This document shows positions 1 through 36,352 of a stretch of DNA of 36,352 nucleotides, in pieces. Every line of letters starts with the position of its first letter. Within the stretch, counting starts at the first letter, position 1. This stretch comes from Chlamydiota bacterium (GTDB lineage Bacteria; Chlamydiota; Chlamydiia; Chlamydiales; Rhabdochlamydiaceae): contig JAKEHU010000021.1 of the NCBI GenBank assembly GCA_022614855.1, positions 1-36,352 on the forward strand, given 5' to 3'. Position numbers and translations under genes: made by a program. Below the pieces are notes generated by a model, which worked only from the letters and a program-made list of their open reading frames with translations, was not told where the DNA came from and searched no databases.

Positions 1-101
1 CTTGGCCTACTTAATTTAAGTATGTCCTGCGAAATGTCTTTAAAATCTGTGAAGAAAATTCACCAAAAATCAAATTTTCTGAATTATCGGATAGGTTCAT
101 G
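1..101 (+). repeat. Structured repeat, right half (copy A), cut by window edge
   Basis: This is the right-hand half of the dispersed repeat seen complete at 6386-6549 and 27330-27494. It shares the loop segment TTGGCCTACTTA, the apical hairpin TACTTAATTTAAGTA, the right inner arm GAAATGTCTTTAA and the terminal GGATAGGTTCATG. The left half would lie before position 1. The final ATG is the start codon of the J-domain gene at 99. Confidence 0.85.
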
Positions 102-1550
102 TCTATATCAAAATTTTTCCTTGAAAAGTACTGTTTAGGCTCAAATTGGCTTTATCCTTCTAATTATCGTGAATATATAATGGAATGGGATAAGGGCGGA
201 AAAGGAATATCGATAAATGACTCAATAGAAAGTGTCATAAATAATAATCTCACTGAGCGCATTTTTTACAATTGCAGAGAAAAAGGGTGGGGCCATACTA
301 TTGGAAAACCTTTCCGCGCTATTGCAAGACTCATTTTTTATTACGTCATTGGAACTTTTTTTTCTCCTTTCGGAATTATAAAAAATACAGCGCAAACAGT
401 TTATCATGGAATTGAATACCTTAAAAAATCAGCTGCAATTTATAGAAAAAAAGTCAGAGAATCTTCTTGGCAAAAATTGACCTATTTTTCCCAGGCCCTT
501 GTGATAGATATTTTTTTCTCCTTGATCTTTGGCATTGTTCCAAATGCAATGCTTTTAAAAGTCGTTAAACCTGACATTATTCGGGCTATCTGGTCAAAAT
601 TTAATGAAGAGACGAAAGGCTATGCAATGGCCACCACAATTGGTGCAATAGGACTCTGGCTTTGTCTGAGCTTTAACCCTAATTTCGCCACTGATTTTTG
701 TCATCCAGATGAACAAACTGCGTTATTAAAAGCAATATGGCTAAAAAATCAATTTGGACTTACAGGGCCAAGAGGAAGTCTTTTACCATATGATAAGGTA
801 AATGATGCTCAAGAACACGGTGAAAAATCCCCCTTTTTTGGTCTCTTACTCAATACAGAGTTTGATTTAATTGAAAAGATGGAAAAAACATGGAAAATTT
901 TAAATGTAAAGGATGAAAAGCAAGCTAAAGATTTTAACTATTTACTAAAAGCTTTTAAAAGCTATCTTATAGACAATCCAAAAAATACAGAACATTTAGA
1001 AGTTTTCAATAGTCTTAAAAATTTGGTCCGCACGTATACTCAGCTTAAAAATTTGCGAAAAGAAGGTTTTTACAAACAATTTAAAATATACCGAGAACTT
1101 CCAAAATTCTATCAACAATCTTTACTGAATGATAAATTTTCTCATCAGGCCCAAGATTTCAAAACCAAGCCCTCTCCTCAAGCTCACAACGATATTCTCA
1201 ATGAGAGCATTAAACGTCTAACTGAAAATTTCAATTCAACATACAAAAATTGCCAGAATGTTTTAGTAAATTATAGAAATCAAGAAGATTCTTTATTCAA
1301 AACAGAGGAAGCAAAAAGGTTCTTTTTCAAAGCAGAAAATGGCCACGAAGTGATTACATTGTTTGGATTACGAGACAACTTTACTCTTGATGAGCTTAAA
1401 AAAGCATATAAGAAATTATCAATTGTTTTGCACCCCGATAAATATATAGATGAGCAAGCAATACTATTAGCTAACGAATTATTTAAATTATTAGGAGCGG
1501 CATATTCTTATCTTGAAAAGTTAAGAGCTCTAAAATCTTTAAAAAATTGA
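99..1550 (+). CDS. Membrane-associated J-domain (DnaJ-like) protein
   Basis: A 483-residue protein ending in a J domain at about residues 415-480. The HPD tripeptide that stimulates the DnaK ATPase is at 445-447, inside VLHPDKY, and is followed by a typical helix IV region. The J domain is C-terminal, and there is no G/F-rich linker, zinc-finger region or DnaJ C-terminal domain, so this is a type III J-protein that may recruit DnaK to one place or client. Hydrophobic stretches near 72-95, 131-155 and 175-192 suggest membrane anchoring in the N-terminal half. The middle (200-400) is charged and probably helical, and I do not recognise it. The start ATG is the last three bases of the structured repeat, and no other upstream start is visible. 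The 3' end overlaps the converging acylphosphatase gene by 12 bp. The J domain is certain; the role is unknown. Confidence 0.85.
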   Translation: MSISKFFLEKYCLGSNWLYPSNYREYIMEWDKGGKGISINDSIESVINNNLTERIFYNCREKGWGHTIGKPFRAIARLIFYYVIGTFFSPFGIIKNTAQTVYHGIEYLKKSAAIYRKKVRESSWQKLTYFSQALVIDIFFSLIFGIVPNAMLLKVVKPDIIRAIWSKFNEETKGYAMATTIGAIGLWLCLSFNPNFATDFCHPDEQTALLKAIWLKNQFGLTGPRGSLLPYDKVNDAQEHGEKSPFFGLLLNTEFDLIEKMEKTWKILNVKDEKQAKDFNYLLKAFKSYLIDNPKNTEHLEVFNSLKNLVRTYTQLKNLRKEGFYKQFKIYRELPKFYQQSLLNDKFSHQAQDFKTKPSPQAHNDILNESIKRLTENFNSTYKNCQNVLVNYRNQEDSLFKTEEAKRFFFKAENGHEVITLFGLRDNFTLDELKKAYKKLSIVLHPDKYIDEQAILLANELFKLLGAAYSYLEKLRALKSLKN

Positions 1551-1814
1551 AAATTGATCAAATTCTCTTGCTCCAACAGGATAAAAATCTGTTTGAATTT
1601 CTTTGATATATTCTTTAGAAAAGGCTTTTTTTAATTCTTGGATAAGTTGCGTGATTTTTTCTTTTTCTCCTTGGGCAAGAATTTCTACTGAGCCATCACT
1701 GCTATTCCGCGCATATCCCTTTAAACCTAGCTTTTCTGCAATGTACTTAGTACGAGCTCTAAATCCAACCCCATGTACATTGCCAATTATTTTGGCATGC
1801 ATTTCTAGTCTCAT
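1539..1814 (-). CDS. acyP: Acylphosphatase
   Basis: A 91-residue protein, the normal length for acylphosphatase, which hydrolyses the carboxyl-phosphate bond of small acylphosphates. The N-terminal signature GNVHGVGFRARTKYIAEKL carries the phosphate-binding loop and catalytic arginine (GVGFR). The second signature, GYARNSSDGSVEILAQG, carries the asparagine that positions the nucleophilic water. In family members the loop usually reads VQGVGFR, so His in place of Gln is a small departure. A shorter start at Met5 is possible. The gene overlaps the upstream yggT by 4 bp (ATGA), so the pair is probably translationally coupled. Its 3' end runs 12 bp into the converging J-domain gene. Confidence 0.93.
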   Translation of the reverse strand: MRLEMHAKIIGNVHGVGFRARTKYIAEKLGLKGYARNSSDGSVEILAQGEKEKITQLIQELKKAFSKEYIKEIQTDFYPVGAREFDQFSIF

Positions 1815-2071
1815 TTCGCAATGAATCCCAAGATAATTTTTTCTATGATTTCAAGGGCAAAATAGCCGAGGATTGGGCTTAAATCGAGAGAGCCTCCGAT
1901 CGGGGGAATCAACCTTCGAAATAGATTGAGGTAGGGATCTGTCAGGAAAGAAACAAACCGCATGATGAGGTGAAAGTAGAATTTGGGAAACCAGGAACCG
2001 ACAATGCGGACGAAGAGAAAAATGGTGTATAGAAAAAAAAGATAATGAATAATTGCAGCAAAGGTTGACAT
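1811..2071 (-). CDS. yggT: YggT/YlmG family membrane protein
   Basis: An 86-residue integral membrane protein with two hydrophobic segments (about residues 4-24 and 62-82) around the family signature: SWFP, then TDPYLNLFRRLIPPIGG and LDLSPILGYF. YggT/YlmG proteins are widespread small inner-membrane proteins linked by genetics to division and envelope organisation and to plastid nucleoid distribution. No biochemical activity is established. The gene heads a two-gene minus-strand unit with acyP (4 bp overlap). Only 40 bp separate its start from the divergent GspL-like gene at 2112, so the promoters of both units must share that space or lie inside the coding regions. Confidence 0.92.
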   Translation of the reverse strand: MSTFAAIIHYLFFLYTIFLFVRIVGSWFPKFYFHLIMRFVSFLTDPYLNLFRRLIPPIGGSLDLSPILGYFALEIIEKIILGFIAK

Positions 2072-2111
2072 AACGTTTATTTTTAACTGGGATCTTAGTA
2101 AAATTCAAGGG

Positions 2112-3458
2112 ATGAAAATCCCATTTTCAAAAATTTTTTATCGACCTTCTTTTAAAATTGGACTAGATATAGATAAAACCTGCGTTTGGCTCGCTATCAT
2201 AAAAAAAGAGGGGAAAAATCTCACCATTCAAGAAACTGTGACCATAGAAAAGGATGTAAAGCTGCTTTACAATTTTTTTAAACCCTTTCAGAAGGTGGAT
2301 TATGAAATTGTAACGGGGTTACTTGGATCTGATGTTTTTCTCAGGAGGCTATCTTTTCAACTCAAAAGCAGGCGAGCGATTCTCTCCACATTGCCTTTTC
2401 AATTGGATGGGTTTTTACCTATTTCCAAAGAAGAGGCAATCAACCTAGTTACATTTTACCCAGAGGAAGAAAATAAGACCTCTATCCGTTTGATCGCATC
2501 TTCCAAATCTGCTCTATCTGTCCATTTAGAAAAGTTGCATAAGATGGAAGTCGATCCAGATGTCGTTTCTGCTGTACCTATGGCACTAATGCGTTTTGCA
2601 AAATTCTTTTTTCCAGCTATAGATTCTCTTATTGTCTATCACATTGGGTCGAAGATGAATACTCTTATTGCCATGACTGGAACACTAACCTTATCGCAAA
2701 CTCATCAGGAAGGTGGGATAAAAGAATTGGAAAGAGTAATGGAATATTTGGAAAAAAAAGCAAAGTCGATATCGAATCTGCTCATAACAGGATTAGACCC
2801 CCATTTGGAGCAATTTCGGGTTTTAAAAGAGTTTTTCTCAAAAAAATATACGATACTAGATAGCCCCGATCTATCGACCCATGCCATTTCAATTGGTCTG
2901 GGAATGGACAGAGCTTTAAAAGATGAAGAGAGCCTGCAATTTCGTACAGGTGGTTCTCTTTCTAGAAATAGACAAAATAAACAAAGCAAGTTTCTCTATC
3001 ATTTTGCAGCTGCTTCCTTTTGTCTTTTACTTTTTTCATCGATTGCTGGAAAAACTTATCTGAAAAAAACAGAAAAAGCCCTGCATCAACACTTGGCAAA
3101 AACTTTCTCTATGAAAGGGAATAGAGATGTTTATTCTATGATTGCCCTTGTTGAAAAAAAGGTGGCAAAAACAAAAAAGGGACTTACAAATTCTAGCCAA
3201 ATTCTCACATCTGATCTTCTCTCATGGCTATCCACTCTTCCTGAAAGTCAAGGCATTGAAATGAAAAAAAATTCTTATGAACTTGTTAAAAATTCGATTA
3301 AAGTTGAATTGGAGTTGATATCGACCTCCTTGGAAAAATTGGAAGCTTTCCATCAATTTCTCCAAAAAAGCCCATTCATCGATGCAAGCAAAAAGGTAAA
3401 ATGGCTAACCCAAAGAGAGGGAGTAGAGGTAACTTTCTATTTAAAAAATGAAAAATAA
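2112..3458 (+). CDS. GspL/PilM-like assembly-platform protein
   Basis: A 448-residue protein with the plan of a type II secretion GspL, or of PilM joined to PilN. The cytoplasmic part (about 1-290) begins with an actin-fold strand, FKIGLDIDKTCVWLAII. Further PilM-like elements follow (VTGLLGSDVFLRRLSF, DVVSAVPMALMRF, a basal loop near LIVYHIGSKMNTLIA). A single membrane span lies at 294-313. A periplasmic part (about 315-448) has a short coiled coil and an alternating strand/helix end like a PilN/GspL ferredoxin-like domain. In known systems such proteins link the secretion or pilus ATPase to the inner-membrane platform. From memory the order of this operon matches Chlamydia trachomatis CT646-CT649; that needs checking. 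The assignment rests on architecture rather than a diagnostic motif. It overlaps the next gene by 11 bp. Confidence 0.6.
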   Translation: MKIPFSKIFYRPSFKIGLDIDKTCVWLAIIKKEGKNLTIQETVTIEKDVKLLYNFFKPFQKVDYEIVTGLLGSDVFLRRLSFQLKSRRAILSTLPFQLDGFLPISKEEAINLVTFYPEEENKTSIRLIASSKSALSVHLEKLHKMEVDPDVVSAVPMALMRFAKFFFPAIDSLIVYHIGSKMNTLIAMTGTLTLSQTHQEGGIKELERVMEYLEKKAKSISNLLITGLDPHLEQFRVLKEFFSKKYTILDSPDLSTHAISIGLGMDRALKDEESLQFRTGGSLSRNRQNKQSKFLYHFAAASFCLLLFSSIAGKTYLKKTEKALHQHLAKTFSMKGNRDVYSMIALVEKKVAKTKKGLTNSSQILTSDLLSWLSTLPESQGIEMKKNSYELVKNSIKVELELISTSLEKLEAFHQFLQKSPFIDASKKVKWLTQREGVEVTFYLKNEK

Positions 3459-4038
3459 AAAAATCTTTTTTCTCATCTTTTCTTCTCTATGTATTTTTCT
3501 TTCTTTTTTTACCTTCTTTCAGACCATAAGAAGTGCTAACGATTTAAAGACCAGTGTCCAAACCTTGATAAAAAAATCCAAAAGCCTGATTGAGCAAACG
3601 AACCTTGAAGCTTCTCTTTCAGAAAAAGAAAGAAACTATGTATCAAAATATTTGGAAAGCCTGCTTTTTCTTGAGTCGGAAATCAAAAGACTTGATATCC
3701 TAGTTCAGGCAGAGCCAGAAAATGAATTCTTTAAAAAAAGATTAGATTATTTAAAAAGTGAGGCAAACCGGTTCAAACTAATAGAGAAAGCTACGCATGA
3801 GTTTGGAGCTATTCAAGAAATGGAACTCTCATTAGCCCACCCTATTGAATTGGATGGAGAAGATTTAAAAAAACTTCTTTGCTTTATCGAAGGAGTAAAA
3901 ATTGAACCTTTTGAGCCGTTAAAAAATCGGCCAGAGCTCATCATTAAAAAGCTAGAAATTAGTAAAAAAACCATTTCTCCAGAAGAAGAGGTCTATGTTA
4001 TTCAAGAATTGCAACTTATTAAAAGAGAAAGGTCTTAA
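3448..4038 (+). CDS. GspM/PilO-like single-span coiled-coil protein
   Basis: A 196-residue protein with one N-terminal membrane span (about 6-26, phenylalanine-rich) and then a charged region of about 80 residues with heptad-like spacing, probably a coiled coil. It ends in a small alternating region (EELKKL... VYVIQELQLIKRERS type). The layout resembles GspM or PilO, which partner GspL or PilN in type II secretion and type IV pilus platforms, and the gene lies directly behind a GspL-like gene with an 11 bp overlap. No sequence motif proves this. The alternative is a Chlamydiota-specific membrane coiled-coil protein. It overlaps the downstream lipoprotein gene by 44 bp. Confidence 0.5.
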   Translation: MKNKKIFFLIFSSLCIFLSFFTFFQTIRSANDLKTSVQTLIKKSKSLIEQTNLEASLSEKERNYVSKYLESLLFLESEIKRLDILVQAEPENEFFKKRLDYLKSEANRFKLIEKATHEFGAIQEMELSLAHPIELDGEDLKKLLCFIEGVKIEPFEPLKNRPELIIKKLEISKKTISPEEEVYVIQELQLIKRERS

Positions 4039-5293
4039 AAGTTTTTTGTTTCTTTGTCTGTTCATCTTTGCCGGATGTTTTAAATCTGCAGGTCAAAACG
4101 GCGATCATTTGACTAGCCTGCAAATCATTGATCGAAATGGATTTTCAGAAACGATTAGCAATCAGGACCGGCTTTCTCTTTATAAAAAAGTAGATTTTTT
4201 ATCAGCGCAGCCCTATCAAAAAGTCCTTCGTGTCTTTGGAAAAAATAAAGAGGGAAAAAGTCTTTCTAAGTTGACCAGTTATCACTCTAATGGACAGATT
4301 TGGCAATACCTAGAAGCGGTTGATGGAAGGGCACATGGTCGTTATTTGGAATGGTATGAAAATGGTGAGCGCAAAGCAGAATGTGATGTAATTGAAGGAA
4401 CTGCAGATCTCAATGAAATGTCACAGACAAGTTGGCTATTCGACGGCATTGCCAAAGTGTGGAATGAAAAAGGTGTACTGTCGGCTGAAATGCAATATGA
4501 AAAGGGATTTTTACATGGACAGTCTCACTATTATAACCCATCCGGTTTACTATGGAAAGAGGTCAAATTTGACAGCGGATTTATTTGTGATGATCTTATC
4601 ATTTATGATGAAGCAGGATCGATCAAAGAAAAAATTCCTCATAAAAATGGAATGCGATTTGGAAAAGCGGTGGGATATTGGAAAAAAGATCTAGTGCAAT
4701 ATGAAGAGGATTATGTAGACGGTCTTTTACAAAGTGCAAACTACTTTGGTGAAAATGGAGAAAAAATTTCTGCGATTGTGGAAGGAAAAGGGGTCAAAAC
4801 CGAGTTTGTAGAGAGAAATATCTCCTCATCTATTGAATACTGCACTGGCAAACCAGAAGGAGAGGTTAAACTTTTTTCTAAAGATGGATCTCTGACCTCT
4901 TCTTACCATATAAAAAATGGGAAAAAACATGGAGAAGAAGTTGAATATTATCCAGATAAAATTTTAAAGCCAAAAATTTCCATCAAATGGCATGAAGATA
5001 TCATGCAAGGAATGGCCAAAACCTGGTATGAAAATGGAAATTTGGAAAGTGAACGGGAAATGTCCAATAATAAAAAAAATGGTCTAAGTTTTGGTTATTA
5101 CAAAACAGGAGAGCTCATGTTGAGCGAAGAATATGAACAGGACCGTTTAATGAAGGGATCTTATTACAAAAAAGGAGAAACACTACCTATTTCCACGGTT
5201 GAAGATGGATTTGGAACAGCCACAATCTTCCATCCCGATGGCCATTTTATCCACAAAATCACATATGAAAAAGGACGCCCAATCATTGAGTAA
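3995..5293 (+). CDS. MORN/YwqK-type repeat lipoprotein
   Basis: A 432-residue protein. It has a basic n-region, a hydrophobic core and a lipobox-like FAGC with the cysteine at about residue 28, so it is probably a membrane-anchored lipoprotein facing the periplasm. The rest is built from repeated units of the pattern G-x-x-x-x-Y/W-Y-x-x-G-x-L/x-x, for example GRYLEWYENGERKAE, GIAKVWNEKGVLSAE, GQSHYYNPSGLLWKE and GMAKTWYENGNLESE. This is the MORN-2/YwqK repeat. Database names such as 'antitoxin YwqK' rest on similarity only and should not be read as function; such repeats usually make elongated beta scaffolds. The ATG at 3995 is supported by GAGG a few bases upstream, despite the 44 bp overlap with the preceding gene. 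It is probably in one operon with the platform-like genes. Confidence 0.8.
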   Translation: MLFKNCNLLKEKGLKSFLFLCLFIFAGCFKSAGQNGDHLTSLQIIDRNGFSETISNQDRLSLYKKVDFLSAQPYQKVLRVFGKNKEGKSLSKLTSYHSNGQIWQYLEAVDGRAHGRYLEWYENGERKAECDVIEGTADLNEMSQTSWLFDGIAKVWNEKGVLSAEMQYEKGFLHGQSHYYNPSGLLWKEVKFDSGFICDDLIIYDEAGSIKEKIPHKNGMRFGKAVGYWKKDLVQYEEDYVDGLLQSANYFGENGEKISAIVEGKGVKTEFVERNISSSIEYCTGKPEGEVKLFSKDGSLTSSYHIKNGKKHGEEVEYYPDKILKPKISIKWHEDIMQGMAKTWYENGNLESEREMSNNKKNGLSFGYYKTGELMLSEEYEQDRLMKGSYYKKGETLPISTVEDGFGTATIFHPDGHFIHKITYEKGRPIIE

Positions 5294-5810
5294 GAATAAA
5301 TATCGCATTTTTCTTAAAGATCTAAGAGCTTCACTTTCTCGTGAAAGAAAACGATTAGCAAGTGAATCTGCTCTTGCATCTTTAAAACAAAAGCTTTCTT
5401 ATCCTAAATTTATCCTTTCTTTTGCAAGTATGCCAGACGAAATCGATCTTTGGCATTTCAATCGTGAACTAGCTAATGAAAATAAACTTGTTCTGCTCAA
5501 AGTTTATGGAAATCAAATTCGCCTTTATCTAGTGAAAGACTTAACAAGATTAAAGCTTTCTAAATTCAAAATTTTAGAACCTGAAGATGAGATCGATTTT
5601 GATCCCAATAAAATTGAAACTGCCCTAATCCCGGGAATTGGCTTTGATAAACATCATCACCGGTTAGGGTTTGGAAAGGGCCATTATGATCGATTTTTGT
5701 CTAATTTTCCAAATCTATGGACCATCGGAATTGGCTTTAAAGAACAATATGTTGAATGTTTGCCTACAGAAGCTCACGATATCCAACTTAAAGAAGTCCT
5801 TTTATTTTGA
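5265..5810 (+). CDS. ygfA: 5-formyltetrahydrofolate cyclo-ligase
   Basis: A protein of about 181 residues in the 5-FCL/MTHFS family, which uses ATP to convert 5-formyl-THF to 5,10-methenyl-THF and so returns stored folate to the one-carbon pool. The diagnostic C-terminal block is GIGFDKHHHRLGFGKGHYDRF (quoted in part), matching the family pattern G-x-x-F-D-x(n)-R-L-G-x-G-x-G-x-Y-D-R. The N-terminal basic helix with RASLSRERKRLASE is also typical. I chose the ATG at 5265, which gives a normal family length and a 29 bp overlap with the preceding gene. TTG at 5286 is an alternative. The open frame extends upstream to 5199, but that part is only the shadow of the lipoprotein gene. It is the last gene of the operon, followed by repeats. 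Confidence 0.93.
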   Translation: MKKDAQSLSKNKYRIFLKDLRASLSRERKRLASESALASLKQKLSYPKFILSFASMPDEIDLWHFNRELANENKLVLLKVYGNQIRLYLVKDLTRLKLSKFKILEPEDEIDFDPNKIETALIPGIGFDKHHHRLGFGKGHYDRFLSNFPNLWTIGIGFKEQYVECLPTEAHDIQLKEVLLF

Positions 5811-5821
5811 TCTTTTTTTAT

Positions 5822-5980
5822 TTAAACCACAGAGCTCACAGAGAGAGGAAGTCCGGATTCTAATTTTTTTCTCTGCGACCTCTGGACCTATCTCAATAAA
5901 ATTTTCAATGAGATTTCGAGAAATTTTGAGGCAGATTTTCTAAATTTTTTTGAGATAGGTTCCTATGTTCTCTGTGGTAG
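5822..5980. repeat. ACCACAGAG-type inverted repeat (family R, copy 1)
   Basis: The left arm TTAAACCACAGAGCTCACAG (5822 on) and the right arm TTCTCTGTGGT (5968-5978) form an inverted pair. A degenerate third arm (CTCTGCGACCTCTGG, 5871-5885) lies between them. The shorter derivative of the structured repeat (5885-5962) sits inside. Related arms occur at 16226-16344 and 27262-27285. The whole unit fills the space between ygfA and the small exported protein gene. Confidence 0.75.
5885..5962. repeat. Short structured-repeat derivative (copy F)
   Basis: An inverted repeat of about 78 bp: ACCTATCTCAATAAAAT on the left pairs with AAATTTTTTTGAGATAGGT on the right. Both ends keep the ACCTAT/ATAGGT core of the larger repeat, but in place of the usual CCG they carry TCTC and GAGA, changed on both sides so that pairing is kept. 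It lacks the inner stem and apical loop. It could act as a terminator-like hairpin after ygfA. Confidence 0.6.
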
Positions 5981-5982
5981 AC

Positions 5983-6387
5983 CTATTCTGAATTTTGATC
6001 GCCATTTTGCCCGTTTTGCCCCTCCTTTTTTTTCTTAACGGGTTTGCAAATGCGCGCTCCTTCACCACTAGATGCAGTTACAGTTCCACCAGTGGACACA
6101 TTGACGTTGATAGAATAATCATCTCCATTTTGGCAAGTCCAAAGCACAGTGTAGGGGGTTTGAGAGCGGGATGGCCCAGGACCACTATACATTCCAAATT
6201 GCTGATAATTATCAGACCAAGAACTAAAATTGCTGGGTTTCAACTCAACTGACCCAAGTTTTGTTCCATCTGATCCTTGAATTACAGCCACTAAAGTATA
6301 GGGACTATCATTGAAGAGGCGAACCATTCCGCAAAAAAGAGGAAGGGGAAGGATTAAAAGAAAAAGGAAAAATTTAGATAGAGACAT
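5983..6387 (-). CDS. Small exported protein of unknown function
   Basis: A 134-residue protein that I do not recognise. A signal peptide is clear (MSLSKFFLFLLILPLPLFCG). The mature part is about 90 residues and rich in Ser, Gly and Tyr, with strand-like patterns (VRLFNDSPYTLVAVIQG, DDYSINVNVSTGGTV). Two cysteines, in WTCQNG and RICKP, could form a disulfide. The tail is low-complexity: four lysines, then repeats of Gly, Gln, Asn and Asp. The start is the ATG at the edge of the structured repeat (6385-6387). The open frame continues upstream through the repeat to 6549, but that part would disrupt the signal peptide. The first 24 coding bases closely resemble the start of the J-domain gene at 99, which follows another copy of the same repeat. 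Confidence 0.72.
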   Translation of the reverse strand: MSLSKFFLFLLILPLPLFCGMVRLFNDSPYTLVAVIQGSDGTKLGSVELKPSNFSSWSDNYQQFGMYSGPGPSRSQTPYTVLWTCQNGDDYSINVNVSTGGTVTASSGEGARICKPVKKKKEGQNGQNGDQNSE

Positions 6388-6549
6388 GAACCTACCCCGA
6401 AATTCGGAAACTTGATTTTTAGTGAATTTTTGCACAGATCTTAGAGTCATTTCGCAGGACATACTTGAATAAGTAGACCAAGAAATGACTCTAAGATATG
6501 AGGAAAAAGACACAAAAAGCAGGTTTTTTGAATTTCGGGGTAGGTTCAT
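6386..6549. repeat. Full structured repeat (copy B), 164 bp
   Basis: A complete copy. The terminal inverted repeats ATGAACCTACCCCGAAATTC and its complement lie at the two ends. A perfect 15 bp inner stem pairs TCTTAGAGTCATTTC (6439-6453) with 6482-6496. The loop between holds a third hairpin, TACTTGAATAAGTA (6462-6475). It lies between the 3' end of oppA (10 bp away) and the start of the small exported protein gene, and supplies that gene's ATG. Confidence 0.92.
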
Positions 6550-6558
6550 ACAACTCTT

Positions 6559-8172
6559 TTATTTGCTATTTTCAAAATAGGCCCATTTAAAATCTACACT
6601 TCCGAGAAAAGATAGGGCAATATCTTTGAGTTTTTCATTTTGCAGGTAGACCATTGTAAAGTGAAAAATAGGAATGATGGGCATCTGGTCCATGATAATT
6701 TTTTGACTTCGGGATAAAACTTTTAATCGCAAATCAGGATCAGTGATTTGTGCTGATTCATTAAGAAGCCTTACATAATCAGGATTTTCCCACGAAGTAT
6801 TATTTGAGCTTGAGTGGCTGTATTTAAACACTTCTAAAAAATTAATGGGATCGTTGAAATCAGCAAACCAGTTACTAGAAGCAAGCTGATAATCCTGTTT
6901 TGACAATCGATCAAAAAATACTTTTTTTTCTATCGACTCTAAATGAATGTAAATGCCAAATGCTTTTAACCATTGCTGCTGCAATGCTTGCGCAATCAAA
7001 TGATTTCTTTCTAGAGTAACATACGTTAACGTTATCTTTGGGAAGGTCTGCAGCGTAATTCCTCTTTCTTTTAATGCCTGGTTGAATAATCTTCTGGCTT
7101 CTTCTACATTTCCATCTTGAAAAGAAGGTTCCACATTCAATTTCATCGAAGGTGGAACAAAAGCTGTTGCAACAATTTGATTTCCCTGTGTTATATGGTC
7201 GACAATTTCCTTTCGATTGATTGCTAAAGCAAAGGCTTTTCGCATTAAAACATGATCAAAAGGAGGCTTTTCTACATTTGTTCGCAAAAAGTAGGTGCCA
7301 AGAGAGGGTTTAATTTGCAGATCTCCTTTTTCCTTGTAGTGGTTGATTGCATCAAGCGAAATTTGAGAGAGAGGAGATCCTGCCCAATCGAGCAGTCTTT
7401 TTTCAAACATTTTGAGCTCAGTCTCTTCTCTTACCATCACCATTTGAATTCCATCTAACTTTACAGATCCTGCATCCCAATACAAAAGATTTTTTTCCAC
7501 AATTAATTCGTATTGATGTTTCCACTCTTTAACATGGTAAGGGCCATTGCTAATGTAAAAATTGGTCGATTCTGCCCAATTTGGATGGATTTCATCATTC
7601 TTTTGATGTACTGGGAAAAAGATGGGAAAAGCAGTCAATTCTAAAAAATAAGAAATGGGATTTTCTAGTTCAACCTCTAAAGTCAGGAGATCTAGCGCTC
7701 GCACGCCGAGTTCTGAGGAATTTTTTTCTCCCAATTTGATCGATTTTCCATTTTTTATCACGTAGAGATAAAAGGCCTGGTCGGTAATGAATTTTGGATC
7801 TAATGCTTTTTTCCAAGCATAGACAAAATCTAAAGATGTTACAGGATCTCCATTTGACCAGCTTGTCTTTCGCAAATGAAATGTATATTTTTTGTGATCT
7901 TCGGAAATATCGACAGATCTAGCAAGGGCAAATTCAGGTTTATCATCTTTCCCTATCCTGGTTAACCCCTCAAAACACATTTTCATAATCACTATGGAAT
8001 TAAGATCGCGAGCTTTTCTCGGATCTAAACTATGTGGGTCTGAACCTAGATTAATCTTCAAAATTTTTGGCTCAATTTTTGCAAAAGAATCTCCTTTTTC
8101 TCTTGTAGATTTCTGACAGCCACAAAAGAAAAAACTAAGAGTGATTCCAAAAACAATAAAAAACCTTTGCAT
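6559..8172 (-). CDS. oppA: Oligopeptide ABC transporter substrate-binding lipoprotein (OppA family)
   Basis: A 537-residue extracytoplasmic solute-binding protein of family 5, the binding component of peptide or opine/nickel ABC importers. The N-terminus is a lipoprotein signal ending in CGC (Cys19). The family entry motif KILKINLGSDPHSLDPRKARD is quoted here in part as SDPHSLDPRKA. It is followed by MCFEGLTRIG, the SWSNGDPVTSLDFVYAWKKALD region, GPYHVKEWKHQYELIVEKN and RKAFALAINR. All are typical of OppA. GAGGAA lies about 7 bases before the ATG. The divergent NlpC/P60 gene starts 32 bp away, which suggests peptidoglycan peptide uptake; chlamydial OppA proteins have been linked to DAP-containing peptides. 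No permease or ATPase genes are in the window, so it may be an orphan binding protein using a shared transporter. Confidence 0.92.
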   Translation of the reverse strand: MQRFFIVFGITLSFFFCGCQKSTREKGDSFAKIEPKILKINLGSDPHSLDPRKARDLNSIVIMKMCFEGLTRIGKDDKPEFALARSVDISEDHKKYTFHLRKTSWSNGDPVTSLDFVYAWKKALDPKFITDQAFYLYVIKNGKSIKLGEKNSSELGVRALDLLTLEVELENPISYFLELTAFPIFFPVHQKNDEIHPNWAESTNFYISNGPYHVKEWKHQYELIVEKNLLYWDAGSVKLDGIQMVMVREETELKMFEKRLLDWAGSPLSQISLDAINHYKEKGDLQIKPSLGTYFLRTNVEKPPFDHVLMRKAFALAINRKEIVDHITQGNQIVATAFVPPSMKLNVEPSFQDGNVEEARRLFNQALKERGITLQTFPKITLTYVTLERNHLIAQALQQQWLKAFGIYIHLESIEKKVFFDRLSKQDYQLASSNWFADFNDPINFLEVFKYSHSSSNNTSWENPDYVRLLNESAQITDPDLRLKVLSRSQKIIMDQMPIIPIFHFTMVYLQNEKLKDIALSFLGSVDFKWAYFENSK

Positions 8173-8204
8173 AATTTCTTCCTCGCAAAAGAAAATATAT
8201 TTTC

Positions 8205-9002
8205 ATGGAATTCAATAGATTTGCAACAGCAAAAACCTATACCCCTATTTTAAATACTCCTAATTTCACACAAATTTTTGGAGGAAAAGATGGATCTACT
8301 CTTCCTCTCGATGAACAAGGGCTGCTGAGATGCATAGAAATGGTTGCATTCCCCAAGACAAAATTTCAATTGTTAAAAAATTGCGGCAATTTCATCTACC
8401 TGGCAACTACCAATGAATACCCTTCTCCTGTTTATATCGATTGTCGTTTTTTAACCCCTTGCTCTTCTCGTGAGCCAAAACGACATATCATTTTGCCATC
8501 CATTTCTGTCATTATTCGCGAGTTAGAGAAATTAATCGGCACTCCCTACATTTGGGGAGGCAATTACTACTTGGGCATTCCAGAGCTTGTAGATTTTTAT
8601 CCCCCAAAAAAGCAGTTAAATGAGGAAATTCTAAACATTTGGACTTTAAAAGGATTAGATTGTTCAGGTCTTCTCTATCAGGTGACCAATGGCTTTACTC
8701 CTCGAAATACATCGGAGCTTCTCTCTTTTGGAACATCGATCCCTATCTCAGGATTAGAGCCTAGGGAAATAGTCCCCTTGCTCCTTCCATTGGACATGAT
8801 CGTCTGGAAAGGACATATGATCCTGGTTCTGACCCCAAAGGAAACTATAGAGAGCTTAGCAACAAGTAAAAAGGTAATCCTCTCCAATTTGACTCAAAGG
8901 CTCAGCGAAGTAATAGAGATTCACAAGAAGACTCCCTCTGATGAGTGGAAAGATTCTACCTCTTTCATCATCAAAAGATGGCATCCTGATCGTTTATTTT
9001 GA
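8205..9002 (+). CDS. NlpC/P60 peptidoglycan endopeptidase
   Basis: A 265-residue cysteine peptidase of the NlpC/P60 family, which cuts D-Glu-mDAP bonds in peptidoglycan stem peptides. The catalytic domain runs from about residue 105: GTPYIWGGN, the nucleophile Cys153 in LKGLDCSGLLY, and the catalytic His204 in VWKGHMILVL. The first 100 residues may form an SH3-like substrate-gating domain. I see no signal peptide, so export is unclear; the protein may act on muropeptides in the cytoplasm or need another route. An insertion of about 25 residues (PELVDFYPPKKQLNEEIL region) separates the WGG motif from the Cys. The C. trachomatis NlpC/P60 protein (CT127, from memory) degrades peptidoglycan at division, and this looks like its counterpart. 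There is no strong ribosome-binding site. Confidence 0.88.
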   Translation: MEFNRFATAKTYTPILNTPNFTQIFGGKDGSTLPLDEQGLLRCIEMVAFPKTKFQLLKNCGNFIYLATTNEYPSPVYIDCRFLTPCSSREPKRHIILPSISVIIRELEKLIGTPYIWGGNYYLGIPELVDFYPPKKQLNEEILNIWTLKGLDCSGLLYQVTNGFTPRNTSELLSFGTSIPISGLEPREIVPLLLPLDMIVWKGHMILVLTPKETIESLATSKKVILSNLTQRLSEVIEIHKKTPSDEWKDSTSFIIKRWHPDRLF

Positions 9003-9007
9003 TTTAG

Positions 9008-9023
9008 AGACTGTTAACAGTCT
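9008..9023. terminator. 16 bp perfect palindrome after the NlpC/P60 gene
   Basis: AGACTGTTAACAGTCT begins six bases after the stop codon. As RNA it folds into a 6 bp stem with a TTAA loop followed by a short TTTAAAT, a weak terminator. It could instead be a protein-binding site for the MOMP gene downstream. Confidence 0.4.
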
Positions 9024-9077
9024 TTAAATAAAATGAAATTAATTTTGTTTAAATTTAATAATATTTAAAAAAAAATA

Positions 9078-9107
9078 TTGACTGAAAATTAAATTAACTT
9101 TTACATT
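9078..9107 (+). promoter_or_regulatory. Putative sigma-70-type promoter of the first MOMP-like gene
   Basis: TTGACT (9078-9083) and TACATT (9102-9107) are separated by 18 bases in a very AT-rich stretch (9024-9140) that could act as an UP element. The predicted leader is about 65 nt. Strong promoters are expected for a major porin, but nothing here proves the start site. Confidence 0.5.
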
Positions 9108-9140
9108 GAAATTAAAAGTAGAACAAAAATTAAATAAAAA

Positions 9141-9157
9141 GCGGCGCGAAACGCTGC
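9141..9157 (+). promoter_or_regulatory. 5'UTR hairpin before the first MOMP-like gene
   Basis: GCGGCG and CGCTGC pair (one G-U) around a CGAAA loop, the only GC-rich piece in the leader, ending 12 bases before the GGGAG ribosome-binding site. It may stabilise the mRNA 5' end or tune translation. The second MOMP gene has an unrelated hairpin in a similar place. Confidence 0.4.
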
Positions 9158-9178
9158 ATCAAACCTTTGGGAGTAAGT

Positions 9179-10384
9179 ATGAATTTGGATATGATAAAAT
9201 TATGGCCCGTAGCTGCCATATCCCTTGTTGCTTTTTCTACTGGCTTAAGCGCTGCAAAAAAATACAATGAAAAATGTCCCATCAAACCTATCGGCGGACC
9301 TGATTTCATTGTCAACCCTTCTGTAAGACCTCTTTCCAGCGACCCATGTTGCTGCGACTCAGGAGAATTTTACGTCACAGCATCAGCTTTTTACTGGAAC
9401 GCTCATCAGGATGGCATGGAATATGCAGTTTTAAATGAACGGGTAGATACCCAATATCAAGGAACATTATTCAAAGCGAAGTACATCAACCCCGACTTTA
9501 AATGGAGATGGGGTTTCAAAGTTGGTTTAGGGTATAACTCCACTCATGATGGCTGGGATGTAGAAGCTCTTTGGACCCATTATAAAGGAAAAGCTTCAAG
9601 ACATGATGATACAGCTAGCGCTCAAGGTACAACTTTACTACCACTATGGTCTGATTTTGCACCAGCAGTTGCAAATCCTGTAGGAGCAGTAGCAACACAA
9701 GGTATTTTGTTTGCTACCGATATTAAATCTAGTTGGAAACTCAAACTTGATATCGCTGATTTTGTCCTTGGTCGTCAATTTTGGACAAGCAAATATTTCA
9801 ACATGAGACCTTTCATTGGACTCAGAGCTGCTTGGATCCGTCAAGATTTTGAAATCGAACACAGAGGTGGAAGTTGGAGCGGTACTTTTAACCAAGGTAA
9901 CGTATTCAATAATGAGGTTGAACTAGATAATGATTACAAGGGCGTGGGAGTTCGAGGCGGACTTGATGGCGCTTGGAATTTTAACAAATCGTGGGGACTT
10001 TTTGGAAGTCTTGCAGCATCTATTCTTTATGGAAGATTTGATATTGACCATGAAGAAGAAAATCGATTTGCCAATGCTCCATTCAATAAAGTAAAAATTC
10101 TCGATACAAGTGATAGTTTTAGAGCCCCAAGAGCAATTCTCGACCTATTCATTGGCATTCAATACACTACTATCTTCAATGATCGGTATGGCTTTATCGC
10201 CACTTTAGGATGGGAACACCACCACTTCTTCAACCAAAACCAGATGTGGAGAGTTGTGAGAATTGGGGATGCATCAACAACTGCGGGTGCAGTTACTGAT
10301 CAATTCGGCGAAAACGTATTTGATCAAAGACGTGGAGATTTAAGTACTCAGGGTTGGACACTTTCACTTCTAGTCACATTCTAA
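9179..10384 (+). CDS. MOMP-like outer membrane porin 1
   Basis: A 401-residue outer membrane beta-barrel of the kind expanded in environmental chlamydiae (MOMP-like). A signal peptide runs to about residue 26 (VAAISLVAFSTGLSA). The mature N-terminus has a lone Cys (EKCP) and a CCC triplet in SDPCCCDSGEFYV; no cysteine is visible in the rest. The barrel shows alternating aromatic strands such as FYVTASAFYWNAHQDGMEYA, FKWRWGFKVGLGYNS and DVEALWTHYKGKAS, and ends in LSLLVTF with the C-terminal Phe expected for BAM-dependent insertion. The start is the ATG at 9179, preceded by GGGAG; an in-frame TTG at 9167 is part of the leader. A paralogue of identical length follows at 10607. Expected role: structural porin and diffusion channel. 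Confidence 0.88.
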   Translation: MNLDMIKLWPVAAISLVAFSTGLSAAKKYNEKCPIKPIGGPDFIVNPSVRPLSSDPCCCDSGEFYVTASAFYWNAHQDGMEYAVLNERVDTQYQGTLFKAKYINPDFKWRWGFKVGLGYNSTHDGWDVEALWTHYKGKASRHDDTASAQGTTLLPLWSDFAPAVANPVGAVATQGILFATDIKSSWKLKLDIADFVLGRQFWTSKYFNMRPFIGLRAAWIRQDFEIEHRGGSWSGTFNQGNVFNNEVELDNDYKGVGVRGGLDGAWNFNKSWGLFGSLAASILYGRFDIDHEEENRFANAPFNKVKILDTSDSFRAPRAILDLFIGIQYTTIFNDRYGFIATLGWEHHHFFNQNQMWRVVRIGDASTTAGAVTDQFGENVFDQRRGDLSTQGWTLSLLVTF

Positions 10385-10397
10385 CCAATCTATCAGA

Positions 10398-10432
10398 AAC
10401 CGGGTTTACAGTGATAAATCCGGTTCTACTTT
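10398..10432 (+). terminator. Terminator after MOMP-like gene 1
   Basis: AACCGGGTTTA (10398-10408) and TAAATCCGGTT (10415-10425) form an 11 bp stem with one G-U pair and a CAGTGA loop, followed by a short pyrimidine tract (CTACTTTCC). This is a plausible intrinsic terminator with a weak U-run. Confidence 0.6.
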
Positions 10433-10478
10433 CCTAGGGAAACTTTCTGTTTCCACAACCACTTTCGTTTCTTTTGGT

Positions 10479-10506
10479 TGTGTAAATAATTATTTTATGC
10501 TACATC
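10479..10506 (+). promoter_or_regulatory. Putative promoter of MOMP-like gene 2
   Basis: TTGTGT (10479-10484), a 16-base AT-rich spacer ending in an extended TGC, then TACATC (10501-10506). The -10 is of the same TACAT type as that proposed for MOMP 1. The leader would be about 95 nt. An 8 bp hairpin (CACAACCA, 10454-10461, with TGGTTGTG, 10475-10482) overlaps the -35 element. Confidence 0.4.
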
Positions 10507-10531
10507 GAAAATTTAAAGAGAGACATCTATG

Positions 10532-10565
10532 GGCTATAGCCTAAGAAGCTGCCTTAAAAGCTTCT
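10532..10565 (+). promoter_or_regulatory. 5'UTR palindromes before MOMP-like gene 2
   Basis: GGCTATAGCC (10532-10541) is a perfect 10 bp palindrome. Just after it, AGAAGC (10544-10549) pairs with GCTTCT (10560-10565). Both lie between the putative promoter and the GGGAG ribosome-binding site, so they would be in the mRNA leader. Confidence 0.4.
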
Positions 10566-10606
10566 AAGATGTCATAAATTTGCTTTTTAAAACCCTGGGA
10601 GTAAAT

Positions 10607-11812
10607 ATGAATCAAGATATAAAAAAGATATGGCCTTTAGCCGCTATATCTATTGTTGTAGCTTCATCAACAATGAGTGCTGCAAGAAAAAGTCACGAAC
10701 AATGCCCTCCAAGAGCGATCGATGGGCCAAATCAAATGGTCAACCCACCCGTAAGACCTTATACTAGCGATCCATGCTGCTGTGAGGCGGGAGAAGTGTA
10801 CCTTACAGCATCTGCTCTTTATTGGAACACCCATCAAGATGGGATGGAGTATGCAGTTTTAAATGAACGAGCAGATACCCAATATCAAGGGCTCGTTGTC
10901 AACGCAAAATACCTCAACCCTGATTTTAAATGGAGATGGGGCTGGAAAGTGGGCATTGGTTATAATTCAACACATGATGGCTGGAATATGGAAGCCATTT
11001 GGACTCATTATAAAGGAAGAGCTTCAAGACATGATGATACTGGTGGTTCTTCAAGCACTACTCTCCTTCCACTCTGGTCTGCTTTTGCACCTGCAGTTGC
11101 AAATCCAGTTGGTGCAGTAGCAACACAGGGTATTTTGTTTGCTACAGATATTGAAGCTAGCTGGAAATTGAGACTTGACATTGCCGATTTCACTTTGGGA
11201 CGTCAATTCTGGACTAGCAAATTTTTCAATATGAAACCTTTCATTGGAATTAGAGCTGCTTGGATTCGCCAAGATTTTGAAATTGAACACAAAGGGGGAA
11301 GCTGGGGCGCCACCTTTAACCAAGGTAACGTATTTAATAATGAAGTTGATCTAGACAATCATTACAAAGGAGTTGGTGTTCGTGCGGGGATCGACAGTAG
11401 CTGGAATTTCACAAAAGCATGGTCGCTTTTTGGAAATTTTGCTCTTTCCATTCTCTATGGAAGATTCGATATCGAACATGACGAAAGAAATTTTTTCGCA
11501 AATGCTCCATTCAATAGAAACAAAATTCACGAGACAAGTGACGGCTTTAGAGCTTCTAAAGCAATCCTCGACCTCATGATTGGAATCCAGTATGTCACTG
11601 TATTTTCCGATTACCGAGCTTTCATGGTAAGCTTAGGATGGGAACACCACCTATTCTTCAACCAAAACCAGTTGTGGAGAGTTGTGAGAATTGGAGATGC
11701 ATCAACAACTGCGGGTGCAGTTACTGATCAATTCGGCGAAAACGTATTCCATCAAAGACGTGGAGATTTAAGTACACAAGGTTGGACTTTAACCGCAACT
11801 TACGTCTTCTAA
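10607..11812 (+). CDS. MOMP-like outer membrane porin 2
   Basis: A 401-residue paralogue of the preceding gene, colinear along its whole length: signal peptide, EQCP, the CCC triplet in SDPCCCEAGEVYL, the same strand pattern, and a C-terminal Phe (TLTATYVF). The four cysteines are at the same places and none appears in the barrel. Differences are spread along the protein (for example FFANAPFNRNK against RFANAPFNKVK), but a segment near the 3' end is almost identical in DNA. GGGAG precedes the ATG at 10607. Each copy has its own promoter-like sequence and terminator, so they can be expressed separately. Alternative porins with different loops are a likely reason for keeping both; substrate selectivity cannot be read from the sequence. 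Confidence 0.88.
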   Translation: MNQDIKKIWPLAAISIVVASSTMSAARKSHEQCPPRAIDGPNQMVNPPVRPYTSDPCCCEAGEVYLTASALYWNTHQDGMEYAVLNERADTQYQGLVVNAKYLNPDFKWRWGWKVGIGYNSTHDGWNMEAIWTHYKGRASRHDDTGGSSSTTLLPLWSAFAPAVANPVGAVATQGILFATDIEASWKLRLDIADFTLGRQFWTSKFFNMKPFIGIRAAWIRQDFEIEHKGGSWGATFNQGNVFNNEVDLDNHYKGVGVRAGIDSSWNFTKAWSLFGNFALSILYGRFDIEHDERNFFANAPFNRNKIHETSDGFRASKAILDLMIGIQYVTVFSDYRAFMVSLGWEHHLFFNQNQLWRVVRIGDASTTAGAVTDQFGENVFHQRRGDLSTQGWTLTATYVF

Positions 11813-11827
11813 TTGCTTTCAATTTAG

Positions 11828-11860
11828 CTGGGTCTACAAAGATGTAGATCCAGTTTTTTT
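11828..11860 (+). terminator. Strong intrinsic terminator after MOMP-like gene 2
   Basis: CTGGGTCTACA and TGTAGATCCAG form an 11 bp stem with one G-U pair and an AAGA loop, followed directly by seven T's. This is the clearest rho-independent terminator in the window. Confidence 0.85.
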
Positions 11861-11932
11861 AAAGTCTAAAGTATAAAGGCTGAAGGCTAAATTTAGAGAA
11901 TTTACTTTTTTAGCCTTTAGCTTTTAGACTTT
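11861..11932. repeat. Inverted array of 7-mer AAAGNCT repeats
   Basis: The left arm reads as tandem heptamers AAAGTCT, AAAGTAT, AAAGGCT, GAAGGCT (11861-11888). The right arm (11908-11932), read on the other strand, gives AAAGTCT, AAAAGCT, AAAGGCT. The arms could pair over about 21 bp with one heptamer bulged. The array lies between the two converging genes and may stop transcription from the minus strand. Confidence 0.7.
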
Positions 11933-11937
11933 TGCCT

Positions 11938-14604
11938 TTATTTTCTAAATTCATCGATGAGATTTGCAACAAGACAGCTCCAAGATTGATGGCTTGCACC
12001 AAGTCCTTTTCCTGTTTCTGGATTGTAATATTCATGGAAAAGTAGAAATTCAGACCAGTTTTCATCTTCATGAAAGGGAAAATCCTCTCCAAAAACCGGT
12101 CTTTTTCCCCTATTTTTTCTAAAAATCGAGATGATTCGATCGGCATAGGAGTTAGCAATCTGGGAGAGGGTGGCCGTTTCTTCATCTCCAATCTGAATTT
12201 GAATCCGGTCCTCAAAAGCTTGACTAAACTTTTTTAAAGCTTGAATTAACAAAAATGTGGTTGGAATCCAGACAGGTCCTCTCCAATTTGAGTTTCCTCC
12301 CTTTATCTTTTCTAGAGACTCATTTGGCTCATACTTCACTTGGTTGTTTTCAAACGAAAAGGGGGTTTTTTCATGAAAGCGAGAAAGACTCCTGAGGCCA
12401 AAAGCTCCTCTAAATTCTTTAGGATCCCAAAGGTATTGAACTACTCTTTTCAACTGATCTTCATTCATAAGAGCAAGGACATAATACTTCTCCTTATTTT
12501 TAAAAGTGGTGAGGATGCATGGATCGACAAGATCTTTTCTATTCTGCAAAAACCAGATAAAATTTTTCTTAAATTCTGGGAATTGATCGATCCTCTTTTC
12601 ACTTAAAATTTCCACAGCGTAAAGGGGAATTAACCCCACCAGAGATCTCACACGAAATTCTTTGAAACTCCCATTTGGATACCCCAAAACATCGTAAAAA
12701 AATCCATCCTCCTCATTCCACATTTCAAAGTTTTGATTTCCCCTCTTTTTCATGGCATGTGCAATGTAGACATAGTGTTCAAAAAATTTGGTCGCAAGGG
12801 ATTCATAAACCCGATCTTTTTCCGCAAGTTCCAGGGCAATTGTCATTAAATTTAGACAAAACATCGCCATCCAGCCTGTACCATCCGATTGCTCCAAAAT
12901 GACATTGCCTGGTAGCCTCTTCGATCTATCGATGACGGTGATATTGTCGAGGCCTAAAAAACCCCCTTCAAAGACATTATTCCCTAAATTATCTACCCGA
13001 TTGACCCACCAGGCAAAGTTGATTAAGAGTTTATGAAAACACTTTTCAAGAAAGACTCTATCAGCTTTTCCAAGCTGATTTTTTTCTCTGAGATAAAGAT
13101 TCAAAGCAGCCCAAGCTTGGACTGGAGGATTTAAATCGGAAAACTCCCATTCATATGCTGGAATTTGTCCATTGGGATGTTGAAATTGGTCAAAAAGAAG
13201 AAGCCACAACTGCTCTTTGGCATACTCAATATCAACAAGAGAGTAGGTCAGACAGTGAAAAGCTAAATCCCATGAAGCAAACCAGGGATATTCCCATTTA
13301 TCAGGCATGAGCAAGACGCGCATGGAATTGAGATGTTTCCAATGAACATTGCGAAGATAGTTTCTAGAATTCGGAGGGGGAAAGTTAGGATTATCCCCTT
13401 TTAGCCAAACATTGACATCATAAAGGTAAATTTGCTTATTCCAAATAAGCGTTGCTAAAGCCTGCCTTTGAATATTTTTTTCCTCATTTGTTGCCTTCTT
13501 TGGATGAATTGCAGAAAAAAATCGATCCGCTTCCTCTTTTCTTTTATCGATTATTTTTTCAACCTCTTTTAGGGGTTTTGCGATCTTCTTATTTGAAAAT
13601 CGAAAAAATTTTTTCACAGATCCATGAGGTGGAATATCTCTTAAGAAGTAGGTTAAACATGCTTTAGTTCCCTCTTCTTTGGGGTTACATCGATTTTCTC
13701 CATGGATAATTTTTCGATGAAACCCATCTTTATAAAACTTGTTCCTTTCGCTTCCATTGGTCTCATTTTCAGTAAACATCCATTCTCCATCTGACTCTCC
13801 ATAGAGAAACTGTTTTCCCAATCGGTATTCAAAGGAAAGATTTTTAGGAGAAGGGGCCTTAGTATCATCAGAAGTAATAGAGATCCAACTTTTTGTTTTC
13901 TCTCCTTTTTGAATCATGGGTTTGGAAATGTTGTTAAACCAGGACCACTGGTTGCGAAACCAGAGTTGCATCAATAAATGTAAAGAGGCTGGATCTTTAC
14001 TTCGATTAAAGATTTCTATTTTGATACAGAGATCTTCGGGATCATTTTTTGCATATTCGATAAAAATATCGAAATAGCGTCCTTCCTGAAACACTCCTGT
14101 ATCCATCAATTCATATTCTCTTTGATCGATTCTTCTCTTGTGATTTTCTTCGACCAGTTTTTGATAGGGAAACGGGTCTTGAGGGTATTTGTATAGATAT
14201 TTCATGTAGGAATGGGTGGGTGTTGCATCGATCTGGTAGGAATATTCCTTCACATCTTCCCCATGATTTCCCTCATGAGAGTTAAGCCCAAATAGCCGCT
14301 CTTTTAATATCGGATCTATTCCATTCCAAAAGGCGGGTGCTAAAACAAGAACTTGGTAGCGATCAGACCAGCCGCAAATTGCATCTTCTCCCCACCTGTA
14401 TGCTTTTGCAGCGGCCAAATCATGGGGAAAATAGGACCACGAATCGCCATTTGCGCTATAATCTTCTCTAACCGTTCCCCAAGCTCTTTCAGAAACATAT
14501 GGTCCCCATTTTTGCCACCTTGGAACAAGATCTTCTTTTCCTTCAGCAAGCCTATGAGATTCTTCAGAAATTCTCTTTGCTTCTTTAGATCTTTTTTCTA
14601 GCAT
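11938..14604 (-). CDS. GH63-family glycoside hydrolase, copy 1
   Basis: An 888-residue protein of the long bacterial GH63 group, relatives of mannosyl-oligosaccharide glucosidase. The N-terminal signature is WGPYVSERAWGTVREDYS, then FPHDLAAAKAYRWGEDAICG and GLNSHEGNHGEDVKEY. In the C-terminal (alpha/alpha)6 barrel the proposed acid is Asp at about 446 in SWDLAFHC, the proposed base Glu at about 858 in HEYYNPETG, with NWRGPVW and GLGASHQSW nearby. It probably inverts and releases glucose from an alpha-glucoside; the substrate is unknown. There is no signal peptide, so it should be cytoplasmic. I prefer the ATG at 14604, which has GGGAG upstream and overlaps glk by 20 bp. The frame opens earlier (14637) without a ribosome-binding site. 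Coupling to glk suggests freed glucose is phosphorylated at once. Confidence 0.88.
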   Translation of the reverse strand: MLEKRSKEAKRISEESHRLAEGKEDLVPRWQKWGPYVSERAWGTVREDYSANGDSWSYFPHDLAAAKAYRWGEDAICGWSDRYQVLVLAPAFWNGIDPILKERLFGLNSHEGNHGEDVKEYSYQIDATPTHSYMKYLYKYPQDPFPYQKLVEENHKRRIDQREYELMDTGVFQEGRYFDIFIEYAKNDPEDLCIKIEIFNRSKDPASLHLLMQLWFRNQWSWFNNISKPMIQKGEKTKSWISITSDDTKAPSPKNLSFEYRLGKQFLYGESDGEWMFTENETNGSERNKFYKDGFHRKIIHGENRCNPKEEGTKACLTYFLRDIPPHGSVKKFFRFSNKKIAKPLKEVEKIIDKRKEEADRFFSAIHPKKATNEEKNIQRQALATLIWNKQIYLYDVNVWLKGDNPNFPPPNSRNYLRNVHWKHLNSMRVLLMPDKWEYPWFASWDLAFHCLTYSLVDIEYAKEQLWLLLFDQFQHPNGQIPAYEWEFSDLNPPVQAWAALNLYLREKNQLGKADRVFLEKCFHKLLINFAWWVNRVDNLGNNVFEGGFLGLDNITVIDRSKRLPGNVILEQSDGTGWMAMFCLNLMTIALELAEKDRVYESLATKFFEHYVYIAHAMKKRGNQNFEMWNEEDGFFYDVLGYPNGSFKEFRVRSLVGLIPLYAVEILSEKRIDQFPEFKKNFIWFLQNRKDLVDPCILTTFKNKEKYYVLALMNEDQLKRVVQYLWDPKEFRGAFGLRSLSRFHEKTPFSFENNQVKYEPNESLEKIKGGNSNWRGPVWIPTTFLLIQALKKFSQAFEDRIQIQIGDEETATLSQIANSYADRIISIFRKNRGKRPVFGEDFPFHEDENWSEFLLFHEYYNPETGKGLGASHQSWSCLVANLIDEFRK

Positions 14605-15547
14605 AGCTTGCTGCTCCCAAAAGAGCGGTACTTTCATTTAGAATGATCTTTACGGGAATTTCCTGTAAAAAAGATTGAAACCTTCCCTTATCTACAAACC
14701 TTTTCATGAATTGACTTTGCATCAACACTTCTTGCATTTTTGGAGCAATTCCCCCACCGATATAGACGCCAGATATGGCAAACATTTTTAGAGCTAAATT
14801 TCCCGCCTCACTTCCATAAATTTCGGAAAATATTCTTGAAGATTTAACACAAGTTGGACAGGATTTTTTTTTTGAAAACTCGGTGATCAAATGAGGAGCT
14901 ATTCCCTTTGCAAAAGCTCTTTCCACTTCCTGGTTTTTTTCTTCTTTTTTTACCTGGGTCAAAAATCGGTAAATTTGTTCTAGTCCATTTCCAGATAAAA
15001 TCCTTTCATAAGATACATGTCCATATTTTTGCATCAAAAAGGAGAGAAGTTCGATTTCTATTTGATTTTCTGGAGCAAAACTAGAGTGGCCCCCTTCTGT
15101 TGCAAAGGGGTGGAATCTTTCTCCATCCCAAAAAATTCCTGCCTCTCCTAAACCGGTACCAGCTGAAATGATTGCACCATTGCCCTTAGCCCTTTTTCCA
15201 GGATTCAATACTAAAAACTCCTCCTCTTCCAATTCTTCGATTCCATAACCATTTGCCTCAAGATCATTGATGAGCCATACATTCTTGATACCAAGTTGTT
15301 TTTTCAATGTTTTTTCATCTATTTTCCACGGTAGGTTTGTCGCTTTGCACTCTCCATTTTTTACAGGGCCTGCAACGCCGAAACAAGCAGAGTGGATTTT
15401 CACATCATGAGACGAGAGAAAATCGATGGCAATTTCACCTAAACTTTCATAATTTGAACTTTTATAGACCTTTTCTACAACGATCTTATCATTTTCAAAA
15501 AAGGCAAGCCTAGCATTTGTTCCACCAATATCTCCTGCTAAAATCAT
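14585..15547 (-). CDS. glk: Glucokinase
   Basis: A 320-residue glucokinase of the proteobacterial type (PF02685), which phosphorylates glucose with ATP to glucose 6-phosphate. The phosphate-binding motif GDIGGTNARLAFF is at the N-terminus (residues 5-17). Next come CFGVAGPVKNGECKATNLPW and the LINDLEANGYGI segment, whose Asp is the catalytic base, then SAGTGLGEAGI for adenosine binding and the substrate-binding EGGHSSFAP. The C-terminal GVYIGGGIAPK is also typical. The start is ATG 15547, with a second ATG two codons upstream (15553); both lie in the end of a half-copy of the structured repeat. It overlaps the GH63 gene downstream by 20 bp. Classical Chlamydia take up glucose 6-phosphate and lack glucokinase, so this gene points to a lineage that uses free glucose. 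Confidence 0.94.
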   Translation of the reverse strand: MILAGDIGGTNARLAFFENDKIVVEKVYKSSNYESLGEIAIDFLSSHDVKIHSACFGVAGPVKNGECKATNLPWKIDEKTLKKQLGIKNVWLINDLEANGYGIEELEEEEFLVLNPGKRAKGNGAIISAGTGLGEAGIFWDGERFHPFATEGGHSSFAPENQIEIELLSFLMQKYGHVSYERILSGNGLEQIYRFLTQVKKEEKNQEVERAFAKGIAPHLITEFSKKKSCPTCVKSSRIFSEIYGSEAGNLALKMFAISGVYIGGGIAPKMQEVLMQSQFMKRFVDKGRFQSFLQEIPVKIILNESTALLGAASYARKKI

Positions 15548-15630
15548 GAACATATCCGGAAATTAAAAAAATTTGATTTTTGTGCCTTTTTTCCCCATAT
15601 CTTAGAGCCATTTCTTGGCCTACTTAATTT
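15545..15630. repeat. Structured repeat, half copy (copy C1)
   Basis: It begins with CATGAACATATCCGGAAATT and continues through CATATCTTAGAGCCATTTC and TTGGCCTACTTAATTT, matching one half of the full copies, then similarity stops. The outward-reading end gives TGTTCATG, where the ATG is the glk start. The rest of 15554-15816 holds only this piece, about 65 bases without visible features, and the short copy at 15698. Confidence 0.75.
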
Positions 15631-15697
15631 GTTCATCTACTCTCCAGTCTTTTCTGCATTTAATCAAATTCTTTTAATCAAAACCAGCCTTCTCCTT

Positions 15698-15763
15698 TGA
15701 ACCTATCCCGAAATTCAAAAAACCTGCTTTTTGATAAATTTTCTTAATTTCGGGATAGGTTCT
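15698..15763. repeat. Short structured-repeat derivative (copy C2)
   Basis: GAACCTATCCCGAAATT (15699-15715) pairs perfectly over 17 bp with 15746-15762. The interior AAAAAACCTGCTTTTTGA matches the left flank of the full repeats, but the inner stem-loop is missing. It lies about 50 bp before the small exported protein gene at 15817. Confidence 0.82.
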
Positions 15764-15816
15764 TATTTCCTTTAAATCATAAAAAATGCACATTAGTCGA
15801 AAAATGGAGGTTTTTT

Positions 15817-16185
15817 ATGAAAAGTTTATTACTTTTAATAGCAAGTTTGACAGCTTTTAGCTTAGAAGCTGCCCACTTTCAAAGCTCAATGTCTGTAACT
15901 CAATTGAATGATACAAATGAATATCTTGTGAAGATGCAAATTGAAAAGATCAATGATCTAGATTCTTCTCGCCAACTCATTGCTTCTCCTTCATTGATTT
16001 GTCTTCAAGGGCAGCCAGCTCAACTTACAATAGCATCAGAAGACAAAACAGATCTCCTTTCAATTCAAGTAATGGTTCCCCAAAATCTTCAAGAAGAGGG
16101 AATTCATGCATCTCTTCTAATGAAAGAAAAAGATCAAGTTGTTTTATCCTTCGACAACGTCATTAAGTTAAATACCCCCAAATAA
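15817..16185 (+). CDS. Small exported protein of unknown function
   Basis: A 122-residue protein with a clear signal peptide (MKSLLLLIASLTAFSLEA, cleavage after about residue 18) and a strong ribosome-binding site, GGAGG, six bases before the ATG. The mature part is about 100 residues with alternating strand patterns: FQSSMSVTQLNDTNEYLVKMQIE, then RQLIASPSLICLQGQPAQLTIASE (both quoted in part) and LLSIQVMVPQNLQ. The SPSLICLQGQPAQLTI stretch faintly recalls the secretin-fold pattern in which a strand ends at 'G-Q-x-A', but the protein is too short to be a secretin and I do not assign one. One cysteine remains after cleavage. It stands alone between repeats and a hairpin terminator, so it is probably transcribed by itself. 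Confidence 0.72.
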   Translation: MKSLLLLIASLTAFSLEAAHFQSSMSVTQLNDTNEYLVKMQIEKINDLDSSRQLIASPSLICLQGQPAQLTIASEDKTDLLSIQVMVPQNLQEEGIHASLLMKEKDQVVLSFDNVIKLNTPK

Positions 16186-16193
16186 TTAAAAAC

Positions 16194-16217
16194 CAGACCA
16201 CAATCTTTTGTGGTCTG
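16194..16217 (+). terminator. Hairpin after the small exported protein gene
   Basis: CAGACCACAA (16194-16203) pairs perfectly with TTGTGGTCTG (16208-16217) around a 4-base loop. The following CTATTTCTCTTTCT is only moderately T-rich, and an A-run lies upstream, so it could also act on minus-strand transcripts. Confidence 0.6.
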
Positions 16218-16225
16218 ATCCTATT

Positions 16226-16344
16226 TCTCTTTCTCTGTGCGCTCTGTGATCTCTGTGGTAATAATCCTCGTTTGAATATTGCTGGCCATAATTGTTTGGA
16301 CTTTTTTTATTTTACCACAGAGAGTACAGAGGAGACAGAGATAT
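16226..16344. repeat. ACCACAGAG-type inverted repeat (family R, copy 2)
   Basis: The left arm CTCTGTGATCTCTGTGGTA (ending 16260) and the right arm TACCACAGAGAGTACAGAG (16313 on) are inverted relatives of the arms at 5822 and 27262. The arms enclose about 50 bases (16261-16312) with no other visible content. The element occupies most of the 239-base gap before recA. Confidence 0.75.
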
Positions 16345-16367
16345 GATATTTCTTATTGACGATAAGT

Positions 16368-16381
16368 TGCTATAAATAGCA
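16368..16381 (+). promoter_or_regulatory. Dyad with extended -10 upstream of recA
   Basis: TGCTATAAATAGCA is a perfect 14 bp dyad that also contains TGCTATAAA, close to an extended -10 (TGnTATAAT). No well-spaced -35 is present; TTGACG at 16356 is too close. The dyad could be an operator. It does not resemble the E. coli or Bacillus LexA box. Confidence 0.35.
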
Positions 16382-16424
16382 CCCTTGTTGTAAAAATCTG
16401 AAAGACTCAAAAGGAGAGAAAAAC

Positions 16425-17501
16425 ATGGCGCAACAATCCAACAACGATGGAAAGAAAAAAGCTTTAGAACTTGCTATCTCTCACATCCAAAAACAATTTG
16501 GAGAGGGATCGATCATGACGCTTGGCAAACACCAGGCGACAAAAGAAATCAGCGTCATTCCAACAGGGTCAATTGCGCTTGATCTTGCTCTTGGAATAGG
16601 AGGGGTTCCTAGAGGAAGAATTGTTGAAATTTATGGACCTGAATCTTCCGGAAAATCAACACTGGCAACACACATTGTGGCAAATGCCCAAAAAATGGGT
16701 GGAATTGCTGCATACATCGATGCAGAACATGCCTTAGATCCTTCTTACGTAGCAAAAGTTGGAGTTAAATTAGATGATCTAATGATTTCTCAACCAGATT
16801 CAGGAGAAGAAGCGCTCAATATCGCAGAAGCCCTTGCACGCTCAAATGCGATTGATCTGATTGTGATTGACTCCGTTGCAGCGCTTGTTCCCAAAAGTGA
16901 ATTAGAAGGAGAAATCGGAGACTCCTTCATGGGTCTACAGGCTCGTATGATGTCACAGGCTCTAAGAAAGCTCACCTCTACTCTTGCAAAAAGCAATACT
17001 TGTGCAATTTTCATCAATCAACTACGAGAAAAAATAGGAATCATGTTTGGAAACCCCGAGATTACGACAGGAGGAAGAGCATTAAAATTCTACTCATCTA
17101 TTCGCATGGAAATCAGACGAGTTTCAGGAATAAAAGGAGCAGAAAATGTCGACGTAGGAAATAGAGTAAAAGTAAAAGTGGTCAAAAACAAATTAGCTCC
17201 TCCATTTCAATCTGCAGAATTTGACATCCTTTTCAACGAAGGAATTTCAAGATCTGGCTCAGTACTGGATGTAGCAGCACAGCTCAATCTCATCGAGAAA
17301 AAAGGAACCTGGTTTAGTCATAATGGACAGCGGCTTGGGCAGGGTAGAGAGACGGCTAGAGATGAGCTCAAAAAAAATCCAAATCTTCTCAATTCTCTTG
17401 AAAAACAAATCATGGAGATCTGTTTTTCCAATCCAAATGCATTCAAGCAACTCAAGACAGAAGAAGAAACTTCAGTTGAACAGGAAACGACTAAACACTG
17501 A
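16425..17501 (+). CDS. recA: Recombinase RecA
   Basis: A 358-residue RecA, of usual length. It forms ATP-dependent filaments on single-stranded DNA and drives homologous strand exchange. Walker A is GPESSGKST at residues 71-79. The DAEHALDP and [19 protein letters not shown] (Walker B) blocks, loop L1 near [15 protein letters not shown], loop L2 near [16 protein letters not shown] and the [10 protein letters not shown] block are all intact. The C-terminal domain carries [28 protein letters not shown] lies eight bases before the ATG. The 3' end overlaps the converging ispA by 11 bp, leaving no room for a terminator between them. RecB and RecC in this window would load it at double-strand breaks. 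Confidence 0.98.
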
Positions 17502-18390
17502 TAGAAGCCGCCTGAGGAATAGATCGAGATAGGATATCACACATCTTTTCAAACGAAGGTGTCAAAATTTCAAGTTTTGATAACCCTTCTTTAAAAAGAG
17601 CCATTTCATTTTGGAAGATCAAACTTGCTTTAGCTTTTCCCAAAAAGCGAGCAATATTGATCTCTTTTTGTTGATTTGAATCCTTCTTGAGATCTTGTAA
17701 ATCGTCAGAAATTTGAAAGGCTAATCCAAGATGGTGAGAGATTTTTTTAACAAATTCAATTTTTTCTATCTCTCCCCCTCCGAATATCCAGCCAAAAACA
17801 AAAGAAACCTCAAACAATGTAATCGTCTTCTTATAAATGATTTCTCGGATGGTATCAATATTGATTATAGGAGGAAATAGATCGAGATATTGACCTCCTG
17901 TTGCTCCTAAAATCCCTGCGCACCTGGTCGCACATTCAAGTGCAATTGAGCAAGCTAGATCGCTATTACTTGAACGAAAATGGGCAGTTTTTTTCATTTC
18001 TTCATAATTTTGATGAATTTTTTGAAAAGCCGCGCAAATGAGTGCATAACTAGCCAAAAGAGCAACAGCTTCTCCAAATGCTTTATGCAATGATGGCTTG
18101 TTTCTTCTCTCATCATCATTGTCCATGCAAGGTAGATCATCAGCAATTAAAGAAGCGGTATGAAAAAATTCTACAGAAAGAGCTGAAGAAAGAACATTTA
18201 ATTCATAATCTAAAGCCTCACCCACCATCATCACAATGATTGGACGGAGCCTCTTTCCTTCACCTAATAGCGCATATTCACATGCATCGCGGAGTTTCGT
18301 TTTTTCTCCAAATGAAACAATACTTGCAGCAATCTCTTGCTCAATTCTATCTCGTAAATAAAAAAAATGCGAGCCTGACGAAGTTTGCAT
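17491..18390 (-). CDS. ispA: Polyprenyl (farnesyl/geranylgeranyl) diphosphate synthase
   Basis: A 299-residue trans-prenyltransferase that condenses isopentenyl diphosphate onto allylic diphosphates to supply precursors for undecaprenyl phosphate and quinone chains. The first aspartate-rich motif is DDLPCMDND (Asp84, Asp85, Asp90), followed by [16 protein letters not shown]. The second is [13 protein letters not shown] (Asp229, Asp230, Asp233). GKRLRP near residue 45-50 binds isopentenyl diphosphate. Length and spacing fit the bacterial IspA group, but chain length (C15 or C20) cannot be settled by eye. The gene lies 41 bp downstream of the GlmU-like gene on the same strand. From memory the same pair, CT628-CT629, is adjacent in C. 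trachomatis. Confidence 0.93.
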
Positions 18391-18431
18391 GAAACCTGTA
18401 TTCGAGAAAATTTACTCGAGTATACATAGGT

Positions 18432-19142
18432 TTAATTTTTGATAAACGCATTTATATGCTGTTCAACGATAATTTTTCCAGTCGACTTAACTGTAGATGA
18501 AGGAGGAATATAACCGCTAATATTCAAGCTAGGATGGCAAAAAGTTTTTTTTCCGATTAGCGTGCCTGGATTTGTCACAGTATTACAACCTAATTTTGCA
18601 TGATCTCCTATAATCGCCCCAAGTTTAACCAGATGAGTGGGAATTTTTTCCTCATTAAAGCCTATGGAGATCATCTCACCATTAAGCCTTAGATTTGCAC
18701 ATTTAGCTCCAGCACCGAGATTCACTCCATTTCCTAAAATAGAATCACCAATGTAATTGAAATGGCCAGCACAAACATCATTCAATAAAATAGAACGTTT
18801 AAGCTCAGTATCATGACCAACAATACATCCATCTCCTGTAACAACATATCCGCGAATGTAAGCACCATAGCGAATTTCACAGTTCTTTCCGATAACACAA
18901 GGACCGTGAATAAAAGCACCTGGCTCTATAACTGTTCCTTCTCCGATAGAAATCCACTCAGGATTGATCAAATGTGCAGAAGAGGGAACGCGAACTTGAA
19001 TTTTTCCGAGAACCTCTTTTTTGGTGAAAAATTGACTCAACTTTGCTAAAGGTTCCCATACATACGTACAATCCTTAAAAAGATCTTTAAATAAAATATT
19101 CTCCAAGTTAAAAAAACTTTTCACATGCAATTCTTCGTGCAT
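18432..19142 (-). CDS. GlmU-like left-handed beta-helix acyltransferase (no uridylyltransferase domain)
   Basis: A 236-residue protein whose central and C-terminal part is a hexapeptide-repeat left-handed beta-helix: WISIGEGTVIEPGAFIHGPC, then VIGKNCEIRYGAYIRGYVV, GCIVGHDTELKRSIL and NYIGDSILGNGVNLGAGAKC. The last run resembles the GlmU acetyltransferase signature in which a gap in the coil holds the active site. The N-terminal nucleotidyltransferase domain of full GlmU (about 230 residues) is absent; instead there is a short helical leader of about 50 residues. Full GlmU makes UDP-GlcNAc for lipid A and peptidoglycan; this form could only do the acetyl transfer step or acylate another sugar. 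Classical chlamydiae also carry a short GlmU-like gene beside ispA. The exact substrate is inferred, not shown. Confidence 0.78.
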   Translation of the reverse strand: MHEELHVKSFFNLENILFKDLFKDCTYVWEPLAKLSQFFTKKEVLGKIQVRVPSSAHLINPEWISIGEGTVIEPGAFIHGPCVIGKNCEIRYGAYIRGYVVTGDGCIVGHDTELKRSILLNDVCAGHFNYIGDSILGNGVNLGAGAKCANLRLNGEMISIGFNEEKIPTHLVKLGAIIGDHAKLGCNTVTNPGTLIGKKTFCHPSLNISGYIPPSSTVKSTGKIIVEQHINAFIKN

Positions 19143-19358
19143 TAGTTTGCCTTTATTTAAAATGATTTAAAAGGTTCTCTTCTTCTTCTATACCTGTGGA
19201 AGTGTCTATAAGATCAACTTTTTTCCTGTAAATCAAATTGTTCATAAATTGTCAGTTTTTTGCGAATGAATTGAAGAAAAAGAGGTATTTGAACAATTTA
19301 ATGGCAACCAATAAACAACTTATCTTCTTGTTTTCCACATCCTCATTTAATCAAAAAA

Positions 19359-19433
19359 TCTGGGTGAGAGGATTTGAACCTCTGACCCCCAGCACCCCAT
19401 GCTGGTGCGCTAGCCAAGCTGCGCTACACCCAG
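19359..19433 (-). tRNA. tRNA-Pro(GGG)
   Basis: Read on the minus strand, a complete cloverleaf folds. Acceptor CTGGGTG pairs with CACCCAG, with A as discriminator; D arm GCGC...GCGC; anticodon stem CCAGC/GCTGG with loop ATGGGGT, giving anticodon GGG; T arm AGAGG-TTCAAAT-CCTCT. It reads CCC and CCU proline codons. The 3' CCA is not encoded and must be added by a CCA-adding enzyme. Six T's follow the discriminator directly and may serve as the terminator. Confidence 0.95.
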
Positions 19434-19445
19434 GAAAAGGAGTAA

Positions 19446-19474
19446 ATTATACTTTTTTGAAATATCCAATTCCA
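19446..19474 (-). promoter_or_regulatory. Putative promoter of tRNA-Pro
   Basis: On the minus strand a perfect TATAAT (19446-19451) lies 13 bases before the mature tRNA 5' end. The -35 candidate TGGAAT (19469-19474), 17 bases further up, is weak. Placement and the perfect -10 favour a real promoter. Confidence 0.5.
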
Positions 19475-19510
19475 GTTGTTTCTAACAATAGATTTTAGCT
19501 AAAATTATAA

Positions 19511-19563
19511 GAATCTATTCAGAAATTCAAAAAAGCAGTTTTTCTAAGTTTTCGGATAGGTTC
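19511..19563. repeat. Short structured-repeat derivative (copy D)
   Basis: GAATCTATTCAGAAATTC at the left and CTAAGTTTTCGGATAGGTTC at the right are degenerate ends of the structured repeat, joined by AAAAAAGCAGTTTTT, which keeps the flank pattern of the full copies. The inner stem is missing. It ends four bases before the ung start codon. Confidence 0.7.
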
Positions 19564-19567
19564 CACT

Positions 19568-20254
19568 ATGACAATGAAACTTGCAAAAAGCTGGCATGAA
19601 AAGTTAAAGGAAGAAATTTCCCTTCCTTACATTCATGATTTAAAAAATTATCTTAACAAAGAAAAGAATCAAAAGAAGATCATTTATCCACCAGAACCTC
19701 TTGTCTTTTATGCTTTTTCTCAAACCCCTTTTGAAAAGGTAAAAGTTGTAATTATCGGACAGGATCCTTACCACGGAACTGGACAAGCACATGGCCTTTC
19801 CTTTAGTGTTCCCTGTGGCATGCCGTTTCCACCCTCTCTTAAAAATATATTTACTGAATTAAAAAAAGATGTAGGAATTCCTGAACCAGAGACTGGTTGT
19901 TTGAGCTCTTGGGCTAAACAAGGTGTTTTACTGCTAAATGCTACGCTGACAGTGAGAGCAGGGGAACCGAGATCTCATTATGGAAAAGGATGGGAAAAGT
20001 TTACAGATCAAGTTGTCCAAAAGCTTGCTGAGAGAAAGGATTCTATTATATTCCTTTTATGGGGAAAATCAGCCCAAGAGAAATGTGAAACGATTCTCAA
20101 AAATACAAATCATATCGTTTTGATGGCTGCCCATCCCTCTCCATATTCAGTGGATGGATTTTTTGGCTGTCGCCATTTTTCTAAAGCAAATCATTATCTC
20201 AAAAAATGGGGAAAAGAACCAATCGACTGGTCTGTTCGTTTGGAGGAGAGTTAA
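19568..20254 (+). CDS. ung: Uracil-DNA glycosylase
   Basis: A 228-residue family 1 UDG, which removes uracil from DNA to start base excision repair. The catalytic water-activating loop is GQDPYHG (residues 64-70, Asp66), followed by AHGLSFSVP. GVLLLNATLTVRAGEPRSH carries the uracil-binding Asn. The leucine-loop motif appears as HPSPYSVDGFFGCRHFSKAN; in E. coli it reads HPSPLSAHRGFFG, so here Tyr-Ser-Val replaces Leu-Ser-Ala at the residue that pushes into the DNA base stack. A second in-frame ATG lies two codons downstream. The gene starts four bases after a short structured repeat and ends 4 bp before dapA, so the two are probably co-transcribed. Confidence 0.96.
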   Translation: MTMKLAKSWHEKLKEEISLPYIHDLKNYLNKEKNQKKIIYPPEPLVFYAFSQTPFEKVKVVIIGQDPYHGTGQAHGLSFSVPCGMPFPPSLKNIFTELKKDVGIPEPETGCLSSWAKQGVLLLNATLTVRAGEPRSHYGKGWEKFTDQVVQKLAERKDSIIFLLWGKSAQEKCETILKNTNHIVLMAAHPSPYSVDGFFGCRHFSKANHYLKKWGKEPIDWSVRLEES

Positions 20255-20258
20255 AAGT

Positions 20259-21137
20259 ATGTTTTCAGGATCAATTGTACCTTTGATTACTCCTTTTCAG
20301 TCTGACTTTTCCATTGATTTCGATTCTTTGGAAAATTTGATTCAGTGGCATATTGCTGAAGGAACAGATGGCCTTATCATTGCTGGAACAACTGGAGAGT
20401 CTGTTTCTCTTTCCTATGAAGAAAAGGTTCAGCTATTTCATTTTTCTGTAAAAAAAACAAAAAAGAAAATTCCAATCATTGCTTCCACGGGATTGAGCGA
20501 TACAGCTTCAACTGTAAAGTTGACAGAGGAAGCAAAAAAAATTGGAGTGGATGGAGCCATCATCATCAATCCCTATTACACTCGCCCAACAGAAGAAGGT
20601 TGCTATTTGCATTTTAAAGAAATAGCAAAAATTGGTCTTCCTTGGATTTTTTATTACCATCCAGGAAGAACAGGATTGAAATTATCGGTTTCTACCATTT
20701 CCAAAATCTGTGAGATTCCAGGAATCGTTGGGATCAAAGATTCTTCAGGAGATTTCTTTTTTTCTATCGATCTTTTGCAGTCAGTTGAGGTTCCTCTGTT
20801 TTGTGGAGAAGATTTGTTCACTTTTGCACTTATGGCTAGTGGATTTAAGGGCACCATTTCTGCTTCTGCTAATGTAATTCCAAAAGAGTGGAAGGAGTGG
20901 ATAGAGCTTCTCATGGAGGAAAATTTTCTTGAAGCTAAACAGCTATTTCGCCGCTTTTATTTTTTATGTAAAACCCTTTTTTTAGAACCAAACCCTCAAG
21001 GGGTGAAATATGCTTTGCACGTTCTTGGTAAGTGCAAGCCCCATTTAAGATTACCTCTTTGCACTGCTTCTGTAAAAACACAAAAGCAAATAGAAGAACT
21101 GGTTGCAAATTTTTATAATTTGCGGATAAGTTCATAA
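20259..21137 (+). CDS. dapA: 4-hydroxy-tetrahydrodipicolinate synthase (DapA)
   Basis: A 292-residue class I aldolase that condenses pyruvate with aspartate semialdehyde in the lysine/meso-DAP pathway; chlamydiae need mDAP for their thin peptidoglycan. Key residues fall almost at E. coli numbering: Thr44/Thr45 in GTTGES, Tyr107 in NPYYTRP, Tyr133 and Arg137 in FYYHPGRTG, and Schiff-base Lys160 in GIVGIKDSSGD. The ATG at 20259 follows GGAGGAG and lies four bases after the ung stop; the longer open frame from 20154 is only out-of-frame ung sequence. The last ten codons (ANFYNLRISS) are encoded by a remnant of the structured repeat, which also provides the TAA. Related pyruvate aldolases (NanA, KdgA-like) are possible but less likely given the residue match. 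Confidence 0.92.
   Translation: MFSGSIVPLITPFQSDFSIDFDSLENLIQWHIAEGTDGLIIAGTTGESVSLSYEEKVQLFHFSVKKTKKKIPIIASTGLSDTASTVKLTEEAKKIGVDGAIIINPYYTRPTEEGCYLHFKEIAKIGLPWIFYYHPGRTGLKLSVSTISKICEIPGIVGIKDSSGDFFFSIDLLQSVEVPLFCGEDLFTFALMASGFKGTISASANVIPKEWKEWIELLMEENFLEAKQLFRRFYFLCKTLFLEPNPQGVKYALHVLGKCKPHLRLPLCTASVKTQKQIEELVANFYNLRISS
21106..21135. repeat. Structured-repeat end remnant inside dapA (copy G)
   Basis: This 30 bp stretch matches the right end of the full repeat at 27465-27494 with two mismatches, for example AATTTGCGGATAAGTTCAT against AATTTGCGGATAGGTTCAT. No other part of the repeat is present. It encodes the dapA C-terminus; the first base of the dapA stop TAA (21135) lies in it, as does the whole stop of the converging GH63 gene (21132-21134). 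Confidence 0.75.
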
Positions 21138-23777
21138 GCTTTCTCCTACTTGTTGAATTAGCTTTGCAATCAATCCAGTCCAGCCAGTTTGATGAGAGGC
21201 GCCGAGACCAGATCCATTTTCTCCGTGAAAATATTCAAAAAAGAGAAAGAGATCTTTAAAATTTTGATCTTCTTCTATTTTGGGATATTTTCCAAAAATA
21301 GGTCTTTTTCCCTCTTCATTTTCTAAAAATAAGCGAATCAATCTTTTGGAAAGTTCTTCTCCAACCTCCCAAAGAGTAATCAAATTTCCAGATCCAGTGG
21401 GAAACTCCACTTTGAACTGCTCTCCAAAATAGTGGTGAAATTTTTGTAGGGATTCAATAATGAGAAAATTTATGGGAAACCAGATAGGTCCTCGCCAATT
21501 TGAATTTCCCCCAAATAATCGATTGTTGGATTCCCCCGGAACATATTTTACTTCGCAACGATGGCCATCCGCTTCAAAAACAAAAGGATTTTTTTCATGA
21601 TATTTAGAGATGGATCTAATTCCATAAGGAGATAAAAATTCTTCTTCATCTAGCATGTAATGCAAAACCCTTCTTAATTTATCTTCAGTTACAATCGATA
21701 AAAGCCTTCTCTTATTTACTCCCTCTTTGTAAATACAAGCTAAATTAAAGCTCACACTTGGTTTTTTGCTGATGAACCAGCTCATTCTCCTTGTAAAAAT
21801 AGGACATTTTTCAAGGAGGTCTGCCTCCATCGTTTCCACGGCAAGAAGAGGAATTAGCCCAACTAGAGAGCGCACTTTTAAAGGGACAATGTTTTGATTG
21901 GGAAGATGAAGAACATCATAAAAAAATCCATCTTCTTCATTCCAAAGAGAGTATCCCTTTCCGCCACAATTTGTCATTGCTGATGCAATTCGTAAGAAAT
22001 GTTCGAAAAATTTTGTCGCAATATCTTGATAAACAGGCTCTTCGTCAGATAGATGAAGGGCTATTTTCATCATGATGATGCAGTAAAAACTCATCCATGC
22101 ACTTCCATCTGACTGGTCAATTCTCCCCCCAGTTGGAAGCGAGCGACTTCGATCAAATACACTGATGTTATCCATTCCTAAAAAGCCACCCTGAAAAACA
22201 TTGTTTCCCTCTACATCTTTCTTGTTGACCCACCAGGTAAAATTGAGAAGAAGTTTATGAAAAGTACCCTCTAAAAAAGCGCGATCTAATTTTCCATACA
22301 TCTTTCCATCAATTTTATAAGCCCTCCAAATTGCCCAGGCATGAACAGGAGGATTCACATCAGAAAAAGACCATTCATATGCGGGAATTTGTCCACTTGG
22401 GTGCATGTACCATTCGCGCGTCATCAAGATCAGCTGTCTTTTTGCAAAATCGGGGTCGACTAAAACAAGAGGAACCGCATGAAATGCCAAGTCCCAGGAA
22501 CAGAGATAAGGATATTCCCACTTATCTGGAACAGACAAAATATCAAAAGTGGTCAAATGGTCCCAATCTGGATTGCGCGGCTCATCTCTTTTGATTGGAT
22601 AAAGAGGATCTCCTCCCTTCCACTGTTCTTGATCTAGATAGTAAAGTTGCTTTGAAAAAAGCATTCCAGCAAAAGCTTGTCTTTGAATTTTTTTAAGATC
22701 AATTCGAAGATTTTTTGGTTGAATAAATTCATAGAAAAGATCTGCTTCTTTTTTTCTTTTTTCCAAAATTTGATCAAAAGTTTTAAAAGGTTTTTCAAGA
22801 GTATTTTTTGTTAAGCGAAAATCTAAGGAGATTTTTTCTTCGGGATCTAACCAGAAATGGGATATCAAACAAGCTTTTGTTCCTTCATTTCTTGGTTTTA
22901 CACTAGTTTTCTCTCCTTCTATTAAATATCGATGAAAAGCATCTTTGACGTAATTTGTAGAATTTGCAATTCCATAGAGCTTCAATTGGTTTGTTTCATT
23001 TTCGGTGAAAAAAAAGTTTTCAAGTTTTTTTGCATAAAAATAATAGGTTCCCGAAGCCGGATGGTCTAATTTAAGATGGCTATTTTCCAATTTTAAAATG
23101 GGTTTTCCTTTCTCATCTCCAGTTGGCCCCTTTTCATACCCCCATTTCCAGGTATTTCGAAACCAAACTTGGGGGAGAAGGTAGAGTTCCTTTTTTTCTG
23201 AAGCGCGATTGATAGCAGTGATGCGGCAAAGAATGTCATCTTCATTTGCTTTTGCATATTCAAAAAAAAGATCGAAATAAAGATTTTGAGAAAAAATCTT
23301 TGTATCCCAAAGTTCATACTCAGGATCCTGAAGGGATCTTTGTCGACTCTCTTGAATAAGCTCTGAATAGGGAAAGGGTTCTTGAGGATATTTATAGAGC
23401 ATTTTCATATAACTATGCGTAGGAGTGGAATCAAGGTAGAAATACAATTCTTTGACATCTTCTCCGTGATTTCCTTCGGGACCTGTCAATCCAAATAGAC
23501 GCTCTTTTAAGATGGGATCGCGTCCATTCCATAGAGCGTAAGAAAAGCAGATGTGTTGAAATCGATCAGAAATTCCGCCAAGGCCATCTTCACCCCATCT
23601 GTATACTTTTGATCTGGCAAGATCGTGTGAAAATGAATTCCATACGTCGCCGGTTGCACTGCGGTCTTCGCGAACAGTAGCCCAAGACCGTTCACTTAAA
23701 TAGGGTCCCCAGTTTTTCCAGTTTGCTTTTCGCGCATGGTGAGAATAAAGTCTTTTAAATTCAGGATTGGAATCCAT
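21132..23777 (-). CDS. GH63-family glycoside hydrolase, copy 2
   Basis: An 881-residue paralogue of the GH63 enzyme at 11938-14604, colinear but clearly diverged. It shares WGPYLSERSWATVREDRS, FSHDLARSKVYRWGEDGLGG and GPEGNHGEDVKELYFYLDST. The proposed acid is Asp429 in CSWDLAFHA and the proposed base Glu848 in FFEYFHGENG, with NWRGPIWFPINF and GLGASHQTGW alongside. Both catalytic carboxylates are present, so it is probably active; no signal peptide. The start overlaps the upstream gp6D gene by 17 bp, making it the last gene of a thrS-parA-gp6D-GH63 series on the minus strand. Its stop codon comes from a repeat remnant in the overlap with dapA. The substrate is unknown and may differ from that of copy 1. 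Confidence 0.87.
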   Translation of the reverse strand: MDSNPEFKRLYSHHARKANWKNWGPYLSERSWATVREDRSATGDVWNSFSHDLARSKVYRWGEDGLGGISDRFQHICFSYALWNGRDPILKERLFGLTGPEGNHGEDVKELYFYLDSTPTHSYMKMLYKYPQEPFPYSELIQESRQRSLQDPEYELWDTKIFSQNLYFDLFFEYAKANEDDILCRITAINRASEKKELYLLPQVWFRNTWKWGYEKGPTGDEKGKPILKLENSHLKLDHPASGTYYFYAKKLENFFFTENETNQLKLYGIANSTNYVKDAFHRYLIEGEKTSVKPRNEGTKACLISHFWLDPEEKISLDFRLTKNTLEKPFKTFDQILEKRKKEADLFYEFIQPKNLRIDLKKIQRQAFAGMLFSKQLYYLDQEQWKGGDPLYPIKRDEPRNPDWDHLTTFDILSVPDKWEYPYLCSWDLAFHAVPLVLVDPDFAKRQLILMTREWYMHPSGQIPAYEWSFSDVNPPVHAWAIWRAYKIDGKMYGKLDRAFLEGTFHKLLLNFTWWVNKKDVEGNNVFQGGFLGMDNISVFDRSRSLPTGGRIDQSDGSAWMSFYCIIMMKIALHLSDEEPVYQDIATKFFEHFLRIASAMTNCGGKGYSLWNEEDGFFYDVLHLPNQNIVPLKVRSLVGLIPLLAVETMEADLLEKCPIFTRRMSWFISKKPSVSFNLACIYKEGVNKRRLLSIVTEDKLRRVLHYMLDEEEFLSPYGIRSISKYHEKNPFVFEADGHRCEVKYVPGESNNRLFGGNSNWRGPIWFPINFLIIESLQKFHHYFGEQFKVEFPTGSGNLITLWEVGEELSKRLIRLFLENEEGKRPIFGKYPKIEEDQNFKDLFLFFEYFHGENGSGLGASHQTGWTGLIAKLIQQVGESL

Positions 23778-24525
23778 CCGCTTCTTTCTTACCGAGACGG
23801 GTTGAAATCTCTTTCATTAGAAATAAAAGATGTTTTTTTTGCTGTCTAGATATTTGAAAATTGGCTGACTGAATAATAGATTGGATCTGTTTAAAATGAG
23901 ATTCTAATTTAAGGAAAATTTTTGAAGCTCTTTTATCCTGCGAAGGCAGTGGAAATTTTTCTCGGATCAATGTTAAAAGCTGTTGCTTTGTTTCTCCTTG
24001 ATAGTTTTGGATGATCTCTTCTTTTTTTTCTTTTGAAACAGGCCTTGAAGCCAAACTATAAATAGCTTGCCTTGGCATCTCATCCATTTTTTTCTGAAGA
24101 GTTTTTGAAAGAGAAATATAGAGTTCAAAATATTGGAGGAAATTGTAAGGGGTTTGCCGATTTCCATAAGCTGATTTCAGCCATGCAGTAAATGCACCGC
24201 TCTGATAATTTTTCAAAATTTCTTGTGCTTTTTTGATGCGCTCTCCATGCAAAATGATCGCTTGATTGTGAATTGCTTTGACTTCGGAAGTAATGGCAAT
24301 CAAGTCTTTCAAATCATTTTGGATTTCTTGTTTTTCCAATCGATATTGCTCTAAGAGAGATTGGAGAGCAATTTTTTCTTTTTCATTGAGATCGCTTATC
24401 TGAAAAATGGTTGAAAAGGGAGATAAATTTCCTGCTGATGAGAGGTTAGCTAAAGAAGTCATTTTGGAAGTTTTTGAAGGATCTTCTTTTAGCCTTCTTT
24501 TGAGCAATTGATTGAGTTTTAACAT
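23761..24525 (-). CDS. Chlamydial plasmid-type protein pGP6-D homologue
   Basis: A 254-residue, highly charged helical protein. Length and features (LLKRRLKEDPSKTSKMTSLAN leader, quoted in part; TAWLKSAYGNRQTPYNFLQYFELY; MDEMPRQAIYSLASR) match the pGP6-D family, known as gene 6 of the chlamydial virulence plasmid and with a chromosomal paralogue (CT583 in C. trachomatis, from memory). The GAFTAWLKSAYGNRQTPYN region is the most family-like. The molecular function is unsettled. The preferred ATG is at 24525, 34 bp after the parA stop; the open frame upstream to 24648 runs in the shadow of parA. The order thrS-parA-gp6D is the same as in Chlamydia and argues for vertical inheritance rather than a recent plasmid insertion. 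Confidence 0.8.
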   Translation of the reverse strand: MLKLNQLLKRRLKEDPSKTSKMTSLANLSSAGNLSPFSTIFQISDLNEKEKIALQSLLEQYRLEKQEIQNDLKDLIAITSEVKAIHNQAIILHGERIKKAQEILKNYQSGAFTAWLKSAYGNRQTPYNFLQYFELYISLSKTLQKKMDEMPRQAIYSLASRPVSKEKKEEIIQNYQGETKQQLLTLIREKFPLPSQDKRASKIFLKLESHFKQIQSIIQSANFQISRQQKKHLLFLMKEISTRLGKKEADGFQS

Positions 24526-24559
24526 ATGTAAACTAGGGTTACTGTAAATCCGCTTTACA

Positions 24560-25312
24560 TCAAATCTTATGAAAAATTTCTTCAGAAAGCAATCGATAAT
24601 CTTGGGCTGCTCTGCTAGTTGGTGCAATTTCAAAAATCGATTTTCCATGCACGCTTGCTTCCGAAATGGTGATATCGCGCCTAATTTTTGTCTCTAAAAG
24701 TTTTCCAGGAAAAGTTTTTTCGATAATTTGTAAGAAAGCATCATTACTCTTACCGCGCGGATTCCAAAACGAGAGTAAAACTCCTAAAAGAGAAATGCCA
24801 TGTCTTTCTTTAATGGAATTCATGAATAATCCAAGTCTTTGCAATCCTTTGATACTGTAGAATTCAGGGGTTGCGCATACCAAAGAATAGTTGGAAGCAA
24901 TTAAAGTAGATTCAGTCAGCCAACAAAGAGAAGGAGGAGTGTCGATGATGATTGCATCGTAATTTAATGGCTTGAGAAGATCTCTCAATCTTTCATGAGA
25001 ATATCGATCTGCGGCAAGTGTACCTGTAACTTCAATTCTCTCCAGCCAAGTATCTGCAGGAATGATTTGAAGATTTTTCATGGAAGTGGATAGGATCAAC
25101 TCTTCAATCTTTTTTTCACCTTGCAAGACAGAAGCAAGGCTGTCAAATTCATCGGGATCATAACCTAATCCCGTTGTCAAATTTGCTTGAGAGTCAAAAT
25201 CGATTAATAGAACTTTGCGTTTATGAAATTTGACTAAAGCAGCAGCCAAATGTAAGGCAGTGGATGTTTTTGCTGTTCCGCCTTTAAAACTGCTGACTGA
25301 GATAATTTTCAT
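24560..25312 (-). CDS. parA: ParA/Soj family ATPase
   Basis: A 250-residue ATPase of the ParA/MinD superfamily, which positions chromosomes, plasmids or protein complexes by ATP-dependent DNA binding. The deviant Walker A is KGGTAKTST at residues 10-18, with the signature Lys10 as well as Lys15. The A' block [16 protein letters not shown] follows, then Walker [19 protein letters not shown]. It resembles the chlamydial pGP5-D/CT582 proteins. No parB gene is next to it; instead gp6D follows. Its ATG overlaps the thrS stop by 4 bp, so it is probably translationally coupled to thrS. Whether it segregates the chromosome or serves another cargo cannot be told from the sequence. Confidence 0.93.
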
Positions 25313-27216
25313 GATACATTAAATAGGGAATGAAGTGATTTTTCTTCCCTTTCTTTTTTCAGTGTAGTCAAAAAGGAATTAAGATCAAATTCTCCAATAA
25401 CGCGATCTCTTGTTCGCAGATTAATGGTCTTTTTTTCTACTTCTTGATCTCCAACAGTGAGCATGTAATTGATTTGAGCAAGCTGCGCATCTCTAATTTT
25501 TCTGCTTACTGATTCATGAGAACCATCTACATCAGAAATAAAACCTGCTTTGGAAATTTGGTTAGAAATTTTTTCTGCATAGTCGACATGTCGATCAGCA
25601 ACCGGAATCAATCGAACTTGATGGGGGCTAAGCCACAATGGAAATCGGCCAGCAAAATGTTCGATCAAAATTCCCAAAAACCGTTCAATCGATCCGTAAA
25701 TAGCACGGTGAATCATCACAGGTCTTTTTGCAATCCCATCTGAATCGATATATTCGAGTTCGAATTTTTCAGGAAGAGCCATATCGAGTTGAATGGTTCC
25801 ACATTGCCAAGATCTATTCAGCGCATCTTTGATGTGAATCTCAATCTTTGGACCATAAAACGCTCCTTCTCCTTCTATAATTTGATATTCTTCTCCCCAT
25901 TCATCTAGAGCTTCTCTCAGACCATTTGTAGCAATTTCCCAATCTTTATCGGATCCAATGCTTTTTTCAGGTCGTGTTGCAAGCTTAAATGTGTAAGTCA
26001 ATCCAAAAGCGCCATAGAGTTTTTTTACTAGATTAAGAATATTGATAATTTCATTTTTAATATCTTGCGGACGCATGAAAAGATGGGCGTCATCTTGATG
26101 AAAACTGCGAACGCGGACAAGACCGCTCAATGCTCCTGATGGTTCATGTCGATGTACGTGGCCAAACTCTGCAATTCTTAAGGGAAGTTGTCGATAGCTT
26201 ACAGTATGGGATTTATAGTAGAGCATGCAGCCAGGACAATTCATCGGTTTGATTGCGAAATGGCGATTTTCAATTTCAAAGGCATACATGTGTTCACGGT
26301 ATACTTGCCAATGGCCCGATCGCTCCCAAAGTTCTTGACTCATGAGTTGCGGGGTTTGGATTTCTACATATCCTGCCTCGAGTTGGAGACAGCGCAAAAA
26401 GTTGACCAAATGGTTCCAGATGATCATTCCTTTTGGGTGGATAAAAGCCATTCCGGGGGCCTCTTCTTTTATAGAAAAGAGGTCGAGCTTAGGTCCCAAA
26501 ATCTTATGATCTCGTTTTTTTGCCTCCTCTAGTAAATCCAAATATTCTTTAAGCAATTTTCTATCTGGAAAAGAGATGCCGTAAATACGCGTGAGCATTT
26601 CTCGATTTTTGTCTCCTCTCCAATAGGCGCCGGAAGTTTTCATGATTTTAAATGCTTTGATTTTTCCTAAATTGGGAAGATGGGGCCCGCGACAAAGGTC
26701 AAAAAACTCCCCTTGAGAATATCCAGAGATTGAGCCTTCAAATTCTCTGATCATTTCGCATTTGTAAGGATTATCTTTAAATCTTTCTAATGCTTCCTTT
26801 TTATCTTTAAATTCGACCCTTTTTGAAACATAGTTTTCCTTTAAAATATTTTGCACCTCTTTTTCGATTTTCTCTAAATCGGCTTCTGTAATGTGCAAGT
26901 TGGCAAAATCGTAATAAAATCCATTTTCAATGGGTGGACCAATTGTGGGTTTTGCATCCGGCCAAAGCCGTAAAATGGCTTGAGCCAGGACATGCGCAGA
27001 AGTGTGCCAAAAAATCTCTTTTCCCAGGGGGTCGTCAAAACTAACAAAGGAAACGCGATCTTCCTCAGAAAGAGGAGAAGAGAGATCTTTTAAAACTCCA
27101 TTTATCAAAACAGCAAGGGCCTGATCAGGGTTTCGCAAATTGTTTTTTTCTGCGAGATCTTTTGCTGTACGTCCTTGTGGCATTGGTATTTTCTGGTCCT
27201 TGTAATAAATATGCAT
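25309..27216 (-). CDS. thrS: Threonyl-tRNA synthetase
   Basis: A 635-residue class II synthetase that charges tRNA-Thr. It has the full bacterial domain order: an N-terminal TGS domain (1-60), the editing domain with HTSAH at about 71-75 and FFDLCRGPH with the editing Cys near 175, the catalytic core with KPMNCPGC near 323-330 (zinc Cys), [17 protein letters not shown] (motif 2), and the anticodon-binding domain from about 530. I chose the ATG at 27216 (MHIYYKDQ), which begins the TGS domain and gives the usual length. The open frame extends to 27276, but that 20-residue addition has no counterpart in the family. It heads the minus-strand series thrS-parA-gp6D-GH63. Confidence 0.97.
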
Positions 27217-27261
27217 ACTTCTATTAATGAGTCTTAATTCTAACGAAAATTTAAATTTAAT

Positions 27262-27285
27262 TAAACCACAGAGCACACAGAGAAA
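27262..27285. repeat. ACCACAGAG-type repeat arm (family R, copy 3)
   Basis: TTAAACCACAGAGCACACAG, then AGAAA, is almost the same as the left arm at 5822. Here it is a single arm with no visible partner. It lies in the thrS leader region, 46 bases before the start codon. Confidence 0.65.
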
Positions 27286-27329
27286 AAAATATAGATGATC
27301 AAAGAAATTTTAGTTAGTCTTATTAACAT

Positions 27330-27494
27330 ATGAACCTATCCGTAAATTCTAAAACCTGCTTTTCATATCTTTTTCATTATATTTTCATGCCACTTCTTGA
27401 CCTACTTATCCAAGTATGTCCTTCGAAGCGGCATAAAAATCTGATAAAAAAATCTCACAAAAATCAAATTTTTAGAATTTGCGGATAGGTTCAT
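27330..27494. repeat. Full structured repeat (copy E), 165 bp
   Basis: A complete copy with ends ATGAACCTATCCGTAAATTC and the near-perfect complement at 27471-27494. The inner stem (27381-27396 with 27425-27440) is different in sequence from that of copy B but still pairs over 16 positions with two wobble-type exceptions. The apical hairpin is TACTTATCCAAGTA (27403-27416). The right end supplies the ATG of the next gene. Confidence 0.92.
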
Positions 27495-28275
27495 GAAATT
27501 TTTTACACACCTCGTTTGGTTTGTCTTATGCACTAGTAAAGTCTTTGGCCTCTACTTTTCTAATCCTTTGGAGCCGGATTTGGTCGATCAAGGATTTTTT
27601 ATTCCAAAAGATTTTTTTTTGGGATTGAAAGCGGGATATCAGAGAGACATGGTTTTGGATCGAAAACTTCGAGTAAAATCAGGAGTAGTGAAGGGGCGTG
27701 TTGATGAATTTCAATTCCTCATGGATCAAGGAGTAATCACCCTCAATTTTCTCAATCGTTTGGAAACCTATGGCTCTTTGGGATCGATGAATGCATTTGT
27801 TCGCCATCGACCACATGTAGATCATCGCATACGAGAATATCAAACAAGCGATCATTTAACCTGGGGAGTGGGAGGAAGGCTTCTTCTTTTCAATTGGGAA
27901 TCTGCTACTTTTGGAATCGATGGGAAATATCAGAGGGGTTACCCTCATGTAAAATGGAATTCAATCGGCGGAGAAGCTTTTTCAACAGGGGCGAGACTTC
28001 TTTATCGGGAATGGCAAGTTGGATTTGGTGTTTCTTATGAAATTGATTTTCTTATCCCATATGCTGCATTTACCTATTCTAGTGCTCGTGCAACGATGAA
28101 AAAAGTAAAACCAAACATGCAACTTGGCACATCTCGTTTTACGATGAAAAGTCGAGAATTTTTTGGACTCTGTCTTGGATTTTCTCTTACTCCAGGGAAA
28201 TATTTTGATATTAACGTGGAAACGCAGCTTTTTTCTGAGCAGGGATATACCTTATCTGGTAATCTCAAATTTTAA
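27493..28275 (+). CDS. Outer membrane beta-barrel protein, MOMP-related
   Basis: A 260-residue predicted outer membrane protein. It has a signal peptide (about 1-19, ending VFG) and then LYFSNPLEPDLVDQGFFIP, which recalls the mature start of chlamydial MOMP (NPAEPSL...). After that come alternating amphipathic strands (ATFGIDGKYQRGY, RLLYREWQVGFGVSYEI, REFFGLCLGFSLTPGKYF). It ends in LSGNLKF with the C-terminal Phe expected of BAM substrates. At about 240 mature residues it is much shorter than the two 401-residue porins and is not a simple truncation of them. The ATG is part of the repeat end GGTTCATG, with only AGG as a weak ribosome-binding site. A second barrel gene follows after 73 bp. 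The barrel is well supported; porin activity is inferred. Confidence 0.75.
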   Translation: MKFFTHLVWFVLCTSKVFGLYFSNPLEPDLVDQGFFIPKDFFLGLKAGYQRDMVLDRKLRVKSGVVKGRVDEFQFLMDQGVITLNFLNRLETYGSLGSMNAFVRHRPHVDHRIREYQTSDHLTWGVGGRLLLFNWESATFGIDGKYQRGYPHVKWNSIGGEAFSTGARLLYREWQVGFGVSYEIDFLIPYAAFTYSSARATMKKVKPNMQLGTSRFTMKSREFFGLCLGFSLTPGKYFDINVETQLFSEQGYTLSGNLKF

Positions 28276-28348
28276 AAAACAATCTTTTCTTTTCAAAATA
28301 ATCACCTTAAGTTTAAAATTGCCCCTTCTCATTTGAAGGATTTTTCCT

Positions 28349-29584
28349 ATGAGATCATTTTTTTGTGCAATTTTTCTTCTCATGATTAGTGCCGCTGCTT
28401 TTGCAGATACGGTTGAGGCTGGTCGGGATCTGGAAGATCAAGATATTCAGGCTTTGCGAGATTGGATCAATACAAAAAGACAGGTTTCCTTGAAGGAAAT
28501 TGGTGGGGATCTTTCGATTAGTGGAGAGGTGCGAACAGAATTTCAAGCGGCCTGGGAAACGAGAAATGGAAAAAGACAAAGAGGTTCAGGAGGAGAAGCG
28601 CAGCTTCCTGCTCGCGCTTATGATATCGAAGTAAATTTGATGCTTGATTATCGCACCGATCGAACATGGGCATCGATTAAACTTGAATTTGATAATGATG
28701 CTGGAATTTTTAATGGAACATTAAACAAAATCGCACTTGAAAGAGCATACCTTGGCGGCAGAATAGTCGATGGAGATCTCTACACAATTGATGGAGAGAT
28801 TGGCCGCCGCAAAATGTTATTGTCTTTTGATTCTAAAGTTCAATTTGCCTCTTTTTTTGATGGAATCCTCGTTCGCTATGATCATGCTTTAGAAAATATT
28901 GCAGATTTTTATATCCACCCCGGTGGTTTTATTGTGAATGAAAGAATGGATCAATATGGATACATTGTTGAAGTTGGCTTTTTAAATATTGCAAATACAG
29001 GATTTTTAACAAAATATTCAATCGTCGATTGGGATACAAAACATTATTCAAAGAGTTTTGTCAACGATAGATTTAAATTTCTTGTCTCACAATGGCTCTT
29101 AGGATATCGCTTCATGATTAAGAGCATTGATAAAATTACTCTTCTCTATGCCGCAGGGCTTTATAATTCAAAGGCAAGGAGACTGGACGTTTCAGATCAC
29201 AAAAGGGCAAATTGGGGCGCTTACATTGGATTTTCAATGGGACAGCTCCGCAAACAATGGGATTGGGCCCTTGATGCCAATTATCAAGTTATTGCAGCGC
29301 AGTGTATCCCTGATTTTGATGTCTCAGGAATTGGCCTTGGCAATGCAAATAAATCAGGATTTTATACACAAACAATTACCCCTCTTGATGGGGGAGGCCC
29401 CTCTACTAGACAGACAGCAGGAGGGTTGACCAACTACAGAGGTTTTTCCATTACATTAGATTTTCTTTTAACGGATAAACTGGATGTTCAACAAAACTAC
29501 ATGCAATCGATTACACTCGATAATCACATCGGACCTTTTCGCCAGTTCAAACAATATGAGATAGAATTTATTTACTCATGGTAA
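28349..29584 (+). CDS. Outer membrane porin-like beta-barrel protein
   Basis: A 411-residue protein with a signal peptide (MRSFFCAIFLLMISAAAFA, cleavage near residue 19). A short periplasmic-type helix follows (DLEDQDIQALRDWINTKRQ), as in porins with an N-terminal helix. Then come many amphipathic strands rich in Tyr and Phe (LSISGEVRTEFQAAW, YDIEVNLMLDYRTDRTWAS, ALDANYQVIAAQ) and a C-terminal ending IEFIYSW with an aromatic last residue. It resembles the porins seen across Chlamydiota (such as CT372 of C. trachomatis, from memory), but I cannot confirm that. AAGGA precedes the ATG. The 3' end overlaps the converging transporter gene by 17 bp. Confidence 0.75.
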   Translation: MRSFFCAIFLLMISAAAFADTVEAGRDLEDQDIQALRDWINTKRQVSLKEIGGDLSISGEVRTEFQAAWETRNGKRQRGSGGEAQLPARAYDIEVNLMLDYRTDRTWASIKLEFDNDAGIFNGTLNKIALERAYLGGRIVDGDLYTIDGEIGRRKMLLSFDSKVQFASFFDGILVRYDHALENIADFYIHPGGFIVNERMDQYGYIVEVGFLNIANTGFLTKYSIVDWDTKHYSKSFVNDRFKFLVSQWLLGYRFMIKSIDKITLLYAAGLYNSKARRLDVSDHKRANWGAYIGFSMGQLRKQWDWALDANYQVIAAQCIPDFDVSGIGLGNANKSGFYTQTITPLDGGGPSTRQTAGGLTNYRGFSITLDFLLTDKLDVQQNYMQSITLDNHIGPFRQFKQYEIEFIYSW

Positions 29585-31289
29585 ACTTGATAAGGATTTG
29601 CCTTGTATGTGGCAATCTTTCAATTTCTGCAAAATAAAATTGAAATTCTTTTTTAAAGAAATCTTGAAAAAGACTTTCAACCTCTTCTTTTGAACATTTT
29701 CTAGTTAAATAGAGACAAGGAATCAACTCTTTGAAAGAAGGGTTTTTGGCTTGCTCTATAATTGCATGGATTTTTTCCTTCTTTTCAATGGGAGAAAAAG
29801 AAAAACACATTTTGCATATCCAATAAAACGGATGGGTTCTTTTTAGGGGAATGAGTAGGTGAAAATAGGGGTAAGTGGCATAGAGAAGCGCCACTTTAAA
29901 AAAGTTTGCATTTTGCAAAATTAGAAAACGGTTACTAGTTTTATATACAGTATCCAATTCAAAGACTTTAATAGAAAAAAAAGGGGTAAGGACAAGTTTA
30001 GAAACAAAGGAAAAAGCAAAATTAAATAGTCTCAGTGAGATAAATATCGTAAACAAAAGCATGACCCATCCCATGATGGCGAAGCTTTGCGATGAGGAAA
30101 TTTGAAATACATCGCCGTAAAGAAAAATCGCAAATGAGGCGAGAAACACACCACAAAAACTCATAAAATTTGCAGCTGCAATGGCCTGACCTCGCGATTC
30201 GTCTGGACTTGCAATTTGGATGAAAGAGTCGAAGGGAACAGCAAACCAGCCGCCAAACATTCCAAGAAAAAAAAGTATCAAAATCACAGCAATGAGTTGT
30301 GAAGAAAAAGCATGCAGAAGGAGCAACATGATGAAAATCAAAATTCCTGCTAAGCAAGAAAGACCGAGTTCGATCCATTTTTTAGAAATGCGTCCAGCTA
30401 TATAAGCGCCACAAGCAATTCCAAAAGCAGTGGATAAAAAGAGGTAGCCCCCTGCAACTTCTGAGAAGTGCAAAGATTCCATTGCAAAGGGAATGATATT
30501 GAGCTGGGTGAAAGCTCCGACGAAAAAGAAAAAAGAAGTTCCGACGATTGCTATGAGAAGATGTGGATACTCTTTGCATTTTTTTAAAGTAAGAGCGAAT
30601 TCCTTTAAAAAAAAAGAGGTGAGCTTCCTTTTGCTTCCCTTAGGTTCAGTATATTGAATTCCCAAACTGCTGATGAATCCAATGACAGCCATCAAAAGAC
30701 AGAAATTGGCGACCAGGGTAAATCCCCGATGGGTAATTTCAGTCATAAAAGAAGCCAGAAAAGCACCAGCGATAATGGCCAGATAAGTAAAAGAGGTGAT
30801 GAGTCCATTTGCTTTTGAAATTTGATTTTTTGGAACAATTTCTGGGATAATTCCATATTTAGAAGGGCCAAAGATAGCGCTATGCGTAGAGAGAATGAAA
30901 AGAAGTCCATAACCAGCCCATATACTTTTTACCCAAAAAGCGACAATCGCCAAAAGGAAGGTGACAATTTCCACAGCTTTAATCGAAATGATGAGCCGGT
31001 TTTTGCTAAATCGATCGGCTAAAATCCCCGCTACAGGTGAAAAAAGCAGAAAAGGAATGACATAAATTGCTCCTGCTAAAGAGAGAATGGTACTCGCATG
31101 CTGCTGTCCTTTTAGGTCAATGAGAAAGTAGATCAAGACAAATTTATAAATATTATCGTTCAAAACACTGAGAAATTGGGATATATTTAAAAAAGCTAAA
31201 GAATGGTCGGGCTTTTTAAATTTAAAAATTTTTAAAAAAAATTTATCTAGAAAATCATAAAAGCCAGACTTAGGTTTAAATAAAGCCAT
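29568..31289 (-). CDS. MFS transporter, YgeD/LplT-like
   Basis: A 573-residue major facilitator superfamily protein. The first 420 residues hold about 12 membrane spans. The loop after TM2 has the MFS signature in GILADRFSKNRLI, and TM4 carries HSAIFGPSKYGIIPEIVP, the motif typical of the LplT lysophospholipid transporter group (YgeD). In E. coli LplT flips lysophospholipids that Aas then re-acylates. Here a C-terminal addition of about 150 residues (from about 425) carries few membrane features and no acyltransferase H-x4-D motif, so it is not an Aas fusion; its role is unknown. From memory Chlamydia CT641 (ygeD) also neighbours recC and recB. Only 10 bp separate its start from the divergent recC start. 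Confidence 0.82.
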   Translation of the reverse strand: MALFKPKSGFYDFLDKFFLKIFKFKKPDHSLAFLNISQFLSVLNDNIYKFVLIYFLIDLKGQQHASTILSLAGAIYVIPFLLFSPVAGILADRFSKNRLIISIKAVEIVTFLLAIVAFWVKSIWAGYGLLFILSTHSAIFGPSKYGIIPEIVPKNQISKANGLITSFTYLAIIAGAFLASFMTEITHRGFTLVANFCLLMAVIGFISSLGIQYTEPKGSKRKLTSFFLKEFALTLKKCKEYPHLLIAIVGTSFFFFVGAFTQLNIIPFAMESLHFSEVAGGYLFLSTAFGIACGAYIAGRISKKWIELGLSCLAGILIFIMLLLLHAFSSQLIAVILILFFLGMFGGWFAVPFDSFIQIASPDESRGQAIAAANFMSFCGVFLASFAIFLYGDVFQISSSQSFAIMGWVMLLFTIFISLRLFNFAFSFVSKLVLTPFFSIKVFELDTVYKTSNRFLILQNANFFKVALLYATYPYFHLLIPLKRTHPFYWICKMCFSFSPIEKKEKIHAIIEQAKNPSFKELIPCLYLTRKCSKEEVESLFQDFFKKEFQFYFAEIERLPHTRQILIKFTMSK

Positions 31290-31299
31290 TCAATTTTTT

Positions 31300-34260
31300 A
31301 TGTGTAGCCAAGTTTATTTTTCAAATTCCACCGATGTGCTAATCGATTTTCTCGTAGAAAATCTCTATTCAAATAGTTCGCCATTCCTAAAGAGAATTAT
31401 TGTTATTCCCGATTTTACCTTGAAGAAAATCCTTTTTCAAAAGATCACAGAGAAAAAGGCCATTGCTGCTGGAATATCTGTTTGGAATCTGGCACAAACT
31501 CTTTCTCATCATAATAAAGATAAGAAATTTCTCTCACATTTACAACTTTCATTTTCTTTGCAGCAAGAAATCGAGAAAATATTAAATCAAAAAAAGAAGA
31601 AGATTTTTACTCCTCTCACCAAATATCTCTCGAGAAAAAATCGAATTGGGCCTCTTTGCGACAACTTGAGCAGAGTCTTTTTGCACTACACTATCCATGG
31701 AAAAAAAACTCTCAAACATTGGTTAAAAGAAGAGGGTTGGAAACAAGAGCTTTGGAAAATTGTATTGGGTGATCAAGAGCTCTGCAAAGAAAATGAAAAT
31801 TGTTACCATTTTTTTGGATTTTCCCATTTGCCCTCCTTTTATTTACATTTTTTTAAGGAGTTAGGAGCAAAGTTTTACTCTTTTTCTCCCTGCCGAGTAT
31901 TTTGGGAAGATTTTTATTCTGAGAAAGAAAAAATATTTATCCAAAAATCTTTAGAAAAACAAAAAGTCTCCTTTGCTAAAACAGAAGCATTTACCTCCTA
32001 TTTACAAGATCAAAATCCACTTCTCGCAAATTGGGGAAAGATCGGAAGAAAAAGAGCGCAAGATTTTGAATTGGAAACAGTAGAAATAAAGGAAAAGTAT
32101 CTTCAAAAAGAAGGGAAAACCATTTTGCATTCCATGCAAAATGACATTTTAAATGGGACTATAACGAAAATCCGTTATGACTTTGATGAAACCACTTGCC
32201 TTATAGCTGCTACTTCTCCTCTTCGGGAAATCGAGATTTTGTATGACGAGCTACTCAGTAAAAAAATTTCTCTCCATGAAGTTTTGATCTTGGCTCCTGA
32301 TATCGAAAAATATATCCCCTTTATTCATGCAGTATTTGGAGCCAAAAATAGTCAAATCCCCTATGCCATCTTTGGGGTTAAATTAAAGAGGCAAAATTCC
32401 TTAGCTACAGCCTTTTTGCATTTTCTCTCTCTTCCAAAAAATCGATTTTCCAAAGATGCGATTTTGGACCTCTTTTCTTTTTCAGAATGGAGAGAAAAAT
32501 TCCAAATTTCAGAAAGTGAGTTTGCTACAATAAAATATTGGATAGAAAAGACAAACATTCGTTGGGGAATAGATTCGCAGTATGTACGAGAAAAAAGCGG
32601 ATTAAATAAAGAATTTAACTCTTTTGAAAAGGGGATTGATCGACTTTTTTCAGGCCTCATTTTTCAAAAGCCTGTTTTAGATCTAGTTCGTCTAAATGAG
32701 ATCGATCTTTTTGACAAATGGATTCAGTTATTTTTTCATCTAAAAGAAGATCTTGCTCCTTTGGAAAATGGCACAGAGATGACCATTTCTTCTTGGCTAA
32801 AATATCTGGTCTCTCTACTTGAAAACTATTTTTCCTTCGAAGAAAATGACCTCTTTTTTAAAAGTGTAAAAAAAGAAGCTAAATCTCTTGATTCCTTAAA
32901 TGAAGTAAAAATTCCATTTGAACGAGTGGAAAGAATTATAGAAAAAGTTGCAGATAGTGCCACTGCCAACTTTCAGGAAAATCAACTTCATGCCGTAAAG
33001 TTTGCCTCTATCAGAGAGGGTTGGATCTTTCCACAAGATTTGATCTATTTAGTAGGAATGGAAGAAGAAAAATTTCCAAGGCCTGAGCAAAGGAATTCTC
33101 TATTTGATGAAAGTTTTGAAAAAAAAAGTAGCTTTTTTCCCACTCAAGCTGATCTTGATCATTACCTATTTCTCTCTCTTTTTTTAAGTGCAAAAAACTT
33201 TTTTTATGTGAGCTATTCTACCATTTCTCATGAGGATCAAAAGCCACTGGAGCCAGCTCCCATTGTGCAAGAGCTATTTTCTTTTATAAAAACCCATTAT
33301 GGGTTGGATTGCAAAAAAAGCCCCTCTCTGACATTGCCTTTTGCCATTGACCCTGTTTCTATTCCGGATCTCTTTAATATCAAGATAAATTCTATTGAGA
33401 TAGCCTCAAGCGTAATTGAGATAAAAAAAATAAAGAGTTTGATGAAACATCCTTTAAGATTTTTTTTAAAGGAGGTTCTAGGGCTATCTCTAGATTCAGA
33501 TCATGATCATACAGAATTTACCCTGTCTCCTCTTTTGAAATACAAACTTTTAAAAGATGGTAGAAAAAAACCGTTCGAAGAGGTGTGGAGTCTAGCAGAA
33601 AAAAGGGGACAGCTTCCGATTGGAGTTTTTACACAAGTTGCTAAAAAGACAATTGAAGAGGAGATAGAAAAGAGAAAAGAATCGTTAAAAAAACTCGACC
33701 TTTCTGAAGAAGAGCTTTTTACAATTGAACTAAATTCTCTTTGTTCAAGAACAGAGTGGATTGAAAAAAATCATCTACTTCTTCCTTCTCTCAAAGTGTT
33801 TGTAGAGGAAAAAGAGGTAGAAATCATAGGAGAAATTGACCAGGTATCTAAAAAAGGAATGGCTATTTTTGAAAAAAAAGATTTTGTAAATCAACTTGCC
33901 ATCTGGCCAATCTATCTCATCTATCTTCGTCTCTGCTCTCTCTTTCCCCATTTATCTCCTCATTTGCTTTTTTTGGATGATTCCTTCCAAAATCCTGAAA
34001 ATGTAGAGCAGGGTTTGATTGATTATCTCTCTTATTACCAGCTCTCTTGTCACCACCCTTCTCCACTTTTGCAAGATTGGGCTGAACCCCTGTTGAAAGG
34101 AGACGAAGAGATTTTTATAGAGACCTTTGAAAAAACCCAAATCGAACGAGATGAAATACTCCACTTTCTTTTTTCAAAGAAAAAAAAGCCGTCACCTTCA
34201 GCCATTTTTCAAAATTGGTCTCCCATTTTGCGAAAATATTTTAAAACAGTCAGGTTCTGA
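31300..34260 (+). CDS. recC: Exodeoxyribonuclease V gamma subunit (RecC)
   Basis: A 986-residue RecC, somewhat shorter than E. coli RecC (1122). RecC is an inactive helicase fold that holds RecB and RecD, splits the DNA and recognises Chi. The N-terminus VYFSNSTDVLIDFLVENLY aligns with the RecC start (VYHSNRLDVL in E. coli). Other recognisable parts are SRVFLHYTIHG, CYHFFGFSHLPSFYLHFFKEL and, in the helicase-like second half, HAVKFASIREGWIFPQDLIYLVGMEEEKFPR (both quoted in part). As expected for RecC the ATPase motifs are degenerate. The stop overlaps the recB ATG by one base (TGATG), so the two are translationally coupled. recD is not in the window. Confidence 0.93.
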   Translation: MCSQVYFSNSTDVLIDFLVENLYSNSSPFLKRIIVIPDFTLKKILFQKITEKKAIAAGISVWNLAQTLSHHNKDKKFLSHLQLSFSLQQEIEKILNQKKKKIFTPLTKYLSRKNRIGPLCDNLSRVFLHYTIHGKKTLKHWLKEEGWKQELWKIVLGDQELCKENENCYHFFGFSHLPSFYLHFFKELGAKFYSFSPCRVFWEDFYSEKEKIFIQKSLEKQKVSFAKTEAFTSYLQDQNPLLANWGKIGRKRAQDFELETVEIKEKYLQKEGKTILHSMQNDILNGTITKIRYDFDETTCLIAATSPLREIEILYDELLSKKISLHEVLILAPDIEKYIPFIHAVFGAKNSQIPYAIFGVKLKRQNSLATAFLHFLSLPKNRFSKDAILDLFSFSEWREKFQISESEFATIKYWIEKTNIRWGIDSQYVREKSGLNKEFNSFEKGIDRLFSGLIFQKPVLDLVRLNEIDLFDKWIQLFFHLKEDLAPLENGTEMTISSWLKYLVSLLENYFSFEENDLFFKSVKKEAKSLDSLNEVKIPFERVERIIEKVADSATANFQENQLHAVKFASIREGWIFPQDLIYLVGMEEEKFPRPEQRNSLFDESFEKKSSFFPTQADLDHYLFLSLFLSAKNFFYVSYSTISHEDQKPLEPAPIVQELFSFIKTHYGLDCKKSPSLTLPFAIDPVSIPDLFNIKINSIEIASSVIEIKKIKSLMKHPLRFFLKEVLGLSLDSDHDHTEFTLSPLLKYKLLKDGRKKPFEEVWSLAEKRGQLPIGVFTQVAKKTIEEEIEKRKESLKKLDLSEEELFTIELNSLCSRTEWIEKNHLLLPSLKVFVEEKEVEIIGEIDQVSKKGMAIFEKKDFVNQLAIWPIYLIYLRLCSLFPHLSPHLLFLDDSFQNPENVEQGLIDYLSYYQLSCHHPSPLLQDWAEPLLKGDEEIFIETFEKTQIERDEILHFLFSKKKKPSPSAIFQNWSPILRKYFKTVRF

Positions 34261-36352
34261 TGGAATTTAATATTTTAGATCGCAATCTTCCCATCTTTCA
34301 AAATTATTTTTTAGAAGCATCGGCTGGAACAGGCAAGACATTTACCATTCAACAGCTCATCGTAAGGTTGATTATTGAAGGAAATAACCCCCTTACTCTT
34401 GATCAGATTTTAGCTGTAACCTTTACAAGGGAAGCAGCAAGAGAATTGAAAAGACGCGTTCGGGCAAATTTAGAAGAGGTAATTCATCTTTTAAGAGGAA
34501 ACCACCGAAGTCAGTGGGATTATTTGAATGCCATTTTGGATAGAGGAATAGAAGAGGTAAAAAAAACCATGCGAAGAGCTGAAGAAGCTCTCTTATCTTT
34601 TGATCGTGCTGCCATTTTCACCATTCATGGCTTTTGCTTTAGAATGGTTTCAGAGTTTGCTTTTGAAGCAAATGTTCCCTTTTCTTCTGGAGATATTGCA
34701 GAAAATAAAATGGAGAAAGAAATTTTGGAATCTGTGAAAGAGCTTTTATCCAATTCAGAGAAAATGGATCGATTTAGCCCCAGTCAAATCAGCTCGCTTC
34801 TTCGAAAATATCGCTATGATTTTGACCGAATTTTTATTGCTATTTCCCAGCTCATTTTTAAACCTCACAAGGAAGAGACCATTTCCATCGATTCGATCAG
34901 AGAAGAAATTAAGAGATTTTCTTTCGTAGAAAAAAGCAAATTTATTCAAGATTTTCAAACTGCCATTCCCTTGTTTAAACGGTTGGATAGAGAACCTTTT
35001 CACCAGCAAGCCTTTTTTTTAGCCAATATCTTGGAAAAAGGAATAGTAAGTTCAGAAGAGGTGGACTTTATTTTAGAGCAAAAAGAATGGTTCCTGGAAA
35101 AGATGGATCCATCTAACCTCAAAAGTTCTGCAAATCTCGACAGAATTCATTTTCATTATCCAAAACTTTTTTTTGAACTGAATGAAAAGCTAACTCCTCT
35201 TTTAAATAAAATCAAAGATCCTAAACAGATTTTATTCTCTCTTGCAAAAACCATTTTTTCAGAATTAGAACAGAAAAGTGAAGATGGAGAAATCTTTCAT
35301 CCCGATCTGCTTTTAAAACAGATGGAAACTGCTCTGGATCAAAAACCCTTTTCACAAAAAATTTCTCAAAAATATAAAGCACTCATTGTGGATGAGTTTC
35401 AAGATACCGATCCTATCCAATGGGCAATTTTTCAAAAGCTTTTTTTAGGAAAAAATCATCTCGTCTATCTCGTAGGAGATCCAAAACAATCGATTTATGG
35501 ATTTCGAAATGCCGACCTTCCCACCTATATGGATGCATTAAAACAATTAGGAAAAGAGAGCCATGTTTCTCTGACCACAAATTTTCGCTCCCATCCCAAT
35601 TTAATCCATGGATTGAACCTTTTGCTATCGGATGAAATTTCCTCCAATTGGCTCAACATTCCCAATAAAAAAATAACCCTATCTTATAAAAGTGTCAAAG
35701 CAGGACTGAACTTTGAAACAAAAGAAGGGAATTCTTCCATCCATTTTTTTCTCGCAAAAGGAAATCTGGGAAGAGAAAGAAGTTGGCCCAATAGAGATCT
35801 TGAAGAGGAGACACTGTTTCCTTTTATAGCAGACGAAATTTTGCATTTAAGACAAAAAACCCATTCTTTTCATGACATTGCCATCTTGGTAAAAGATCGT
35901 TTTCAAGGCAGTCGCCTGCAAGCTTTTTTAGAGCAGAGGCAGATTCCAACGAATCTCAAAAATCCAAAAGTAGCTGAAGAATCCCTTGCTTTAAAAGAAA
36001 TGGAAGCTTTTTTGCAGCTTATGGAAAGTCCCACTGAAAAAAATATAAAAAGAATTTTAGCAGGACCCTTTTTCAACTTTAGCTATTCCATGATTCTCGA
36101 TGCAAAAAAAAGCGAGATCATCCAAAAAATGCAATCGCAGCTCGTAGAGTTGAGAGCTCTCTTCAAAGAAAAAGGGTTTGGCGCGGCATTTCATGCCTTT
36201 TTATTTACTGATATCGATGGAAAACCCCCTATAAAAAATGCTATTTTTGCCGAGGGGCTTTCTTTTTATCAAAATCTTCGATCTTTAAGCGAATCTTTAA
36301 TGGAAGAAGATGCATTACACCGCCCCTCCCATCTTTTAAAAATTCTAGAAGA
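34260..36352 (+). CDS. recB: Exodeoxyribonuclease V beta subunit (RecB), 3' end outside the window
   Basis: The frame stays open from the ATG at 34260 to the window end, giving the first 697 residues of RecB. This is the UvrD-like SF1 helicase half of the protein; the nuclease domain lies beyond the edge. Walker A is ASAGTGKT (residues 20-27), motif Ia ILAVTFTREAARELKRRV, Walker B VDEFQDTDP (Asp378 on), motif III GDPKQSIYGFR (406-416) and motif IV TTNFRSHP. AIFTIHGFCFRMV is the usual RecB block before domain 1B. Working with RecC it would unwind and resect broken ends and load RecA. It is read by one-base stop/start overlap from recC. Confidence 0.95.
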   Translation, partial: MEFNILDRNLPIFQNYFLEASAGTGKTFTIQQLIVRLIIEGNNPLTLDQILAVTFTREAARELKRRVRANLEEVIHLLRGNHRSQWDYLNAILDRGIEEVKKTMRRAEEALLSFDRAAIFTIHGFCFRMVSEFAFEANVPFSSGDIAENKMEKEILESVKELLSNSEKMDRFSPSQISSLLRKYRYDFDRIFIAISQLIFKPHKEETISIDSIREEIKRFSFVEKSKFIQDFQTAIPLFKRLDREPFHQQAFFLANILEKGIVSSEEVDFILEQKEWFLEKMDPSNLKSSANLDRIHFHYPKLFFELNEKLTPLLNKIKDPKQILFSLAKTIFSELEQKSEDGEIFHPDLLLKQMETALDQKPFSQKISQKYKALIVDEFQDTDPIQWAIFQKLFLGKNHLVYLVGDPKQSIYGFRNADLPTYMDALKQLGKESHVSLTTNFRSHPNLIHGLNLLLSDEISSNWLNIPNKKITLSYKSVKAGLNFETKEGNSSIHFFLAKGNLGRERSWPNRDLEEETLFPFIADEILHLRQKTHSFHDIAILVKDRFQGSRLQAFLEQRQIPTNLKNPKVAEESLALKEMEAFLQLMESPTEKNIKRILAGPFFNFSYSMILDAKKSEIIQKMQSQLVELRALFKEKGFGAAFHAFLFTDIDGKPPIKNAIFAEGLSFYQNLRSLSESLMEEDALHRPSHLLKILE

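Follow-up and report, generated by a model that had tools for sequence, protein, structure and literature searches.

A chlamydial MITE found at gene starts is probably tolerated within start codons by translation through the element and reinitiation

The window analysed here is a stretch of 36,352 nucleotides of a Chlamydiota bacterium, corresponding to contig C23 of a genome of 1.507 Mb in 44 contigs (G000; other G numbers denote other genomes, and L numbers loci). It carries copies of a palindromic GAACC…GGTTC repeat, whose ends coincide with the starts of open reading frames (ORFs). The element in front of the outer membrane protein gene is listed first, followed by the other copies and the genes beside them.

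27330-27331, no strand: far copy of the AT duplication, reading ATG with the first G of the element
27332-27492, plus strand: full-length 161-nt element, GAACC...GGTTC, right end facing the outer membrane protein gene
27330-27488, plus strand: through-element ORF of 52 codons and TAG (MNLSVNSKTCFSYLF...IFRICG*), stopping 4 nt before the ATG of the gene
27493-27494, no strand: near copy of the AT duplication, forming the start codon with the G of the gene
27493-28275, plus strand: gene for a Chlam_OMP-like outer membrane protein, its start at the element end
1-98, plus strand: right part of a copy that the contig edge truncates
99-1550, plus strand: DnaJ-domain gene, starting at the element end
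5983-6387, minus strand: gene for a small exported protein, its start at the element end; alternative 188-aa fusion 5983-6549
6388-6547, minus strand: 160-nt copy; the ORF from the far-junction ATG (6549) enters the gene in frame
14585-15547, minus strand: glk, start at 15547, or at 15553 (in-frame ATG from the mutated end)
15548-15626, minus strand: truncated copy, reduced to the gene-side part, with the end mutated to GGATATGTTC
15699-15762, no strand: 64-bp deletion derivative with a TT/TT duplication on either side
19511-19563, no strand: 53-bp deletion derivative; ung (19568) starts 4 nt after its end

An earlier note on this DNA had placed repeat ends at the starts of the genes at 99, 6387 (minus), 15547 (minus; end reading GGATATGTTCATG) and 27493, with ung starting four nucleotides after a fifth end, and the ORFs confirm each of these positions. 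Window ORFs start at 99, 6387 (minus), 15547/15553 (minus) and 27493, and GGTTCATG occurs at 94-101 (plus), 6385-6392 (minus) and 27488-27495 (plus); one further match, at 26141, is internal and unrelated. The glk-side end (15545-15557), mutated to GGATATGTTCATG, contains an extra in-frame ATG two codons upstream, giving glk two candidate in-frame ATGs (ATGTTCATG). A scan of genome contigs returned no relatives of glk.

The repeat has the ends GAACCTATCCG...CGGATAGGTTC and comprises two main subfamilies and several diverged ones. Its commonest length is 161 nt, and about 100 copies are present in the 1.5-Mb genome. From the fetched stretches we recovered 158 non-redundant ends (up to 2 mismatches; a few are probably chance matches) and joined 54 end pairs into elements; counts that require gene calls are based on the stretches around element ends. 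Twelve contigs (C4, C5, C6, C11, C15, C16, C23, C33, C36, C38, C39 and C42) end inside or beside near-identical copies, so that the true copy number must be higher and some copies recent. Each element is flanked by a 2-bp target duplication, which is AT in most copies, and the two bases following GGTTC are AT at nearly all ends. Four copies carry a different duplication (GT/GT in L110, AA/AA in L088, TT/TT in L061 and TT/TT at 15699-15762 of the window), which rules out the terminal AT as the element's own sequence and places it outside the element, as duplicated target. On the simplest reading, the AT arises by the 2-bp duplication, and the G that completes the codon is that of the gene, the first base past the insertion point. 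The element had been proposed to end in a ready-made start codon; it does not, as the AT duplication rebuilds the native start codon of the gene.

With terminal inverted repeats, a short body lacking a transposase gene, many copies, a 2-bp target-site duplication and an empty site in relatives, the repeat is by structure a MITE. The suggestion that its hairpin would sit in the mRNA is supported by a predicted fold of -62 kcal/mol (z -9.9), with the AGG and the AUG within the stem; the right half by itself folds no better than expected by chance. At the gathering score, Rfam matches in the window are confined to a tRNA, and the element matches no structured RNA family.

A candidate IS5-family autonomous relative is found in other genomes of the order. 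Genomes G101 and G051 contain an insertion sequence (IS) of 877-888 bp (candidate parent copies L310, L311 and L328) with terminal inverted repeats GAACCTATCC, AT on both sides and two ORFs (PF13340 and PF01609). It is of the two-ORF IS5-family type (DUF4096 and DDE_Tnp_1) and shares the terminal repeat and AT flanks with the MITE, but encodes a transposase, which the MITE lacks. The nearest named records of the same-end IS come from Parachlamydiales and Chlamydiia, and ends of the GGATAGNYTCATG type were found by pattern scan in 40 of 148 genomes of the order, the reversed control pattern giving almost no matches. Genome G000 itself has no match to PF01609, PF13358 or PF00665, and a parent transposase carrying one of these domains was rejected for this genome. 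An IS630/Tc1-type MITE, with TA duplication and DDE_3 transposase, was likewise rejected: AT follows GGTTC directly, G000 lacks PF13358, and the PF13358 loci in relatives have no MITE-type ends. The IS copy at L311 appears to interrupt another transposase gene.

The association with gene starts extends through the whole genome, and the repeat is indeed the mobile or amplified element that the earlier note envisaged. At 37 of the 47 element ends followed by ATG in G000, an ORF of at least 100 aa opens exactly there, and the same is true of 24 of the 32 genomic sites of the exact 13-mer GGATAGGTTCATG; both counts lie far beyond chance. Gene starts plotted against the element end show a sharp peak at distance 0, with about one per bp or fewer at 1-40 bp. 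Exact GGATAGGTTCATG sites include the native starts of rplR, rpsE, rpsD, yebC and murE, and near-perfect ends add rpsS and rplA. Genes at element ends comprise rpsS, rplR, rpsD, rplA, yebC, surE, murE, ftsW and mreB, together with folC, dapB, lspA, psd, menA, plsX, glk and an FtsK-like protein. Long frames also open right at element ends reading ATT or ATA in G019 (L226, 1609, minus; L236, 1669, plus); these may be either rare start codons or starts that have decayed.

Coincidence or mis-called starts, with the real starts elsewhere, would be the simplest objection, and glk and the gene at 6387 do have alternative in-frame starts. Family models, however, align from residue 1 for rpsS (S19), yebC, rpsD (S4; NF003717) and murE, and universal proteins with a fixed N-terminus (S19, S4, YebC, L18) start exactly at the element. 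In relatives, a few bases separate the rplB stop from ATGGG at the rplB-rpsS junction. Genome G001 reads AGGAAATAATTATGGGAAGATC, as opposed to AGGAAATAATT-AT-[161 nt]-ATGGGAAGATC in G000, an empty and a filled site; between rplF and rplR, relatives likewise show the empty site. Orthologues without the repeat thus start at the same place in rpsS and rplR, which is the comparison the earlier note had proposed. For the conserved genes, mis-calling is refuted by the fixed N-termini and the element-free relatives, and as a general account we give it practically no weight. Judged from the empty sites, the rpsS and rplR insertions sit in native start codons within ribosomal-protein operons. The idea that the element lands in front of genes therefore holds as to position, at gene starts, but the site it enters is an existing native start codon. 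At L116 (2043-2430), rplR and rpsE of the same ribosomal operon each start directly at an element end; the locus has one full element and one solo end, and the rpsE start follows the solo end. In other genera, different genes were hit: typA, gspE and murD in G024, clpB and cyoB in G019, fabZ in G014 and smpB in G004. As the identified genes differ, the insertions in separate genera look independent.

More informative than the AGG is a feature absent from the earlier note, a 52-codon frame ending 4 nt before the rebuilt ATG. The first base of the element is G, so that the far junction also reads ATG, at the former position of the native start and behind the native upstream sequence of the host. 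In family-1 copies, no stop interrupts the frame from this far ATG (MNLSANSKTCFSYLF...IFRICG) until the TAG in GGA-TAG-GTTC-ATG. In G000, 16 copies have a gene on this side: the stop is at -7 in 12 and forms an ATGA overlap in two, of 162 nt; the frame continues into the gene, in phase, in one (6388-6547) and is disrupted in another (L083). The far-ATG frame also occurs in G004 (smpB), G009, G029, G024 (4/4) and G046 (another family), in six of seven cases in G019, including clpB with GTG and cyoB with ATGA, and in G014, where it overlaps fabZ by 7 nt. Nearly all start-located copies thus have an in-phase stop at -7 (TAG GTTC ATG) or an ATGA overlap, as in a translationally coupled leader.

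With copy orientation taken from the alignment rather than from the ORF, the frame is open in 49 of 56 copies of 161 nt, against 0-2 of 56 for each of the other five frames, and the terminal stop is present in all 56. Of the start-located 161-nt copies, 25/26 are open. Ten of these, from different genera and two families and with 44-73% mutual identity, include nine with an open frame; under random substitution from the consensus, the chance of neutral openness is 0.06-0.21 for each of the ten, with a product of ~2e-9 that is a rough guide. Substitutions are spread evenly over the three codon positions (0.45, 0.43, 0.41). Openness of the frame looks constrained, and the peptide does not: what is kept is the absence of stops, the phase of the length and the terminal stop, matching the prediction of translation through the element. 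Conservation of the frame across genera might instead point to a functional peptide, the repeats being copies of a small gene. This is very improbable, given the absence of codon-position bias and of a Pfam match, and given inverted repeats, target duplications and an IS with the same ends, which mark a transposable element.

Over all genera, 30 of 66 copies with an open frame are at starts, compared with 2 of 14 closed copies (p 0.027; the copies are related); in G000 alone the association is not significant (p 0.11). Genome G022 is a small negative case: all three of its full copies have a closed frame, and gene starts coincide with none of its seven ATG ends. Many intergenic copies also have an open frame.

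We propose that an IS5-type MITE survives inside start codons through translation of its body followed by termination and reinitiation, which we consider probable. A non-autonomous element of IS5-family type would insert at (T)AT and duplicate the AT. If this AT is part of a start codon, ATG would result at both junctions, the far one from AT and the element's G, behind the translation-start region of the host, and the near one from AT and the gene's G. Between the two, the element body preserves an uninterrupted frame; it starts at the first ATG and closes with the TAG lying 4 nt ahead of the second one, or, in copies of 162 nt, with a TGA that overlaps the second ATG (ATGA). Having entered at the host's own signal, ribosomes would read through the 52-codon insert and unwind the hairpin in which the second ATG is otherwise hidden; terminating next to this ATG, they would restart there by translational coupling. 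Start-codon insertions would thereby be tolerated even in essential genes, and most other insertions would be lost from the compact genome, making the start-codon excess a survival effect. The element, the duplication, the position at native starts and the conservation of frame, length and stop are all seen in the sequence; translation of the frame and reinitiation are what we infer, and several copies speak against them. Four start-located copies face the opposite way with the gene-side frame closed (L074, L102, L124, L063), and two right-facing ones have a broken frame (L083, L222). Furthermore, an SD-like motif precedes only 3 of 16 far junctions and is thus no more frequent there than at the other starts in the genome, although only about a third of those have it.

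The end of the element might act by itself as a ribosome-binding site (GGATAGG or AAGGG, then TTC-ATG) or contain an internal promoter, with no need for through-translation. Solo right ends like AAGGGATAGGTTCATG persist just before starts (L114, L103, L123 and rpsE in L116), following an upstream stop codon in L114, L123 and rpsE of L116, and a transcript beginning in the right half would fold weakly. Retention of these ends after deletion suggests that the element end itself also aids initiation; the earlier note had proposed the AGG as a possible short ribosome-binding site. In the full-length transcript, however, the AGG and the AUG are buried in the -62 kcal/mol stem, so that the AGG by itself probably does not explain everything. 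A consensus scan finds no promoter-like site in the right half of the window copy, and the conservation of the 52-codon frame, its phase and the 161-nt length would be left unexplained; as a full account, the end acting alone is doubtful.

Of 33 oriented full copies with an AT duplication, 16 occupy start codons, compared with the 4.4% that oriented intergenic AT sites predict (p ~1e-13). At TAT sites the count is 13 of 25, with 6.7% expected (p ~1e-9), and at sites with G on the right 16 of 20, with 24% expected (p ~2e-7); the expectations use simple greedy ORF calls on element-centred stretches and the copies are related, so these p-values are guides. The excess is about 11-fold over intergenic AT and 7.7-fold over TAT. 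Retention of old copies at starts was dismissed as the cause, since start and non-start copies show no clear difference in divergence.

Active targeting, in which the transposition machinery homes to start codons or their marks (such as RBS-like DNA, or ribosomes initiating on nascent mRNA) and coupling evolved secondarily, would account directly for this excess over intergenic sites and for the sharp peak at distance 0. Many other intergenic sites should suit selection at least equally well, and a 10-fold excess is large for selection alone, which would have to remove most other intergenic insertions; some active targeting is therefore possible. Yet non-start copies have a target profile of T-AT only, with no start-like motif and no bias in the base to the right of AT (A6 C4 G6 T5). 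The 16:4 orientation bias follows from the preference for T on the left of AT; it says nothing on selection, and we dropped it as evidence. Ends of the IS type (G101, G140) lie at starts of ORFs of at least 100 aa in none of 12 cases (one opens a frame of 99 aa), compared with 24 of 32 for the MITE, but an IS inserted in an essential start would be eliminated in any case, and the figure decides for neither side. We think active targeting unlikely, and selection rather than targeting probably lies behind the enrichment. Equally unlikely, in our estimate, is a start-codon-homing element family with an evolved termination-reinitiation leader, shared by dozens of housekeeping genes across a bacterial order; if true, these genes would have a common mobile translational leader, possibly with common control via the hairpin.

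Tolerance of palindromic mobile repeats within genes through an open frame is known from the Rickettsia palindromic elements, which enter coding regions in frame and so add to the length of the protein. In contrast, the present element forms a separate leader ORF and leaves the protein unchanged; only the copy at 6388-6547 fuses in frame. The RUP and BOX repeats of pneumococcus, the Correia elements and MITEAba12 are short AT-rich hairpin MITEs with target duplications that lie near genes (PMC3049150, PMC6382973); MITEAba12 has stops in all six frames, while pneumococcal BOX repeats may carry ORFs. These elements share terminal inverted repeats, hairpin, target duplications and non-autonomy with the present one, but are mostly intergenic, whereas ours lies in start codons with an in-phase frame and a stop beside the rebuilt ATG. 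A mechanism like the proposed coupling is reported for the integron, where translated short ORFs (ORF-11 and ORF-17 of attI1, short attC ORFs) feed the next gene by termination-reinitiation; the TAG stop of ORF-11 lies within the core recombination site, and its peptide sequence hardly matters (PMC8876359). Integron sites are a fixed platform acting on captured cassettes, whereas the present element is dispersed over chromosomal housekeeping genes. In the literature searched, which left out most subscription journals, we found no report of a start-codon habit with a coupled through-ORF.

Where a gene is essential, insertion into its start codon should be lethal, and this family suggests a way round that can be read from the sequence: a duplication that rebuilds ATG on both sides, and a translatable in-phase body. 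Mobile elements would thereby gain a large and permanent set of safe sites and replace the translation leader of many essential genes, a natural experiment on termination-reinitiation in dozens of genes of several genera.

Another short intergenic repeat, ACCACAGAG(C)ACACAGAGA, is unrelated to the MITE and occurs in the window at 5817-5844, 16221-16248 (inverted), 16305-16332 and 27256-27283. Two tandem paralogous genes for outer-membrane-type proteins lie at 9167-10384 and 10580-11812 and are 75-95% identical in parts.
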